This document shows, one piece after another, positions 1 to 64,000 of a stretch of DNA of 64,000 nucleotides. The stretch's first letter is position 1; each line of letters starts with the position of its first letter. The stretch covers positions 62,001-126,000 of the forward strand of contig NC_007426.1 of assembly GCF_000026045.1 (NCBI RefSeq). Direction: 5' to 3'. Below the pieces are notes generated by a model. The model saw only the letters and a list, made by a program, of their open reading frames with translations. It was not told where the DNA came from and did not search any database. The stretch is from Natronomonas pharaonis DSM 2160. GTDB taxonomy: Archaea > Halobacteriota > Halobacteria > Halobacteriales > Haloarculaceae. A program made the translations under genes and the position numbers.

Positions 1-2
1 CC

Positions 3-1727
3 GAGCTACAGGAAGGACCCGAGGAGATGCAGCAGCGGCTGACCGGCGTCATCGGCGATGTCAACGAGCTCATCCGCGGGATGACCGAGGAGATGGACGA
101 CATCAACGAAGACTGGACGGTTTCCGTCGAGGACGGGACCGTCGGCTTCGGGTCCGCCCTCTACAAGTGGGGCGTCTCGATGCCGTCCATGCAGCGGACG
201 GGGATGGACTTCGGCGAAATCATCGAGCTCGAACGAGCCGACAAGCGGCAGGAGCTCCACGAGCGAACGCCGCTTTCCGATGTCGTCCTCGACATGGTCT
301 GTGAGCACTTCCCGAACCCGGTCGACGCCCAGCCCCGTCGTATTCCGCGTATCTGGCGTGGCGACGCGGACTCCGAGGTCGCCGAAGCGATGGAGCTTGT
401 CAACGAGGACGGCGAACTCGTCATGATGGTCACCGACATCGGTATCGACCCCCACGCCGGCGAAATCGCCGCAGGCCGTGTCTTCTCCGGCACCATCGAG
501 AAGGGCCAAGACCTCTATGTCTCCGGAACCGCCGGGACGAACCGGGTCCAGAGCGTCGGTATCTACATGGGCGGCGAGCGCGAGGAGGTCGAACGCGTCC
601 CCGCAGGTAACATCGCCGCAGTCACGGGGCTCAAAGACGCTATCGCCGGCTCGACGGTTTCGTCCGTCGAGATGACGCCGTTCGAGTCCATCGAACACAT
701 CTCCGAGCCGGTCATCACGAAGTCCGTCGAGGCAAAGAACATGGACGACCTGCCGAAGCTCATCGAGACGCTCCAGCAGGTCGCCAAAGAGGACCCGACG
801 ATTCAGATCGAAATTAACGAAGACACCGGCGAGCACCTCATCTCCGGACAGGGCGAACTTCACCTCGAAGTCATCACCCAGCGTATCGAGCGCAACCAGG
901 GAATCCCGGTCAACACCGGCGAACCCATCGTCGTCTTCCGTGAGGCGCCCCAGCAGGAGTCCCGCGAGGTCGAAGGGCGCTCCCCGAACAACCACAACCG
1001 GTTCTACATCACCGTCGAGCCGCTTGAAGACGATATCGTCGAGACCATCAAGATGGGCGATGTCTCGATGGACATGCCCGAGCTCGAACGCCGTGAAGAG
1101 CTGATGGAGCAGGGCATGGACAAGGATACGGCCCAGAACGTCGAGACCATCCACAACACCAACGTCTTCATCGACGACACGAAGGGTATCCAGCACCTCA
1201 ACGAGACGATGGAGCTGGTCGTCGAAGGGCTCGAAGAAGCTCTCAACGACGGCCCGCTGGCCGCCGAGCCCGTCGAAGGCGCACTCATCCGCCTGCACGA
1301 CGCCCGTCTCCACGAGGACGCTATCCACCGCGGTCCGGCACAGGTCATCCCCGCCGTCCGCGAGGCGGTTCACAACGCGCTCATCGACGCCGAAATCAAG
1401 CTGCTGGAGCCAATTCAGGAAGTCCGCATCGACGTGCCCAACGAGCACATGGGTGCGGCCTCCGGCGAGATTCAGGGCCGACGTGGCCGCGTCGACGATA
1501 TGTACCAAGAAGGCGACCTGATGGTCGTCGAGGGCGTCGCCCCCGTCGACGAGATGATCGGCTTCTCCAGCGACATCCGAAGCGCCACGGAGGGGCGTGC
1601 GTCCTGGAACACCGAAAACGCCGGCTTCCGCGTTATGGCTGATAACCTCCAGCCGGAAACTATCGATGAGATCCGCGAGCGGAAGGGCATGAAGCTCGAA
1701 CTGCCCGAGCAGATCGACTACTTCTAG
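3..1727 (+). CDS. fusA: Translation elongation factor aEF-2, 5'-truncated by window edge
   Basis: C-terminal 574 residues of archaeal EF-2, the GTPase that drives ribosomal translocation. The frame is open from base 3 and the start lies upstream. Haloarchaeal EF-2 is about 730 residues, so roughly the first 150 (most of the G domain) are missing. Domain II, the RFGQGEL-like stretch ([11 protein letters not shown]), domain IV and domain V are present. The motif [12 protein letters not shown] carries the His (codon 1326-1328) that is converted to diphthamide in this family. The protein ends in the usual LPEQIDYF-type tail. It is followed by a 134-base spacer before the malic enzyme gene. Identity is certain from overall sequence; only the 5' end is unseen. 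Confidence 0.97.
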
Positions 1728-1861
1728 ACGCTCCGGCGGCCGTCGGTCGCTGACGGCCGTCCGGTTCTCCCGTGTGTATCCGGACGCCGCCGTATTCTTC
1801 GTGGTCTTTCATCGACGATTAGTCACCACCACTCATTACCCTGCGTGCCGCCAGTTTACCT

Positions 1862-4135
<2,274 letters not shown>

Positions 4136-4191
4136 AAACCCCTGAATATTACCGGGGGACTGTCTTCGGGACAGAGCGTCTCAGTATACGT

Positions 4192-4542
4192 ATGAGCACC
4201 GAAACCGGGGGCACGGTAGCACACGAAACGGAGCCAGCCAAAAGCGGAGAGGCAGTGGTCGGCGACGACGATGTCGGGGCGACGCTGGCGTTGCTGGCCG
4301 ACGAGGAAGCCAGAGCGCTGTTTCGGCATACCGGCAAGCCGAAGACGATACCGGAACTGACCGCTGACTGCGGGGTTGCCCGTTCGACGGCCTACCGGAA
4401 GGTACGAAAGCTGACCGCGGCCGGGCTACTCGAACCAGCCTCGGCCGATGACGACCCCAATACAGCGACGGCCTACCAGCGGACTGTCGACGCACTGGAA
4501 ATTATCGTCGGCGAGGCGGAAACCATCGAAGTGCGGCGGTAG
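4192..4542 (+). CDS. Winged-helix DNA-binding protein
   Basis: 116-residue small regulator. After a ~25-residue acidic low-complexity leader, residues ~30-85 form an ArsR/TrmB-like winged helix: LADEEARALFRHTGKPKTIPEL, then helix-turn-helix CGVARSTAYRKVRKLTAAGLLEP. The C-terminal ~30 residues (TVDALEIIVGEAETIEV) may be a dimerisation strand. No ligand domain is visible. It is followed 82 bases later by a second regulator on the same strand. The target is unknown; autoregulation or control of the neighbour at 4625 is possible but unproven. Confidence 0.8.
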   Translation: MSTETGGTVAHETEPAKSGEAVVGDDDVGATLALLADEEARALFRHTGKPKTIPELTADCGVARSTAYRKVRKLTAAGLLEPASADDDPNTATAYQRTVDALEIIVGEAETIEVRR

Positions 4543-4587
4543 AGGCCTTAAAAGATGTCTCACAAACTGGGACCCACAGGGGAGGAA

Positions 4588-4607
4588 TTTACAATACGGG
4601 TCCGTAT
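4588..4607 (+). promoter_or_regulatory. TATA-like box overlapping a 14-base inverted repeat
   Basis: A TATA-like TTTACAATA (4588-4596) lies 29-37 bases before the ATG at 4625. It overlaps ATACGGGTCCGTAT (4594-4607), two 6-base arms around GT. The inverted repeat sits between the TATA box and the expected transcription start, where archaeal repressors commonly bind. The operator role is inferred from position only. Confidence 0.5.
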
Positions 4608-4624
4608 ATCGGGTAGAAGAGCGT

Positions 4625-5287
4625 ATGTCTTCCCCGAAACCGAACGCCGACGGCCATCTCCGGGTCGTGCTCGCGGTGACGCCCTCGCCGGACGCCAGCT
4701 GTCACATCCTTGGGTCCGGAAAGCGCGGCACCGTGACCAAGCGTGACCTCCGTTCTGACGACGACAGCGGCGAGTGTACCTGTAAAGCTGAGGCATCACT
4801 CGACGACGGGCCGGCACAGCTTGTCGAAAGCGATGTCACGAACGGCTGTGTCTGTCCCGCGTTCCGCGAACACGACTGTGTCGCCTCGCTGGACGGCTTC
4901 GAAGACGGCACGCTCATTGTTTCAGTGGCCGTTCCAGACCGTGAGGAACTGACATCGGTCGTCGCCGAGCTCAGAGAGCGTGGCGCAACCGTAAAGCTCC
5001 GCCGAATCGATAGCTCTGCGGTTGGCAGCGACAGACGAGTGCTCCGGCTCGACGCCGACGGCATAACCGAAAAACAACGCGAGGCGGTCCAGGTCGCCGC
5101 CGACGCCGGCTATTACGAGACGCCACGGGAGGCGGACCTCAGCGAGTTGGCCGACCAGCTCGGCGTCTCTCGGTCGGCAGTCTCCCAGCGGCTTACTGCC
5201 GTCGAGACGAAGCTCGTCGAGGAGCTTGTCCAAGCCGAGAAAAACGGCTGGCCGGGACCACAGCCGGCATCAGTCGGCGACCGGTAG
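4625..5287 (+). CDS. HTH_10 (bacterio-opsin activator-type) regulator
   Basis: 220-residue haloarchaeal regulator. Residues ~150-210 form the HTH_10 domain of Bat-like proteins (ITEKQREAVQVAADAGYYETPRE, then helix-turn-helix LADQLGVSRSAVSQRLTAVETKLVEEL). The N-terminal ~140 residues are a small-molecule-sensor-like region with six Cys (CHILG, CTC, CVCPAFREHDC) that could bind metal or sense redox; no known domain is recognised there. ATG 4625 is preferred over upstream starts because a TATA-like box sits at 4588-4596. Its last 18 bases overlap the 3' end of the convergent kinase gene. Confidence 0.85.
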   Translation: MSSPKPNADGHLRVVLAVTPSPDASCHILGSGKRGTVTKRDLRSDDDSGECTCKAEASLDDGPAQLVESDVTNGCVCPAFREHDCVASLDGFEDGTLIVSVAVPDREELTSVVAELRERGATVKLRRIDSSAVGSDRRVLRLDADGITEKQREAVQVAADAGYYETPREADLSELADQLGVSRSAVSQRLTAVETKLVEELVQAEKNGWPGPQPASVGDR

Positions 5288-6724
5288 CTCGACGATGAAG
5301 ACGCTGCCCTCCGGCTCGTTGTCCTCGACCCACACCTCGCCGCCGTAGCTCTCGACGAGCGTTCGGACGAGATACAGCCCGACGCCGGTACCTTCGCTTT
5401 CGAGGCCTTTCTCGCCCTTGCCGAATATTTCCTCTTTTTGGGCGTCCGGGACCCCCGGGCCGTTGTCTGCGACCCGAATCTCGGCGATGTCGCCGTCGAC
5501 CACAGCCGAAACAGACACCTCGGGAAGCGGCTTGTCGTTGTGCTGGACGGCGTTTTTCAGGAGGTTCCGGAAGACGGCTCCGAGCATATCGTTGCCGACG
5601 ACGTCGACCGTCGGCAGCGACCCGTCGACTGTGACGGCTGCATCCGAGTGTGTCGAGCGTATCTCCTCAAGCTGCCGTTCGAGGGACCGGTCGAGTGCGA
5701 CCTGTCTGTTCTCGACATCGGGCTGGAGCATCACCTCCGCGAGGTCTCTGGCAGTCGTCGTGAGGTCGACGGCGTTCTCGGCGCTTTCTTTGACTGTCTG
5801 CAGATACTGCGTGCCGTCGTCATCGACGTGGGCTTCGAGCATCTCCGCGTAGGCGGTCACAAGCTGGAGGTCGTTGCGGATGTCGTGTCGTACGACCTCG
5901 TTGAGAATCTCGAGGTTGTCCCGCTGTTCTTCGAGCCGTCGCTCGTAGGCGACGCGGTCGGTGATGTCGATGTTGCTCTCGGCCATCTGGACAACGTTGC
6001 CGTCGTCGTCGAAGATAGGCGCGGCATGGACCTTGTAAACCCGCTTTTCGCCGTCTTCGGTGTGATGAATATGTTCGAGTTCCTGCGGCTCGCCCGTCTC
6101 GACGACCGACGGCAGCGGACAGCCGAGATCAGCATCGGCCTCATCACAGGGAACGTCTCGCCCGTGTGTGGCGGCGTGGCAGGTGTCGCCCTCCTCGACC
6201 GGAGCCCGGGAGTTCGCGTGCGTGACGGTGTAGTCGTCGACATCGACGACGTAGAAGGGATACGGCAGGCTCTCGATGACGGTATCAAGGAAATCACGTT
6301 CGGCTTTGAGCTTCTGTTCGTGCTTCTTTCGCTCGACGGCATACCGGACCGACCGCGACAGTTCGCTGCCGTTGAGGTCGTCTTTGGTGAGATAGTCCTG
6401 TGCGCCCTCAGTGATAGCCTCGAGGGCAAGTTGCTGGTCATCAAGCCCCGTCAGAACGACCACAGGGATGTTGTCGGCTGCGTCGGTGACAGCACTGAGC
6501 GTATCGAGACCGTTTGACTCCGGTAGCCCGAGGTCCAGCAGCACGACATCCCAGTCGGATTCCGCCAGCGCGTCGAGACAGCCCGCAAGGTCGTCAACGT
6601 GAGCGAGCGTGTGGTCAGAAGCCAGAAGCGACTCGTCGGCCCGTTCGAGCCGCTTTTCGATGAGGCGGGCATCGCCCGGGTTGTCTTCAACCAGCAGTAC
6701 ATCGAGTTCGGCGCGTAGTTCCAT
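5270..6724 (-). CDS. Hybrid receiver-PAS-histidine kinase
   Basis: 484 residues. An N-terminal CheY-like receiver (~8-125) keeps the acidic pair (VEDNPGD), phospho-acceptor Asp (VVLLDLGLPESNG), Thr and Lys (YLTKDD). A PAS domain follows (~140-255) with several Cys (EEGDTCHAATHGRDVPCDEAD...GCPL), suggesting redox or metal sensing. Next is a haloarchaeal HisKA-like box NEVVRHDIRNDLQ, then an HATPase domain with DNGPGVPDAQ and GTGVGLYLV. There are no membrane segments, so it is cytoplasmic. It is the last gene of a four-gene signalling block. A Shine-Dalgarno GAGGTGA lies just before its ATG, and the gap to the upstream response regulator is 6 bases, so the two are probably co-translated and may form one phosphorelay. 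Confidence 0.93.
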   Translation of the reverse strand: MELRAELDVLLVEDNPGDARLIEKRLERADESLLASDHTLAHVDDLAGCLDALAESDWDVVLLDLGLPESNGLDTLSAVTDAADNIPVVVLTGLDDQQLALEAITEGAQDYLTKDDLNGSELSRSVRYAVERKKHEQKLKAERDFLDTVIESLPYPFYVVDVDDYTVTHANSRAPVEEGDTCHAATHGRDVPCDEADADLGCPLPSVVETGEPQELEHIHHTEDGEKRVYKVHAAPIFDDDGNVVQMAESNIDITDRVAYERRLEEQRDNLEILNEVVRHDIRNDLQLVTAYAEMLEAHVDDDGTQYLQTVKESAENAVDLTTTARDLAEVMLQPDVENRQVALDRSLERQLEEIRSTHSDAAVTVDGSLPTVDVVGNDMLGAVFRNLLKNAVQHNDKPLPEVSVSAVVDGDIAEIRVADNGPGVPDAQKEEIFGKGEKGLESEGTGVGLYLVRTLVESYGGEVWVEDNEPEGSVFIVELPVAD

Positions 6725-6730
6725 CAGCTG

Positions 6731-7210
6731 TCACCTCGGCGGCAGCGTCGCCACGCAGAACCAGAACCCTTCGATTCGCTTGACGACGTCCCGGAAGCCG
6801 TCGAACGTAACTGGCTTTGTCAGATAGGCGTTGGCGTGGTCGTCGTAACTGTCGACGATATCGCGTTCGGATTCGGAGCTGGTCAGGATGACGACCGGAA
6901 TCCGGCGGAGGTCCGGGTCCGACTTGATCTCTTCGAGGACCTCGTGGCCGCTCATTCGGGGGAGCTTGAGGTCGAGTAGGACGATATCCGGTCGGTCGCG
7001 GTCGTCGTCACGGAGATACGTCATCGCCTCGACGCCGTCGGCGGCGACATCGATGTGGTTTGCCAGCGCGGCCTTCTCGAAGGCCTTCTTTGTCAGTTTC
7101 ACGTCGCCGGGGTTGTCCTCGACGAGCAGGATGGAGGCGGGTTCCACCGCAGCCGCTTCGGCACCGCCGGAAGGGGCCGATTCGTCGCCGACATCCGCCG
7201 GTTCAGGCAT
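6731..7210 (-). CDS. Stand-alone CheY-like response regulator
   Basis: 159 residues: a ~27-residue acidic, Ala-rich leader and then a single receiver domain, with no output domain. All key residues are present: LVEDNPGD acidic pair, phospho-acceptor Asp in DIVLLDLKLPRMSG, TSS and the Lys in AYLTKPV. It resembles the Rcp1-type single-domain regulators that partner with bacteriophytochrome-like kinases. It sits between kinase genes on the same strand. The longer upstream open frame overlaps the preceding kinase and is rejected. ATG 7210 is supported by a TATA-like CTTAATCG about 25-30 bases upstream, so this gene may also have its own leaderless promoter. Confidence 0.93.
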   Translation of the reverse strand: MPEPADVGDESAPSGGAEAAAVEPASILLVEDNPGDVKLTKKAFEKAALANHIDVAADGVEAMTYLRDDDRDRPDIVLLDLKLPRMSGHEVLEEIKSDPDLRRIPVVILTSSESERDIVDSYDDHANAYLTKPVTFDGFRDVVKRIEGFWFCVATLPPR

Positions 7211-7231
7211 TGTGAGCACTTTTTCGTAGTA

Positions 7232-7240
7232 TCGATTAAG
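7232..7240 (-). promoter_or_regulatory. TATA-like box before the response regulator
   Basis: CTTAATCGA read on the minus strand, centred about 26 bases before the ATG at 7210 within the 55-base gap after the upstream kinase. The spacing fits a leaderless archaeal promoter, which would let the regulator and hybrid kinase be made apart from the two upstream kinases. Confidence 0.4.
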
Positions 7241-7265
7241 TCTTGTGTCATCGACGAATGTTCTG

Positions 7266-8954
7266 TCAGCGTCGCTCGCTGTCGTGTTCGTCTGGGGTCG
7301 GCAGCGTAAAGTAAAACGTCGAGCCGTCGCCGACCGTCGAATCAACCCAGATGTCGCCACCGTGGGCTTCGACGATGCGCTTACAGACCGCCAGACCGAC
7401 GCCGGTGCGCGATTCGTCGTCGCGGTCGCCCCGAGTGAAAAGCTCGAAGAGCTTGTCCTGCTGGGGTTCGGGGATGCCGACGCCGTCGTCGGCCACGGAG
7501 AACCGGTAGCGGCCGTCACACTCGCTTGCGGAGATGGTGACACGCGGCGTCCCGGCCTCGTTGTACTCGATTGCGTTCGAAAGCAGGTTCTGGAACAGCT
7601 GGACGAGCTGTCGTTCAGTCCCCTCAACGGCCGGTAGCACGTCGTACTCGATTTCGGCGTCGGCGGCCGTGACACTCACATCGAGGTTGTCGATGGCCCG
7701 TTCGAGGACCTGTTCGGTATCGACCGTCGTACTCTCGCCAGCGTCGGTTTCGAGCCGCGCAAACGCCAGCAGGTCGTCGATGAGCTGCCGCATCCGCTCG
7801 GCGCCCGTCACCGCGTGTGCTATGGACGCCTGTGCCTCCGCATCGAGGTCGTCGCCGTATTCGGACTCCAAGAGCGTCAGATGTGCAGACACCATCCGCA
7901 ACGGCTCCTGAAGGTCGTGGTACGCGACGTGGGTGAACTGCGCCAGCTCGGCCCGGGACTGTTCGAGCCGGTCGACAGTCGCCTCGAGTTCCCGTTCACG
8001 AACCGCAAGCTCGCGGCTGACGGCGTTGAACCGACGGCCGATTTCGGCCCACTCGTCGGTCGCCCCGAGGTCAACGCGGGTCCCGTACTCCCGGTCGGCG
8101 AGCCGGTCGAACCCGGACAGGAGCGCGTCGACTTGCCGGAGGTTATGGCGGTAGAACCAGCCCGCAAAGCCGACAAGTGTCACGAGAACGATGACTACTG
8201 ACCCAAGCTGCAGGAGTGTCGCAGTCTGGGCCGCGCCGACGACGGCTGCCTCCGGGCGGGCGACCGTTACCGTCCAGTCAGCCGTTTCGAGGTCGCTTCC
8301 CGCGGCCAGCAGGTCGGCGCGGTCCCACGGGCCGGTCTCGAAAAGCGTCGTCCCGTCGGTGGTCACTCGGACGGCGGTGTCGGCGCTGGGGTCCGGCGCG
8401 ACGGATGCAAAGAACGCGTCGTCATCGAGATGCAAGGCGGCGTTGAGCGCCCCGACTATCTCGCCGTCCCGCTCGATGGGGGTGCTGATAGTGACGATGA
8501 AGTTCCCGGTTTCAGCCGCCACGGGGTCGCTGACATGTGTTTCGCCATCCAGTGCCCGTTGGACGTACAGCCGGTCGCTGAGGTCGCTTCCGCTCAGGTC
8601 TTGGCGCTCGGCCGCCGAGAGTCCCTCCGACTCGATATCGAGTATCCGGCCGTCGGCGTCGACGACGGATGCACCCTGGAAGGTCGTTCGCTCGACGAAT
8701 CGGGCCAGCGAGGCACGCCGCTCCTCGTCAGTGCTGGTTAACGCCGGGTCGCCGGCGTGTAGCTCGACCGTGCGTGACCGCTCGGCCAATAGGTCCTCAA
8801 GCTGGCCTGCTGTCACATCCGCGGTTCCGCCGAGCGACTCGCGCTCGCTTTGCTCTAAGGCGTCGCCGTAGAGCTGAAACCCCGAGGCGACGGCGACAGT
8901 GAGGACAACGGCAACGACAACGAGAACAACGGCGAAGGCGCGGCGGAGCTTCAT
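7266..8954 (-). CDS. Membrane histidine kinase with extracytoplasmic Cache-like sensor and HAMP
   Basis: 562 residues. Membrane helix 1 is at ~7-28, followed by an external domain of ~215 residues with Cache-like features (DVTAGQLEDLLAERSRTVE, DLSDRLYVQRALDGETHVSDPV, GNFIVTISTPI). Membrane helix 2 is at ~247-268. A HAMP-type linker follows (LLSGFDRLADREYGTRVD), then a phosphoryl-acceptor H-box FTHVAYHDLQEPLRMVSAH and an HATPase domain (QNLLSNAIEYN, DDGVGIPEPQ, GVGLAVCKRIVEAHGG). Its start overlaps the stop of the upstream kinase by ATGA. The catalytic half is closely similar, even in DNA, to that of the upstream kinase. The ligand is unknown. Confidence 0.92.
   Translation of the reverse strand: MKLRRAFAVVLVVVAVVLTVAVASGFQLYGDALEQSERESLGGTADVTAGQLEDLLAERSRTVELHAGDPALTSTDEERRASLARFVERTTFQGASVVDADGRILDIESEGLSAAERQDLSGSDLSDRLYVQRALDGETHVSDPVAAETGNFIVTISTPIERDGEIVGALNAALHLDDDAFFASVAPDPSADTAVRVTTDGTTLFETGPWDRADLLAAGSDLETADWTVTVARPEAAVVGAAQTATLLQLGSVVIVLVTLVGFAGWFYRHNLRQVDALLSGFDRLADREYGTRVDLGATDEWAEIGRRFNAVSRELAVRERELEATVDRLEQSRAELAQFTHVAYHDLQEPLRMVSAHLTLLESEYGDDLDAEAQASIAHAVTGAERMRQLIDDLLAFARLETDAGESTTVDTEQVLERAIDNLDVSVTAADAEIEYDVLPAVEGTERQLVQLFQNLLSNAIEYNEAGTPRVTISASECDGRYRFSVADDGVGIPEPQQDKLFELFTRGDRDDESRTGVGLAVCKRIVEAHGGDIWVDSTVGDGSTFYFTLPTPDEHDSERR
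7324..7355. repeat. 32-base direct repeat, copy 1 (kinase 3' end)
   Basis: A 32-base block identical to 9000-9031, encoding the WVDSTVGDG segment near the C-terminus of both tandem kinases. It reflects duplication of the catalytic module or recent gene conversion. Confidence 0.75.
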
Positions 8955-10837
8955 CCGGCGTCACCCTCTGGTGCCGGCAGCGTGAAGTAGAACGTCGTTC
9001 CGTCGCCGACCGTCGAATCAACCCAGATGTCACCGCCGTGGCGGTCGACGATGCGACGGCAGATAGCGAGCCCGATGCCGGTTCCGGAACCGCGGTCGGC
9101 GTTGCGCCCGCGCTGGAAGACCTCAAAGATGTCCTCGCGGTCGCGTTCGTGAATGCCGACCCCCTCGTCAGCGACAGCGAAAACGTACTCGCCGTTCTGC
9201 CGTTCGACCGCAACATCGACAACTGGCGGCTCGTCGCCCGCATACTCGATTGCGTTCGAAAGCAGGTTCCGGAACAGCTGGCCCAGCTGGCTCCGGTCAG
9301 CAAGAACCGTCGGGAGGTCGTCGGCCTCGATTCTGGCGTTGGTCTCTTCGATGCGCTGCTTGAGGTCTCTGTGAGCCTCCTCGAAAACCGCCGCGGCATC
9401 GACGGGGGCCGGCTCCTCGCCGCGTGTCTCGACACGGGAATACGAAAGCAGGGCGTCTATCATCCGGCTCATCCGCTCGGCACCATCGACAGCGAAGTCG
9501 ATGTACTCCCGTGCTTCGGCGTCGAGGTCGTCGCTGTACTCGGATTCAAGCAGGTCCAGGTAACTTGAAACCATCCGCAACGGTTCCTGAAGGTCATGGG
9601 AGACGACGTAGGCGAACTGCTGGAGCCGTTCGTTTGACTCCCGGAGTTCGCGTCGTCGGGCATCAAGTTCGCGCTCGTAGGTGTCTCGCTCCGTAATGTC
9701 GCGGGCGTAGCCGAGCACCGCCGTCTCGTCGGTGCCGGCGACCTCGAACGGTATTTTCGTCGTCTCCAGCACCCGTGTTTCGCCATCGGCCGTCGTGAGT
9801 TCCTCTCTGTCGACGTGTGTGGGCTCGCCGCTGTCGATGACGTGGCGGTCCTGTTCGCGGAACGCTTCCGCCTCTGTCTCGTCCGGAAGCACCTCGGCGT
9901 CGGTTCGGCCGACGACCTCGTCAGGCGCAAGCCCGTAGTAGTCGGCGGTCGTTTCGTTTGCGAGCAGATATTCGCCGTTGGCGTCCTTGACAAACAGCAG
10001 GTCGGGAACGAGGTCGATTATCTGCCGGAGCTCATCACGGGCCCGCTGGAGGGCGCTTTCGTGTTCCTTCCGCTCTGTGATGTCCCGGGCGAAAGCGAGA
10101 AACTGCACCTCGCCGTCGATTTCGAGCTTGTTGAGCCAGATTTCGACCGGAAAGGTAGACCCGTCGGCGCGGCGATGGGTGCCTTCGAGTGTCCCGGTTT
10201 CTCCGACGTCCAGTTCCGACCAAAACGCCCGGAGCGACTCGATATCGTGGCCGGCCTCGAAGTCCGCAACCGACATCGACTGCAGTTCCGACCGGGAGTA
10301 GCCGAGGTTCTCGACGAGCCGCTCGTTCACGTCGAGAACGGCACCGTCAGCGTCGTGGAGCACAACAGCGTCGGGAGCCTTATCAAAGAGCGCGCGGAGT
10401 CGCTTGCGGCGTGCCTCCACGTCGCGATGTGTGGCGGCGTCGACATCGGTCGCCGCCGAGATAGCTGTCCGGACCCGGTGGGCAAGGAGGTCACCGTCGC
10501 CGTGGACTGTTTCGGAACGAACGAACTCGGCAGCAAAGGAATCAAGCGCGTCGCGGGCAAGCCGTTCGTTGCCGTCGTCGACGGCGACGACGACCGGGCA
10601 ACCGTCGACACCGGCGCAGGGCACCCGTGTCGACCACTCCCTGACGGTCGAATCGGAGACAATAGCACAATCGAAGTCATCGGTTGCCATCTCGTCTGCA
10701 GCGGTAGCGGTGCTGAAGGCGGCGTCCGCTGTCGTATCGGTACTGACCTCGATGTCGTGGGCGGAAAGCGCCTCCAGCGTCTCCTGTGGGACCGTTATTC
10801 CCACCGTCGCGAGCCGAATCCCCTCTCTGGTCGCCAT
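8951..10837 (-). CDS. Multi-PAS histidine kinase with degenerate receiver-like N-terminus
   Basis: 628 residues, soluble. Residues ~1-130 look like a worn receiver fold (FDCAIVSDSTVREW) without the N-terminal acidic pair. Two PAS domains follow (~145-255 RRADGSTFPVEIW...FARDITERKEHE; ~265-385 DLVPDLLFVKDANGEYLLANETTADYYGL...YARDITERDTYE). Then come an H-box QFAYVVSHDLQEPLRMVSSY and HATPase (FRNLLSNAIEYAGDEPP, DEGVGIHERDRED, GTGIGLAICRRIVDRHGGD). It is the first gene of the signalling operon, with a TATA box at 10864-10871 and a 4-base overlap with the next kinase. The H-box class is the one linked to phytochrome-like kinases and CheY-type partners, which suits the regulator at 6731. Confidence 0.92.
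   Translation of the reverse strand: MATREGIRLATVGITVPQETLEALSAHDIEVSTDTTADAAFSTATAADEMATDDFDCAIVSDSTVREWSTRVPCAGVDGCPVVVAVDDGNERLARDALDSFAAEFVRSETVHGDGDLLAHRVRTAISAATDVDAATHRDVEARRKRLRALFDKAPDAVVLHDADGAVLDVNERLVENLGYSRSELQSMSVADFEAGHDIESLRAFWSELDVGETGTLEGTHRRADGSTFPVEIWLNKLEIDGEVQFLAFARDITERKEHESALQRARDELRQIIDLVPDLLFVKDANGEYLLANETTADYYGLAPDEVVGRTDAEVLPDETEAEAFREQDRHVIDSGEPTHVDREELTTADGETRVLETTKIPFEVAGTDETAVLGYARDITERDTYERELDARRRELRESNERLQQFAYVVSHDLQEPLRMVSSYLDLLESEYSDDLDAEAREYIDFAVDGAERMSRMIDALLSYSRVETRGEEPAPVDAAAVFEEAHRDLKQRIEETNARIEADDLPTVLADRSQLGQLFRNLLSNAIEYAGDEPPVVDVAVERQNGEYVFAVADEGVGIHERDREDIFEVFQRGRNADRGSGTGIGLAICRRIVDRHGGDIWVDSTVGDGTTFYFTLPAPEGDAG
9000..9031. repeat. 32-base direct repeat, copy 2
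   Basis: Second copy of the block at 7324-7355, 1676 bases away, in the equivalent position of the upstream paralogous kinase gene. Confidence 0.75.
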
Positions 10838-10863
10838 TCGTTGGCCGGGCTACCGGCTACTGG

Positions 10864-10871
10864 TTTAATTA
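10864..10871 (-). promoter_or_regulatory. TATA box of the kinase operon
   Basis: TAATTAAA on the minus strand, 27-34 bases before the ATG at 10837, the classic spacing for a leaderless haloarchaeal transcript. It probably drives the whole 10837-to-5270 signalling block. Confidence 0.6.
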
Positions 10872-10885
10872 CACATCGGTCGGTA

Positions 10886-11431
10886 TCAGGCGTCGGGAAC
10901 GCCATCGACGGCGAGGTCCTCAAACCGCTCGGCCGGGCGGTCAATGAGGTCGATTCCGTCGACGGCCGCGACGATAGCCATGATGGCTGCGGTCTCACCG
11001 AGCCGAGCCGTGACGGCTCCCGCCGTCGTCTCGCCGGCTTCGTGGGTTGCAAGCGCAGCGTCGGAGCAGGTTTCGGCCGTATCACGCGTGCTCTCGTTGA
11101 GGGCGTCTACGGTGTCGGCGCTCCGCTCGGCCAACACCCCACCCGCCTCGAAGAGCGCCATCTCGGCGGCCGCAGCGGCGTCAAGTCGGCGGTCGAGGCG
11201 TTCGAGAGAGTCATCGAGGAGCGGCATCGTCGCCGTAGCCACGTCGGCAGCGGCGCGGGTCGTCGACACCCCGGCCGCGCCGACAGCGGCCGCAGCGTCA
11301 GCGGTAGCAGCCACGGCATCGGCGGTCTGTCGCTGGGCGTCAACGCCGCTGTTGGTGATATCCGTCGCGGTTGCTATCGCCTGTCGCTGTGCTTCACAGA
11401 GGGAGCCGAGGAGACCGCTCGCAGTCGCCAT
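10886..11431 (-). CDS. Ala-rich helical protein of unknown function
   Basis: 181 residues, about one third Ala, with almost no hydrophobic core segments, Trp or Tyr. The sequence is a run of amphipathic helical repeats (SLCEAQRQAIATATDITNSG, VDAQRQTADAVAATADAAA) ending in a short less regular tail (IDRPAERFEDLAVDG). The QRQ-spaced helices loosely recall phasins of polyhydroxyalkanoate granules, and coiled-coil proteins generally; that is weak inference. It has its own TATA-like box at 11454-11461. It lies between the pilus operon and the kinase operon on the same strand but is probably a separate unit. No enzyme motif is seen. Confidence 0.75.
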   Translation of the reverse strand: MATASGLLGSLCEAQRQAIATATDITNSGVDAQRQTADAVAATADAAAAVGAAGVSTTRAAADVATATMPLLDDSLERLDRRLDAAAAAEMALFEAGGVLAERSADTVDALNESTRDTAETCSDAALATHEAGETTAGAVTARLGETAAIMAIVAAVDGIDLIDRPAERFEDLAVDGVPDA

Positions 11432-11453
11432 ACCGTGTGCAAGACCACCACGA

Positions 11454-11461
11454 GGTTTTAG
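11454..11461 (-). promoter_or_regulatory. TATA-like box for the Ala-rich protein
   Basis: CTAAAACC on the minus strand, 23-30 bases before the ATG at 11431, in the 114-base gap after the pilus operon. The rest of that gap holds nothing recognisable. Confidence 0.5.
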
Positions 11462-11545
11462 TCTGCCGCCTCCGGTTGGGATGGCGGCTCGTGAGAGCGG
11501 CCCTGTTTCGTTCTCTGCGGAATGGAAACCGTCTGGCGTACAGTC

Positions 11546-12070
11546 TCATCCACCGACATCGATGACAACGGTCAGTTCGGCCGTCGACTCGGGACCGATA
11601 GCCCGGACATCGAACGCAACGGCGACGAGGACCGCGTCGCCCGCCCGCGGCTGCACGACGACACCGCCGTCGGCGGCGCAATCCCCAAACCGGGCACCTG
11701 GACCCGTCTCGCAGGCGGCCCCCTCCCAGCCGGCCGCGGCGGTCGCATTGTACGTGACCTCGTAGCCGACCCCCTCTTCGAGGCGCGAGCGGGCCAACGC
11801 TTCGATGTCGTCATCAATCGAATCGCGAACGGCGTCGGCCAGGTCGTCGGATTCGTGTGCCGCGTAGTCGCCCGCCGTCGCCGCAGCGGCGTCGTGAACC
11901 GACCGGTCGAGATAGGCAACGGCGTCGTCGCCGGCAACCGCCGGCGTTCGGTCGACATCCGGATGAAAGCCGAGCTGGAGATAGGCAAACAGTATCGGCA
12001 CCAGCCCGATGGCGATGACGGCCGCCGCGACCAACACGAGTTGCCCGCGGTTCAGACGTGCCAGACCCAT
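11546..12070 (-). CDS. Pilin-like single-pass protein, last gene of pilus operon
   Basis: 174 residues. A short basic start (MGLARLNRGQ) leads into a membrane segment LVLVAAAVIAIGLVPILFAYLQ and then an extracytoplasmic domain (helical DDAVAYLDRSVHDAAAA, then a beta-rich C-half with two Cys, CETGPGARFGDC, that could pair). The RGQ before the hydrophobic stretch matches the R(G/A)Q in three sister proteins and could be a prepilin-peptidase-type site, though the cleavage is inferred. From memory it fits a haloarchaeal pilus-operon DUF family (DUF7261). It overlaps the upstream gene by 19 bases. Probable minor pilin or pseudopilin. Confidence 0.8.
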   Translation of the reverse strand: MGLARLNRGQLVLVAAAVIAIGLVPILFAYLQLGFHPDVDRTPAVAGDDAVAYLDRSVHDAAAATAGDYAAHESDDLADAVRDSIDDDIEALARSRLEEGVGYEVTYNATAAAGWEGAACETGPGARFGDCAADGGVVVQPRAGDAVLVAVAFDVRAIGPESTAELTVVIDVGG

Positions 12071-12459
12071 ACTCTCACCTCCCCGCCGGCGGTTGGCGCG
12101 GTCGCTTGCCCGGCTGGCGACCCGGCCGGCCGCTCGTAGCCGACAGCGCCGTGTGGCGTTTCGAGCCGATACATCAGGTTGGCCGACAACAGTCGGTCGA
12201 CGCGGCTCTCTAGCGCGTCGCGCTCGCGGTCGAAGGCTGCCGGGCTCCGTGTGACCTCTTCGAGCCGCGTCTCGCCGCCGTGCCGCGGTGGCTCGTTTGC
12301 GAGCACCGTTGCAACGTCGTCGGCGTAAGCGTCTAGCTGCGGCGTTTCGGTATCTGGGGCTGGCACCCCGAGCGCGAAACCGAGCGCGACCGCGAGGACG
12401 AAGACAACACCGACGCCAGCCTCAACAATCGACAGCGAAAGCTGGCCGCGGTCAGGCAT
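12052..12459 (-). CDS. Small pilin-like protein
   Basis: 135 residues: MPDRGQLSLSIVEAGVGVVFVLAVALGFALG gives an R-G-Q site and a membrane helix at ~7-30. A mostly helical soluble part follows (LDAYADDVATVLANEPP, ERDALESRVDRLLSANLMYRLET). It overlaps both neighbours (8 bases with the upstream gene, 19 with the downstream one), so translation is tightly coupled. Likely a minor pilin of the PilB/PilC system; DUF7262 by recollection. Confidence 0.8.
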   Translation of the reverse strand: MPDRGQLSLSIVEAGVGVVFVLAVALGFALGVPAPDTETPQLDAYADDVATVLANEPPRHGGETRLEEVTRSPAAFDRERDALESRVDRLLSANLMYRLETPHGAVGYERPAGSPAGQATAPTAGGEVRVWVWHV

Positions 12460-13093
12460 TGACCGTCACCTCCAAGAGCGCTTTCTGTGTTTGCCGTGGA
12501 TAGTAGGTGACGGTCACCTCGCCGTCGTCCGGGAACCCGTCGACGCGGAGCGTGGTCGTCTCGTATCGGGACAGCGGGACCTCATAGGTGCCGTCGAGGC
12601 CACCCGGCTCGTAGAGGACGACCCGGTCGTTGGCTCGAACGGTCTCAATGTCGGCGCTCGGCTCGATATCGAGCGTTGCCCGCGGGCTCCGCCGTGGGAG
12701 CGTTACCGACCGGAACTCGAAGGGTGGCTCGACTTCGACGGCCTGCTGGTCCGCAACGAGGACAATCCGGCGGGCCGTCTCACCCCCAGTTGGGTCGCCA
12801 CGCTCGTAAACCGCCTCGCCGTCAAGCGCGACACGGGCGTCGACATCTGGCGGAAGGCTAGCCGCAACCGAGTCGGCATCGAGGCTGCCGTTCAGTACGT
12901 TGCCGCGGACCGTCGCCGCGCTATCGGCGGCGACGAGCCGGTCAGCGGTCGCGGTCGCGACCGCCCGGTCAGCAGCGTTCCGCTCGGCACCGCGTACGGA
13001 CGCATCCGCAATCGTCACCGCGAGCACGGCGACAGTGGTGAGCACCAACAGCGCAATCGCCAGCGCCGGGAGGTTGGCCTGACCGCGGCTCAC
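12452..13093 (-). CDS. Pilin-like protein with GTG start
   Basis: 213 residues. GTG at 13093 is chosen because it makes a GTGA overlap with the upstream stop and places VSRGQANLPALAIALLVLTTV directly at the N-terminus; the longer frame only repeats upstream coding DNA. After the membrane helix (~8-30) comes a helix (ADRAVATATADRLVAAD) and a beta-rich domain (EVPLSRYETTTLRVDGFPDDGEVTVTYYP) that resembles an extracytoplasmic Ig-like or pilin head. DUF7263 by recollection. Likely a structural or minor subunit of the pilus. Confidence 0.8.
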   Translation of the reverse strand: MSRGQANLPALAIALLVLTTVAVLAVTIADASVRGAERNAADRAVATATADRLVAADSAATVRGNVLNGSLDADSVAASLPPDVDARVALDGEAVYERGDPTGGETARRIVLVADQQAVEVEPPFEFRSVTLPRRSPRATLDIEPSADIETVRANDRVVLYEPGGLDGTYEVPLSRYETTTLRVDGFPDDGEVTVTYYPRQTQKALLEVTVNA

Positions 13094-13551
13094 GACAGCT
13101 GCACCTCCAGCCCGTCTTCCGTGGTGGTAACGACCGCGACCGTTCGGTCGCCGCTGTTCCATGTTCCGTCGACGGCGACGACTCGGTCCGGAAGCGACAG
13201 CGGCACTGACGCTTCTATCCCCGGGTTCGGGTGGTCAACGGCGAGTCGGTCGCCATCGGCCTCGACGCGGTAGGCTTCGCCAGCGATTGTCGGCGGCAGT
13301 TCGACAACGGTGCGGGTCTCGGCGGCCGCCACGTCGGGCGGAATGGACCGTTCGATGTCCGTCGCCGCGTCGGCAGCCGCTCGCTCGGCCAGTTCCGTTC
13401 CGGCTGCGGCCCGGTACTCCGGCACTGCGCCGCCATACAGCGCCGCGGTAACGATGCCGAGATAGAGGACGACGAGCGTCGCCTCCATCGCCTTCCCGAC
13501 GACGGGGCTCATCGCCCGCCGGTCGGCGGGCGGCACACAGCGGTCACGCAT
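13090..13551 (-). CDS. Pilin-like protein, SPVVGKAMEA type
   Basis: 153 residues. The N-terminus MRDRCVPPADRRAMSPVVGKAMEATLVVLYLGIV has RRAM-SPVVG, the best match in this cassette to euryarchaeal pilin signals (cleavage before a S/Q-rich hydrophobic helix). The C-terminal head is beta-rich (TRTVVELPPTIAGEAYRVEADGD). ATG 13551 is chosen because it begins just inside the upstream gene (8-base overlap). Upstream extension runs through the neighbour in another frame and is rejected. DUF7266 by recollection. Confidence 0.82.
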   Translation of the reverse strand: MRDRCVPPADRRAMSPVVGKAMEATLVVLYLGIVTAALYGGAVPEYRAAAGTELAERAAADAATDIERSIPPDVAAAETRTVVELPPTIAGEAYRVEADGDRLAVDHPNPGIEASVPLSLPDRVVAVDGTWNSGDRTVAVVTTTEDGLEVQLS

Positions 13552-14251
13552 GGCCACCGACCTCCGCGGCAAGGTCGTGAACGACGAGGTAGCCGGTTCG
13601 GTCGCCGTCGAAGGTCGCCTCAACGGTCGGCGGGTCGCCGGAGCGTCGGTCGACGCTCGCGCCGTGTCGCTCGAAGTATCGTTCCCACGCACCGGGGGCA
13701 GCCGTCTCGACAGCGACCGAGACCGTCGCCGTCCCGAGGTCGGTCCGGCTGTGGCTGACGTTCGTCCGGACGGTCGTCGTGACGCCGCCGCTGCCGGAGA
13801 CGGTCCGAATGTCGTCGCCAAGACGGGCGACGCCGACAATAATCAGGTCATCATCGACCGTTATGGGCGGCGGCGTCTCCAGCCACGCCTCGCCGGCCTG
13901 TCCCCGAACGACCGCACCCGAGTGGAAGGCGACGCGGCGGTCGTCGGATTCGTAAACGAGCGCGTCTGCCTGCACCGTCTCTACAGTGACGCCGTCGACT
14001 CTGATTTCGACGGTGCGGTCGACAGTCGTAAGACGCCCCTCGCCGAACGTCACCGTCCCGCGCTGCGGGCCGGTCGCGGCGACGGGCTCGAACGTCGCAT
14101 CGAAGTCGGCGGCGACGCGTTCGGCGTCGGCGGCCGCGGCGTTCGAGTCGACCAACATACCGACAGTCGCGGTGAGCGCTCCCATCGACACGACTGCGAT
14201 GCCGAGCAGCAACGCAACGCCGACGACGTTCGACTGAGCGCGTCGGCTCAT
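13544..14251 (-). CDS. Larger pilin-like protein (archaellin/type IV pilin N-terminus)
   Basis: 235 residues. MSRRAQSNVVGVALLLGIAVVSMGALTATVGMLV is a typical archaeal pilin start: basic residues, an A-Q junction and a 20+ residue hydrophobic helix. The head (~60-235) is beta-rich (GTVTFGEGRLTTVDRTVEIRVDG, DDDLIIVGVARLG), recalling other archaeal pilin heads. It follows pilC directly with an ATGA overlap at 14248-14251. It could be the main pilin or the largest minor pilin. DUF7289 by recollection. Confidence 0.85.
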   Translation of the reverse strand: MSRRAQSNVVGVALLLGIAVVSMGALTATVGMLVDSNAAAADAERVAADFDATFEPVAATGPQRGTVTFGEGRLTTVDRTVEIRVDGVTVETVQADALVYESDDRRVAFHSGAVVRGQAGEAWLETPPPITVDDDLIIVGVARLGDDIRTVSGSGGVTTTVRTNVSHSRTDLGTATVSVAVETAAPGAWERYFERHGASVDRRSGDPPTVEATFDGDRTGYLVVHDLAAEVGGHA

Positions 14252-16095
14252 ATCATGCCCGCCCCCGCAAAGACCAGATAGCAGACGACGACCAGCGCCG
14301 ACGAGTGCAAAAGCGCCTCATAACGGCTCCGCGAGGCGACGCCAGCGAACCACCCGCAGGCGAGCATTGTCGCCTGCGTGACGACGTAAAACCGCCACGC
14401 GTCCCGTTCGATGTCGACCGCCTCGGGGTCGATAGCGACGCCGGAGGCACCGGAGACGCTGGAAAGCTGTGCGAACCCATCGAGGACGTAGGCGTTGACC
14501 GCGACGACGATGCCGACGACGAGCAGGGCTGTCGTCCAGCCGACGGCCACGTACACGGCCATCGCCGAGCGGAGTTTCTTCCGCTGGTGGTACAGCGAGC
14601 CGATTTCGGTCTGGAGCGTCTCGAAGGTCGTCTCGGCGTCGCTGCCGACAGACAGCGCTCCCGTCACGAGCCCGACCGTTTGCTCTGAAAGCGGTGTTCC
14701 GACCCGCTCGACGAAGCGGTCGAGGGCCTCTCTGCGGGTCCCGCCATCGCGGGTGCCGGTGGTGAGGCCGAGCCGAAACGCGAGGTCATCGACATCGGCC
14801 TGCAACGGCCCGAAATCGACTTCTTCGGCGACTGTCTGGACGGCTTCGTCGAACGGCTTGCCGAGGCTAACGTGGCCGGCGACGGCGTGGACGAAGTCTC
14901 GGATTTCACGGTCCTTCGCGTCATCGAGGCGGGCACGCCGGACCGAAATCGCACCCACCGGCAGGCCGTAAGCAGCGTAGCCGAGCAAAGCGACGTTGAC
15001 CGCCGGCTCACCGACCCACCAGAGGAGCCCACCGAGAGCAGACGCCGGCGGCAGAAAGACGACGGCGGCGCTTGCGGGGTTTGTCGTCGCCGTCACGAGC
15101 GTTTCGAGCCCGCCGGGGCGGTCGTAGCTTACGCCGTGGTTGGCCGGCCGGAGCTCGACGACAAGCGCCGCGGCACAGCCCCCGACGACGAGAACGAACG
15201 CCGCGCTGCCGTAGACGAGCAGCGCGCGCATCGTCGGCTCACCGGGTATCGGAACGGGCCTAGAGAGGCCGGGCGCGAGGACGCTCATCACTGTCACGAT
15301 GATAACTAAAAGCGCCGGCAGCACCAGCAGGACGATGAAAAGCTCCGCAAGCAGTTCCAGATAGTCACCGGCACGCTGTCGCTCGCGGGAGCGCTGATGG
15401 GAGAGCATCCGTGATTCCATCCGCAGGTAGCCCTGCAGTGCGTCCGAGCCCTGGTTCGCGTGCTCGCGGAACTTCAGGAGAAACGGCGACAAAAGCTCCC
15501 GGGAGGGTGTCTCGCGGGCGACGCTTCGGAGGCCCGAATCGAGACTGCCGGTGAGTTCCGCCTTCCGGAGCACTCGCCGAAGCTCGGCGCTCGTCTCGCC
15601 GTAGGCGTCCTGTTTGGCGACCCGGCGAAGCATCTCGCGCCGACCCTCGCTACCGTCGGCCAGCGCCCGCAGGTATCGGACCGCTCCCGGAAGCGTCCGT
15701 TCGATAGCTGTCCGGCGGGCGTCGACCCGCCAGCGGAGGTACGCACCGCCCGAGGCGACTGTCGCCCGTTTTCCGATTGCGCCAACGGCTACCCCAGCCG
15801 CGACAGCGCTGTAAAGCCGGGGCACCGACGGCAGGGAAACGTCGCCCGGAGCGGCGGCACCGAGAGCCGTTGTAGCGGCATCGACAGGGGCAACGAGCAA
15901 AATCGCGGCGACGGCTGCCGCGAGAACGGCCGCGACGAGCCATGAGATGCCGTAGATGCGGGCGAGGTACGTATCGAAACCAACTGTGAGTCCCGCTCCG
16001 CGATACCGGTCGCGGTCACGGTCGTGGCGGGCGCTGTCGGCGTGGCGAGAAAACAGCGCATGCAGCCCGCGGTCGAGCCGAGAGGCGACGCTCAT
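14248..16095 (-). CDS. pilC: Pilus inner-membrane platform protein (PilC/TadC/GspF family)
   Basis: 615 residues. T2SSF-type modules occur twice (MLRRVAKQDAYGETSAELRRVLRKAELTGSLDSGLRSVARETPS and EIRDFVHAVAGHVSLGKPFDEAVQTVAEEVDFGP). About nine membrane helices are grouped near 45-110, 260-310 and at the C-terminus. This protein anchors the assembly ATPase and the growing pilus in the membrane. ATG 16095 is chosen over a GTG 36 bases upstream because GGAGGTG, complementary to the 16S 3' end, lies 10 bases before it (16105-16111 on the minus strand). It lies directly downstream of the ATPase gene. Confidence 0.92.
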   Translation of the reverse strand: MSVASRLDRGLHALFSRHADSARHDRDRDRYRGAGLTVGFDTYLARIYGISWLVAAVLAAAVAAILLVAPVDAATTALGAAAPGDVSLPSVPRLYSAVAAGVAVGAIGKRATVASGGAYLRWRVDARRTAIERTLPGAVRYLRALADGSEGRREMLRRVAKQDAYGETSAELRRVLRKAELTGSLDSGLRSVARETPSRELLSPFLLKFREHANQGSDALQGYLRMESRMLSHQRSRERQRAGDYLELLAELFIVLLVLPALLVIIVTVMSVLAPGLSRPVPIPGEPTMRALLVYGSAAFVLVVGGCAAALVVELRPANHGVSYDRPGGLETLVTATTNPASAAVVFLPPASALGGLLWWVGEPAVNVALLGYAAYGLPVGAISVRRARLDDAKDREIRDFVHAVAGHVSLGKPFDEAVQTVAEEVDFGPLQADVDDLAFRLGLTTGTRDGGTRREALDRFVERVGTPLSEQTVGLVTGALSVGSDAETTFETLQTEIGSLYHQRKKLRSAMAVYVAVGWTTALLVVGIVVAVNAYVLDGFAQLSSVSGASGVAIDPEAVDIERDAWRFYVVTQATMLACGWFAGVASRSRYEALLHSSALVVVCYLVFAGAGMI

Positions 16096-16200
16096 CGCGT
16101 TGCCCACCTCCGACAACGGCGATGTTGACACCGGCTCCGCGGAGCCACGCTCGTTTGGGGCGTCGCATGCGGCGCAATACCCGACGGCTGGCAGGTGTGG

Positions 16201-18363
16201 TCAGTCATCGGCGGCCGCCTGTCGCTGGATGCGTTCGACTGTCGCTGCCTCGTCAGTCCGGAGGTCGCCGAGGAATCCGAACAGCGAGTCGATGTCGGAG
16301 ACGCCCTCGCGAACGAGGTATTCGACGTAGCCGTGTTTGCGGTGGAACTCGTCCTGTACGTCCGCAATCGGGCGGTTCAACCGCTGTGCAAGCCGGGAAA
16401 GTGCGTACATCCCGTTCCGCGCTGTCGGGTCACCGAGGTCGGGGTGCTCGTAGGCGAACTCCCAACCGCCGTCGGGCGTCCGGTCGAGTACGCGGTTGTA
16501 ATGTATCGTCGACCCGTCTTTCTCGATTGTCTCGACCGGCGCATCGAGGGCGGCGGCTTCCTGCTCGGAGAGCAATTCAACGACGGAACCGACAAAGCGG
16601 TCGCCATCGACGTGCTTTGGGAAGACGACAAGGTCGATTTCCCGCAACAGGTACGGCGGGAGGCCCTTCTCGACGACCCGGTTGACGAGCTTTTCGATGT
16701 CCTCGGCGTGGGTCGTTCCCAAAACGCCGTGGCCCGTCTGAAGCACCTCACCGAACGTCTCGAACGACTCCGGCGTGTTTATCTCCGCGATGACCTCCAC
16801 GTCCGGGTTGAGGTAGTTCGTCTCGGTCATCAGGTCGGCCATCGAGACGTTCTTGAACTCCTCTTGGTGTTCACGCGTGGTCAGCGAGACGCCCGTCTCG
16901 TGGGGCAAAAGCACCTCTCGGGAGCCTTCGTCGATGCTCACGGGGCGGTCCTCGTAGCTCACGAAAGGCATATGCGAGTTCATCAGCGTCGTCTTCCCGG
17001 CCCCGGTCGGCCCGGAGAACAGCACGACGCCGTGGTGTTCATAGAGCAGCCACAGCAGCGTCACGAGCTCGGTCGGTAGCGACCCGCTCTCGACGAGGTC
17101 GACAGGGGTGAGAACGTCCGGAGCCTGCTTTCGAATCGAAATATGGGGGCCGTCCTCGGAGATTGTCGGCAGCGCGACCGCACAGCGGATGGTCTGGTCG
17201 ACGCCGTCGAGGTCGAGGTTGACCTTCGCCGACGGCCGGCTCGCGGAGAGTTCGACGCCGTCGTTGGCCGCAAGCTGCGTAACGACGTTGACGAAGGCGG
17301 ATTCGGAGTCGAACCGGAGGTTCGTCGGTTCGCGGCCGTCGCCGCGAGGGACGACCTTGATACGCTCGCCGACGCGGTTGGCCTCGATATCTTCGAGGTT
17401 CGGGTCGCGTATCGGTATCGTCAGCTGGCCGTAGCCGACCAAATCGCGGAGGACGTAGTACGTGAGCGCATCCAGCCGGCCGTCGGCGAAGCGACCATCG
17501 ACCGGCGGGACGGCCAGTCCGTACTCCGCCAGCGCCGCCCGGAGTCGGTGTTCGGCCGCATCGAGCCACGCACGGGTGTTCCGGGCGGTCAGGCGACGGG
17601 AAAGCAGCTCTTCGCCGCGCTCACGGACGACGGAGCGGCGGTCATCGACCGACGACTCACCGTCAACCCCCGTCTCCCAAATGCGCGTCTTGCACTCGGC
17701 GATGAGTTCGTCGTCGCCCGGCAGCCGGTCGGGTTCGAGAACGGCGTATTTCCGCTCGAAGGCGTCCGCGCCGAGCATCCGGTCGCGGTAGCGGACGACC
17801 GGGACCTCGTAGCCGGCAAACGAAACGGTGTAGCGGTCGAGCCGTTCGGCGCTGAACCGGTCGACGAAGTCGGCGTCGTCGATGCCGGTTCGGGCCGGCG
17901 CGTAGTCGCGGAGGTGGACGAGTAGTTCGTCGCCCGCGACGTCTGCGACCTCGATTTCGTCGTCGAGCGCATGGGGCGTCAGCTCGCCGAGACACTTCAG
18001 CTCGGCCAGCAGATGATACGTTAGCCGCCGGCGACCACTCGGCGAACAGTCGACGAGTCGGTCGACGACACGGTCGTACTTCCGGTCGAAGCCCTCGCGG
18101 AACCGCTCTGCGGCACCCTCTCGGGTCCGGGGACGGCTTAGTTCAGCCCCCTCGAAGTGGCGGCGAACGGTCCGCAGGTCCGTTTCGGCTGCTGTCGAAA
18201 GCGACGGGTCCCGGACCTCGTAGACGAAGCCGTCGTCGTCGGAACGAACCGTCGCGACAACACCGGGGGCGATCTCGTAATGGTCGTGGACATCAGGTGC
18301 ATACCACGCCGCTGGGCTGTCCGGCGGCTCCGGGGCGGGGACGACAGGGGCGTCAGAATACAT
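16201..18363 (-). CDS. pilB: Pilus assembly ATPase (PilB/GspE family)
   Basis: 720 residues, the usual length for haloarchaeal PilB. The N-terminal ~330 residues are family-specific. The ATPase core has Walker A SGPTGAGKTTLMNS near residue 450, an Asp-box-like ISIRKQAPDVL, a Walker B region VEVIAEINTPESFETFGEV and a His box TGHGVLGTTHAEDIEKLV. It powers subunit polymerisation at the cytoplasmic face with PilC. It is the first gene of an operon running to 11546 and has a strong TATA box at 18391-18400. The haloarchaeal systems with this layout make adhesive type IV pili; which one this is cannot be told from sequence alone. Confidence 0.94.
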   Translation of the reverse strand: MYSDAPVVPAPEPPDSPAAWYAPDVHDHYEIAPGVVATVRSDDDGFVYEVRDPSLSTAAETDLRTVRRHFEGAELSRPRTREGAAERFREGFDRKYDRVVDRLVDCSPSGRRRLTYHLLAELKCLGELTPHALDDEIEVADVAGDELLVHLRDYAPARTGIDDADFVDRFSAERLDRYTVSFAGYEVPVVRYRDRMLGADAFERKYAVLEPDRLPGDDELIAECKTRIWETGVDGESSVDDRRSVVRERGEELLSRRLTARNTRAWLDAAEHRLRAALAEYGLAVPPVDGRFADGRLDALTYYVLRDLVGYGQLTIPIRDPNLEDIEANRVGERIKVVPRGDGREPTNLRFDSESAFVNVVTQLAANDGVELSASRPSAKVNLDLDGVDQTIRCAVALPTISEDGPHISIRKQAPDVLTPVDLVESGSLPTELVTLLWLLYEHHGVVLFSGPTGAGKTTLMNSHMPFVSYEDRPVSIDEGSREVLLPHETGVSLTTREHQEEFKNVSMADLMTETNYLNPDVEVIAEINTPESFETFGEVLQTGHGVLGTTHAEDIEKLVNRVVEKGLPPYLLREIDLVVFPKHVDGDRFVGSVVELLSEQEAAALDAPVETIEKDGSTIHYNRVLDRTPDGGWEFAYEHPDLGDPTARNGMYALSRLAQRLNRPIADVQDEFHRKHGYVEYLVREGVSDIDSLFGFLGDLRTDEAATVERIQRQAAADD

Positions 18364-18390
18364 TTTGCGTCGTTCTGTGCTCGGTATTTG

Positions 18391-18400
18391 GTATAAATAC
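18391..18400 (-). promoter_or_regulatory. TATA box of the pilus operon
   Basis: The near-palindromic GTATTTATAC lies 28-37 bases before the pilB ATG. It sits in the 140-base divergent gap shared with the Bat-type regulator at 18504, which could therefore control pilB. An ATGAG/CTCAT inverted repeat at 18444-18460 lies in the same gap. Confidence 0.6.
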
Positions 18401-18503
18401 TAGGGAACTGCGGCGGGTGCGAAAGCAGTTCATCAGCAACAGAATGAGATATGCACTCATGCACCAATATTAAGACAGTCCGCCCCATCCCCCTAATAGA
18501 ATC

Positions 18504-19214
18504 ATGATAGACCTCGATATCGATATGCGTCAGTACGACTGTCCGTTTATCGATACGACCGACGAGGTGCCGGTGAGTTTCTCGGCGATGCAGTGGCATC
18601 TCGACACCAGTTACGGACAGTTGGAAACCCGGATGATAGTGAAAGGCGAGTCCCGCGAGACGCTCACACGGGGGCTACAGACGCTTCGGGACCACGGAAA
18701 CATTACTAGCTGTGTCTCCCTCAAAAAGAAAGGCGACACGGCGACGATACGGACCGTCATCGAAGAGACCGACGCGATGTCTGTTGTCCAAAACCACGAC
18801 GGCTACATCACCGGTCCGTTCAACATTGAGGACGGGACCGAGATCTGGCACGTCGGGTTCGACGACGAGGCAACGGCAGACCGGGCGCTTTCGGACCTCG
18901 ACGACGAGAACGATGTCGCCGTCGAGAGCCGCACAGAGCTGACTGTGGCGGAGCTTTTCGACGTCATCGAGAACGCCAATGCAGCACACAGTTTCCTCGA
19001 CAGCTGCCGAGCGTTGACAGACACAGAGCGGGAGACGCTCGTGGCAGCCGCGGAAGCCGGCTACTTCGAGACACCACGGGGGGCGTCACTCGATGACCTC
19101 GCCGAGGAGTTCGATGTTTCAAAAACTGCCGCCTCGATGAACCTCCGCCGAGCGGAGCGGAAACTCGTCGAGGCGACCATCGAATCGATGTCGTCACTCC
19201 GTGGTGTCGAGTAG
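18504..19214 (+). CDS. HTH_10 (Bat-type) transcription regulator
   Basis: 236 residues. The C-terminal HTH_10 domain (~170-230: TERETLVAAAEAGYFETPRG, then LAEEFDVSKTAASMNLRRAERKLVEAT) is preceded by a ~150-residue N-terminal domain typical of haloarchaeal bacterio-opsin-activator-like regulators (beta-alpha repeats, DGYITGPFNIEDGTEIWHVGF). No Cys cluster is evident. It is transcribed away from the pilus operon across a 140-base gap, so it is a candidate regulator of pilB as well as of the following acyl-CoA synthetase gene, which has its own promoter. Confidence 0.87.
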   Translation: MIDLDIDMRQYDCPFIDTTDEVPVSFSAMQWHLDTSYGQLETRMIVKGESRETLTRGLQTLRDHGNITSCVSLKKKGDTATIRTVIEETDAMSVVQNHDGYITGPFNIEDGTEIWHVGFDDEATADRALSDLDDENDVAVESRTELTVAELFDVIENANAAHSFLDSCRALTDTERETLVAAAEAGYFETPRGASLDDLAEEFDVSKTAASMNLRRAERKLVEATIESMSSLRGVE

Positions 19215-19237
19215 CGGACTGATATGTTAACGTCCTG

Positions 19238-19245
19238 CTTTATTC
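19238..19245 (+). promoter_or_regulatory. TATA-like box of the acyl-CoA synthetase gene
   Basis: CTTTATTC, 23-30 bases before the ATG at 19268; fits a leaderless transcript independent of the regulator gene upstream. Confidence 0.45.
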
Positions 19246-19267
19246 TCGCTGCGGGCGTTGTCCAGGT

Positions 19268-20902
19268 ATGGTATGGCACGTCACAGTCCCGGAAGAGAGC
19301 TACGAGCAGGCGACAGCCGAATTTACGTGGGACATTCCGAACGACTACAACGCTGCCTACGACCTCGTCGGGAAACACGAACACGCCGACAGGCCAGCGT
19401 TGTTTCAGGCCTACCCCGATGGCCGGCGGGAGGAGTACAGTTTCGGCGACCTTGACGACGAATCCGACCGGCTCGCGAACGCCCTCGCCGACTTAGGCGT
19501 CGGCAGGGGCGACCGCGTCGGCGTCGTGTTGCCGCAGGTGCCGGCGAATCCGATAACACATCTGGCCTGTTGGAAGCTCGGGGCCGTCTCGATGCCGCTT
19601 TCGGTTCTGTTCGGCCCAGACGGCCTCCAGTACCGGCTTGACGACAGTGAGGCGACTGTTGCCGTCGTTGACAGAGATAGCTATGAAACCGTCGATGGCA
19701 TCCGTGAGCGCTGTGCCGGACTGGAACACGTCGTCGAGGTCGACTGGGCCGGCGCGGGACACCACGAAGGGTCGACAACGTTCAGCGGGCTTGTCGCAGC
19801 CGCCGACAGCAGCTTCGAGCCGGTCGATACCTCCCCTGAAACGCCCGCCATCATCATGTATACGAGTGGCTCGACGGGGCCACCGAAAGGGGCACTCCAC
19901 ACCCACTCCGTGTGGGTCGGCCACTGTCCGGCTTTCAAGATGTATTTCGAACTCGACATGTCCGAAGCGGTGTTCTGGACACCCGCCGACTGGGCTTGGA
20001 TAGGGGCACTTGGCGACCTCGTGTTTCCGGCGTGGCACTACGGCCGACCGGTTGTCGGCTATCCGATGGGGGAGTTCGACCCCGAGTTGGCCTTCGAACT
20101 CTCCGCCGAGTTCGATGTCACATCGACGTTCCTTCCACCGACGGCTATCCGCATGCTGATGGGCATCGAAACAGACAGCTACGACCTCTCGCTGGAGGCC
20201 ATCTGTTCTGGAGGCGAGCCGCTTACGTCCGAGATTCTCGAGTGGGCCGAAGCGGAACTCGACGGTGTCGCGGTAAACGAACTGTACGGCCAGACCGAGG
20301 CAAATCTGTTGGTCTGCAACTGCCAGTCGTGGTTCCCCGCACAGGCCGGGAGCATGGGGAAGCCAGTTCCAGGGCATGAAGTCGCCGTCGTTGACCCCGA
20401 CGATGGAACACCGGTTGCGACAGGCGAGGTCGGACAGATAGCAGTCAAGCGGACGGATGACCCGGTTGTTTTCGAGGAGTACTGGAACCAGCCGGAGAAG
20501 ACGGCGTCGGTTACCGTCGGCGGATGGCACCTGACCGGCGACCTCGCAGAGCGAGACGAGGACGGATACATCTGGTTCAAATCCCGAGACGATGACATCA
20601 TCATCACGAGCGGCTACCGGGTCGGTCCCGGCGAAGTCGAGGAAGCCATTCTCGAACATCCGGACATTGAGCAGGCTGGCGTCGTCGGCGTGCCGGATGA
20701 AACCCGGGGTGAGATTATCAAGGCGTTCTGCCAGCCAGTCGAAGGCGTTGCGGGCGACGACGGCCTCCGGACAGAAGTGCAGTCGCTCGTCAAAGAAAAC
20801 CTCGCCAAACACGAGTATCCCCGGGAGCTGACGTTCGTCGACGAGCTACCGACGACGACGACCGGGAAGATACGGCGTACCGAGCTCAGAAAAGAGCCGT
20901 AG
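19268..20902 (+). CDS. AMP-forming acyl-CoA synthetase
   Basis: 544-residue member of the ANL superfamily, which activates a carboxylic acid to acyl-AMP and then acyl-CoA. Visible motifs are the P-loop MYTSGSTGPPKGALHTH near residue 200, NELYGQTEANLL (A5), GWHLTGDLAERDEDGYIWF (A7), a DDDIIITSGYRVGP stretch (A8) and the catalytic Lys in TTTGKIRRTEL near the C-terminus. Overall it resembles acetyl- and medium-chain acyl-CoA synthetases more than long-chain ones; the substrate is not resolved. It converges on the liv operon (15-base gap). It could process an acid released by the nearby nitrilase, but that link is speculative. Confidence 0.9.
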   Translation: MVWHVTVPEESYEQATAEFTWDIPNDYNAAYDLVGKHEHADRPALFQAYPDGRREEYSFGDLDDESDRLANALADLGVGRGDRVGVVLPQVPANPITHLACWKLGAVSMPLSVLFGPDGLQYRLDDSEATVAVVDRDSYETVDGIRERCAGLEHVVEVDWAGAGHHEGSTTFSGLVAAADSSFEPVDTSPETPAIIMYTSGSTGPPKGALHTHSVWVGHCPAFKMYFELDMSEAVFWTPADWAWIGALGDLVFPAWHYGRPVVGYPMGEFDPELAFELSAEFDVTSTFLPPTAIRMLMGIETDSYDLSLEAICSGGEPLTSEILEWAEAELDGVAVNELYGQTEANLLVCNCQSWFPAQAGSMGKPVPGHEVAVVDPDDGTPVATGEVGQIAVKRTDDPVVFEEYWNQPEKTASVTVGGWHLTGDLAERDEDGYIWFKSRDDDIIITSGYRVGPGEVEEAILEHPDIEQAGVVGVPDETRGEIIKAFCQPVEGVAGDDGLRTEVQSLVKENLAKHEYPRELTFVDELPTTTTGKIRRTELRKEP

Positions 20903-20917
20903 ACACGGCCAGAGGCG

Positions 20918-21652
20918 CTAGCCGCCGCCTCCGCCCTGCATCAGTTCCTGTATCTCTTCGTCTTCCAGCAGCGCCTCAGGGTCACCGCTATCGACGATTT
21001 CGCCGCGTTCGATGACGTACATCCGGTCGACGATATCGGGGACGTGGCTCGCGTTTGATTCGGCGACGAGCACGGAGATATCGCGGTCAATAATCTCTCT
21101 GAGATACTCCTTGAGGTTCTCGACGACGATGGGGGCAAGTCCCTCAAGCGGCTCGTCGAGAAGCAGCAGGTCCGGGTCCAGCGCCATCGCGCGGCCGATG
21201 GCACACATCTTTCCCTGCCCGCCGCTCAAGTTTTGCACCTCAGCGTCGCGCCGGTCGTCAAGCTCCTCAAAGAGGTCGAAGATGCTCTCGACCATCGCGT
21301 CCTCGTCGTCGATGCCGCGGGCGTCGCCGGAGGTCCAGATGGGGAGCCGGAAGTTCTCCTCGACGGTCATACCGGTAAAGAGGTCGCGGCCTTCCGGCTG
21401 ATAGCCGATGCCACGCATCGGAATGACCTCAGGCCGGAGGTCGGTGAGCTCCTCGCCGTCGAACCTGACAGACCCCGAATCAAGCGGTGTCAATCCCATG
21501 ATGCCACGGAACGTCGATGTCTTGCCGGCCCCGTTGCGGCCGACGAGCGCGACAGCCTCGCCAGCCTCGACGGTCAGGTCGATACCGTGTGTGACCTCGA
21601 ACCCCTCGACCATCGCGTGGTTGTCGGTCAGCTCCAAAAGCGGGTTACTCAT
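20918..21652 (-). CDS. livF: ABC transporter ATP-binding protein, LivF type
   Basis: 244 residues, one of two ATPases of a branched-chain amino acid/amide-type importer. It has Walker A GRNGAGKTS near residue 40, LivF-typical YQPEGRDLFTGMTVEENF, ABC signature LSGGQGKM and Walker B LLLLDEPLEG. The tail is a short poly-Gly. ATG 21652 is chosen because it gives the standard N-terminus (LLELTDNHAMVEGFEVTHGIDL) and an 8-base overlap with livG. Last gene of the operon livJ-H-M-G-F. Confidence 0.93.
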   Translation of the reverse strand: MSNPLLELTDNHAMVEGFEVTHGIDLTVEAGEAVALVGRNGAGKTSTFRGIMGLTPLDSGSVRFDGEELTDLRPEVIPMRGIGYQPEGRDLFTGMTVEENFRLPIWTSGDARGIDDEDAMVESIFDLFEELDDRRDAEVQNLSGGQGKMCAIGRAMALDPDLLLLDEPLEGLAPIVVENLKEYLREIIDRDISVLVAESNASHVPDIVDRMYVIERGEIVDSGDPEALLEDEEIQELMQGGGGG

Positions 21653-22424
21653 CCTCGGACACCCCCAGAAGCGTTTGGCGCAGGTCGTCGTCGGTGTCGA
21701 GCAGCGTCGGCGGCCCCTCTCGGAACACCTCGCCCTCGACGAGCGCAACCATCCGGTCGGCGTAGGTTCTGACGATGTCCATATCGTGCTCGATGGTGAC
21801 CGTTGAGACGTTCTGTTCTTTGCTCGCCTCGACGACTGTCTCAATGACGTACTCCTTTTCTTCGGCGCCGACACCGGATGTCGGCTCATCGAGCAGCAGG
21901 TAGTTCGGGTCCAGCGCGAAGGAAATCGCGACATCGAGCAGCTTCCGGTCGCCATGCGGGAGCGTTTCGGCGACCTCGTCGGCGACGTCTTCGAGCCGGA
22001 ACTGTTCGAGCAGGGCGTCGACATCTGCCTCGACAGCCTCGTGTTCGTCGTCCAAGCTCCGGACCTTCGTGAACTTGTCGTGGTTCGAGAGCGCGGCGGT
22101 TCGGACGTTTTCCCGAACGGTCATCTCCTCGAAGAGATGGACGATCTGGAAGCTACGGACTAGGCCCTCTTTGACGCGCCTGTCCGGGCGCATTTCCGTA
22201 ATATCCCGCTCGACAGTTCCGTCATCGGTCTGTTCGTGCATGACGACCGAGCCTTCATCGGGCTCTAGCAGTCCAGTCAAGAGGTTAATCAGGGTCGTCT
22301 TCCCGGCGCCGTTCGGTCCAACGATGAAGACCATTTCACCGGATTCGGTGCCGAACTGCAGCGATACGTCGTCTGTCGCGCGGAGCTTTCCGAACTCCTT
22401 TACGAGATTGCGTGCTTCGAGCAT
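21645..22424 (-). CDS. livG: ABC transporter ATP-binding protein, LivG type
   Basis: 259 residues. Walker A is GPNGAGKTTLINLLTG, the LivG-style signature is LPHGDRKLLDVA instead of LSGGQ, and Walker B is YLLLDEPTSGVG. The C-terminus RTYADRMVALVEGEVFREGPPTLL is typical of the family. Pairs with LivF to energise the LivHM channel. The start lies 1 base after the livM stop, so they are co-translated. Confidence 0.93.
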   Translation of the reverse strand: MLEARNLVKEFGKLRATDDVSLQFGTESGEMVFIVGPNGAGKTTLINLLTGLLEPDEGSVVMHEQTDDGTVERDITEMRPDRRVKEGLVRSFQIVHLFEEMTVRENVRTAALSNHDKFTKVRSLDDEHEAVEADVDALLEQFRLEDVADEVAETLPHGDRKLLDVAISFALDPNYLLLDEPTSGVGAEEKEYVIETVVEASKEQNVSTVTIEHDMDIVRTYADRMVALVEGEVFREGPPTLLDTDDDLRQTLLGVSEDE

Positions 22425-22425
22425 G

Positions 22426-23562
22426 TCATTTCACCCCAAATAGGATAATCTTCGTCGTGTGGGCTGCGTCGCGGAGCTTCGCGGCAATCATCGAGGCCAA
22501 CACGCCGATATCATCCGAAAGCAGCCCCGGGTTGCTGACTCGTTTGCTGAAGCCGGCCGCGATGGTCGGCCACGAGCCGAGGATGCCTCTCGGCAGCAAG
22601 AACACCACGAGCAGCAACACGAAGCCGGTCGCGAACTCCCAGTATTCCGTCGCAAACCGGAGCTCTGTGAGCATGTACGTCAGGACGATACCACCGGCTA
22701 TCGGACCGAGGAGGGTCTTGAAGCCGCCGAGAATCGCCATGAACAGTATCTCACCGGACCGGAGCACGAACAGCGTGTTGCCGGGCCTGACGTGGAGCAT
22801 GCTGAGCGAGTAGAGCCCGCCGGCGAGCCCCCCGTAAACGGCTGAGATAACGAACGTCACCCAGACGTACCGCTTGACGGGAATGCCGATAAAGCGGGCT
22901 CGGGTTCGGTCCTGTCCGATAGCGTCGAGTGCACGGCCGAACGGGGAGTTAATCAGCCGCCACGTCACCAACAGCATGACGATAAGCACCGCGATGGCGA
23001 CGTAGTAGATCAACACCTCGTACTGGGCGGCGGTGAACTCCACGCCGAAAAGCGTCGGCCGAGTCAGTTCACTCGCCGGACGGACGCTAAGCCCATCATC
23101 AGAGCCCAGTAGCCGAGGGCTCCCCATGACGATGGCGAACAGGAGCTGGTTGAACGCAAGCGTCAAGAGGGCGAAGTAGATGTCGAGATATCCGGCGACA
23201 AGCCAGCCAATGACGACAGCGAGCGAGATGGCGACCAAAACGCCAGCGAGGACGAGCAACACGGCCTCCTCGATGCCGGCATACTGGGCGACGAGCGCGG
23301 CACCGTAGGCACCGCCGCCGAAGTACGCGGCGTGGCCGAACGAAACCAACTCGGTGTGTCGCAAGAGCAGGTTCACGCCAAGGGCTGCAAGTCCCCAGCA
23401 GAGCCCGAGGTATATCGTCTGCATGCGGAGGTCAGCGTGGAACTGCTCGATGTCAGGGACGGCAAGCAACACCGCAACGGCGATGCCGATATAGAGGAGC
23501 TGTCTGGTCGAAAGCTCAAGCCCCTTCATAATCCGGAACTGGCGGCTGTCGTCGTTGCTCAT
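22426..23562 (-). CDS. livM: ABC transporter permease, LivM type
   Basis: 378 residues with about nine to ten membrane helices. The LivM hallmark region is LDAIGQDRTRARFIGIPVKRYVWVTFVISAVYGGLAGGLYS, the EAA-like loop that contacts the ATPases. The cytoplasmic N-terminus is short, and the C-terminus extends past the last helix (~40 residues). It overlaps livH by ATGA at 23559-23562. Confidence 0.92.
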   Translation of the reverse strand: MSNDDSRQFRIMKGLELSTRQLLYIGIAVAVLLAVPDIEQFHADLRMQTIYLGLCWGLAALGVNLLLRHTELVSFGHAAYFGGGAYGAALVAQYAGIEEAVLLVLAGVLVAISLAVVIGWLVAGYLDIYFALLTLAFNQLLFAIVMGSPRLLGSDDGLSVRPASELTRPTLFGVEFTAAQYEVLIYYVAIAVLIVMLLVTWRLINSPFGRALDAIGQDRTRARFIGIPVKRYVWVTFVISAVYGGLAGGLYSLSMLHVRPGNTLFVLRSGEILFMAILGGFKTLLGPIAGGIVLTYMLTELRFATEYWEFATGFVLLLVVFLLPRGILGSWPTIAAGFSKRVSNPGLLSDDIGVLASMIAAKLRDAAHTTKIILFGVK

Positions 23563-24527
23563 TCGATCTCACCCCACGTTCCGTAGAGCCCCTCGGGTCT
23601 GAGAAGCAACACGGCGACCATGATCGCAAACGGCGCGGCGAGTTCAGCCGGCGGGTATATCATCGTCGCCCAGCGGCTGGCGACGCCGATGAGCAGCGCG
23701 CCGACGAAGGCTCCCTTGATGGAGCCGAGCCCACCAACGACGATGACAACGAACGAGAGCACGAGCGGATTGACACCCATCCCCACGTCGGCGGAGATGG
23801 GGCCGGCACCGTGGACAGCACCGGCGAAGCCGGCGAAGAAACCACCCATCGCAAACACGAGGGTAAACACACGGTCGGTGCTGACGCCCATCGCCGTTGC
23901 CGCCTCGCGGTTGATGGCTGTGGCACGAACGATACGGCCCGTCTTCGTCCGCTCGAAGAACCACACGAGGAACCCGAACACACAGAGCCCGAGCAGGATG
24001 GCAAAGATGTTGTAACTCGGATAGCTGAACCCGACGAGTTCGGTCGTCGGAATCTGGTTGACTGTGTTGAACACGCCTTCGAGCCGCTGGGGTTGACCGC
24101 CCCAGACCAAAAGCAGCACGTCAACGAGCATCAACAGCAGCGCGTAGGTCAAAAGCAGCTGGTAGACCTCATCACGGTCGTAGATTGGTCTAACGAACAC
24201 TGCTTCAAGGAACGCGCTTATCGGCAGCAGGATGGCCGCGGCGACGAACACCCCGACGAGCGCGAGAACAGCCACAAGCGCGATGGAGACGGGGTCGGTC
24301 GGGTCGCCGACGAAGCCAACAAAGAAGCCGGCAATGCTGAAAACGAGGAACGCACCGAGCGCGTAGAACTCACCGTGGGCGAGGTTGAGGATACCGAGCA
24401 CGCCGAAGATAATCGTCAGCCCCGTCGCTATCATAAAGAGGATGAACCCGAAGAAGAGCCCGTTGAGCGTCTGCTCTACGAACAGCTCCGGGGAAACAAA
24501 GAGCGCGGCTTCAAGCACGGAGACCAC
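23559..24527 (-). CDS. livH: ABC transporter permease, LivH type
   Basis: 322 residues, about eight membrane helices. FGVLGILNLAHGEFYALGAF and IVRATAINREAATAMGVSTDRVFTLVFAMGGFFAGFAG are the signature loops of LivH permeases. The start is a GTG; no better ATG gives the full first helix. It lies 54 bases downstream of the substrate-binding protein gene in the same direction. Confidence 0.9.
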   Translation of the reverse strand: MVSVLEAALFVSPELFVEQTLNGLFFGFILFMIATGLTIIFGVLGILNLAHGEFYALGAFLVFSIAGFFVGFVGDPTDPVSIALVAVLALVGVFVAAAILLPISAFLEAVFVRPIYDRDEVYQLLLTYALLLMLVDVLLLVWGGQPQRLEGVFNTVNQIPTTELVGFSYPSYNIFAILLGLCVFGFLVWFFERTKTGRIVRATAINREAATAMGVSTDRVFTLVFAMGGFFAGFAGAVHGAGPISADVGMGVNPLVLSFVVIVVGGLGSIKGAFVGALLIGVASRWATMIYPPAELAAPFAIMVAVLLLRPEGLYGTWGEIE

Positions 24528-24581
24528 GCTCCCAGCAGCCGTCGTGTTGCGTATCGTCGAATAACATAGATGGCCTCCGAC

Positions 24582-25898
24582 TTACCAGCTCTCGATCCAG
24601 TCGATGGAAATCTCACCCTGCGGCGGCGACACGTGGCTCGCCGGAATCGTGGTGACGTTCTCCAGCACCGGCATGTCCATACCGTCGTCCCACGTCATCT
24701 CACCGAAGTGGGCGGTGGAGTATCCCTGATGGTCCGGACCGATGGTGTGGTAGCCGGCGGGCGTATAGAAGCCGTGGTTTTCGAGGGTGGCTGCAATCTG
24801 GTCTTGGGAGGGCCAGCCACCGACGATGTCGACGGCCTTTTCGACGGCGGTCGCCCACGCGGTGACGGCACCGTACCCGCTCATAAAGTGAGCGGTCGGA
24901 ATCGTATCGTGCTCGTCCTGTGCCTCCTCGAATAGCTCCACCCCGGGGTCCCACTGATTCTGCGGTGGCGAGCCCCAGTAGAAGTTCCGCGAACCGGACC
25001 AGATATTCCCCTCGACAAGCTCTTCAGAGAAGTCGTTCGCGGCGCTGTAGAGGACTGGTCCGACCGTGATATCGACGGCATCGAAGAGGTCACCAGCCTG
25101 CCCTTGGTCCAAAAGCAGTGTCGCGTCGCCGCCCCAACAGCTCGTAAACAGGACGTCCGGTTCCGCGTCGGCAACTGCGGTCACGTGTGTCGACATGTCG
25201 TCAGCACCGAGCTCCGGATAGCCGTCGTAGACTTCCTCAGCGCCCGTGAGCTGCTCGATACCGGCGTTGAACACCTCACGCTCGTCGTAGCCGAACGTGT
25301 AGTCGGGATTGATATTGGCGAACGTGTCGATGTTCTCCGCACCAAGCTGCTCGACTGCGGTTCGAGCGGCTGATAGGGCCTCCATCACGTCGTGGTTCTG
25401 GAACCGGAAGGAGTACTCAACGTCCGGGTATTCGGTCTCGTAGAGCGTCGTGACCGTTCCGTCGGTGCCAACGTTGACAACACCCTCCTCTTCGACGACT
25501 GGAACGAGCTCTTCGTGGCCGCCACTGGAAATCGGACCGAACGTAACGTCTTTTCCTTCATCGACGAAGCGGCGATAGTTCTCTATCGTCGCCCCCTCCT
25601 CCTCGATAACGTCGAGTTCCATCTGTCGCCCGGCGATTCCGCCGGCATCGTTGATGCGGCGAATGGCTGTCTGAGCGCCGTATTCGGCTTGAAGCCCGAG
25701 CACCGACGGTGCCCCCTCTCTAAACGTCTGGAGGCCAGCCTCTATCGGCTCATCAGGAACGTCCTCGAGCGCTGCACCACCGTTTCCGTTCTCTTCTCCA
25801 TCAAGCAAGACTGAGCATCCCGCAAGCGCCGCGGCAACTGCGGTCCCCCCGGCGGCTTTGAGTACATTACGTCGGTCGAGGTTGAAACTGTCTGTCAT
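24582..25898 (-). CDS. Tat-exported lipoprotein, substrate-binding protein of the Liv-type transporter
   Basis: 438 residues. The N-terminus DRRNVLKAAGGTAVAAALAGCS has a twin-Arg motif followed by a lipobox (LAGC), so it is exported folded via Tat and anchored by lipid. The mature part is a periplasmic-binding type I fold (LivK/amide-binding like): YGAQTAIRRINDAGGIAGRQMELDVIEEEG and PDVLFTSCWGGDATLLLDQ. Ligands in this family include branched-chain amino acids, short amides and urea; the ligand here is open. First gene of the transporter operon, with a TTATAA element at 25935-25940. Confidence 0.92.
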   Translation of the reverse strand: MTDSFNLDRRNVLKAAGGTAVAAALAGCSVLLDGEENGNGGAALEDVPDEPIEAGLQTFREGAPSVLGLQAEYGAQTAIRRINDAGGIAGRQMELDVIEEEGATIENYRRFVDEGKDVTFGPISSGGHEELVPVVEEEGVVNVGTDGTVTTLYETEYPDVEYSFRFQNHDVMEALSAARTAVEQLGAENIDTFANINPDYTFGYDEREVFNAGIEQLTGAEEVYDGYPELGADDMSTHVTAVADAEPDVLFTSCWGGDATLLLDQGQAGDLFDAVDITVGPVLYSAANDFSEELVEGNIWSGSRNFYWGSPPQNQWDPGVELFEEAQDEHDTIPTAHFMSGYGAVTAWATAVEKAVDIVGGWPSQDQIAATLENHGFYTPAGYHTIGPDHQGYSTAHFGEMTWDDGMDMPVLENVTTIPASHVSPPQGEISIDWIESW

Positions 25899-25934
25899 GG
25901 TTGACCGTCACTAACGAGTGTGCGGGGAAGACAA

Positions 25935-25940
25935 TTATAA
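25935..25940 (-). promoter_or_regulatory. TATA-like box of the liv operon
   Basis: The palindromic TTATAA lies 37-42 bases before the ATG at 25898, implying a leader of about 10-15 bases. The rest of the 132-base gap up to the nitroreductase stop is AT-richer than its surroundings and holds a second TTATATA near 26000 that matches no downstream start. Confidence 0.4.
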
Positions 25941-26030
25941 CCGGACGTGAACATATCAACCCGGCTCGGATAATAATAGACCGGGCGAAAACGGTAGGTT
26001 GCTTATATACTCTCGGAAGCCGACCGCGGC

Positions 26031-26702
26031 TTAGTCTTTATTCGGCACTGCAAGCGACGTCGTCTCCGCCGGCTCGAACTCGTCGTAATGAACAACGTCA
26101 TCGACAGGCCGGCGACCCTTCCGCTCGTTTTCGACATCGGCAGCGTCCGCGGCCGGATAGCCGAGCGTGATGAGCATCACCGGCTCGTACGCATCAGGGA
26201 TGTCGAACTCCTCGACGAGCGCCTCGGCGTCGAAGCCTTCCATCGGACAACTGGCAACGCCTTCATCCCACGCGGCGTACATCAACGTCATCGCAGCCAG
26301 CGCCGTCGACCGTGTCGTCCAGATGCGCCGTTCGTCTTCCGGCATCTCGGCCATTCCCTCGACGTTCTCAAGGAGGGCGTCCCGTACGTCCTCGTTCGGG
26401 ACGTAGCCCTTCGCCAGCCAATCGTCGAAGACCGGCTCGGCGTGTTCAGTCGGGTCCGTGTGCCCGAGCACGACGACGGCGGTGTCGGCCTCGGTGACGT
26501 GTTCTTGGTCGTAGGCGATTTCTCGAAGAGCCTGCTTCCGTTCGGGGTCGCGGAGTGCGAGGAACTCCCACGGCTGGAGGTTATACCCCGAAGGCGCAAG
26601 CGTCGCCGCCTCGAATATCGTCTCAAGCGTCGCCTCGTCGATTGATTCGTCGCTGTACTGGTGGACTGACCGTCGGGCGCGGAGTAGCTCGTCGAACTGC
26701 AT
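26031..26702 (-). CDS. Nitroreductase-family flavoprotein
   Basis: 223 residues. The N-terminal FMN-binding signature is RARRSVHQYSDESID, followed by LAPSGYNLQPWEF (the S-x-x-N-x-QPW motif) and C-terminal LITLGYPAADA before a KGRRPVDDVVHYDEF tail. These FMN enzymes reduce nitro, quinone or enone groups with NAD(P)H; the true substrate is unknown. ATG 26702 is preferred over the adjacent GTG. It lies downstream of the nitrilase on the same strand and upstream of the liv operon, with its own promoter-like region at 26771-26800. Confidence 0.88.
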   Translation of the reverse strand: MQFDELLRARRSVHQYSDESIDEATLETIFEAATLAPSGYNLQPWEFLALRDPERKQALREIAYDQEHVTEADTAVVVLGHTDPTEHAEPVFDDWLAKGYVPNEDVRDALLENVEGMAEMPEDERRIWTTRSTALAAMTLMYAAWDEGVASCPMEGFDAEALVEEFDIPDAYEPVMLITLGYPAADAADVENERKGRRPVDDVVHYDEFEPAETTSLAVPNKD

Positions 26703-26770
26703 CACAAACGCCTACGACCCCGAAAGGAAAGGTCGAGTCGGTCTCGGTGGTCCGTACCGCTTTTCTTCGA

Positions 26771-26800
26771 GGTATACCACGGTACTTTATACCACAGTAT
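26771..26800 (-). promoter_or_regulatory. Promoter region with repeated GTGGTATA
   Basis: On the minus strand GTGGTATA occurs twice, 15 bases apart (26788-26795 and 26773-26780). The first runs into a TATA-like TATAAAG, and the second forms the palindrome GGTATACC (26771-26778). The arrangement fits a TATA box with a downstream operator. The predicted mRNA leader to the nitroreductase ATG would be about 60 bases, longer than usual here. Confidence 0.45.
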
Positions 26801-26806
26801 CCTACG

Positions 26807-27910
26807 CTACGGCTGGTGGCGGTCGAGGATGGCGTCGGCGACCGCCTCGACAGCCTCGGTGTCGATGTCGTGGTCGTCGGCGATTGCCTCGGCGGCAGCG
26901 GCCGAAAGCGTTCCGTTGTCTCGGATGACATCACCGGTCTCTACAGTCGGCGAGAGCGTCTCGTCGCTTATGGAAAGCGAGACGGCATCCCAGCGGGTGT
27001 AATGGCCCATCGCGTCGAAATACGCCTTCGTCGCCCGTCGCTCGTCGCGTTCAAAATCCGCAGTCAAAAGCCCTTCCTCGCCGACGAGCGGCCCGGCTTT
27101 GACAATACCGGCCGGGTTGATGAGCATACTCCCGCCGGCGGCGACGTTGAACCCGAGTTCCGACTCGGAGAATCCATCGGGGATATCCTCTCCCATGTAC
27201 GCCGAGCAGGCGGCGACAAAAGACTGCGTCTCGAAGGCGTACTCTCGCATCGCCGGGTAGATGTCGCAGGTATCGACCGCCTCGCTGCTCTCGGCGCGGC
27301 TCTTGTCGCCCGGGTGGCCGTGCTGTTCCCAAAAGCCCGGCCAGACGGCGGCGTGGATCTCTTCACCCATCGCGGTCAGCGCCGCCTTCGAGAGCGTCAT
27401 GTGGTTTTCATAGCAAACGAGCCCGCCGAGCGTGCCGATATCCGTCTCGTAGGTGTCGAGACTTGATGGGTCACCCCGTCCCCAGATGGCGCGTTCCTCC
27501 TGGGTCGGCATCAGTTTGCGGTGGCGGCCAAGCAGGTCGCCGTCCCGGCTGAAGTAGAATATTGAGTTGTACAGCGTCTCGCTGCCCGGGCGGTCGCTGC
27601 GCTCGTTGGTGCCGAGCGCGACGTGGACGTTGGCGTCGGCGGCCGCCTCCGCAAGCACGTCGACTGCCTCGTCGTCGACATGGAGGCTGTTCTTCTGTAG
27701 GTCAACCATAAGTTCAGTCCACCGTGGAATCGAGACGCTGCCGCGCCAGTACGGATAGCCGGGAAAATACGTCTCGGGAAAGACAACGAGGTCGGCACCC
27801 GCATTGCCGGCGCGCTCGATATATCGACAGGTCTTGTCGAGCGTCGCCGCCTTGTCGTGATAGACCGGTTCGATCTGTGCCGCCGCGAGCGTGAACGATT
27901 CGGCTGGCAT
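26807..27910 (-). CDS. Nitrilase-family carbon-nitrogen hydrolase
   Basis: 367 residues. The Glu-Lys-Cys triad is visible: Glu in VVFPETYFPGYPYW, Lys in GRHRKLMPTQEE and Cys in GGLVCYENHM. The second Glu (E of EERAIW) and the extended ~60-residue tail are typical of true nitrilases and cyanide/aliphatic nitrile hydrolases rather than omega-amidases. Nitriles would be hydrolysed to acid and ammonia. The neighbouring amide-type ABC importer, acyl-CoA synthetase and nitroreductase make a nitrile or amide use pathway plausible but unproven. A GTTAAC about 28 bases upstream may serve as the TATA box. Confidence 0.9.
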   Translation of the reverse strand: MPAESFTLAAAQIEPVYHDKAATLDKTCRYIERAGNAGADLVVFPETYFPGYPYWRGSVSIPRWTELMVDLQKNSLHVDDEAVDVLAEAAADANVHVALGTNERSDRPGSETLYNSIFYFSRDGDLLGRHRKLMPTQEERAIWGRGDPSSLDTYETDIGTLGGLVCYENHMTLSKAALTAMGEEIHAAVWPGFWEQHGHPGDKSRAESSEAVDTCDIYPAMREYAFETQSFVAACSAYMGEDIPDGFSESELGFNVAAGGSMLINPAGIVKAGPLVGEEGLLTADFERDERRATKAYFDAMGHYTRWDAVSLSISDETLSPTVETGDVIRDNGTLSAAAAEAIADDHDIDTEAVEAVADAILDRHQP

Positions 27911-27985
27911 GGCAGGCCGGTACAGCGGCTCCGCAGTTAACCATGTGGGACGGTCTCACCCCGAGTGAAGCGAGAAAAACCTGCG

Positions 27986-28369
27986 CTACAGGTGTGTCTC
28001 GTACAGCGTCGCCGGCCCCTCGTCGCCGAACCAGCGGACAACGAGCCGCTGTCCGGACTCGAAACGGGGGTCCTCGACTTCGAGCCGGTCGGTTTCCTGT
28101 ATCAGCCCCGGCTCCTCCCACGTCGTCGCATGGACCGTCCGGTCAGGTATCAGCGGTCGGTCCTCGTAGACGAGCACGCGGACGGCCCCCGAATCCAGCG
28201 AGTCACCACCGACGTGTTCGACGGTGACCGTGTCGGCCGGGTCACCGGTGACCGCAAAATCGGCGTTCGGGGCCGCCGACGGCGGCGCATCGGTCGTCAA
28301 AAGCGAGCCACCGACGGCGGCTGCGACGACCGCGAGCAAAAAGACCGCGACGGCGACGCGGTCGCGCAT
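27986..28369 (-). CDS. Small exported or membrane-anchored protein, pilin-domain-like
   Basis: 127 residues: an N-terminal hydrophobic segment (VAVAVFLLAVVAAAVGGSLL) and then a beta-rich domain (NADFAVTGDPADTVTVEHVGGDSLDSGAVRVLVYEDR) resembling the C-terminal part of the archaeal type IV pilin N-domain family (DUF1628). Such proteins are surface pilins or cell-surface beta-sandwiches. It lies 4 bases after ftsY on the same strand, so it is probably read through from that operon. ATG 28369 is chosen because the upstream extension only overlaps ftsY. The function is unknown. Confidence 0.75.
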   Translation of the reverse strand: MRDRVAVAVFLLAVVAAAVGGSLLTTDAPPSAAPNADFAVTGDPADTVTVEHVGGDSLDSGAVRVLVYEDRPLIPDRTVHATTWEEPGLIQETDRLEVEDPRFESGQRLVVRWFGDEGPATLYETHL

Positions 28370-28373
28370 CGGC

Positions 28374-29480
28374 TCACGCCTCGAGCAGGCGGGAGACGAT
28401 TTCGTCGGGGTCGAACCGCTCGATGTCGTCGTAGCCCTGCCCGGTCCCGAGGAACAAAATTGGCTTGCCGGTGACGTGGGCAATGGAGATGGCCGCACCG
28501 CCCTGTGAGTCGGCGTCGGCCTTCGTCAGGATTGCGCCATCGATTTCGGCGGCATCGTTGAACTCCTTGGCGCGGTTCGTCGCGTCTTGGCCGGCAACGG
28601 CCTCGTCGACGAAGAGAGTCAGGTCGGGGTCGACAACACGGTCGATTTTCTCTAGTTGCGCCATCAGGTCGTCGGCGGTGTGGAGTCGGCCGGCCGTATC
28701 GCCGAGGACGACATCGACATCGTTTGCTTCGGCGTATTCGACGGCATCGTAGATGACCGCCGCCGGGTCGCCGCCCTGTTCGTGGGTGATGATTTTCTTG
28801 TCGAGGGCGTCGGCGTGTTCTTCGATTTGCTCGTTGGCTCCGGCGCGGTAGGTGTCACCGTTGGCCAGCACCGACGAGTGGCCGCGCTCTTCGAACCAGC
28901 GGGCCAGTTTGGCTATCGATGTCGTCTTGCCGACACCGTTGACACCCGTAAAGACGATGGTGACCGGCTTCTCGGCGTCGGCAATACGGGACTCGAAGTC
29001 GAACTGGCCGACGCTTATGACATCCCGGAGCGCCTCGGCGATAGCTCGCTCGACGACCTGCTCGCCGGATTCGACCTGTTTGCGGGTCTCGCCGACCAGT
29101 TCCTCGCGGATACGGTCGGTTATCTCTTGGGCGACGCTCATCTCGACATCGCCCTGCAGGAGTTCGAGTTCGAGCTGTTCGAGCGGCTCCTCTAGCTCTT
29201 CTTCGGTGATGATGGTCCGGCCGGTCGCTGCCAGCGCCGCCTTCTTTGCCAGCCCGGGGTCGTCTTCAGCATCGGTCTCCGGGTCCGAGTCCGGCTCGGG
29301 CTCGGTTACGGAGTCCGGCTCGCCTGTGTCCGTGTCCGTCGACGACGCTTCGGGTTCAGCGGCTGCTTCGGCGTCGGCTGTCTCGGGCTCGGCCGCGTCC
29401 GCCTCGCTGTCGGGCTCGTCGGCCTGCTCTTCGACGTCGCCTTTGAAGCTGCTGAGTTTGTCTTTCAGTCCCTCGAACAT
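28374..29480 (-). CDS. ftsY: Signal recognition particle receptor FtsY
   Basis: 368 residues. There is a highly acidic N-terminal region of ~90 residues (PDSEADAAEPETADAEAAA), then the SRP-family NG GTPase domain: FTGVNGVGKTTSIAKLA (G1), DTYRAGANEQ (G2), DTAGR (G3), TKAD (G4) and a C-terminal GTGQGYDDIERFDPDEIVSRLL. It docks ribosome-SRP complexes at the membrane for co-translational insertion. It follows prefoldin alpha by 7 bases in the L18a/L20a-pfdA-ftsY order that is conserved in haloarchaea. Confidence 0.96.
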   Translation of the reverse strand: MFEGLKDKLSSFKGDVEEQADEPDSEADAAEPETADAEAAAEPEASSTDTDTGEPDSVTEPEPDSDPETDAEDDPGLAKKAALAATGRTIITEEELEEPLEQLELELLQGDVEMSVAQEITDRIREELVGETRKQVESGEQVVERAIAEALRDVISVGQFDFESRIADAEKPVTIVFTGVNGVGKTTSIAKLARWFEERGHSSVLANGDTYRAGANEQIEEHADALDKKIITHEQGGDPAAVIYDAVEYAEANDVDVVLGDTAGRLHTADDLMAQLEKIDRVVDPDLTLFVDEAVAGQDATNRAKEFNDAAEIDGAILTKADADSQGGAAISIAHVTGKPILFLGTGQGYDDIERFDPDEIVSRLLEA

Positions 29481-29487
29481 CTATCCC

Positions 29488-29943
29488 TTACTCGTCTTCC
29501 TGCTGCATCTGCTGGAGCTGCTGCATCTGCTGCTGCTGGGCCTGCTGGGCCTTCTCTTCGAGGCTTGCGGTCTCTTCTTCGACGGTCTCGATTTCGCCTT
29601 CGAGCTCCTCGATGCGGTCGTCGAGGGTCTCCTTTTTCCGTTCGAGAGATTCGACAGCGCCCTCGCTGTCGCGTTCGGCAGCGTAGCCGCCGCCGAGCGT
29701 GACGACGACTTCGTCCATGTCCTCGATCGTCGCGCGGACGTAGGCGTCGCCGCCGAGCGGCACCTGCACCGTTGCGCCGGTTTCGAGCGTCTCGATGGCT
29801 TCGATGGCCTCGTCGATCTCGGATTGCTCGTCGCGGACGTTCTCGATTTCGGCCTGAATGGCCTGCTTTTCCTGTTCGAGCGCCTGCAGCTGTTGCTGAA
29901 TCTGCTCCATCGCTCCGCCGCCGCCGCCACCACCGAGGCTCAT
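29488..29943 (-). CDS. pfdA: Prefoldin alpha subunit
   Basis: 151 residues. Two long coiled-coil arms (QIQQQLQALEQEKQAIQAEI and RKKETLDDRIEELEGEIETV) flank a beta-hairpin core with VQVPLGGDAYVRATIEDMDEVVVTLGGGYAAERD, the prefoldin alpha signature. The tail is Gln/Met-rich (QQQQMQQLQQMQQEDE) and longer than usual. It is a cytosolic holdase that passes unfolded chains to the thermosome. The start overlaps the upstream ribosomal gene stop by ATGA. Confidence 0.95.
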   Translation of the reverse strand: MSLGGGGGGGAMEQIQQQLQALEQEKQAIQAEIENVRDEQSEIDEAIEAIETLETGATVQVPLGGDAYVRATIEDMDEVVVTLGGGYAAERDSEGAVESLERKKETLDDRIEELEGEIETVEEETASLEEKAQQAQQQQMQQLQQMQQEDE

Positions 29944-30113
29944 GCGTCCACCTCGTCGATGGTTATCTGGGTGCGCTTGAGCCCGTGCTGGGAGCCGAAG
30001 TTCGCGTAGACGCGCTCTTGGGCGACGTCCTCGTTGGGGGCTTCGACGTTTTTCTCGAAGTTCTGCTCGCCGTAGCGGGCCGGGAACCGGCCTCGAACCG
30101 TGAACTCACTCAT
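29940..30113 (-). CDS. rpl18a: Ribosomal protein L18a/L20a (LX)
   Basis: 57-residue gene that is easily missed: it starts MSEFTVRGRFPARYGEQNF, continues EKNVEAPNEDVAQERVYANF and ends GSQHGLKRTQITIDEVDA. It matches the small archaeal large-subunit protein LX in size and pattern (R-G-R-F, GSQHGLKR). It heads the LX-prefoldin-FtsY operon, with a 4-base ATGA overlap into pfdA. No clear TATA box is seen; the inverted repeat GGAAG-TAT-CTTCC at 30137-30149 lies 24-36 bases upstream where one would be expected. Confidence 0.93.
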   Translation of the reverse strand: MSEFTVRGRFPARYGEQNFEKNVEAPNEDVAQERVYANFGSQHGLKRTQITIDEVDA

Positions 30114-30191
30114 GCGTGGAACACGTGCCGCAAGCGGGAAGTATCTTCCTAACCGTAAACGTGTGAGAACGGGTACCGCGGAATCGGGGAC

Positions 30192-30205
30192 CTATAGAAA
30201 TAAAA
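30192..30205 (+). promoter_or_regulatory. TATA-like element of histidine kinase gene
   Basis: CTATAGAAATAAAA, 26-39 bases before the GTG start at 30231, in the divergent gap facing the L18a gene. An 8-codon ATG frame that stops right at the GTG (30208-30230) is probably not a real leader peptide. Confidence 0.5.
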
Positions 30206-30230
30206 CTATGAAAAACGTACAGACGGTGTA

Positions 30231-32036
30231 GTGGAACAGCGCCCTGACCCGGTCAACACGCTGGTCGTCGGCGACCGGACCACGACGGAGCAGGTCGACG
30301 CCGAGCTAGCACGGCATACAGCGTCATTCACTCTCATGTGTGCCGATACCGCCGCGGCGGCTCTGGACCGGCTCGACAACGACCACGACAACGGCAGTAT
30401 CGACTGTGTCGTTTCGGCATACGACCTCCCCGGGGACGACGGAATCGCACTGCTGCATGCCGTTCGAGAACGGTATCCCGACCTGCCGTTCGTGCTCCGC
30501 ACCGACGCGGGAAGCGAAGCCGTCGCCAGCGAGGCAGTGTCAGCCGGCGTGACAGACTACGTCCGCGCGGGCGTCGACGAAGGACAGTCGCTTGCCGAGC
30601 GACTCATAACACACGTCGAGAAAGCGGCAGAACGCCGCCGGGAGCGGCGCTGTTCGGAAGCCATCGAGTCGACAAAGGAAGGCATCAGTATCCTCGACGA
30701 CGACGGCCGGTTCGTATACGTCAACGAGGCATACGCCTCACTGTACGGATACAGCCGCGACGAGCTCCTGGGCGAGCACTGGGAGTTGTTACATCCCGAG
30801 AACTACATCGAGCGGATGAAAGAGACGGTGCTGCCGGCATTGGAACCGGGCGACGACTGGCGAGGGGAAACGACCGGCCGCAGAGCGGACGGGACGACGT
30901 TTACCGAAGACCACATCCTCTCGCGAACGGCATCCGGCGGGCTCATCTGCTCTGTCCGAGATATCTCTGCCTCAAAAGAGCGCGAGGTGGCACTCCGGAC
31001 GTTTCGCGAGGCCGTCGAGCAGGCCGGCCACGCCGTCCTCATCACCGACCCGGACGGCACCATCGAGTATGTCAACCCCGCTTTCGAGGCGGACACAGGC
31101 TACAGCCGAAAGGAGGTAGTCGGCCGCACGCCGTCGGTACTCAAATCCGGCAAACACGACGACAGCTTCTACGCGGCGTTGTGGGAGACGATACTCGACG
31201 GCGAACTCTGGGAGGCCGAACTTATCAACCGGAAACGTTCGGGCGAACTCTACCGGGTCCGACAGACAATCGCACCAATCACCGACAGCAGCGGCGAAAT
31301 TACGCAGTTCGTTGGCATCGAGGCTGAAATCACCGACGAGTGGCTGCGACGACAGCGGCTCGACGTGCTCAACCGCGTGTTGCGCCACAACGTCAGAAAC
31401 TGGATGACAGTCGCGAAGGGCAACGCCTCGCTGCTCCAAGAACATCTCGACGACGAACGGTTGCGGTCGTACGCGGCCGACATCGAGACGAAGGCCGACG
31501 ACCTGCTCCGCGTGAGCGAGAAGGCGGCGACCGTGCGAGCGCTCTTCGAGAGCGACACCGACCCGGAGTCGACTCGTGCGGTGTCGACGCTCTTTGCGGA
31601 CCTCAAACGGGAGTTCAACGAGCAGTACCCCGACGCAGAAATCTCCGTTGGAGGAGCCGACGACCTCGTCGTCCGGGCAGACGACCGGCTAAAGGTCGCA
31701 CTCCGGGAAGCCGTCGACAACGCCATCGTCCACAACAGCCGGGAACCGGCCGTCGTCAGTATCAGCGCCACAGCGGACGAAGCTACCACCGCCGGCGACT
31801 GGGTCGAAATCGATATTGCCGACAATGGCCCCGGTATCCCCACACACGAGCGGGAGGCCATCGAATCCGGCAAGGAGACGCCGCTGGTGCATGCGACCGG
31901 ACTGGGACTGTGGCTCGTCTACTGGGTCGTCGCCGCCTTCGGTGGCGAGGTTCGCTTCGCGGAAAACGACCCTCGCGGCAGCGTCGTCACGCTCCGGCTT
32001 CCGGCGAGAAACCCCGAGTTCACAGCCGGCGCGTGA
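30231..32036 (+). CDS. PAS histidine kinase with a receiver domain lacking its phospho-Asp
   Basis: 601 residues with a GTG start. The receiver-like domain (~8-125) has CVVSAYDLPGDDG where haloarchaeal relatives usually read SDYDLPG, so the phospho-acceptor Asp appears replaced by Ala; the N-terminal acidic pair is also weak (VVGDRTT). Two PAS domains follow (~135-250 NEAYASLYGYSRDELLG; ~260-375 NPAFEADTGYSRKEVVGRTPSVLKSGKHDDSFY). Then come an intact H-box LNRVLRHNVRNWMTVAKGNA and an HATPase domain (DNAIVHNSREPAVV, DNGPGIPTHE, GLGLWLVYWVV). Kinase activity is probably intact while the receiver works without phosphorylation. The 3' end overlaps the convergent PAP2 gene by 17 bases. Confidence 0.92.
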   Translation: MEQRPDPVNTLVVGDRTTTEQVDAELARHTASFTLMCADTAAAALDRLDNDHDNGSIDCVVSAYDLPGDDGIALLHAVRERYPDLPFVLRTDAGSEAVASEAVSAGVTDYVRAGVDEGQSLAERLITHVEKAAERRRERRCSEAIESTKEGISILDDDGRFVYVNEAYASLYGYSRDELLGEHWELLHPENYIERMKETVLPALEPGDDWRGETTGRRADGTTFTEDHILSRTASGGLICSVRDISASKEREVALRTFREAVEQAGHAVLITDPDGTIEYVNPAFEADTGYSRKEVVGRTPSVLKSGKHDDSFYAALWETILDGELWEAELINRKRSGELYRVRQTIAPITDSSGEITQFVGIEAEITDEWLRRQRLDVLNRVLRHNVRNWMTVAKGNASLLQEHLDDERLRSYAADIETKADDLLRVSEKAATVRALFESDTDPESTRAVSTLFADLKREFNEQYPDAEISVGGADDLVVRADDRLKVALREAVDNAIVHNSREPAVVSISATADEATTAGDWVEIDIADNGPGIPTHEREAIESGKETPLVHATGLGLWLVYWVVAAFGGEVRFAENDPRGSVVTLRLPARNPEFTAGA

Positions 32037-32910
32037 CAGCCTCGCCGACGAGCGGCGCGACGAGAACACCCGCGACAACGACGCTCATTCCGAGGAAGCT
32101 GACGTAGGGGGCCGGCTCAACGAAATAGAGGGCCGCAAACCCGCTGGCAAAGGCGAGGCCGACGGCAGTCGAGACCGCGCCGCCGAGCAGTGTCGTCTCC
32201 TCGTGGGCGACCGCGCCGCCGACGATTCCCCACGCTATCCTCGCTCCGAGTGTGCCGCCGAGGGCCAACATCGTGTCCTGTCCGTAGTGGATTGCTGCGC
32301 CGACGACGGCGACAAGAAGCGCTATCATCATCGCCCGCCCGGGCGCGTCCCCGCGCCCGCAAAGCCGGTAGACGGCCGCGAGGTAGCCGCCACCGAGCGC
32401 CAGCCCGACGAGAATGTCAACGAGGTAGTGGACGCCGATGACGACCCGCGACAGCGGAATCAGCAGACAGAGCAGTCCCGCAACGGCGTAGCCACGCCGG
32501 CTATCAATAAGCAGCGCCAGACCGCCGTAGACGACGATGGCGGCGACCGCATGGCCGCTCGGAAAGCCGAAGCCGTCGGCGGCGGCGACCTGAGCGTGAG
32601 CCGACGGCGGCAGCATCGTGAGCAGTCCCGCTGCTGTCGGTTCAGCCGCGCCAGCGGGGCGCGGCAGTCGCAGCCACTCTTTCAGCGCTGTCGTCAGCGC
32701 AAGTCCGCCGAGTGCCAAGGCAACGGCGAACGCCGAATGCGGCCGCGACAGCGACACCGGGCCGGGAAGCGCCGACCCGAACCAGTAGAGCACGCCCAAA
32801 AACAGGAAGACGAACCACACATCTCCAAGCGCCGTGACGACAACAGCGGCACTGACGACCCATTCCGGGAGGCCAGCGACCGTTGCGGTTTCGCCGATAG
32901 CCCGGCTCAT
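32020..32910 (-). CDS. PAP2-family membrane phosphatase
   Basis: 296 residues, about seven to eight membrane helices. The three catalytic motifs of the acid phosphatase/PAP2 superfamily are present: KEWLRLPRP, FPSGHA and SRVVIGVHYLVDI. These enzymes dephosphorylate phosphatidate, isoprenyl diphosphates or sugar phosphates; archaeal members may recycle polyprenyl carriers. The last third (GMSVVVAGVLVAPLVG) is an extra membrane region. It is coupled to the upstream YihY-like gene by an ATGA overlap at 32907-32910. Confidence 0.9.
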   Translation of the reverse strand: MSRAIGETATVAGLPEWVVSAAVVVTALGDVWFVFLFLGVLYWFGSALPGPVSLSRPHSAFAVALALGGLALTTALKEWLRLPRPAGAAEPTAAGLLTMLPPSAHAQVAAADGFGFPSGHAVAAIVVYGGLALLIDSRRGYAVAGLLCLLIPLSRVVIGVHYLVDILVGLALGGGYLAAVYRLCGRGDAPGRAMMIALLVAVVGAAIHYGQDTMLALGGTLGARIAWGIVGGAVAHEETTLLGGAVSTAVGLAFASGFAALYFVEPAPYVSFLGMSVVVAGVLVAPLVGEAVTRRL

Positions 32911-34214
32911 CGGTCACGGACGCGGTCGAGAAGCCGGCCAGGGAGGCCGGCGGCGGTCAGCGTCGTTCCGACGATGAGCATCAGGGCATAGAGACCGAGC
33001 GTCGACAGCCAGATGACGACCATCGCGAGGACGGCCCACCCGCCGGCGAGCCAGTAGAAGGCTCCGAGCGTCATCGCGGTCCCGTACAGTAAGACGAGAT
33101 ACGGCCCCCAGCCGCGGGCCTTGCCGCGCCTGACGCGTCGGCGGACGTATCGCCGGAGGTCCGACTCCAGCGTTTCGCGGTGGACGGTCCGGTCCTCGAT
33201 GCGTTCCTCGAAGCGGTCGAGTTCGTCGTAGAGCCGCTCGATTTCCTCGCGAAGCTCCTCGTTCGATGCGTCGTCGTCAGGTCGGTCGCGTGTCATAGTA
33301 TCTGATCTCGCAGTCACGGCCGACGCGGGTACGGTCGTGTCGGCCGACGGTGCAGGTGGGCGTCCAGCAGCCGGAGCCGCAGCCCCGGCGGCCGCGGTCA
33401 TCGAATCGGGGTCGGACGGCGGCGACCGGCCGGCGAGGACGGCGTTGAGAACGGCTCCAAGCAGCAACACGAGCGCGCCGAGATACAGGAAGGTGACAAG
33501 CAGGAGCACGCCCCCGAGTATCCCGTAGGCGGCGTAGGCGTCTGTCGCGCCGGCGTAGATGCGAAAGCCGGTCTGCAGCGCCGTCCAGCCGATGGCCGCG
33601 AAGGCCGCACCGGGGACCGCCTCCGAGAGCGAAACGTCGGTTCCCGGCAGGAAGTAATACAGCGGCAGGAAGGCGACAGTCAACGCCACGAACAGACCGA
33701 GCGTACCGACGAGGGCAACGCCCTCGACGGCGGCATCAACGCCGAGAACGGCGATGGCAGCGCCGGCTGCGACGGTCGCGGTGACGCCGAGGCCGACGGC
33801 CCCGAGCGTGACGACGGCGTTTCGGATGCCGGAGAGCAACGACTCCGGCCCGGCGGTGCCGTAGACTTCCGAGAAGGCGATATCGAGCCCCCGAAAGAGC
33901 TTCAGCCCGGACCACAGGAAGACGGCGAGGCCGAGCAGTGTCGCACCGCCGCGACCAGCGGCACCGGTCAGCGCATCGCCGAGGACATCGCCGGCCTGCT
34001 CGCCGAGCGCGTCGCCGACGGCTACCACCAGCGCCTCGATGAGCTGTCCCTCGCCGACGACGGAGGCCGCGACCAGCGCCAAGACGAGAAGCGGAACCAG
34101 AGAGACGAGCCCGTAGTAGGCGAGGCTGGCGGCGAGAAACGTGATGCGGTCGGACCGAGCGCCGTCGACGACGCCGCGAGTCACCGCTACCGTCCGGTCG
34201 ACGTGCCGCTTCAC
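32907..34214 (-). CDS. YihY/BrkB-family membrane protein with extra C-terminal module
   Basis: 435 residues. Residues ~1-275 are the YihY/BrkB (UPF0761) six-helix fold: FLAASLAYYGLVSLVPLLVL, GLKLFRGLDIAFSEVYG, FLPLYYFLPGTDVSL, GAAFAAIGWTALQTGFRIYA. A low-complexity linker follows, then an acidic coiled coil (EELREEIERLYDELDRFEERI) and two more membrane helices. The biochemical role of YihY proteins is not settled. It forms a two-gene operon with the PAP2 phosphatase, hinting at envelope lipid or carrier metabolism; this is inference from context. Confidence 0.85.
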   Translation of the reverse strand: MKRHVDRTVAVTRGVVDGARSDRITFLAASLAYYGLVSLVPLLVLALVAASVVGEGQLIEALVVAVGDALGEQAGDVLGDALTGAAGRGGATLLGLAVFLWSGLKLFRGLDIAFSEVYGTAGPESLLSGIRNAVVTLGAVGLGVTATVAAGAAIAVLGVDAAVEGVALVGTLGLFVALTVAFLPLYYFLPGTDVSLSEAVPGAAFAAIGWTALQTGFRIYAGATDAYAAYGILGGVLLLVTFLYLGALVLLLGAVLNAVLAGRSPPSDPDSMTAAAGAAAPAAGRPPAPSADTTVPASAVTARSDTMTRDRPDDDASNEELREEIERLYDELDRFEERIEDRTVHRETLESDLRRYVRRRVRRGKARGWGPYLVLLYGTAMTLGAFYWLAGGWAVLAMVVIWLSTLGLYALMLIVGTTLTAAGLPGRLLDRVRDR

Positions 34215-34271
34215 GGTCCGGGCTATGCGTGACCACTACATATAATCGGCGGGACGGGCGGGAAAGGAGGG

Positions 34272-35372
34272 TTACTCGACCGCGTTTCGAATGTCGGCGA
34301 CGTCGGCGTCCGTCTTGAACGTCGTGCCGCCGTAGTGGGTCCGGGACGCCTCGTGGCCGGCGGCACGGAGCGCCGCAAGGAAATCGTCCATCGCGATGTT
34401 CGGCTCGTTCCACCGCTTGTAGAGCTTGTGCTGGTCGTAGTGGGTCGGTTGGTGGAGTTCGGTGGCGACCGTCGACAGCAGGTCGCGGGCCTTGTCGGCG
34501 GTGCCGAAGGAATCGGGGATGGCTCCGGCGACATCGTCGACGAACGCCGCGTCGTGGGCCGGGCCGAGCCACACCGGGCCGGCGGTCCACGTCGACTGCC
34601 CGCAGTGCGGACAGGTTGTCGTGGGGTCGGGAACGCGTCCTCGCTCGTGGTCGCGCCAGAGACAGCGCTGGCAGTGGTCGATGTAGCCGAGATGCTCCAG
34701 CAGCGCGTCGGCGGCGCGCGCACCGGAGTCGACCCGGAGATAGGTCCGGACGTAGTGGCTCGTGACGTGGCTCAACACCGGCTCGGCAGCGATATCGTGT
34801 CGGGCAGCAGTACGGACAAGCGCCGACAGGAGCACTCGCAGCCCCATCTCGGCGTGGAACTCGGTGTTCCGCGGGACGGCATCGTAGCTCCGAACACCGC
34901 TCTCGAAGTGGGCACCACACAGCGGCGCGGTGTCGGTCGCGGTGACACAGAGATACTCGCCGGCGCTACGGACGGCCGCATCCGCAAACGCCATCGGCGT
35001 GCCGAACGGGTCGAGGTCGACGACATCGTGGGCGGACTCGTGCATGTGGGCGTTGACGTTCCGGTGGTGGACGGTCCCATCGACGCCGTTTCGGTCGAGG
35101 TTACGGCGCGTCAGGGCGACAGCGTCGTCGTCGATGTCACAGGCAGTCACGTCATAGCCTGCCGCCGCGGCTCGCACCGACCGGATGCCGCTGGCGGCCA
35201 TCGCATCGAGATACTCGTCGCAGTCGTCGGAGACAGTCCGGAGCACGGCGGCGGTAATGTCTCGGTTCAGCTCCTGTACCGGGTTGTAGAAGACGCCCTC
35301 GCCGGAGCCTTCGCTTGCGCCGTGTCGCTCCTCCGGCACCTCGACGGTAACCGACCCTTCGGAGACCTCCAT
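34272..35372 (-). CDS. trm1: tRNA (guanine26-N2)-dimethyltransferase
   Basis: 366 residues, normal for archaeal Trm1. An N-terminal Rossmann SAM-binding fold includes FYNPVQELNRD, LDAMAASGIRSVRAA (motif I) and the catalytic VVDLDPFG. The C-terminal domain has a zinc-binding pair CQRCLWRDH...CPHCGQ and HYGGTTFKTDADV. It methylates G26 of tRNA. It stands alone, 57 bases downstream of the YihY-like gene's start on the same strand. No clear TATA box is seen. Confidence 0.96.
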   Translation of the reverse strand: MEVSEGSVTVEVPEERHGASEGSGEGVFYNPVQELNRDITAAVLRTVSDDCDEYLDAMAASGIRSVRAAAAGYDVTACDIDDDAVALTRRNLDRNGVDGTVHHRNVNAHMHESAHDVVDLDPFGTPMAFADAAVRSAGEYLCVTATDTAPLCGAHFESGVRSYDAVPRNTEFHAEMGLRVLLSALVRTAARHDIAAEPVLSHVTSHYVRTYLRVDSGARAADALLEHLGYIDHCQRCLWRDHERGRVPDPTTTCPHCGQSTWTAGPVWLGPAHDAAFVDDVAGAIPDSFGTADKARDLLSTVATELHQPTHYDQHKLYKRWNEPNIAMDDFLAALRAAGHEASRTHYGGTTFKTDADVADIRNAVE

Positions 35373-35467
35373 GTGGGCCTGTCCGGGCCGCCGGGCGAAA
35401 AGCGATGTGCTTGGCGGCCGTCGCCGCGACCGAACCTGTTTTGCCGTCCGACGCGGAAGACGGAGCC

Positions 35468-35815
35468 GTGAACGCGGTCGAAACGTGGGAGCGGACGCTG
35501 GAGGCCGACGGCGAACTCACAAGCGACGCCGTCGAACAGATTATCGACACCCACGACGACCGCGGCGTGCGGGCCATCGAGGCAGTCAGCGAAGAACGTG
35601 TCAAACAGTACCGTGATTTCACCGTCGTTGTCGGCCACTCGGAGGAGTACGTCATCGAAGACGACGGCTGTAGCTGCGAGGACAGTCGATACAATCTCGA
35701 CCCGGAGGACCCGACGGCGCTGTGTTGGCACGTCATCGCGGCGAAAATCGCCCGCCGCATCGACGCCGTCGACCACCACGACATGTGGTATTCGGAAGTG
35801 CGGGAGTTCCTGTAG
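35468..35815 (+). CDS. SWIM-type zinc-finger protein
   Basis: 115 residues from GTG 35468 (an ATG frame extends 21 codons further upstream to 35405, but those residues look unlike the conserved start NAVETWERTLEADGELT). The C-x-C ... C-x-H arrangement (CSCEDSRYNLDPEDPTALCWHV) is a SWIM zinc finger. Stand-alone SWIM proteins are common in haloarchaea; some are thought to act with recombination or DNA-binding partners, but no function is established for this one. The stop abuts the convergent PIN-ATPase gene with no spacer. Confidence 0.8.
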   Translation: MNAVETWERTLEADGELTSDAVEQIIDTHDDRGVRAIEAVSEERVKQYRDFTVVVGHSEEYVIEDDGCSCEDSRYNLDPEDPTALCWHVIAAKIARRIDAVDHHDMWYSEVREFL

Positions 35816-37669
35816 CTACTGCGGAACGACAGCGATTTGTCGGCCGCGGTCGATTGCCTGCTCCAGTTCCTCAGCGATTGCCGACCCCCGCGAAACCTGT
35901 ATCTCGCCGCCGCGGGAGACGGTCGCAGTAAAGAGGTACTCGTCGTCGGCCCGGACCTCAACGGTCTCGCCGTGGTGGTCATCGAGCGGAATGACGACGT
36001 GGCGGCTCGTCACCTCGGGGACGACCGTCTCGCCGCCGGCAACACCGGAACCGGACGCGGACGACCCCGAGCCGCTGCGGCCATCCGAGCGGTCGGAGAA
36101 CGAACGGACGTCGATGTCGATGCCGAGACGGTCTTCTATCTGGCTGATTCGGCCGCCGCCCTTGCCGATGACGTGTGAGATGTCGTCGTCTTCGACCCAG
36201 ACGACCGCGGTGTTGCCGCCCTTGATTTCGACATCGACGTGGCCGTGGGAGACAGAGCGGATTTCCCGTTCTATCTCCTGTTTTGCGACCCGTTCGACGC
36301 CGGTTTCGCCGCCCGACTCGTCTTCGGCCCCCTCCAGCGGCACGGTGACGACCTGCCGGTTGAAGGTGTATATCTCGTAGGCCGGGACGCCGGTCTCGAA
36401 GTCCTCGATGACGATAACCGGCCGCGCGAGGTCCTCCTCGACGAGCCCGTGGGGGACCTTGACCTCCGTTTTGACATCGTAGACGGTGTCGACATCGCCG
36501 GCCTCGATGTAGACGACGGTGTCGACGACCTGCGGAATCATCCCCAACTCGACGCGGCCGACGAGCCGCTGGAGGGCGTCGATAGCACGGGTGGCGTGTA
36601 CAACGCCGATCATTCCGACACCGGCCATCCGCATGTCGGCGAACGTCTCGAAGTCGGACGTTTTCCGGACCTCGTCGTAAATCGTGTAGTCCGGCCGAAC
36701 CATCAAAAGCGAGTCGGCGGTGTTTTCCATCGACCCGCCGAGCTCGGTGTACTGGGTGATTTCGGGGCCGACCTGCAGGTCGCGGGGCTTTTCCATCGTC
36801 TTGACCGCGAAGCCGGAGTCATCGAGGAACTCCGCGACAGCTTGGGCGAACGTCGACTTCCCGGCACCCGGGGCTCCGGAGATGAGGACGCCGCGTTGAT
36901 GTTCGGTAAATCGGTCCCGGAGGGCGTCGGCGCTCTCGTAGTCGTCGAGGTCGGTCTTGACGATGGGGCGGACGGCGGTCACTTCGATGCCGTCCGCGAA
37001 CGGCGGCTCCGCGACCGCAATCCGCATATCGCGTATCTGGACGATTGTCATCCCCGGCTGCGAAAGCTCGACAAAGCCGTCGGAAACCGTTCGAGCGGTG
37101 TCGATAACGTCGTTGGCGAACGACCGCATCTCGGACTCCGAAAGCGGCTCCTCGGCGATGTGTTCGTAGCGCATCTCGCCGACGGTGCCGCGCTTGGCCA
37201 TGGGCGGAACGTCGGTTTTGAGGTGGACCGACATCGTCTCCTCGTCGAAGTAGGCCTCGACAGCCAGTTCGCCGGCGTCCTCGGTCCGTGGCTCGACGTA
37301 CTCGACGGGAAGCCCCTTTGCCTCGGCGACCTCGCTTTGGACGACATCGCTTGTCAGCAACGTCGCACCATGTTCGGCCGCGAGGTCGCGGATGAGCGCA
37401 TCAATCTCGCCCTCGCCCGCATCGCGCTTCTCGATGGCGTCAGGGCGGCGGCCGACGTACTCGATGTCGATGTCACCCGCATCAGCGAGTGCCGCGAGCT
37501 GCTGGAGCTCTTCGAGGCCGTCCCAGCCGCTGTCGCGGCCATCGTTGGCCTGTGCCTCCAACTCGCCGACGACCGCCTCCGGGATATAGACGACGTCGAC
37601 GCCGTCTTCCTCGACGCGTTCCGACACGCGGCCGTCGATGACCGCGCTCGTGTCCGGCAGAATATCCAT
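35816..37669 (-). CDS. PIN-domain ATPase with KH domain
   Basis: 617 residues. An N-terminal PIN nuclease-like domain (~1-130) has DTSAVIDGRV, EGEIDALIRDLA and LLTSD acidic positions. A VirB11/PilT-like ATPase follows (Walker A ISGAPGAGKSTFAQAV near residue 270, YTIYDEVRKTSDFETFADMRMAGVGMIGVVHATRAID). A C-terminal type II KH-like RNA-binding domain (AVVWVEDDDISHVIGKGGGRISQIEDRLG) precedes a short basic strand. The architecture is widespread in euryarchaea and suggests an ATP-driven RNA-handling enzyme. ATG 37669 is chosen over an earlier start because a TATA box sits at 37695-37701. Confidence 0.93.
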   Translation of the reverse strand: MDILPDTSAVIDGRVSERVEEDGVDVVYIPEAVVGELEAQANDGRDSGWDGLEELQQLAALADAGDIDIEYVGRRPDAIEKRDAGEGEIDALIRDLAAEHGATLLTSDVVQSEVAEAKGLPVEYVEPRTEDAGELAVEAYFDEETMSVHLKTDVPPMAKRGTVGEMRYEHIAEEPLSESEMRSFANDVIDTARTVSDGFVELSQPGMTIVQIRDMRIAVAEPPFADGIEVTAVRPIVKTDLDDYESADALRDRFTEHQRGVLISGAPGAGKSTFAQAVAEFLDDSGFAVKTMEKPRDLQVGPEITQYTELGGSMENTADSLLMVRPDYTIYDEVRKTSDFETFADMRMAGVGMIGVVHATRAIDALQRLVGRVELGMIPQVVDTVVYIEAGDVDTVYDVKTEVKVPHGLVEEDLARPVIVIEDFETGVPAYEIYTFNRQVVTVPLEGAEDESGGETGVERVAKQEIEREIRSVSHGHVDVEIKGGNTAVVWVEDDDISHVIGKGGGRISQIEDRLGIDIDVRSFSDRSDGRSGSGSSASGSGVAGGETVVPEVTSRHVVIPLDDHHGETVEVRADDEYLFTATVSRGGEIQVSRGSAIAEELEQAIDRGRQIAVVPQ

Positions 37670-37694
37670 ACTCGCGGGTCGGGTCCGAGGGGGG

Positions 37695-37701
37695 ATAAAT
37701 A
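37695..37701 (-). promoter_or_regulatory. TATA box of the PIN-ATPase gene
   Basis: TATTTAT on the minus strand, 26-32 bases before the ATG at 37669; leaderless spacing. It lies back to back with the TATA box of the divergent M20-like gene. Confidence 0.6.
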
Positions 37702-37733
37702 CCGTGGTGGGTGCGCCGCCGTCGGCGGCCGGT

Positions 37734-37741
37734 GATATAAA
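37734..37741 (+). promoter_or_regulatory. TATA box of the M20-like gene
   Basis: GATATAAA, 25-32 bases before the ATG at 37766. Its exact spacing supports that ATG as the real start of the shortened M20 protein. Confidence 0.6.
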
Positions 37742-37765
37742 CGCCACCGGGCGAATCGGTCAGAC

Positions 37766-38512
37766 ATGGAGAGTCTCGAACTCGCCTCGTTCGTCGGCGA
37801 GGAGGACGGTGGCGTCGGCTGTCGGGCCGCCATCGAGAACGGCTTTGCCCCGGAGTTCGCCGTCGTTGGTGAGGGGTCGACCGGCTACTCGGCGGCCGGG
37901 GTGACGGATGTCGCAGTTGCACACAAGGGCCGACGCGGGGCGACGCTCGTCGCAACCGGCGATGCCGCTCACGCCAGCGAAGCCGACGCAGCGACAAACG
38001 CCATCTATCGAGCTACCGATGCCGTGGCCGTGGTTCGAGAGCTCGATGCACCCGAAACACGGGTGTTCGGCGAGCGGCTCGCCGGTAGCGCCACCGTCAC
38101 CGAAATCGACGGCGGCGAGGCGTGGAACGTCGTCCCCGACCGCTGTACGGTAACCGTCGACGAGCGGACGGTGCCCGGCGAACGGGCCGCGCTCGAAGCG
38201 GCGGCTGTCGACGGCGTCACCCTCGACATCGAGCAAGACCTCCCGCCGATGGCCTGCAGCGACGACGGGTTCGCTGAGACGGCGCTTGCGGCCGCTGACG
38301 CCGCCCAGAAGGGCGACGCCGAGGCCGTGACGAAGCCACATGCAACCGACGCCGGCTGGCTTGCGAGTCGCGCGGGGACGGCGTGTGTCGTCTGTGGGGC
38401 CGCCGAACCCGGGGAGGCCCACACCGACACCGAAAGCGTCTCGGCGGCAGCCGTCGAGCGCTGTGTCGACATCTATCGCCGGGTTGCCGAAGCGGTCGAT
38501 GCCGAGGTTTAA
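37766..38512 (+). CDS. N-terminally shortened M20-family peptidase-like protein
   Basis: 248 residues, against ~350-400 for full-length ArgE/DapE/CPG2 enzymes. The sequence begins in the middle of the catalytic domain: SFVGEEDGGVGCRAAIENGFAPEFAVVGEGSTGY keeps the Glu pair and the following metal-ligand region. The dimerisation (lid) domain follows (VAHKGRRGATLVATGDAAHASEADAATNAI), then C-terminal KPHATDAGWLASR and EAHTDTESV with the last metal-ligand His. The first third with the HxD metal site is absent, so hydrolysis with two metals is doubtful. The frame is clean and a TATA box fits the ATG, which argues for a used gene rather than decay. It precedes the DHH gene by 27 bases. Confidence 0.8.
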   Translation: MESLELASFVGEEDGGVGCRAAIENGFAPEFAVVGEGSTGYSAAGVTDVAVAHKGRRGATLVATGDAAHASEADAATNAIYRATDAVAVVRELDAPETRVFGERLAGSATVTEIDGGEAWNVVPDRCTVTVDERTVPGERAALEAAAVDGVTLDIEQDLPPMACSDDGFAETALAAADAAQKGDAEAVTKPHATDAGWLASRAGTACVVCGAAEPGEAHTDTESVSAAAVERCVDIYRRVAEAVDAEV

Positions 38513-38539
38513 CTGACAGAGCGAGCAATACTCGCTACG

Positions 38540-39976
38540 ATGGCCGTCGCCGACGCCCCCGTTCCGAAGCTACAGGCCCGCGCCGCCGACTGCGCCGAGC
38601 GGCTGCTCGAAGCCGACAGCGTGTTACTGGCCTCTCACATCGACGCCGACGGGCTGACAAGCGCCGCGGTCGCCGCGACCGCGCTCGAACGGGCCGGCCT
38701 TCCCTTCGAGGTCGTCTTCGAGAAACAGCTCGACGCCGACGCTCTCGCGGCTCTCGCCGGCCGCGAGTACGAGACGGTGCTGTTTACCGACTTCGGCAGC
38801 GGCCAACTCGACATCATCGCCGACCACGAGGCGGCGGGCGATTTCACCCCAGTCATCGCCGACCACCACCAGCCGGCCGAGGCGACGACCGACTACCATC
38901 TCAATCCACTGCTGGAAGGCATCGATGGGGCGTCGGAGCTCTCCGGAGCCGGCGCGGCGTACCTGCTGGCGCGTGCGCTGGCGAGCGCCTCCAACGCCGA
39001 CGAGCGGCTCGACAACCGTGACCTGGCCGCACTCGCGGTCGTGGGCGCTGTCGGTGACATGCAGGCCTCTGGGGGCCAGCTACAGGGAGCCAACGAGGAT
39101 ATCGTCGCCGAGGGGGTCGACGCCGGCGTTCTCACCGAGACGAAAGACCTCGCCGTCTACGGGAAGCAGACGCGACCGCTGCCAAAGCTCCTCGAGTACG
39201 CCTCCGACGTGCGGCTGCCGGGCATCACGAACGACGAACGCGGCGCGATCTCCTTTCTCGACGACCTCGACGTTGACTGTCGCGCCGACGGCGACTGGAA
39301 GCGGTGGGTCGACCTGACCGACAGCGAGAAACAGACGGTCGCCAGCGGACTGGTACAGTACGCCGTCAACCGCGGCGTCCCGGCGTACAAAATCGAGCGG
39401 CTCGTCGGGACGAGCTACGTCCTCAACGAAGAGGAACCGGGGACGGAGCTCCGTGATGCCAGCGAGTTCTCGACGCTGCTGAACGCGACCGCACGCTACG
39501 AGCGCGCCGATGTCGGGCTGGCAGTCTGTCTCGGTGACCGCAAAGAGGCCCTCGACCGGGCACGGGAGTTGCTTTCGAACCACCGGCGGAACCTCTCGGA
39601 GGGCATCGAATGGGTCGAAGAACACGGCGTCACGAAGACCGACCACCTACAGTGGTTCAACGCCGGCGACGAGATACGGGAGACCATCGTTGGCATCATC
39701 GCCGGGATGTCGATGGGGGCCGACGGCGTCTCGCGCGACCGACCTATCATCGCCTTTGCCGAAAAGGGCGACGAGGAAACGAAGGTCTCAGCCCGCGGCA
39801 CCGGGCCGCTCGTGGGGCGTGGGCTCGATCTCTCGGTCGTGATGGGCGAGGCTGCGCGGGCGGTCGGCGGCGATGGCGGCGGCCACGACGTTGCCGCCGG
39901 GGCGACGATACCGGCCGGAAATGAGGCCGAGTTCGTCGACCACGCCGACGAGATTGTCGCCGACCAACTCGGCTAA
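38540..39976 (+). CDS. DHH-family phosphoesterase (RecJ/GAN-like)
   Basis: 478 residues. DHH motifs are present: SHIDADGLTSAAV (motif I), VLFTDFGSGQL (II), VIADHHQP (III) and GAVGDMQASGG (IV). The C-terminal DHHA1-like domain has MSMGADGVSRDRPIIAFAE and GGDGGGHDVAAGATI. Archaeal relatives are single-strand exonucleases or GINS-associated nuclease (GAN) partners of the replicative helicase; related proteins degrade pApA or oligoribonucleotides. The exact class is not resolved. Co-directional with the M20-like gene, and its 3' end overlaps that of convergent crtI by 4 bases. Confidence 0.92.
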   Translation: MAVADAPVPKLQARAADCAERLLEADSVLLASHIDADGLTSAAVAATALERAGLPFEVVFEKQLDADALAALAGREYETVLFTDFGSGQLDIIADHEAAGDFTPVIADHHQPAEATTDYHLNPLLEGIDGASELSGAGAAYLLARALASASNADERLDNRDLAALAVVGAVGDMQASGGQLQGANEDIVAEGVDAGVLTETKDLAVYGKQTRPLPKLLEYASDVRLPGITNDERGAISFLDDLDVDCRADGDWKRWVDLTDSEKQTVASGLVQYAVNRGVPAYKIERLVGTSYVLNEEEPGTELRDASEFSTLLNATARYERADVGLAVCLGDRKEALDRARELLSNHRRNLSEGIEWVEEHGVTKTDHLQWFNAGDEIRETIVGIIAGMSMGADGVSRDRPIIAFAEKGDEETKVSARGTGPLVGRGLDLSVVMGEAARAVGGDGGGHDVAAGATIPAGNEAEFVDHADEIVADQLG

Positions 39977-41517
39977 CGCCCGCTGAACAGTCCGCCGGTA
40001 GCGTCCGCACGGACGGCTGCTGCTGCGTGTTCGCCGCTCGTTAGACACATCGGGACGCCGATTCCCGGCGACGTGTAGGAGCCAGCATAGAACAGCGAAT
40101 CGGAGACCGACGACCGAATCGACGGCCGAAGCGGGCCGGTCTGTGAAAGGGTGTGTGCGAGGCCGAGGGCGGTCCCCTGTGGCGCGCCGAACCGTTGGCC
40201 GAACTCCGAGACACACGCCGTCCGTTCGAGAACGATGCGGTCCCGGAGGTCGACGCCGGTGTGGGTAGCGATATCGTTGAGGACCTGCTCGCGGAACGTC
40301 TCGCGGACCGCCGGGCCGTCGTCGAGACCGGGCGCTATCGGCACCAGCACGACGACCGCCTCGTGGCCGTCGGGAGCCATCGTCGGGTCCGTCGATGACG
40401 GGACGTTAATGTAGTAGGCTGGGTCATCCGGCCAGGCTGGCGTCTCGAATATCTGTCGGAAGTGGTCGTCCCAGTCGGTCGGCAACACGAGCGTGTGGTG
40501 GTACAGCGGCTCAACGTCGCCTTCGACGCCCAGATACAGCATGAACGCCGACGGCGCGTAGGTCCGGTCCGACCAGTAGTCGTCGCCGTATTCGGCGACG
40601 CCGTCCGGCAACAGGTCGCGGTCGACGTGTGCGGGAGCGGCGTTGGCGACGACGGTGTCGGCACGATGCGTGCCGGCGTCAGTACTGACCGTGATTGCGT
40701 TGTCTGCGGGGTCGAGACCCGAAACGGGCGTGCCGGTCTCGATGTCGACGCCGAGGTCCCGAGCCAACTCGGCGACGCCATCGACGACGGAAGCGATACC
40801 GCCGGTCGGGTGGTAGACGCCGAGATTGAAATCGACGTGGCTCATCAGCGTGTAGATGGCCGGCGTGTTGTGCGGCGCGCCGCCGAGGAAGACCAGCGTA
40901 TACTGGACGAGCTGTCTGAGCTTCGGGTTCTCGAAGTAGTCGGCGACGTACTCGTCCATCGAGGACAAGAGCGTGAGCCCTCGCACCGCCCGCAGGAGCC
41001 GTGGGTCCAGACAGTCCCGGACGCGTGAGCGGTCCTCGTAGACGAACTCGTCGACGCCGACCTCGTAGGCGTGTTCGGCGCTGTCGAGATACGCCCGGAA
41101 GGCGTTGCCTGCGCCCGGCTCGTAGCGTTCGAACAGTTCGGCGACCGCCTCGGGGTCGTCCGGCACGTCGACGCGGTCGCCGTCCTTCCAGAAAACCCGG
41201 TAGTGCGGGTCGAGACGTTCGAGGTCGTAGAACGCCGACGGCTCGCGGTCGAAGTGGCCGAAGAACCGCTCGAAGGCACCGGGCATCAGATACCACGACG
41301 GCCCCGTATCGATGCGGAACCCGTCGGTCTCGATGCGGCCGGCGACGCCGCCCAGTCGGTCGTGCTGTTCGAGCAGCCGGACCTCCGCGCCGTCGGCCGC
41401 GAGATGGCAGGCCGCCGCAAGCCCGCCGAATCCGCCGCCGACGACGGTCGCCGACTGGCCATCGAGCGGACAGCGAGCGTGTTGGGTGGTATCCGTGGCG
41501 GGCATCTCAGGGGACAT
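39973..41517 (-). CDS. crtI: Phytoene desaturase (CrtI)
   Basis: 514-residue FAD flavoprotein. The dinucleotide-binding site VVGGGFGGLAAACHLAADGAEV is followed by LEQHDRLGGVAGR, GPSWYLMP and FERFFGHFDREP, all characteristic of CrtI. The C-terminal FAD site is LFYAGSYTSPGIGVPMCLTSGEHAA. It introduces double bonds into phytoene on the way to lycopene and bacterioruberin. ATG 41517 overlaps the brp stop by 11 bases; a second ATG at 41505 starts just after that stop and is an equally good candidate. Operon with brp. Confidence 0.95.
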   Translation of the reverse strand: MSPEMPATDTTQHARCPLDGQSATVVGGGFGGLAAACHLAADGAEVRLLEQHDRLGGVAGRIETDGFRIDTGPSWYLMPGAFERFFGHFDREPSAFYDLERLDPHYRVFWKDGDRVDVPDDPEAVAELFERYEPGAGNAFRAYLDSAEHAYEVGVDEFVYEDRSRVRDCLDPRLLRAVRGLTLLSSMDEYVADYFENPKLRQLVQYTLVFLGGAPHNTPAIYTLMSHVDFNLGVYHPTGGIASVVDGVAELARDLGVDIETGTPVSGLDPADNAITVSTDAGTHRADTVVANAAPAHVDRDLLPDGVAEYGDDYWSDRTYAPSAFMLYLGVEGDVEPLYHHTLVLPTDWDDHFRQIFETPAWPDDPAYYINVPSSTDPTMAPDGHEAVVVLVPIAPGLDDGPAVRETFREQVLNDIATHTGVDLRDRIVLERTACVSEFGQRFGAPQGTALGLAHTLSQTGPLRPSIRSSVSDSLFYAGSYTSPGIGVPMCLTSGEHAAAAVRADATGGLFSGR

Positions 41518-42550
41518 ACCAGATGCCGCGGTCGGTGTCGAACCAACTGCCGACGACGACGTGCGGCAGGGCGATGATGCTGATGAAGACGGTAAAGAAG
41601 GCGACGCCGCTTATCAGCAGCGTCCCGCCGGCCATCGGGTTTGGGAGCAACACAAAGAGGAGTCCCGCGAGCGCGAACGTCGCGATAGCGCCGCCGACGA
41701 AGGCCGCAACGGCCGTCCCGGGCGCTGTCCGGCTGGAGTCGGGACCCGAGTCGAGGGTGTCGGATTCGACGGCCGCGATGCGGGCGCTCTGTCGAGCCGA
41801 GTACCACAGCGGGAAGTAAAGCCCCACCGCGACGACGACCGGAACGACCGCGAAGTACGCGATTAGCAGCGCCGTCTCGCCGGCGTCGAGTGCCCACGTC
41901 GAAAGCGTTTCGTGTCGGAGATAGCCGACGGCGACGTGAGAGACGGCCGCAACCGCAAAGACAGCACCGAGCCCGTACCGGAGCGCGTCGAAATGCGGCG
42001 CGACGCTCGCGAAAGCGCCCATCTCGAACATATCGACCATGAAGGTGCTGAATGCCGCGAAGTCACCGGGCCAAAAGAAGAGCGGCACTATCATCACCGT
42101 GCCGCCGCGGACAAACGCCGCAAGCGCCCGTTGGGCCGTCGTCTTGAGGTGGGACGTCCCGACCGTCGCATCAAGCACCCGGAGCCCGCCATGGCCGCCC
42201 TTCGCGACCGCGACGGCGATAGCGAGCGCGAGACCGACGACGGGCGCGACGAAGAACACCGCGACAAAACCGACTACGAGGGCGAGGTACGCAGCGATAT
42301 ACCGGAGCCCGAAGGAGAGCTCCCGCGGGTCGAGATTGACCATGTGCTCGTAGCCGCCGTACGGGAGATTGAGCGCGACCATCCCGAACAGATACACCGC
42401 GGCCTGTGTCTGCATCGACAGGGAGATGCCAGCCCAGCGGGCAAGCAGGAACCAGCCGATGAGCACAACGAGTGCGATACGCGACCCCGACAGCAGCCGC
42501 CGGCTTCGGCTGGTGCCGAGCCGACGGAGATTCGATTCGACGGTCGCCAT
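41507..42550 (-). CDS. brp: Brp/Blh-type beta-carotene 15,15'-dioxygenase
   Basis: 347 residues, about nine membrane helices. It carries the conserved His set of the Brp/Blh family: NLPYGGYEHMVNLDP, AKGGHGGLRVLDA, VAPHFDALRYGLG and IALPHVVVGSWFD. The enzyme splits beta-carotene into two retinals, supplying the chromophore for rhodopsins. Translationally linked to crtI, so carotenoid desaturation and retinal formation are co-expressed. No opsin gene is in the window. A Brp-like relative of slightly different activity cannot be excluded. Confidence 0.88.
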   Translation of the reverse strand: MATVESNLRRLGTSRSRRLLSGSRIALVVLIGWFLLARWAGISLSMQTQAAVYLFGMVALNLPYGGYEHMVNLDPRELSFGLRYIAAYLALVVGFVAVFFVAPVVGLALAIAVAVAKGGHGGLRVLDATVGTSHLKTTAQRALAAFVRGGTVMIVPLFFWPGDFAAFSTFMVDMFEMGAFASVAPHFDALRYGLGAVFAVAAVSHVAVGYLRHETLSTWALDAGETALLIAYFAVVPVVVAVGLYFPLWYSARQSARIAAVESDTLDSGPDSSRTAPGTAVAAFVGGAIATFALAGLLFVLLPNPMAGGTLLISGVAFFTVFISIIALPHVVVGSWFDTDRGIWYVP

Positions 42551-42604
42551 ATGAGTGTATTAGGCCGGCAGCCATCTCCCAGTCAGCCCACAATATGGTG
42601 GGGT

Positions 42605-43093
42605 TTAACCGTTACCCGTCACCCCGAAGGGGCTCTCGCCTTCGGTCCACTCCCAGCCGGGCAGCCGCGTCTGGAAGCCGGCCGCGAGCGCGGCTTCGAG
42701 GTCGTCCGCGCCGGCAGCCTCGTCAGCGCCGCCGTGGGTATGGATGTCGGCGACGTGGAAGGTCGCCTCGGCGAGCAACGCGAACGGCTCGCCGCCAGCA
42801 ATTGTCGCCGCCAGCTTTCGGCCGAGGAACTCGTCGACGACAAACCCCGGGTAGTCGCCGTGGCAATCGAGCGACCGTAGGAGGCCACACAGCGCCGCGA
42901 CGTTGACCGCACGGTCGCCGTCGGCGAAGACAGCGTCGACTTCCCGACGGTACTGGGCCGGCGAGACTGGCGTAACCTCAACGCCGAAGGCGTCCCCGAG
43001 CCGTACACGCACGTCGTTGATGTGTTCCGGAACCCGTTCGTTTTCCCGTAGCCGTTCGTGTTCAGCCGACACGGACGACGGTGTCACGTCCAT
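42605..43093 (-). CDS. Conserved-looking hypothetical protein
   Basis: 162 residues, soluble, acidic. There is a helical N-terminal half (EHERLRENERVPEHINDVRVRL) and a compact centre with two Cys and several His (LCGLLRSLDCHGDYPGFVVDEFL, ATFHVADIHTHGGAD). The clustered His/Asp near ADIHTHGG could bind metal. No family is recognised. A strong TATA box at 43114-43121 supports expression as a single gene. Confidence 0.75.
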   Translation of the reverse strand: MDVTPSSVSAEHERLRENERVPEHINDVRVRLGDAFGVEVTPVSPAQYRREVDAVFADGDRAVNVAALCGLLRSLDCHGDYPGFVVDEFLGRKLAATIAGGEPFALLAEATFHVADIHTHGGADEAAGADDLEAALAAGFQTRLPGWEWTEGESPFGVTGNG

Positions 43094-43113
43094 ACGGACG
43101 TTTTTGCGAAGGG

Positions 43114-43121
43114 TTTTATAT
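43114..43121 (-). promoter_or_regulatory. TATA box of the hypothetical gene at 42605
   Basis: ATATAAAA on the minus strand, 21-28 bases before the ATG at 43093. The rest of the 203-base divergent gap to 43297 contains CACACGTGTA (43211-43220) with a palindromic ACACGTGT core, a possible regulator site for the downstream nuclease gene. Confidence 0.6.
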
Positions 43122-43296
43122 GAGTAGTTGATTAGGAACGACTACGAGCGGGTTTTCCGGTGCGTCCCGCGGTCGTCACCGACGACAGCTACCGATATCA
43201 ATGTGGTTCACACGTGTACAGTCAGCCGTCCTGTCAACTGTTTCGGTAGCGTTCTGTCGCGGCACCGGGAGCCCCAAAACAGAGGATTTCTAACGC

Positions 43297-45216
43297 ATGA
43301 GTGCAGTAGAGCGGAAACTCGACGATATCAAATCGACGATAGTTAGCGAAGTTCCGAACGACATCTCGGTGTCGGACGTGAAATACGAGGGGCCGGAACT
43401 GGTCGTCTACACGAAGGACCCAAAACGGTTCGCCAGCGACGGCGACCTCGTCCGACAGCTCGCCTCGAAACTCCGAAAGCGGATTACCGTTCGCCCGGAC
43501 CCCGAGGTGCTCTCGCGGCCGAGCGACGCCCGCGAGCAGATTATGTCGGTCATCCCCGAGGAGGCCGGCGTCACCGACCTCGATTTCCACCCTGATACGG
43601 GCGAGGTCGTCATCGAAGCCGAAAAGCCCGGCATGGTCATCGGCCGCCACGGCTCGACGCTCCGAGAGATAACACAGGAAGTCGGCTGGACGCCCGAGGT
43701 CGTCCGGACGCCGCCCATCGAGTCCTCCACGGTGTCGAACGTCCGGAACTTCCTGAAACAGGAACGCGAGGAGCGCCGCGACATCCTCGAACGCATCGGC
43801 CGGCAGATTCACCGCGAGGAGATGTCCGACGACGAGTGGGTGCGCATCACGACGCTTGGCTGCTGCCGTGAGGTCGGCCGCGCCGCCTTCATCCTCAACA
43901 CCCCGGAAACGCGGGTGCTCATCGACTGCGGTGACAAGCCCGGTGCGGAAGGCGAGGTTCCCTACCTCCAGGTCCCCGAAGCCCTCGGTGCTGGCGCGTC
44001 GAACCTCGATGCGGTCGTGCTCACCCACGCCCACCTTGATCACTCGGCGCTGATTCCGCTGCTGTTCAAATACGGCTACGATGGGCCGATCTACTGTACG
44101 GAGCCGACCCGCGACCTGATGGGACTGCTCACCCTCGACTACCTCGATGTCGCCAGCAAGGAAGGCCGGACCCCGCCGTACGACTCCTCACAGGTTCGGG
44201 AGGCCATCAAACACTGCATCCCGCTGGAGTACGGCGACGTGACCGACATCGCGCCCGACCTCAAGCTCACGTTCCACAACGCCGGGCACATTCTGGGGTC
44301 GGCGGTCACCCACTTCCACGTCGGCGACGGTCTCTACAACGTCGCCTTCTCCGGCGACATCCACTACGACGACACGCGGCTGTTCAACGGCGCTGTCAAC
44401 GACTTCCCCCGCGTCGAGACGCTCGTGTTGGAGTCGACCTACGGTGGCCGCAACGATTACCAGACCGACCAAGAGGACTCCGAGGAGACCCTCAAAGAGA
44501 TTATCCGGGAGACGACGACCGAGGGCGGCAAGGTGCTCATTCCGGCCTTCGCTGTCGGTCGGTCCCAAGAGATCATGCTCGTCCTCGAAGAGGCGATGCG
44601 CGAAGGCGAGATTCCGACCGTCCCGGTCCACCTCGACGGGATGATCTGGGAGGCGACCGCCATCCACACCACCTACCCCGAGTACCTCCGTGATGACCTC
44701 CGGGACCGCATTTTCCACGACGATGAGAACCCCTTCCTCGCCGACCAGTTCAACCACATCGACGGCGGCGAGGAGGAGCGACAGGAGGTCGCCGATGGCG
44801 GCCCCTGCATAGTTCTCTCGACATCCGGGATGGTCGAGGGCGGCCCCATCATGTCGTGGCTCAACCACATCGGCAGCGAGGAAAAGTCGACGATGACCTT
44901 CGTCGGCTACCAGGCACAGGGGACGCTCGGCAGCCGCATCCAGAGCGGCTGGGACGAGATTCCGATGAACGACCGCGGCAACGGCCGTGGCACGCTCAAG
45001 CTCAATATGAACGTCGAGACGGTCGACGGCTTCTCCGGCCACGCCGACCGGCAGGGGCTGATGAACTTCGTCCGGACCATGAACCCGCGTCCCGAGAAGG
45101 TCCTCTGTGTCCACGGCGACGAGTCCTCGGTACAGGACCTGTCGTCGGCACTCTACCACGAGTTCAACATGCGGACGTTCGCCCCGAAGAACCTCGAAAC
45201 GTTCCGCTTCAAGTAA
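43297..45216 (+). CDS. fttA: Archaeal CPSF-type KH-beta-CASP ribonuclease (aCPSF1/FttA)
   Basis: 639 residues. N-terminal KH-like domains (~1-150: VSDVKYEGPELVVYTKDPKRF, VIEAEKPGMVIGRHGSTLREI) precede a metallo-beta-lactamase core (THAHLDHSALIP, FHNAGHILGSAV, FSGDIHYDD) with an inserted beta-CASP domain (STSGMVEGGPIMSWL) and a C-terminal VHGDESSVQDLSSALYHEF. In archaea this factor cleaves transcript 3' ends and drives transcription termination (FttA). Length and domain order are standard. It is convergent with the XPB-like helicase with only one base between stops. Confidence 0.96.
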   Translation: MSAVERKLDDIKSTIVSEVPNDISVSDVKYEGPELVVYTKDPKRFASDGDLVRQLASKLRKRITVRPDPEVLSRPSDAREQIMSVIPEEAGVTDLDFHPDTGEVVIEAEKPGMVIGRHGSTLREITQEVGWTPEVVRTPPIESSTVSNVRNFLKQEREERRDILERIGRQIHREEMSDDEWVRITTLGCCREVGRAAFILNTPETRVLIDCGDKPGAEGEVPYLQVPEALGAGASNLDAVVLTHAHLDHSALIPLLFKYGYDGPIYCTEPTRDLMGLLTLDYLDVASKEGRTPPYDSSQVREAIKHCIPLEYGDVTDIAPDLKLTFHNAGHILGSAVTHFHVGDGLYNVAFSGDIHYDDTRLFNGAVNDFPRVETLVLESTYGGRNDYQTDQEDSEETLKEIIRETTTEGGKVLIPAFAVGRSQEIMLVLEEAMREGEIPTVPVHLDGMIWEATAIHTTYPEYLRDDLRDRIFHDDENPFLADQFNHIDGGEEERQEVADGGPCIVLSTSGMVEGGPIMSWLNHIGSEEKSTMTFVGYQAQGTLGSRIQSGWDEIPMNDRGNGRGTLKLNMNVETVDGFSGHADRQGLMNFVRTMNPRPEKVLCVHGDESSVQDLSSALYHEFNMRTFAPKNLETFRFK

Positions 45217-45217
45217 G

Positions 45218-46585
45218 TTATCGCCGCCGCCTCGCGACCCGCTCTTCTGCCGTCTCCTCGGCAACGACTTCATACAGCAGCGCCCGACCGCCGTCGTCGC
45301 TGGGGCGCAGCACGCGGCCGAGCCGCTGGGTGAACTCCCGTTGGCTGCCCGACCCGGAGAGAACGACCGCAACGTTGGCGTCGGGAACGTCAACGCCCTC
45401 ATCAAGGACGTTTGCGGCGACGACGCGGGAGTAGTCGCCGCGACGGAACCGGTCGAGTATCTCGCGCCGCTCGTCGGTACCCATCTCGCTGGTTATCGGC
45501 GGTATCAGGAATCGCTCGGCAATGTCGTAGACGAGGTCGGTGTAGGCGGTAAAGACAATGACGCGGTCGCCGTCGTGCCGGTCGAGGATGTCGGCCAGCA
45601 CGGTCAGTTTCCGCTCGGCGTTCATCATCACCTCTCTGGCTCGTTGCTTGGCGAGCAGTGCTTCGCGGGCCTTCGGGTCCGAGCCCGACCGTTTGACGAG
45701 TTCCTGATAATCGCTGCCGGACCGAAGTTGGATGTCCGACGACGCGAGATACTCGGTGAACGTCTGTTGGTGGCGCTCGTAGATGTCCCGCTCTTCGGGC
45801 GTGAGCGGAACTTCGAGCCGGCGGATGTCGTAGTCGGCGAGGTGGTCCCCGGCGAGGTCCTCGGCGGAGCGCTCGTAGACGACCGGACCGACGAGCGTCT
45901 CGATGACCTCGTGTTCGCCGTCGGGGCGTTCGAAGGTAGCAGTCAGCCCGAGGCGAGCCGGCGCGGCCGAGAGCCGCGCGGCGTCGCGGTAGCCCTCGCC
46001 GCCGAGGTGGTGGACCTCATCAAAAACGACCAGCCCGAAGCGGTTCCCGAGGTCCTCAGCCCGAAGATACGCCGAATCGTAGGTCGCGACCGTCAGCGGC
46101 TCGATGCGCTGGACGCCGCCGCCGAGCCGGCCAACCGCCGTCGCATCGCCGAACTCGGCGGATAGCTCCTCGTGCCACTGGTCGAGCAGGTCGACAGTCG
46201 GGACGACAACGAGCGTCGGTGTTTCGAGGGCGGCAATCGCGCCGACGGCCAGTACGGTCTTGCCGCTGCCGGTCGGGAGGACGACGACGCCACGGTCGCC
46301 GTGGCTCCGCCACGCGTCGAGGGCTTCCCGCTGGTAGCCGCGGAGTTCGTATGTCGTCGACAGCCCGTCGACAGCCGGCGTATCGAGGACACGGTCCTCG
46401 ACAGCGAGTCCGCGGTCCCGACAGGTCCGGCGCAGGAACGGATACCGGAACGCCGGCGCGCGATGGCTCTCCGAACGCGGGTCGGCCTCGACAAACGACA
46501 GGCTGGCGAGCCGCTCTGTGCCGTCGCCGTCGATTCGAACCGTGCCCTCGTCGTAGCGGAGCGTGACCACACCGATGTTCGGCAC
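45218..46585 (-). CDS. XPB/Rad25-like DNA helicase
   Basis: 455 residues. Superfamily 2 motifs: LRGYQREALDAW, Walker A VVLPTGSGKTVLAVGA near residue 107, VVVPTVDLLDQWHEEL, DEVHH box VVFDEVHHLGG, LGLTATFER, and C-terminal VIVFTAYTDLVYDIAERF, DEGVDVPDANVAVVLSGSGSQREFTQRLGRVLRP. XPB-type helicases open DNA in repair and transcription. The N-terminal ~80 residues correspond to the damage-recognition part. A partner Bax1/NucS-type nuclease is not adjacent, though some archaea pair XPB with Bax1. Confidence 0.9.
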   Translation of the reverse strand: MPNIGVVTLRYDEGTVRIDGDGTERLASLSFVEADPRSESHRAPAFRYPFLRRTCRDRGLAVEDRVLDTPAVDGLSTTYELRGYQREALDAWRSHGDRGVVVLPTGSGKTVLAVGAIAALETPTLVVVPTVDLLDQWHEELSAEFGDATAVGRLGGGVQRIEPLTVATYDSAYLRAEDLGNRFGLVVFDEVHHLGGEGYRDAARLSAAPARLGLTATFERPDGEHEVIETLVGPVVYERSAEDLAGDHLADYDIRRLEVPLTPEERDIYERHQQTFTEYLASSDIQLRSGSDYQELVKRSGSDPKAREALLAKQRAREVMMNAERKLTVLADILDRHDGDRVIVFTAYTDLVYDIAERFLIPPITSEMGTDERREILDRFRRGDYSRVVAANVLDEGVDVPDANVAVVLSGSGSQREFTQRLGRVLRPSDDGGRALLYEVVAEETAEERVARRRR

Positions 46586-46681
46586 CCGGGGCGTTTAACG
46601 GCGACGGCTGCGGGGATTCGGTCAGAATTGCCGTAAGTTTTGTAACGTCGCTGGGAGATGTCCCGTGTGGTGAGCTGTCGT

Positions 46682-47137
46682 ATGAGCACGAGTTTCAAGG
46701 ATTTCGTCGGTGAGGTACAGCATCGAATCGAGGCTGGCGAACAGGCCGAGGCCGTCAGAACGACGCGGGCGGTGCTGACGACGCTCGGCGAGCGGGTCAG
46801 CGAGGGTGGTGCGACCGACATCGCCAGCCCGCTGCCGAAAGAAATCGACCGGTATCTGCTGGCGGCCGACCACGGGCAAGTCTACGACTACGACACCTTC
46901 ATCCAACGGGTAACAGACCGGCTCAACTACGACGACCTCGAACTCGACAGCGGCCACGGGCAGCCGTCAAACATCGACCAAGGCGAGGCCGTCTACCGCA
47001 CGAAGGCGGTCGTTGCGCTGGTCAGCGACCTCGTTCGTGGCGGTGAGTTGGCGCACGTCGAAGAACAGCTGCCGCCGGAATTCGACGACCTCTTTGAGTT
47101 CTCGAAAACCGACTCGCCCCCTTGGGGTGACGACTGA
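46682..47137 (+). CDS. DUF2267 domain protein
   Basis: 151 residues (an ATG 8 codons upstream at 46658 is possible). The DUF2267 pattern is FKDFVGEVQHRIEAGEQAEAVRTTRAVLTTLGERVSEGGATDIASPLPKEI, followed by a second helical half. The protein is acidic and helical with no catalytic motif; the family has no agreed function. It lies 54 bases upstream of grpE on the same strand and might share stress control, but grpE appears to have its own promoter. Confidence 0.82.
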   Translation: MSTSFKDFVGEVQHRIEAGEQAEAVRTTRAVLTTLGERVSEGGATDIASPLPKEIDRYLLAADHGQVYDYDTFIQRVTDRLNYDDLELDSGHGQPSNIDQGEAVYRTKAVVALVSDLVRGGELAHVEEQLPPEFDDLFEFSKTDSPPWGDD

Positions 47138-47191
47138 CCCGCCCGGGGGCGTTTCTCAACGCTTATTGGCGGCGACCGGCTGCCGTCGTAT

Positions 47192-47845
47192 ATGAGCGAC
47201 GACCAGGGAGACGCCGTCGAAGCGTCATCGGAGGCTGACGAAGAAGCGTCGACATCGCCCGACGAAGGAGACGACCGCGACCCGGTGGCTGCCGTGGCCG
47301 AGCGGGCCGAAAACGACCCTGCGTCGGTCGCGGCGGAACTGGTCGCTCTTCGTGAGGAGGCCGCCGAGTTGGAAACCGAGCGGGACGACCTCGAATCCCG
47401 ACTCAAGCGGAAGCAGGCGGAGTTCCAAAACTACAAGAAGCGACAGGAAAAGCAGCGCGAGAAGGAACGCGCCCGCGCGACAGAAGCGCTCGTCGAAAAG
47501 CTGCTAGAGGTTCGGGACAACCTCAACCGCGCACTCGAACAGGATGCGGACGCCGACATCCGCGAGGGTGTCGAGGCGACCTTCCGGCAGCTCGACGACA
47601 TCCTCGACGGGGAGGGCGTCGAGGCCATCGAACCCGACCCCGGAACCGAGACGGACCCGAAGCGCCACGAGGTACTCCTGCAGGTCGAAAGCGACGAGCC
47701 GGAAGGTACCGTCGCGGAACTCCACCGCCCGGGCTACGAGATGGCCGGCAAAGTCCTCCGTGCGGCGCAGGTGACAGTCTCGGAAGGGCCATCCGGGGAC
47801 AGTGAAGCCGAGGATGACGCCGACGGCGAAGACGGGGACGAATAG
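47192..47845 (+). CDS. grpE: GrpE nucleotide-exchange factor
   Basis: 217 residues. An acidic leader (~1-50) precedes a long coiled coil (LREEAAELETERDDLESRLKRKQAEFQNYKKRQEKQREKE) and the GrpE beta-wing (HEVLLQVESDEPEGTVAELHRPGYEMAGKVLRAAQVTV). It releases ADP from DnaK. The gene sits directly upstream of dnaK, but a 133-base gap with a TATA-like box shows that dnaK can also be transcribed alone. A GCTTATTGG about 28 bases before the ATG is a plausible TATA box for grpE. Confidence 0.96.
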   Translation: MSDDQGDAVEASSEADEEASTSPDEGDDRDPVAAVAERAENDPASVAAELVALREEAAELETERDDLESRLKRKQAEFQNYKKRQEKQREKERARATEALVEKLLEVRDNLNRALEQDADADIREGVEATFRQLDDILDGEGVEAIEPDPGTETDPKRHEVLLQVESDEPEGTVAELHRPGYEMAGKVLRAAQVTVSEGPSGDSEAEDDADGEDGDE

Positions 47846-47944
47846 CGCTTCTGTTTATATCCCTCGGTCCGGGCAGCACCGGTGAACCAAAACCACCAGA
47901 AGAGACGGTGACGCATCCGAACCACTCTCGGCCCGTCTAGCAAC

Positions 47945-47950
47945 TTTTAA
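47945..47950 (+). promoter_or_regulatory. TATA-like box of dnaK
   Basis: TTTTAA, 29-34 bases before the dnaK ATG at 47979, in the 133-base gap after grpE. This suggests separate heat-shock control of dnaK. Confidence 0.5.
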
Positions 47951-47978
47951 CCGACTTAATCCGGTATAGCCGAACAAG

Positions 47979-49949
47979 ATGGCGAGCAACAAGATTCTCG
48001 GTATCGACCTCGGTACCACCAACTCCGCGTTTGCGGTCATGGAGGGTGGCGACCCCGAGATAATCGTCAACAGCGAGGGCGAACGGACGACGCCGTCGGT
48101 TGTCGCCTTCACCGACGACGGCGAACGGCTTGTCGGCAAGCCGGCCAAGAACCAGGCGGTCCAAAACCCCGAGGACACGATTCAGTCCATCAAGCGACAC
48201 ATGGGGGAAGACGACTACACCGTCGAGGTCGGCGACGACGAGTACACACCCGAGCAGATCTCGGCGATGATTCTCCAGAAGATCAAACGCGACGCCGAGG
48301 AGTACCTCGGCGACGACATCGAGAAGGCCGTTATCACGGTGCCGGCCTACTTCAACGACCGACAGCGACAGGCGACCAAGGACGCCGGCGAAATCGCCGG
48401 CTTCGAGGTCGAACGCATCGTCAACGAGCCGACGGCGGCTGCGATGGCCTACGGGCTCGACGACGAGTCCGACCAGACGGTGCTCGTCTACGACCTCGGC
48501 GGCGGCACCTTCGACGTCTCCATCCTCGATCTGGGCGGCGGCGTCTACGAGGTCGTCGCCACGAACGGTGACAACGACCTCGGCGGCGACGACTGGGACG
48601 AAGCCATCATTGACTATCTGGCCGACTCCTTCGAAGAGGAACACGGTATCGACCTCCGTGAGGACCGACAGGCGCTCCAGCGGCTTCACGAGGCCGCCGA
48701 GGAGGCGAAAATCGAGCTCTCCTCGCGGAAGGAGACGAACATCAACCTGCCGTTCATCGCGGCGACCGACGAGGGGCCGCTCAACCTCGAAGAGAGCATC
48801 TCGCGAGCGAAGTTCGAGTCGCTGACGAGCGACCTCGTCGAGCGCACTGTCGGCCCGACCGAACAGGCGCTTGACGATGCTGGCTACTCGAAGGGCGACA
48901 TCGATGAAGTCATCCTCGTCGGTGGGTCGACCCGGATGCCGATGGTCCAAGAGAAAGTCGAGGAACTGACGGGCCAAGAGCCAAAAAAGAACGTCAACCC
49001 CGACGAAGCGGTCGGTCTCGGGGCAGCCATTCAGGGCGGCGTGCTCTCCGGCGATGTCGACGACATCGTCCTGCTGGACGTGACGCCGCTGTCGCTCGGT
49101 ATCGAGGTCAAGGGCGGCCTCTTCGAGCGTCTCATCGACAAGAACACGACCATCCCGACCGAGGCCTCGAAGGTCTTTACGACCGCCGCCGACAACCAGA
49201 CCTCGGTCAACATCCGCGTCTTCCAAGGCGAGCGCGAAATCGCCGAGGAAAACGAACTACTCGGTGCATTCCAGCTAACCGGCATCCCGCCGGCACCCGC
49301 CGGAACACCGCAGATTGAGGTGACGTTCAACATCGACGAAAACGGCATCGTCAACGTCGAGGCCGAAGACCAAGGCTCCGGCAACAAGGAAGACATCACC
49401 ATCGAGGGCGGCGTCGGCCTCTCCGACGAGGAGATCGAGGAGATGCAGGAAGAAGCCGAAAAGCACGCCGAGGAAGACGAAAAGCGCCGCGAGCGCATCG
49501 AGGCCCGCAACGAGGCCGAATCGACGCTCCAGCGCGCCGAGACGCTCCTCGACGAAAACGAAGACGCGGTCGACGACGACCTCCGTGCCGACATCGAGGC
49601 GTCGATGGACGACCTCCGCGAGGTCGTCGAAGACGAGGACGCCGACACCGACGAACTCACCGAGGCGACCGAGGCACTCGCCGAAGCGCTCCAGGAAATC
49701 GGCAAGCAGATGTACCAACAGCAGGCCGGTGAAGGCGGAGCCGGCGCTGGTGCAGGCGCCGCAGGCGGTATGGGCGGCGCTGGCCCCGGTGGCATGGGCG
49801 GTGCCGGTCCCGGCGGTATGGGTGGCGCTGGCCCCGGTGGCATGGGCGGCGCCGGTCCGGGTGCCGGTGCCGGCCAGCAAGGCGACGGCGAGGAGTTCGT
49901 CGACGCCGACTTCGAGGACGTCGACGACGAAGACGACGAAGACGAATAA
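47979..49949 (+). CDS. dnaK: Chaperone DnaK (Hsp70)
   Basis: 656 residues. The ATPase domain begins [24 protein letters not shown], with [52 protein letters not shown] and [17 protein letters not shown]. The substrate domain starts near [16 protein letters not shown]. The C-terminal lid ends in a long Gly-Ala-Met tail made of tandem repeats and an acidic end (DEDDEDE). It refolds proteins with GrpE and a DnaJ partner, but no dnaJ gene lies near in this window. Downstream is an unrelated ion-regulation gene. Confidence 0.97.
49764..49859 (+). repeat. Four tandem 24-base repeats in the dnaK tail
   Basis: Four consecutive 24-base units each encoding GGMGGAGP, in frame, in the Gly-rich C-terminal tail of DnaK. 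Third-base differences between units show they are not recent exact copies. Such tails vary in length between strains. Confidence 0.85.
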
Positions 49950-49990
49950 CGGGATTGAACGACCCGCAGCCGGGCGGTTCCGTGGCAAGG

Positions 49991-49997
49991 TTTTTTA
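49991..49997 (+). promoter_or_regulatory. TATA-like box of PhoU/TrkA_C gene
   Basis: TTTTTTA, 25-31 bases before the ATG at 50022; leaderless spacing. Confidence 0.5.
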
Positions 49998-50021
49998 CCA
50001 CCGCGTAGGGATTGTAGCCTC

Positions 50022-51230
50022 ATGACCGGCTTCGATGAGGGGGCGCAACCGAGAACTGTCGATTACGAGCCGAGAAGCGTCAAGGACCTCCTCGTCGAGA
50101 TGAAGGACACCTCCGAGTTACTCATCGATTTAGCGTACTCGGCGGTGCTCCACCAGAACGACGAACTCGCCAGCGAGGTGCTCGCGCTCGAAGAAAAGAT
50201 GGATGTCCTTCAGATGCGAGCCCGGATGAGTCTAATGTTGGCGGTCCGGAACCCGAAGGAGGCCGAAGCCCTCGCCCCTGTGTTGGGCATCGTCGCCGGT
50301 GCAGACCACGTCAGCGACGCTGCCGCGGACATTGCGAAGATTGTCCTCGACGACATCGGCCTCCCGGAGTCGATGCGGGCGGCGCTACCGGAAGCCGTCG
50401 AGACGCTTGTCCGCGGCACCGTCGCGCCGGCATCGAGCTACACCGGGCGGACACTCGAAGGAATCAATCTCGAGTCCGAGACGGGGGTCCGTGTCATCGG
50501 CATCCGGCGGGGCGACGAATGGATACTGAACCCGGGACCGGAGACGAAGCTCGCAGCGGAGGATACGGTGTTTCTCCGCGGGCCGGAACAGCGCCTCGAT
50601 GAAGTCTACATGACGCTGACCGGCACGGAATACGAGTCGACGGAGCCGCCGGAGCCCGATATCGACGACCTCGAACGGGCCGTCGACTCTATCATCCTGA
50701 TGAAGAACCTCTCGGAGCTGGCGGTAGATTTAGCCTACGGGAGCGTGCTCTTCGACAGCGATGAACTCGCAGCGGAGGTCAGGAACCTCGAAGTCGAGGT
50801 CGATGCCCTCCGGTCGCGGTTCGAGGCGTGGCTGCTCGGTGCGGCCGCCGATGCCGACGACCCTGTCGCCCTGCGGGGCCTCATCTACCTCGGCGTCTCG
50901 ACGGAGACAATCAGCGATGCGGCCCTCGATATCTCCGAGGGCGTGCTGCGCGGACTGACGGTCCATCCCGTCGTCGAGTTGGCGGTCCAAGAATCCGACG
51001 AGCTGCTCGTCCGCGTTGCGGTCGAGGAGGGAAGCGACCTCGATGGAACCGACATCGAAGCCGGCGTTCCGGTGACAGAGCTGGGGATGAACGTCATCGC
51101 TGTCAGACGGCCTGACGAGGGATGGTTGCTCGTCTCCGACATCGACCTGACACTGCAGCCCGGCGACGTACTCATCGCCAAGGGAACCCGGACGTCTGCC
51201 GCGGAGTTCCGGGAGCTGGCCGTCGCTTGA
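50022..51230 (+). CDS. Duplicated PhoU-TrkA_C ion-transport regulator
   Basis: 402 residues built as two copies of PhoU-like helical bundle plus TrkA_C (RCK_C) domain. Unit 1: bundle ~17-118 (VKDLLVEMKDTSELLIDLAYSAVLHQNDELASEVLALEEKMD) then RCK_C ~128-196 (RTLEGINLESETGVRVIGIRRGDEWI). Unit 2: bundle ~215-315 (MKNLSELAVDLAYGSVLFDSDELAAEVRNLEVEVDALR) then RCK_C ~320-402 (LDGTDIEAGVPVTELGMNVIAVRRPDEGWLL). RCK_C domains sense ligands for K+ or Mg2+ transport. It faces the split MgtE pair with 12 bases between stops, so it is a likely regulatory partner of that transporter (inference). Confidence 0.88.
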   Translation: MTGFDEGAQPRTVDYEPRSVKDLLVEMKDTSELLIDLAYSAVLHQNDELASEVLALEEKMDVLQMRARMSLMLAVRNPKEAEALAPVLGIVAGADHVSDAAADIAKIVLDDIGLPESMRAALPEAVETLVRGTVAPASSYTGRTLEGINLESETGVRVIGIRRGDEWILNPGPETKLAAEDTVFLRGPEQRLDEVYMTLTGTEYESTEPPEPDIDDLERAVDSIILMKNLSELAVDLAYGSVLFDSDELAAEVRNLEVEVDALRSRFEAWLLGAAADADDPVALRGLIYLGVSTETISDAALDISEGVLRGLTVHPVVELAVQESDELLVRVAVEEGSDLDGTDIEAGVPVTELGMNVIAVRRPDEGWLLVSDIDLTLQPGDVLIAKGTRTSAAEFRELAVA

Positions 51231-51242
51231 AACGGACCGCGC

Positions 51243-51893
51243 TCAGAGGAGAAGGACTACGAACTCCACGAGCGCCGCGGTCGTCTCCTCGATACCGTCC
51301 CCGAAGTCTTGGTCGAGCACGAGAATCGCAACGCCCGACAGTATCAGAACGCCACAGATGTCAGCGACGTTCGTGACGACGGGGATGGTCGTGTCGTCGG
51401 GGTCCAGCCCCATCCGGTAGGAGACGTAGGTCGCGCTGACCGCGAGGAGAATCGCCAGCACGGCCAGCGACATCCCGCTGAGAAGCGAGATGAGAAGCAG
51501 GTCAAAAAGCGGCAGCGGCTCGCCGGTGATAAACTGCCCGACCCCGTAAGCGGCGAAGCCGAGAATCGTGAAGATGGTCGCCGCCAGCCCCAAGATTGCG
51601 ATGACGTTCGTCCACAGCGCCGTATCTCGGATGTCGAACTCGAGGACGCCGAGGTGGAGCCGCGTCGAGAGCCGCGAGGCGAGGATGCAGCCGAGATTGC
51701 CGCCCATGTCGATCATCACCGGCACCAAGACGAGCAGCGTCGGGTTGCCGAGATACGTCTCCTCGAGCGTCTCCAAGACGGCTCCGGACACCATCTGCAG
51801 AATGCTCAGGCCGATGAGGATGGGGGCCATCGTTAGCACGATGGCGCGCGTTGACCACGTGTTCAGGGAGCCGACACCGGATGGGGCGACCAT
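51243..51893 (-). CDS. MgtE/SLC41-type divalent cation transporter, second half
   Basis: 216 residues, about five membrane helices. MgtE transmembrane-domain features are LVLVPVMIDMGGNLGCILASRLSTRLHLG and RMGLDPDDTTIPVVTNVADICGVLIL, with the D-P-D-D pore-region acidic residues. It lacks the cytosolic N and CBS domains of bacterial MgtE. It starts immediately after the stop of the homologous half upstream (TAG then ATG with no gap), so the two halves most likely form one channel. Confidence 0.88.
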   Translation of the reverse strand: MVAPSGVGSLNTWSTRAIVLTMAPILIGLSILQMVSGAVLETLEETYLGNPTLLVLVPVMIDMGGNLGCILASRLSTRLHLGVLEFDIRDTALWTNVIAILGLAATIFTILGFAAYGVGQFITGEPLPLFDLLLISLLSGMSLAVLAILLAVSATYVSYRMGLDPDDTTIPVVTNVADICGVLILSGVAILVLDQDFGDGIEETTAALVEFVVLLL

Positions 51894-52472
51894 CTATATC
51901 AACACCCCCACGACGAGGACAGCGGTATAGAGGAAAACGACGCCGAAGATGTCACCGAGCGTCGTCACGACGGGGCCGACGAGGTTGTCGGGGTCCATCC
52001 CGTATTTGTAGCCGGCAAAGACCAGCGCGAGCAGCCCGACAATGAGAACGACGGAGGTCAGGACGCCTGCGATGAGCATAATCGAGACGAGCGCGAGCAA
52101 TGATGCCTCCGACTCGGGGCGGAGGAAGCCAATGACGACCCACGAGAGAAAACCGATGAACACCGAGATGCCGATGCCGTTGATGAAAGAAGCGGTGACG
52201 GCGTTGATGAGCCGGCGGTCCCATTCAAATCGCGGCTCGATGAGCCCCTGGTGAAGCCCGGAGGAGATTCTGGCACCGAGCGCCCCGTAGACGTTACCTC
52301 GGGTACCGAGGAACGCGGGCAGAAGCAGTAGTAATCCGGGGAACTGCTCGAACCCGTCGGTCATGCCCTCAGTCCCCAGTACCGACCCGGCGAAGATGCC
52401 GCCGCCGAGACTGACAACGAGAATAGCGATGCTCTCACGGTAAATCCGCCAGGCCCCGTGACGAGCGTCCAT
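51894..52472 (-). CDS. MgtE/SLC41-type divalent cation transporter, first half
   Basis: 192 residues, about five membrane helices. Key stretches are LLLLPAFLGTRGNVYGALGARISSGLHQG and YKYGMDPDNLVGPVVTTLGDIFGVVFLY, with the conserved acidic residue after M in GMDPDN that lines the Mg2+ pore in MgtE. It is paralogous to the downstream half. A TATA-like TTTTATG lies about 25-30 bases upstream on the minus strand. Transports Mg2+ or another divalent cation by family membership. Confidence 0.88.
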   Translation of the reverse strand: MDARHGAWRIYRESIAILVVSLGGGIFAGSVLGTEGMTDGFEQFPGLLLLLPAFLGTRGNVYGALGARISSGLHQGLIEPRFEWDRRLINAVTASFINGIGISVFIGFLSWVVIGFLRPESEASLLALVSIMLIAGVLTSVVLIVGLLALVFAGYKYGMDPDNLVGPVVTTLGDIFGVVFLYTAVLVVGVLI

Positions 52473-52529
52473 ACCCGTGTGTGACGGAGTTCGTTCATAA
52501 AACTACCCACCGCGGGAGAGCGTCCGGAA

Positions 52530-52538
52530 TTAATAAAT
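52530..52538 (+). promoter_or_regulatory. TATA-like box of the FAD oxidoreductase gene
   Basis: TTAATAAAT, 25-33 bases before the GTG at 52563. This spacing decides in favour of GTG 52563 over the TTG at 52551. Confidence 0.5.
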
Positions 52539-52562
52539 AGTGATTAGCTCTTGATAACAAAT

Positions 52563-53762
52563 GTGAACGAGTTCGTCATCGTTGGTGGTGGCGTCCACGG
52601 GACGTACCTCGCCAACCGGGCTACAGCGGAGTACGACCCCGAAGACATCACTATCGTCGACCCAGCACCGCGGCTGCTTTCGACGTTCCGGCAGCGTGCG
52701 GCGCGGTGCGGCATGACTGAGCTCCGGTCGCCATTCGTCCATCATCTCGGCCGTGACCCGTTCGACCTCGAGACGTTCGCTCACTCCCGTGGCCGGGAAG
52801 CGGAGCTGGTGCCAACGCCGAACTATCCACCCCGGCCGACGCTGTCGCTGTTTTGTGACCACGCTGCCCATGTTATTGCGCGCCGCGGCCTTGACGCGCT
52901 CCACCGCCGGGGGACCGTGACTGATGTCCGCGACGCCGGGGACGGGCTAGTCGTTGAGACAACCGGGGGAACGCTCCGGAGCCGGCGGGTCGTGCTTGCA
53001 GTCGGACACGGACCGCCGTCGCTCCCCGAGTGGGCCGGCGATGCCATCGACCACGTCTGGGACGACGCCCCCAACAGCGGCCGAACAGCGTCACCGCGTG
53101 CGGTCGCCGCCGACGGCGGGAACGTCGTCGCCGACGGCGATGGCGTTGCTGAAAATACCAACGATAAGGCCCCGGATATCGTCGTCGGGGGCGGCAGCAC
53201 GGCCGCGCAGGTGGCACTGCAGCGCAACGCGGATATCCTGTTGAGCCGCCATCCGCTCCGGACGTCAGTCACCGAGGCTGAGCCGCCGTGGGTGAACTGG
53301 CCACACATCCAGCGGGAGCTTCACGGCCACCCGCCGGGGTCGAAGGCCCGGCTCAAGACGGTCCGGGAGGCCAGAAAGTCCGGCACGATACGGCCGCAGC
53401 TCCGGGACCGTCTCGAAGCGAGCGATGTCTCTGTGGTTGTCGGCGAGGTCGAAAGCGCCGTCGAAACGGACGACGCTGTTCGGCTTCGGCTGACCGACGG
53501 CCGGCCGCTTGCCGGCGACGCGGTGTGCTGTGCGACCGGGTTCGAACCGCCGTGGGACCGCCCGTTCGTCCGCCGGCTCGCATCGTCGCTGGGATTGGAG
53601 CGCGGCTATGACGGGATGCCCGTGCTTGACGATGCGACAGTATCGTGGCGGGGCGACACCGACGGCATCTACGCGAGCGGCGCGCTCGCTGCTGGGACGG
53701 TCGGCCCGTTCGCCGGCAACGTCATCGGTGCACGTCGGGCCGCAGACCGCATCGTCGGCTAG
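52563..53762 (+). CDS. FAD/NAD(P)-binding oxidoreductase, monooxygenase-like
   Basis: 399 residues. An N-terminal FAD-binding Rossmann site EFVIVGGGVHGTYLANRA precedes SPFVHHLGRDPFDLETFA and a second GxGxx(G/A)-type NAD(P) site (PDIVVGGGSTAAQVALQ). VCCATGFEPPWD is the ATG-type motif of flavin monooxygenases, and the tail has YASGALAAGTVGPFAGNVIGARRAADRI. The overall layout resembles lysine/ornithine N-monooxygenase-like and SidA-type proteins; the substrate is unknown. Its stop overlaps that of the convergent hypothetical gene by 4 bases. Confidence 0.85.
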   Translation: MNEFVIVGGGVHGTYLANRATAEYDPEDITIVDPAPRLLSTFRQRAARCGMTELRSPFVHHLGRDPFDLETFAHSRGREAELVPTPNYPPRPTLSLFCDHAAHVIARRGLDALHRRGTVTDVRDAGDGLVVETTGGTLRSRRVVLAVGHGPPSLPEWAGDAIDHVWDDAPNSGRTASPRAVAADGGNVVADGDGVAENTNDKAPDIVVGGGSTAAQVALQRNADILLSRHPLRTSVTEAEPPWVNWPHIQRELHGHPPGSKARLKTVREARKSGTIRPQLRDRLEASDVSVVVGEVESAVETDDAVRLRLTDGRPLAGDAVCCATGFEPPWDRPFVRRLASSLGLERGYDGMPVLDDATVSWRGDTDGIYASGALAAGTVGPFAGNVIGARRAADRIVG

Positions 53763-54163
53763 GGCCAGCCGGTGTGTTCTTCGTCGTCGTCCGTCTCCGT
53801 CGCCAGCACCCACCCGGCCGTCTCGGCAGCCTCAGCCACGGGGCGGTACTCCCAGCCGTGTCGCTCGGCGGCGTCCTCGATGTCGTCGTGTGCGGCGACC
53901 AGAATATACCGGTCGGCGTCGTGTTCCGGCTGCCCTTTGACCTTCGGGAGGCTCTCGTGGCGACTCCGCGGCCCTGGCAGGAAGTCGGGGTTGAAGCCGT
54001 AGTCACGGGCCCGCTTGCGGACCAGATGCGTCGGCTCGTCGCTGATGATGCCGAGATGACTGGTCCAGCCCATCGTGTCGCGGATGACGCCGGCGGGGTC
54101 CGCGAGCCGCTCTAGTGCGGCAAGCTCGAAGGCGAGCGTGATGCGTTCGGCGTCGTCTGTCAT
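53759..54163 (-). CDS. Conserved haloarchaeal-type hypothetical protein
   Basis: 134 residues. It is acidic, with a helical N-terminus (ERITLAFELAALERLADPAGVIRDTMGWTSHLGIISDEP) and a short alpha/beta C-terminal part (DRYILVAAHDDIEDAAERHGWEYRPV). The pattern resembles a small haloarchaeal family (DUF7124 by recollection). No membrane segment or catalytic motif. It lies 38 bases downstream of the next gene's promoter region with no clear operon partner. The function is unknown. Confidence 0.72.
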   Translation of the reverse strand: MTDDAERITLAFELAALERLADPAGVIRDTMGWTSHLGIISDEPTHLVRKRARDYGFNPDFLPGPRSRHESLPKVKGQPEHDADRYILVAAHDDIEDAAERHGWEYRPVAEAAETAGWVLATETDDDEEHTGWP

Positions 54164-54201
54164 GGGATTCGATAGGGAGGAAACGCCGAAAACGGTGTCG
54201 G

Positions 54202-54495
54202 TCAGCCGAGCGTCCGCACGAGAAGGTTGCCGGCGGCGACGGCTCCGAGTGCTGCGCTTACCTGTACGGTCGCCCCGACCGGAGCAAAGACGCCGAGCAA
54301 CACGACGAGCACGGCGAAGGCGATGACGCCGACCTCGATGCGTCGGACCGGCACGTCGATGTCGAGGCTGTGTTCGACCTCGAGGCTCGTCGCACCGGTC
54401 ACGTCGACGTTATGGTCCATGTTGTCGGCAAGAAACTCCGTCGGGACGAAAAGCTCCGGACCGAAGAGCGGTTGACGGTCGTCGTCGTTAGCCAT
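54202..54495 (-). CDS. Small membrane protein, hypothetical
   Basis: 97 residues from ATG 54495, which has a TATA-like box at 54517-54525. The N-terminal half is soluble and acidic (PELFVPTEFLADNMDHNVDVTGATSLEVEHSLDIDV), and the C-terminal half has two membrane helices (VGVIAFAVLVVLLGVFAPVGA; VQVSAALGAVAAGNLLVRTLG). Divergent from mutS across ~75 bases. No function can be assigned. Confidence 0.7.
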   Translation of the reverse strand: MANDDDRQPLFGPELFVPTEFLADNMDHNVDVTGATSLEVEHSLDIDVPVRRIEVGVIAFAVLVVLLGVFAPVGATVQVSAALGAVAAGNLLVRTLG

Positions 54496-54516
54496 ACCTG
54501 TTCGTTTATCGCCGCC

Positions 54517-54525
54517 ATCAATAAG
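54517..54525 (-). promoter_or_regulatory. TATA-like box of the small membrane protein gene
   Basis: CTTATTGAT on the minus strand, 22-30 bases before the ATG at 54495. On the other strand GTATTTGG near 54540 has the right spacing for mutS at 54570. Confidence 0.45.
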
Positions 54526-54569
54526 CCGGCGGTCGGTGAGTATTTGGCCGCCGAGGCGCACCATCGCAC

Positions 54570-57140
54570 ATGGACGAGGCGCTGGGACCGCCGCCCGCGA
54601 TGGCCGAGAAGGCCGACGAACTCACGCCGATGCTGTCGCAGTATCTGGAACTGTGTGAGCGCTACGACGACGCGCTCGTGTTGTTCCAGGTCGGCGACTT
54701 CTACGAGACGTTCTGTGAGGCCGCCGAGACGACCGCCCGCCTGCTGGAGATTACGCTCACCCAGCGGGAGGATTCGACGGGGACCTATCCGATGGCCGGT
54801 ATCCCCATCGACAACGCGGAGTCGTACATCGAGACGCTGCTGGATGCGGGCTACCGGGTCGCCGTTGCCGACCAGGTAGAGGCGGCTGAAGCGGCATCAG
54901 GACTCGTCGACCGGGCGGTCACCCGCGTTGTCACGCCGGGAACGCTCACCGAGACGGAGCTACTGGCCGAGGCGGACAACAACTTCGTCGCCTGCCTGAC
55001 CGACGGCTACGGTTTGGCCCTCTTGGATGTCTCGACGGGTGACTGTTATGCCACCCGGCTGGACCGCACGGCGGGCGTCGCAGACGAACTCGAGCGGTTC
55101 GACCCCGCAGAGGCGGTTGTCGGCCCCGACGCGCCGACCGACTGCTTCGGCGAGGACTGCATGGTGACGCCGTACGAGCGGTCGGCCTTCGAACTCGACG
55201 CCGCCCGCGAGCGGGTCGAGGCCTACTTCGGGTCGACAGCGCTCGCCAGCGACGCCGAAATACGAGCCTGCGGAGCGTTGCTCGCGTACGCCGAGTACGC
55301 CCGCGGAACGACGACCGACGGCGAGACGGAGCCGCTCGATTATATCAACCAGCTCACGCGGTACGACCCCCGAGAGTACATGCTGTTGGACGCCGTGGCG
55401 GTGCGCTCGCTGGAGATATTCGAGCCGCGGCACGTCCACGGGCTGGAGGGGGCGGCACTTGTCGAGACACTCGACGAAACCGCCAGCGCCCTCGGCGGCC
55501 GCGAGCTTCGCGATTGGCTCCGCCGGCCGCTGCTGGACGCCGACCGAATCGAACGCCGGCTCGATGCTGTCGAGGCGCTTGTCGAGCGGGTCAGCGACCG
55601 CGAGCGGGCAAGCGAACGCCTCGCGGACGTGTACGACCTCGAACGACTGGTGGCGGCCGTCTCCCGCGGTCGGGCCGACGCCCGCGACCTCCGGGCGCTG
55701 GAGTCGACACTGTCTGTCGTGCCGGAGCTACGCGCCTGCCTCGACGACGCGGCCGGGGAAAGCGAGAAGCTGGCGTCGGTCCGCGAGCGGCTCGACGACT
55801 GCACGGCAGTCAGAGAGCTCATCGACCGCGCCATCGTCGACTCGCCACCGGTCGAAATCACCGAGGGCGGTGTCATCCGGGACGGCTACGACGAGCGACT
55901 CGACGAACTGCGAGCCACCGAGCGGGACGGGAAAGCATGGATAGACGACCTCGAAGCCAAAGAGCGCGAGCGCACCGGCATCGACTCGCTGAAAGTCGGC
56001 CACAACTCCGTTCACGGCTATTACATCGAGGTCACGAATCCGAATCTCGATGCCGTTCCGGACGATTATCAGCGGCGGCAGACGCTGAAAAACTCCGAGC
56101 GGTTCTACACCCCCGAACTCAAAGAGCGGGAAGACGAAATCATCCGGGCCGAAGACCGGGCCGACGAACTCGAATACGAGCGCTTCCGGTCGGTCCGAGA
56201 GGAGGTCGCGGCGGCCACAGAGCGGATACAGGAGACCGCCCGCGCCGTCGCCGAACTCGACGTGCTCTGTGCGCTGGCGACCGTCGCCGCCCAGTACGAC
56301 TACTGCCGACCGACCGTCGACGCCGACGGTATCTACATCGAAGGCGGACGGCACCCGGTCGTCGAGCGCACCGAGTCGTCGTTCGTTCCCAACCCGACCG
56401 ACCTCCCTGCAACGGAGCCGCTCGCGGTCATCACCGGGCCGAATATGTCAGGCAAGTCGACCTACATGCGCCAGGTCGCGCTGACTTCGGTGCTCACACA
56501 GCTCGGGAGTTTCGTGCCGGCGGAACGGGCCGCTGTCCCGATATTTGACCGCGTGTTCACTCGTGTCGGCGCGTCGGACGACATCGCCGGCGGTCGCTCG
56601 ACGTTCATGGTCGAGATGACGGAGCTGTCGACGATTCTCGACGCCGCCGACGGGCGGAGCCTGGTCGTTCTCGACGAGGTCGGCCGCGGTACCTCGACCC
56701 GCGACGGCTACGCCATCGCGCAGGCGACGACCGAGTACCTCCACGATGAGGCCGGCGCGTTTACCCTGTTTGCGACCCACCACCACGAGCTGACCGACGT
56801 GGCCGCCGAACTCCCGCAAGCGCGAAACTACCACTTCGCGGCCGCCCGGACGGCCGACGGTGTCGAGTTCGACCACGACCTGCGGCCGGGGGCCGCCGAA
56901 GCCTCCTACGGGGTCGAAGTCGCAGAGATGGCGGGCGTTCCGGAGGCGGTAGTCGACCGAGCCGACGAGCTTCTCGGCGGAATGCGGAGCAACGACACGC
57001 CGCCGGCCGCCGCCGCATCGACGGATGGCGGGCGCGTTCCCGAAGCGTTGCTGGCGGAGTTAGAGGCCGTCGACCTCGCGGAGACGACGCCGCTGGAGGC
57101 GTTGAACCTGCTTTCGCGGCTCAAATCACAGCTCGACTGA
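54570..57140 (+). CDS. mutS: DNA mismatch repair protein MutS
   Basis: 856 residues, full-length MutS1. The mismatch-reading F-x-E motif is seen in [15 protein letters not shown] near residue 45. Connector, lever and clamp regions follow, then the ABC-type ATPase with Walker [21 protein letters not shown] near residue 625, Walker [30 protein letters not shown] and C-terminal [20 protein letters not shown]. It recognises base mismatches. A mutL gene is not in the window. ATG 54570 fits the upstream TATA-like element; MAEKADEL, 10 codons later, is an alternative. Confidence 0.96.
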
Positions 57141-57261
57141 GCTGCTGTGGGCGCGCTGAAAGGGGCTTTACACATCGGACGAGCGACGTTCGGACGGCCC
57201 GCTTGGATTCGACGATAGAAGGCAAAAAACCAAGGTCGCGGGTATCGGAGCGAGTCATACC

Positions 57262-57927
57262 ATGCTCGGTCAGCTGCTGGACATCGCCGAACAGCGGTTC
57301 GCGGAGGCTATCGTCACGATAATCGACCTGCTGCCCCGACTTATCCTCGGGATACTGATACTCGCCGTCGCGTTCGGTGTCGCCGGCACAATCGCCGGCA
57401 CGGTCCGGAGCGGGCTCTCACAGACCGGGCTCTTCGATGCGGTCAGCCAGACACCAATCGCCGGAAACGCCTCGGCAAACAACATCGCGGCCGGGACAGG
57501 AATACTGATTTCGGGATACGTGAAGCTCATCGGCGCGGCGATAGCCGTCGCCGCCCTCGAAATCGGCGGTATCAGCGGGCTGGCGGTCTCCGTCGGCTGG
57601 TATGTGACGTTTGCTCTCGGCGCGGCAGCCGTCGTCGCCATCGGGTCAGTGCTGGCGACCGTCGTCGGCGGCCGCGCAGCCGCGTGGGAACCGGTACGGG
57701 GGACCGCCGCAGCGCCAATCCTCGGTGGGCTGACACAGGCGTTCCTCTATCTCGTCGCCGGCGTCATCGCACTCGACTTGCTTGACCTCCGGACCGGCAT
57801 CGTCTTTGCCGTCGTCGAACCGCTTGCCCGTGGACTCGGCCTCGCGCTGGCGGTCGGACTCGGTGCCGCCATCGTCATCGCCTACAGCGACGATATCGCG
57901 GCGTACCTCGATAACATCGGTAGCTGA
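57262..57927 (+). CDS. Membrane protein with conserved TM-helix repeats (CmpX/mechanosensitive-like)
   Basis: 221 residues, about five membrane helices. Two copies of a Gly/Ala-rich membrane-helix motif are visible (LLPRLILGILILAVAFGVAGTIAGTVRSGLSQ and YLVAGVIALDLLDLRTGIVFAVVEPLARGLGLALAVGLG), as in the conserved TM-helix proteins often found near mechanosensitive channels. No MscS beta domain is seen, so it is probably not a channel by itself. It lies downstream of mutS by 121 bases and upstream of the Mrr-like gene by 50 bases. Confidence 0.75.
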   Translation: MLGQLLDIAEQRFAEAIVTIIDLLPRLILGILILAVAFGVAGTIAGTVRSGLSQTGLFDAVSQTPIAGNASANNIAAGTGILISGYVKLIGAAIAVAALEIGGISGLAVSVGWYVTFALGAAAVVAIGSVLATVVGGRAAAWEPVRGTAAAPILGGLTQAFLYLVAGVIALDLLDLRTGIVFAVVEPLARGLGLALAVGLGAAIVIAYSDDIAAYLDNIGS

Positions 57928-57977
57928 GACGGTCGACAGACGGCGGCTTTTTCTCCTCCGGTGACGAGAAGCCGAAC

Positions 57978-59303
57978 GTGACGACGCTGCTGGACGACCT
58001 CTCGGGCTACGAGTTCGAGGACGCCGTCGCCTCGCTGTTCCGGGCGCTTGATTACGAGGATGTCTCGGTCGCGACCCGGGTGGCAGACGAGGGCCGCGAC
58101 ATCACGATGTACGACGGTGAGACGGCCTACGTCGTCGAGTGCAAGCACACCGACACCGTCTCCCGGCCGGTCGTCCAGAAGCTTCACTCAGCGGTCGCGA
58201 CATACAGCCACGACGGCCCGAAACACGGGATGGTCGTCACCTCGGGTCGGTTCACCGGACCGGCCGAAAAATACGCCAAAGAGCTACGGGAGCGTGGCGA
58301 CCCGCACCCGATAGAGCTCCTCGATGGAACGGATATCCGCGAACTCGGCGAATCGGTCGGGATGGACCTCCGCAACGGCCGCATCGAGATTCTCTGCGAG
58401 GAAACGTTGCCGGTCGGCGACCCCGAGCACGTGCTCGCGGCTGTGTTCGAGGAAATCAAAAACGCCCCGCCGCGGACGAAACTCCCCGAACCGGCAGTCG
58501 AGGTGGGCTACAACCCCATCGTCGATATCGAGGCGGTCACCCGGTCGACCTTCGAGACGGGGGCCGGCGTCATCCACCGCATCAACCGCCGGGACCGCCT
58601 CATCGTCGAGGCCGACCCGGCCGGGCCGCGGCTCGCGCCGGGGGGCGTTTCCACCCTGACCGGCATCGAGTCGGTCGCCCTCAGTGACGAACAGAAGCGC
58701 CACGGCGGCGAGGCAGTCCGGTTCGGGCTGACGGAATCGGAGGCCAGAGACTGGACCAGAGAGCGTCTCTGTGACCGCCTTGAAACGACGGTGGCCTACA
58801 CCGGCGACAACAACGTCACCTACGAGCAAACCTGCCGGCCCTCGCCGGACGACGTTGCCCTCCAGCAGGTCGAGCCGTGTTATCTCCCGCGTGTCGACGC
58901 TGCCGTCGAACTCGGAGCCTACACCCACCGATACGAGTACGACGCCGCCGGTGAGCGGCACGTCCCTCGGACGGATGGCATCCGGCGCTGTGTTCACTGC
59001 GAGACGGCTGGGGCCGACGCGGCAACGTACACGTACTGTGAGAACTGCGGCAGCATCAGTTGCGGAACCCACACGAAGACCGAGCGGCTCGAATCGGAGC
59101 CGGTCTGTACCGGCTGTGCGGTCACCGGCGAGTTCTTTTATGCGACAAAGTACTTTTTCGACGAGGAAAACCGGGCGGCGTTCCGCGACGAGTACGAAGC
59201 AATGCCCATCCATCACAAAGCGATGGAAAACCCGTATTTGACGGCTGCTATCGTCGCTGCGGCACTGCTCGTCGTTGCGGCAGTGGCTGTCGCCGCCCTG
59301 TGA
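57978..59303 (+). CDS. Mrr-like restriction endonuclease with zinc ribbon and C-terminal membrane helix
   Basis: 441 residues with a GTG start. The N-terminal PD-(D/E)xK nuclease (~1-115) has GYEFEDAVASLFRALDYEDV, then DEGRDITM and VVECKHT, the D...ExK core, and KLHSAVATYSHDGPKHGMVVTSGRFT, as in Mrr enzymes. The middle ~200 residues are unassigned. A zinc-ribbon-like cluster (CVHCETAG...YCENCGSISC...PVCTGC, residues ~335-375) is followed by a single membrane helix (YLTAAIVAAALLVVAAVAVAAL) at the very C-terminus. Membrane anchoring is unusual for a nuclease. The stop lies inside the terminal sequence of the TnpB remnant. Confidence 0.87.
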   Translation: MTTLLDDLSGYEFEDAVASLFRALDYEDVSVATRVADEGRDITMYDGETAYVVECKHTDTVSRPVVQKLHSAVATYSHDGPKHGMVVTSGRFTGPAEKYAKELRERGDPHPIELLDGTDIRELGESVGMDLRNGRIEILCEETLPVGDPEHVLAAVFEEIKNAPPRTKLPEPAVEVGYNPIVDIEAVTRSTFETGAGVIHRINRRDRLIVEADPAGPRLAPGGVSTLTGIESVALSDEQKRHGGEAVRFGLTESEARDWTRERLCDRLETTVAYTGDNNVTYEQTCRPSPDDVALQQVEPCYLPRVDAAVELGAYTHRYEYDAAGERHVPRTDGIRRCVHCETAGADAATYTYCENCGSISCGTHTKTERLESEPVCTGCAVTGEFFYATKYFFDEENRAAFRDEYEAMPIHHKAMENPYLTAAIVAAALLVVAAVAVAAL

Positions 59304-59304
59304 A

Positions 59305-59387
59305 CTACCCCTGCCTACTCGCCTGCTTCGCAGGCTCCTTGAGGCAGGGGCTTCCTGATTCAACGACGCGACTTGCAGACACGGAAA
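59305..59387 (-). pseudogene. 3' remnant of an IS200/IS605-type tnpB, with terminal hairpin
   Basis: On the minus strand, 59364-59305 reads VESGSPCLKEPAKQASRQG and a TAG stop, the characteristic C-terminal end of haloarchaeal TnpB (IS1341-type) proteins as I recall it. The same frame continues upstream as VSVSASRV to 59387, where the nucS stop begins, so only ~27 codons survive. The DNA is a nested hairpin: CCCCTGCCT (59308-59316) pairs with AGGCAGGGG (59342-59350), and inside it GCCTGC pairs with GCAGGC around TTC. In active elements this right-end hairpin is part of the guide-RNA (omega RNA) scaffold. No transposase body, left end or tnpA is near. Confidence 0.8.
59308..59350. terminator. 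Nested hairpin between convergent genes
   Basis: Two stacked stems (9 and 6 base pairs) between the stop codons of the Mrr-like gene and nucS. It derives from the TnpB remnant. Whether it now ends transcription of either gene is inferred from position alone; there is no T-run next to it. Confidence 0.4.
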
Positions 59388-60128
59388 CTAATCGCGTGGC
59401 GTCAGCGAAACGAACTCCAGGCCCTGCTCGGCGAGCAGCGACCGCGCCCGCTCGGTGACCGAGGGCGCAACGAGAATGCCGCGAACCTCGGCGTCGGCGT
59501 GGAGGTCACGCTCCAGCGCCGCAACGTAGCGGTCAAGCTGGCCGACGGCGTCTGGACCGACACGCCGCCGTTTCAGTTCGAGAACGGTTGTTCGTCCCTC
59601 GCTGTCCTCGCCGTAGACATCGACGGCTCCGGCGGGCGTCTCGCGTTCGGTCGCCAGCGGTCGAAACCCCGACTCGACGAGCGACGGCTCCGAGAGGATG
59701 CGGTCTTTCAGGTCGGCTTCGGTTCCCTCCAGTTCGAGCGTCTCCTCGTCGGTCGGCCGAAAGACGGCAACGTGAGCAACATCGCTGAAGCGGATTTCGA
59801 GCCGCTCGTCGGGCGTCTCCCGCCGGCTCTCGATGACAAGTGCGCCGTCATCGACCCGGCACTCGTGGGTGCAGCCGGGGGGCTGCCAGTTGACCGGCTT
59901 TTGTCCCTCGTCGGTGTGGACGAGCGCCGCCCCGTCCGGTTTCAGCATCACGTGCCGGTCGCCGGGGCCGAGTTCGGACGCCGCCCGCCCCTCGTAGTCG
60001 ACGGTGCAGCGGCCAAAAAGCGTCACAAGCGCATCACTGGCGAGCCCGTCGGCGACGAGCGACGACGCCGGACCGACAGCCGGCTCGGCAAGCGTTCGTG
60101 TCGCGTCCTCGCTCGGGTCGTCTGTCAC
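59388..60128 (-). CDS. nucS: Mismatch-specific endonuclease NucS (EndoMS)
   Basis: 246 residues, standard for NucS. The N-terminal domain binds DNA (TLFGRCTVDYEGRAASELGPGDRHVMLKPDGAALVH, LVIESRRETPDERLEIRF). The C-terminal RecB-like nuclease has the catalytic Glu-Asp-Glu-Lys set: ILSEPSLVESGFRPLATERET, GAVDVYGEDSEG and TTVLELKRRRVG. It cuts both strands at G-T, G-G and T-T mismatches, a MutSL-independent repair route in many archaea, and may act with PCNA. A CTTAACCGC about 28 bases before the ATG may be the TATA box. Confidence 0.95.
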   Translation of the reverse strand: MTDDPSEDATRTLAEPAVGPASSLVADGLASDALVTLFGRCTVDYEGRAASELGPGDRHVMLKPDGAALVHTDEGQKPVNWQPPGCTHECRVDDGALVIESRRETPDERLEIRFSDVAHVAVFRPTDEETLELEGTEADLKDRILSEPSLVESGFRPLATERETPAGAVDVYGEDSEGRTTVLELKRRRVGPDAVGQLDRYVAALERDLHADAEVRGILVAPSVTERARSLLAEQGLEFVSLTPRD

Positions 60129-60208
60129 GGCCGAGGGTAGCCGCGAGCCGCGGTTAAGTGTCGCGTTCTCGGCAGCGGCTCTTTGTGTCTGCCGCCCGAG
60201 GAGCCGCT

Positions 60209-60916
60209 ATGGACGACGAGCACTCGTTTGACCCGGACACCGAGGAGGGGCGCGAGGTGGCGGCCAAAGCGGGGGAGGAGTCTTCCGACTTCCTCTCGCT
60301 TCTGCCGCACTACTACCGGGGAGAGGTCAGCCAGATGTCGACCCGAATCAGCCGCCTCGACCTGACGGTCGATTGGGCTATCGGTCTCATCGCCGCCGTG
60401 CTAGCGCTTTCGTTCGCATCACCCGACAGCCCCCCGTACTTCCTGCTCATCGGGATGCTCGCGCTGACTATCTTCTTGGGATTCGATATCCGGCGCTACC
60501 GGTCGTACGACGCGGCCCGCTCGCGGGTCCGGATGATAGAGGAGAACGTCTTCGCGAACGCGTTCAACCCCAACGGGACGGTTCATGACCACTGGCGGTC
60601 GGAACTCGCCGAAGACCTTCGCAAGCCGACACTTAAGGTGTCGGTTCGGGAGGCGGTAACCAGGCGTCTCCGCCGAGTGTATTTCCCGCTGTTGAGCCTC
60701 CTGTTTCTCGCGTGGGTGTTCCGGATTACAATCTTCGTTCCCGGCGAGCAGTGGCACGAAACCGCATCGGTCCCGGGCATTCCCGGCACTGTCGTTGTTG
60801 GAATCGTCGTTGGCTACTATTTCGCCACCGCAGCGCTGACGTTCTGGCCGGGACAGCGCCAAGCGAAGGGGGAGTACTACGGGGTCGACCCAGGACGCTG
60901 GAAAAAGAAGAAGTGA
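60209..60916 (+). CDS. DUF2270 membrane protein
   Basis: 235 residues from ATG 60209; an upstream GTG extension is unlike the family. A soluble N-terminus with DFLSLLPHYYRGEVSQMSTRISRLDLTVDWAI leads to four membrane helices (GLIAAVLALSFASP, YFLLIGMLALTIFLGFDIRRYRSYD, VYFPLLSLLFLAWVFRITIFV, GTVVVGIVVGYYFATAALTFW). The tail is basic (GRWKKKK). The family is common in haloarchaea and cyanobacteria, without a proven role. Divergent from nucS. Confidence 0.83.
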   Translation: MDDEHSFDPDTEEGREVAAKAGEESSDFLSLLPHYYRGEVSQMSTRISRLDLTVDWAIGLIAAVLALSFASPDSPPYFLLIGMLALTIFLGFDIRRYRSYDAARSRVRMIEENVFANAFNPNGTVHDHWRSELAEDLRKPTLKVSVREAVTRRLRRVYFPLLSLLFLAWVFRITIFVPGEQWHETASVPGIPGTVVVGIVVGYYFATAALTFWPGQRQAKGEYYGVDPGRWKKKK

Positions 60917-60921
60917 CGCGC

Positions 60922-61458
60922 TCAGCCGGACCCCGGTAGCCAAACGACGGTTCCACGGTCGGGGTCGAGCCAGCGCAGCGCCGCAACGATACTCGCACCG
61001 TCCGGGCCGGCGACGCCACGGACCGCCCGGCCACCGGCTAACCACCCGCGGAGATAGGCGGCGTCGCGTTCGCCGTCGTAGCCGACGAGTGCGACCGTCG
61101 GTGCGTCCGGCGGGCTGAGCCGCCCGTTTTCGACGCCGAAGACAACGTAAGTCGTGACCGAAAACGACGGGTCGACGACGTAGAGGCGCTCGTGTTCCAG
61201 CGGGTCGATGTACCCGCCGATGTCGGTAAACGAAAGGTCGGTCGCCAGCGGGTCGCTGTCGACGGCTGTCGTTCGGTGCTCTGTCAGCCGTCCCCCCTCG
61301 GCGTCGAGCAAGCGGTCGGCCCGCTTGCGAGCCCAGTCGTCCTCCGGTGGCCTGCCAAACGGCGTGTCGACAGTCAGTGACTCAGGGTCCGGTGTCCAGT
61401 GTGCGTAATGGAGGTCGTAGCCGTCTCGGTCGTAGGCGACAAGCGTTCGATGACCCAT
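60922..61458 (-). CDS. Conserved haloarchaeal-type protein of unknown function
   Basis: 178 residues. It starts MGHRTLVAYDRDGYDLHYAHW, a start shared by a small haloarchaeal family (DUF6735 by recollection). It is mixed alpha/beta with DLSFTDIGGYIDPLEHERLYVVDPSFSVTTYVVFGVENG in the middle and VALVGYDGERDAAYLRGWLAGGRAV near the end. It is soluble with no catalytic motif. ATG 61458 is fixed by the TATA box at 61482-61490. Its stop is 6 bases from the convergent DUF2270 stop. Confidence 0.75.
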   Translation of the reverse strand: MGHRTLVAYDRDGYDLHYAHWTPDPESLTVDTPFGRPPEDDWARKRADRLLDAEGGRLTEHRTTAVDSDPLATDLSFTDIGGYIDPLEHERLYVVDPSFSVTTYVVFGVENGRLSPPDAPTVALVGYDGERDAAYLRGWLAGGRAVRGVAGPDGASIVAALRWLDPDRGTVVWLPGSG

Positions 61459-61481
61459 GGGGCCGCTGGCCGCGTGCTCGG

Positions 61482-61490
61482 TTATAAATA
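61482..61490. promoter_or_regulatory. Shared TATA element between divergent genes
   Basis: TTATAAATA lies 24-32 bases before the minus-strand ATG at 61458 (leaderless spacing). It reads as a TATA box on the plus strand too, where it would give a leader of ~50 bases for the AIR-synthase-like gene. Orientation on the plus strand is less certain. Confidence 0.55.
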
Positions 61491-61561
61491 TCGGCCCGCA
61501 AGCCGGCCTCCCGCGTAGCTCTCCGATAGATTCAATCCGCTTCCGGATGGCCAACGTGGCA

Positions 61562-62578
61562 ATGTCCGATACGTCCGGCAAGGTCGACCGCGAGTTCTTC
61601 GAGACACAGATTCAGCCGAATCTAGGCGCAGCGGCCGATTCGACGGTGCTCGGTCCAGAGCACGGTATCGATTTCGGCGTCGTAACGCCAGCGGGTGAGG
61701 CACTCGTGATTACGGCCGACCCGCTTTCGGTCGTCCCGGCGCTCGGGTTCGAACGGGCAGGGCGGCTCGCCGTCCACAGCGTCCTCTCCGACGTCGCCGT
61801 CAGTGGCGTCCCACCAACTCACCTCAGCGTGACACTCACACTCCCAGAGTCGATGGCTGAAGCGGAGTTCGCGGCGTTCTGGGGCGGTGTCGACGAAACG
61901 TGTTCGCGGCTCGGCGTCGATATCGTCACCGGCCACACGGGATATCACGCCACCGACTTCCCGTGGGTCGGCGGCGCGACGGCCATCGGCTTCGGCGACC
62001 CTGAACAGCTCGTCAGGCCCGACGGCGCGCGGCCGGGCGACGGACTCTTGCTCGCCGGCGGGCCGGGCCGCGAGGTTGCGGCGCTGTTTGCGACCCTGTT
62101 TTCTGATACTCTTGATGTCACCGAAGAGACGTGTCAGCAAGCGGCGGCGCGGCTCGAAGCGACGACCGCAGTCGAAGACGCGCTCGCCGCCGCCGACGCC
62201 GCCCCGGTTTCGGCGATGCACGACGCGACCGAATGCGGCGTCAAGGGTGCTCTCGCCGAACTGGCGGCCGCAAGCGGTGTCCACATCGACATCGAAAGCG
62301 ACGCAACCCCGTCACAGCCGGATATCGACGCCGTCTGCGAGGCCGTCGGCCTCGACCCGTGGTCTGTCTCCGCCCGTGGAACACTGTTGATTACCGGCCG
62401 GCCGGATGCGCTTGCGGCCGTCGCTGACGCACTCGAAGCCCGGGGGACCGATGCGGCAATTGTCGGCGCTGTCACTGCCGGCGACGGCGTTCACATCGAC
62501 GGCGAGGCGGTCGACCATCCCGGTGTCGACCCCGCGTGGGAGACGTTCAGGGAGCTTGGAGAGGCGGGAAGTAATTAG
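61562..62578 (+). CDS. AIR-synthase/HypE-like ATP-binding protein
   Basis: 338 residues from ATG 61562 (an ATG at 61547 is 5 codons earlier). The PurM/HypE/SelD-type fold has N-terminal GKVDREFFETQIQPNLGAAADSTVLGPEHGIDFGVV, a LSDVAVSGVPPTHLSVTLTLP metal/ATP region and C-terminal MHDATECGVKGALAELAAASGVHIDIESD, WSVSARGTLLITG. The residues resemble archaeal 'AIR synthase related' proteins more than ThiL or HypE; the substrate is unknown. No hyp, thi or pur partner genes are near. Confidence 0.85.
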   Translation: MSDTSGKVDREFFETQIQPNLGAAADSTVLGPEHGIDFGVVTPAGEALVITADPLSVVPALGFERAGRLAVHSVLSDVAVSGVPPTHLSVTLTLPESMAEAEFAAFWGGVDETCSRLGVDIVTGHTGYHATDFPWVGGATAIGFGDPEQLVRPDGARPGDGLLLAGGPGREVAALFATLFSDTLDVTEETCQQAAARLEATTAVEDALAAADAAPVSAMHDATECGVKGALAELAAASGVHIDIESDATPSQPDIDAVCEAVGLDPWSVSARGTLLITGRPDALAAVADALEARGTDAAIVGAVTAGDGVHIDGEAVDHPGVDPAWETFRELGEAGSN

Positions 62579-62768
62579 CCGTGTCTAAACAATTTCTTAG
62601 ACAGAAACTATAAAGTAGTCGGCGCAAAAAGGTCCGATTGCGTTCCGGTGCTGCCGGAGCGCGTGAGCTCCTGTCACGGACGTGGGTCGTGCTCGGGTTC
62701 GCGTCCGTACTTCTGTTCCAATGGCTATCGAACGGCAGCAGCAGCGATAAAAAAACAGCGAGAGTGGG

Positions 62769-63359
62769 TTACTTGCCGCGCTTGTCGTTGGCGCGGATGC
62801 TCGGACGGGTGTGTTCAGTACCCTTGCCGCGCTTTTGCTGGCCGCGGCCGCGCTGGCCGGCGGAGGTGCGACCGCGGTAGGCGCGGCCGCGCTGGCTGTC
62901 GTCGCAAATCCAGCTCAGGTCGTCGTCGTTCTGGATGGCCCCGTGCTCGGGGTCGAGCAGAATGACTTCGAACCATTTCTGCGAGCCGTCCTCGCCAACC
63001 CAGTAGCTGTTCAGTACGCGGAGGTTGCGGAACTTCCGTCCGGAGCGCTCTTCGGCGATGCGCTGGAGGTTCTTCCGCCGAGTGATCTTGTTGACACCCT
63101 GGCGCTTCGAACGACGGCCGGCCTTGAACCGCTGTTTGCGGGCCGTGCCTTTCCGGACCGACACGCGAGCGACGACAACGCCCTGCTTGGCCTTGTAGCC
63201 GAGCGAGCGGGCCTTGTCGAGTCGGGTCGGCCGTTCGATGCGTTCGATTGCGCCCTGGTCGCGCCATTCCTGCTGGCGCTGCCACTGCAGTTCCGCGAGC
63301 TTTCCTTCCTTGGGCGTCTTCCACGCCTCTCGGATGTGTGAGTAGAAGCTTCGTGCCAT
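62769..63359 (-). CDS. rpl15e: Ribosomal protein L15e
   Basis: 196 residues. Starts [19 protein letters not shown] and has the basic body [90 protein letters not shown] and a Gly/Arg-rich tail ([17 protein letters not shown]). Large-subunit rRNA-binding protein found in archaea and eukaryotes. ATG 63359 matches the family start. A 190-base gap follows (62579-62768) that is AT-richer and holds an ACTATAAAG element near 62608, matching no clear gene. Confidence 0.97.
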
Positions 63360-63614
63360 GATGTTCACCACGGGCGTTTCGTGGTTCAACCGGCGGAGCC
63401 GGTCACATTCCAGCCTGTGTCGACAGGTGCCCGCTGGTGCCCGTCATCCAGCGAGTCGTTTCAACCGTGGCCGCTGGCGTGGTTAAGCGCTTCGGAACGG
63501 TAGCGGCTGTAACGCGAGCGGGTGGTTTCTATATCCCAATATGCAGTTTATCGCGCACCACGGGAGCGAACCAGTGGAAGCACGTGTCTGTCCGGAAAAC
63601 AGCCCGCAGCGGCC
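63360..63614. other. Gap between L15e and Rio2
   Basis: 255 bases, the longest gene-free stretch of the window. It should contain the L15e promoter; a GCGCTTAACCAC on the minus strand near 63480 is a weak TATA candidate. GGTGCCCGCTGGTGCCCG near 63427 is an imperfect direct repeat. No tRNA cloverleaf or small gene is convincing. Confidence 0.5.
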
Positions 63615-64000
63615 TTACTGCTCGAAGGCACGCAGCGAATCGAACTCGTCGGCAGCAAGCGCGTCAGCGAGCGCCCGCTCGTCGACAGCCGGCGTCTCGC
63701 TTGGGTACTTCCGCTCAAAGTGGCCGAGCAGGTTCTCAACATCGCGGACCAGCAGTTCGTCGCTGTTTTCGTGTTCGGTCGGGACCGACTGCGGCCAATC
63801 AAAGATCGTCACGCCGTCAGCGGCGACGAAGACGTTGTACTCGCTCATGTCGGCATGGACGTAGCCGGCGTTGTAGGCGGTCGCCATCTCTTCGAGTATC
63901 AGCTCGGCGACGCCGACGACCTGGTCGGCGTCGAGTTTGGCACGAGAGAGCTCGACACCGTCGACTTTCTCCATCACGATGGCGTGGCGGTTCTGGTCGA
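63615..64000 (-). CDS. rio2: Rio2-type serine/threonine kinase, C-terminal part
   Basis: 128 codons to the window end; the 5' part is beyond it. The frame continues without a start at 64000 (visible DQNRHAIVMEKVDGVEL). Catalytic loop GYVHADMSEYNVFV (the D-x-S-x-x-N pattern of RIO kinases) and metal-binding Asp in IFDWPQSVP are present, and the C-terminus HFERKYPSETPAVDERALADAL fits archaeal Rio2. RIO kinases help mature the small ribosomal subunit. Same strand as L15e across the gap. Confidence 0.9.
   Translation of the reverse strand, partial: DQNRHAIVMEKVDGVELSRAKLDADQVVGVAELILEEMATAYNAGYVHADMSEYNVFVAADGVTIFDWPQSVPTEHENSDELLVRDVENLLGHFERKYPSETPAVDERALADALAADEFDSLRAFEQ

What the first reader, a model, noticed from the sequence alone, without database searches (positions are those of the whole stretch)
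59300..59390. TnpB 3' end and its hairpin preserved as a lone remnant between an Mrr-like nuclease and nucS
Seen directly: a minus-strand frame gives the 19-residue tail VESGSPCLKEPAKQASRQG plus stop, folding as a perfect nested hairpin, with no transposon body around it. Known: in IS200/IS605 elements the 3' part of tnpB and the right end encode the omega RNA scaffold that guides TnpB. Inference: the fragment is a decayed element, or a kept structured RNA or terminator. Both flanking coding regions end at its borders: the Mrr-like stop codon lies inside GTGAAC of the element end, and the nucS stop abuts the other side.
Basis: partly seen in the sequence, partly recalled or inferred. Interest (0 to 1): 0.6.

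Follow-up and report, generated by a model that had tools for sequence, protein, structure and literature searches.

The report
Target-precise stub of a TnpB transposon
An 88-letter tail of a jumping gene, identical to full copies in the same genome, sits exactly at that element's normal landing site between two genes without changing either protein, so it looks like a recent 5'-truncated insertion rather than a decayed relic or a native terminator.

Summary
Window 59300-59387 (minus strand, 88 bp) carries the last 20 codons of a tnpB and its right-end (RE) hairpin. It is 100% identical to two full 1433-bp IS1341/IS605 elements in the same genome, so it is not decayed. Relatives show the empty site: the convergent mrr and nucS stops overlap or nearly abut, with nothing between. 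The copy ends exactly at the RE terminus (TTCAC). On its other side it abuts TTAG, the target motif after which the full copies sit. Here TTAG is nucS's own stop. All left-end sequence is missing; the left break falls in the loop of a conserved omegaRNA hairpin. The stub therefore keeps the RE hairpin but loses the 5' strands of every other omegaRNA core helix (73.7 bits versus 131.6 for its parent). About ten similar TTAG-adjacent, 5'-truncated copies occur in other haloarchaea, one with a 99% identical resident parent. Best reading: a 5'-truncated insertion made by IS605 chemistry (target and RE processed correctly, left end lost), a relative of the known haloarchaeal PATEs. A native terminator is not supported. 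A working guide RNA is unlikely.

The parts
59300..59387 (-). 88-bp 5'-truncated IS1341/IS605-type insertion: tnpB 3' end plus right end (RE)
   Evidence: 100% identical to C2:50481-50570 and C1:2452121-2452209; absent from the orthologous junction of relatives
59305..59364 (-). last 19 codons and stop of tnpB (VESGSPCLKEPAKQASRQG*)
   Evidence: identical to the C-terminus of the 436-aa TnpB; that parent hits NCBIfam guided_TnpB NF040570 at 233 bits
59308..59350 (-). right-end hairpin (outer stem 59308-59316 / 59342-59350, inner stem 59321-59326 / 59330-59335)
   Evidence: this helix is conserved with compensatory changes in relatives' REs
59300..59305 (-). RE terminus GTTCAC; read on + it supplies the TGA stop of the mrr-like gene
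   Evidence: identity to the two full copies ends exactly here
59388..59391 (-). target motif TTAG, which contains the nucS stop codon TAG
   Evidence: full copies L079, L080 and L081 also sit directly 3' of TTAG
59378..59387 (-). 5' end of the stub, TTTCCGTGTC: loop (TTT) and 3' arm of omegaRNA hairpin A, whose 5' arm is missing
   Evidence: folds of L002; covariance-model alignment
57978..59303 (+). Mrr-like restriction endonuclease (Mrr_cat PF04471), ends in the RE's TGA
   Evidence: Pfam E 3.5e-22
59388..60128 (-). nucS endonuclease, native C-terminus LTPRD
   Evidence: NCBIfam NF003270, 349 bits; relatives end LTP, LTPRGD or LTPQAD

Best explanation
This is a recent, 5'-truncated insertion of a resident IS1341/IS605-type (tnpB-only) element. 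Shown here: full copies sit directly 3' of TTAG, their RE ends in TTCAC, and this copy sits directly 3' of TTAG with an exact TTCAC end and, judged against relatives, no loss or duplication of host bases. Inferred: a TnpA-type transposase supplied in trans cut the single-stranded target after TTAG and joined the RE 3' end to the right flank. The element strand was broken near the loop of the omegaRNA hairpin, and that internal 5' end, instead of the true left end, was sealed to TTAG. The result is a single-hairpin stub with no gene and half of the omegaRNA. It is probably neutral. TTAG holds a stop on each strand (TAG forward, TAA as CTAA in reverse) and the RE terminus restores a stop (TGA) in the same frame, so both flanking proteins keep their sequence.
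For: Identity to two resident full elements. Exact element ends from comparing two full copies in different contexts. TTAG at the left flank of three full copies. Junction without an insert in five relatives: two overlap their stops by 4 nt, two more have stops that overlap or nearly touch by inspection, one has a 28-nt gap. TTAG is rare here: 38 in 128,000 strand positions. Recurrence: TTAG-abutting truncated copies found without using TTAG in the search (L158, L147) and others found with it. In Halorientalis salina homology to a 99% identical resident parent starts exactly after TTAG. In 9 of 10 measured copies the break lies 3-14 nt upstream of the conserved TGCAA, in the 3' arm, loop or nearby of the omegaRNA hairpin.
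Against: The empty site comes from other species (66-71% protein identity for the mrr gene), not from another strain, so a longer-lived intermediate cannot be excluded. Most other examples were found with a TTAG pattern, so TTAG is circular for those. Only two cases have an identified near-identical parent. No TnpA was tested, and the break at the hairpin is a small-sample pattern. A search for an empty site in H. salina relatives found none.
Confidence: 0.68

Rival explanations
1. A full element inserted after TTAG and a later deletion removed everything from its first base to the hairpin loop.
For: Core deletions of haloarchaeal IS605 elements are documented (PMC3119063). Terminal-only forms occur in this genome and relatives (L005, L121, L122, L123). 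TnpA re-cutting at the left end could place the deletion edge at TTAG.
Against: The published core deletions join repeats of the two near-terminal palindromes. Here no left-end base remains and the junction shares only 1 bp with the parent. A random deletion would have to start at exactly the first element base, and similar TTAG junctions recur.
Confidence: 0.22
2. A retained, functional omegaRNA (or regulatory RNA) in the nucS 3' UTR that uses TnpB supplied in trans and would cut empty alleles (TTAG + AGGGCGGCGACAGCC).
For: Two intact TnpB copies with the same RE exist. The site still scores 73.7 bits with the omegaRNA model, and nucS sequence can refold into a partly similar shape.
Against: The 5' strands of all conserved core helices except the RE hairpin are lost; the parent scores 131.6 bits and the site has many broken pairs. 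No expression data. The insertion looks too recent for conservation to be judged.
Confidence: 0.07
3. A native terminator between the convergent genes mrr and nucS.
For: Strong hairpin at a convergent junction.
Against: Absent from the five relatives examined; identical to transposon ends elsewhere in the genome; no T-run, which archaeal termination is understood to need (own knowledge).
Confidence: 0.02

Closest known systems
IS1341-type (tnpB-only) IS200/IS605 elements of haloarchaea (ISNph series)
   Same: RE hairpin, TTCAC terminus, TTAG target, no target duplication; identical sequence
   Different: No left end, no complete tnpB, no complete omegaRNA
PATEs, including 52-bp terminal-only forms (Haloquadratum, PMC3119063)
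   Same: Gene-less IS605 derivative with a near-terminal palindrome and no target duplication; HqIRS71 in that paper also keeps part of the tnpB C-terminal region
   Different: PATEs keep a left end, or a left/right fusion at a repeat. Here the left end is wholly absent and tnpB sequence abuts the target
omegaRNA / reRNA / sotRNA (PMC8612924, PMC12558985)
   Same: Contains the RE hairpin and the 3' half of the conserved scaffold
   Different: 5' strands of the core helices are missing

Membership tests
IS200/IS605 (IS1341-type) element | exact RE hairpin and terminus | tested here: met
   identity ends at TTCAC as in full copies
IS200/IS605 (IS1341-type) element | insertion directly 3' of the target motif without target duplication | tested here: met
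   TTAG at the left junction; reconstructed empty site from relatives
IS200/IS605 (IS1341-type) element | left end with hairpin | tested here: not met
   homology starts inside tnpB; no left-end sequence at the junction
IS200/IS605 (IS1341-type) element | intact tnpB | tested here: not met
   only the last 19 codons and the stop are in the readable tail
PATE | too short to code, near-terminal palindrome, no target duplication | tested here: met
   88 bp with one palindrome
PATE | palindromes at both ends | tested here: not met
   only the RE palindrome is present
PATE | mobile, multi-copy | tested here: inconclusive
   single stub of this form found in this genome
TnpB omegaRNA | RE hairpin | tested here: met
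TnpB omegaRNA | core multi-helix scaffold 5' of the RE hairpin | tested here: not met
   5' strands lost; 73.7 vs 131.6 bits
TnpB omegaRNA | expressed and bound by TnpB | not testable with these tools
   no RNA data
native terminator | present at the orthologous junction of relatives | tested here: not met
   absent in five relatives

The most novel reading that the evidence does not exclude
IS605-type transposition in haloarchaea repeatedly yields 5'-truncated products. Target choice and RE joining are correct, but the left end is replaced by a break in the omegaRNA hairpin, giving minimal single-hairpin stubs. Because the TTAG target and the RE terminus both carry stops in the same frame, such insertions at overlapping convergent stops can be protein-neutral.
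Probability: 0.4. Interest if true: 0.6.

Novelty: new variant of a known kind. Interest (0 to 1): 0.42.

Why it matters
If the class is real, IS605 transposition has a failure mode comparable in outcome to 5'-truncated retroelements, and its break point could reveal how the single-stranded intermediate is processed in archaea. It also shows how these elements can enter gene-dense genomes without harming the genes on either side.

Tried and rejected
Rfam: no meaningful match. Terminator: rejected by the relatives' junctions. Decay: rejected by 100% identity. Terminal-only left/right fusion: true for L005, L121, L122 and L123, not for this site. A 1.6-kb mrr-nucS gap in one relative (G002) was checked for a full element; the mrr-side sequence showed no TnpB right end. 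A 200-bp BLAST survey over 293 genomes scored too few candidates per genome to list truncated copies. Empty site for the H. salina stub: flanks found separately, never joined; for the Saliphagus stub the tool could not be centred on that genome. The guide target TTAG+AGGGCGGCGACAGCC has no perfect match in the window. Copies where TTAG lies within or beside an intact tnpB region (L170, L172, L285) were discarded as chance.

Full report
Observation. The minus strand of 59305-59364 encodes VESGSPCLKEPAKQASRQG and a stop, and the stretch folds into the described nested hairpin. In the same genome (2,749,696 bp, three contigs; contig sizes fit Natronomonas pharaonis from my own knowledge) the stretch is 100% identical over about 89 bp to two full elements, at C2:50481-50570 and C1:2452121-2452209. 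Both encode a 436-aa TnpB without stops (NCBIfam guided_TnpB). The fragment is therefore recent, not decayed.

Element ends. The two full copies lie in different surroundings, so their comparison defines the element: about 1433 bp, right terminus ...GGGGTAGTTCAC, left start directly after TTAG. A third, 70% identical TnpB element also starts directly after TTAG. These are the features of IS200/IS605 insertion: 3' of a short target, no target duplication. For ISDra2 the TnpA target equals the TnpB TAM (PMC8612924); that this holds here is inference.

Empty site. Five relatives have the mrr-like gene and nucS convergent with no insert between them. In two the stops overlap by 4 nt, and in two more they overlap or nearly touch by inspection (the script misassigned the mrr frame there). 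The fifth has a 28-nt gap. The nearest reading for this genome is ...GCC GCC CT|C TAA TCG..., with nucS ending ...GAT TAG. The insert is thus 88 bp (59300-59387), directly after the TTAG of the nucS stop, with no host bases lost. Both proteins keep their ends: mrr CTC TAA becomes CTG TGA, and nucS is unchanged. The ancestral sequence is inferred from relatives, not seen in a strain.

Missing left end. Homology to the parent begins at TTTCCGTG inside tnpB, right after TTAG. In the parent this is the loop of hairpin A (GGACUCGG-UUU-CCGUGUC) in a multi-helix structure 5' of the RE hairpin. In 29 aligned sequences RNAalifold predicts this structure with 11 of 28 pairs showing changes on both sides, consistent with the omegaRNA described in Halobacterium (PMC12558985). 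The stub keeps only the 3' strands and the RE hairpin. A covariance model built without the parent scores the parent 131.6 bits and the window site 73.7, with broken pairs where nucS sequence replaces the lost 5' strands. A working guide RNA is unlikely but was not tested.

Recurrence. Among RE copies fetched by BLAST without regard to TTAG, two more lack tnpB and a left end and abut TTAG (L158, L147). Pattern searches gave further copies: Halorientalis salina, Saliphagus infecundisoli, Natronosalvus hydrolyticus, Haloquadratum J07HQW1, Halogranum rubrum and genomes G254, G212 and G189 (G189 diverged). In H. salina a 99% identical resident copy shows homology starting exactly after TTAG. TTAG occurs 38 times in 128,000 strand positions of the window. 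Distances from TTAG to the conserved TGCAA are 3, 4, 4, 5, 7, 7, 10, 13, 14 and 29 nt, read. No truncated copy was found nearer the RE in the 0-30 window, and no clear one in the 31-61 window. The sample is small and partly ascertained with TTAG.

Mechanism. Exact target and RE borders with a variable left border suggest that target cutting and RE joining proceeded normally while the left end was lost. Breaking of the single-stranded element near hairpin A and sealing to TTAG would explain this; every step after the border facts is inference. Insertion followed by a deletion starting at the first element base is the main rival. It differs from the published core deletions, which join repeats of the two palindromes (PMC3119063).

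Stop-for-stop. TTAG read on the other strand is CTAA, and the RE terminus read on the other strand is GTGAA, so TAA is replaced by TGA in the same frame. In this genome five of 14 RE-bearing copies end an open frame of 214-459 codons at exactly this TGA, and the Saliphagus copy has the same layout. This explains why both flanking genes end at the borders.

Classification. Not a complete IS605 element (left end and tnpB missing), not a canonical PATE (one palindrome only), not a complete omegaRNA, not a native terminator. It is a gene-less, 5'-truncated derivative of the IS605/PATE kind.

Noticed in passing
own genome L255, L256, L257, L258, L268 and L263, L264: Two families (5 and 2 copies, about 550 bp) without tnpB carry an omegaRNA-like core scoring 98-102 bits (L268 53 bits with an insert, L263/L264 77 bits); hairpin A differs between copies with pairing kept. 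They are better candidates than the window site for omegaRNAs served by TnpB in trans.
   Followed up: partly
L001, L007, L008, L011, L012 (own genome); L279 (Saliphagus): Host frames of 214-459 codons end exactly in the RE's in-frame TGA: the TTAG target and the RE terminus both supply stops, so insertion at convergent stops can be protein-neutral.
   Followed up: partly
L005, L121, L122, L123, L125, L126: Terminal-only forms fusing left and right ends of the same element kind, as described for Haloquadratum PATEs.
   Followed up: no
window 59299-59440, minus strand: nucS 3' sequence can pair with the stub to give a shape partly resembling the lost omegaRNA stems; probably coincidence.
   Followed up: no
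G000:C2:18131-19492: A second Mrr-like paralogue (42% identity) lies on the 131-kb replicon.
   Followed up: no
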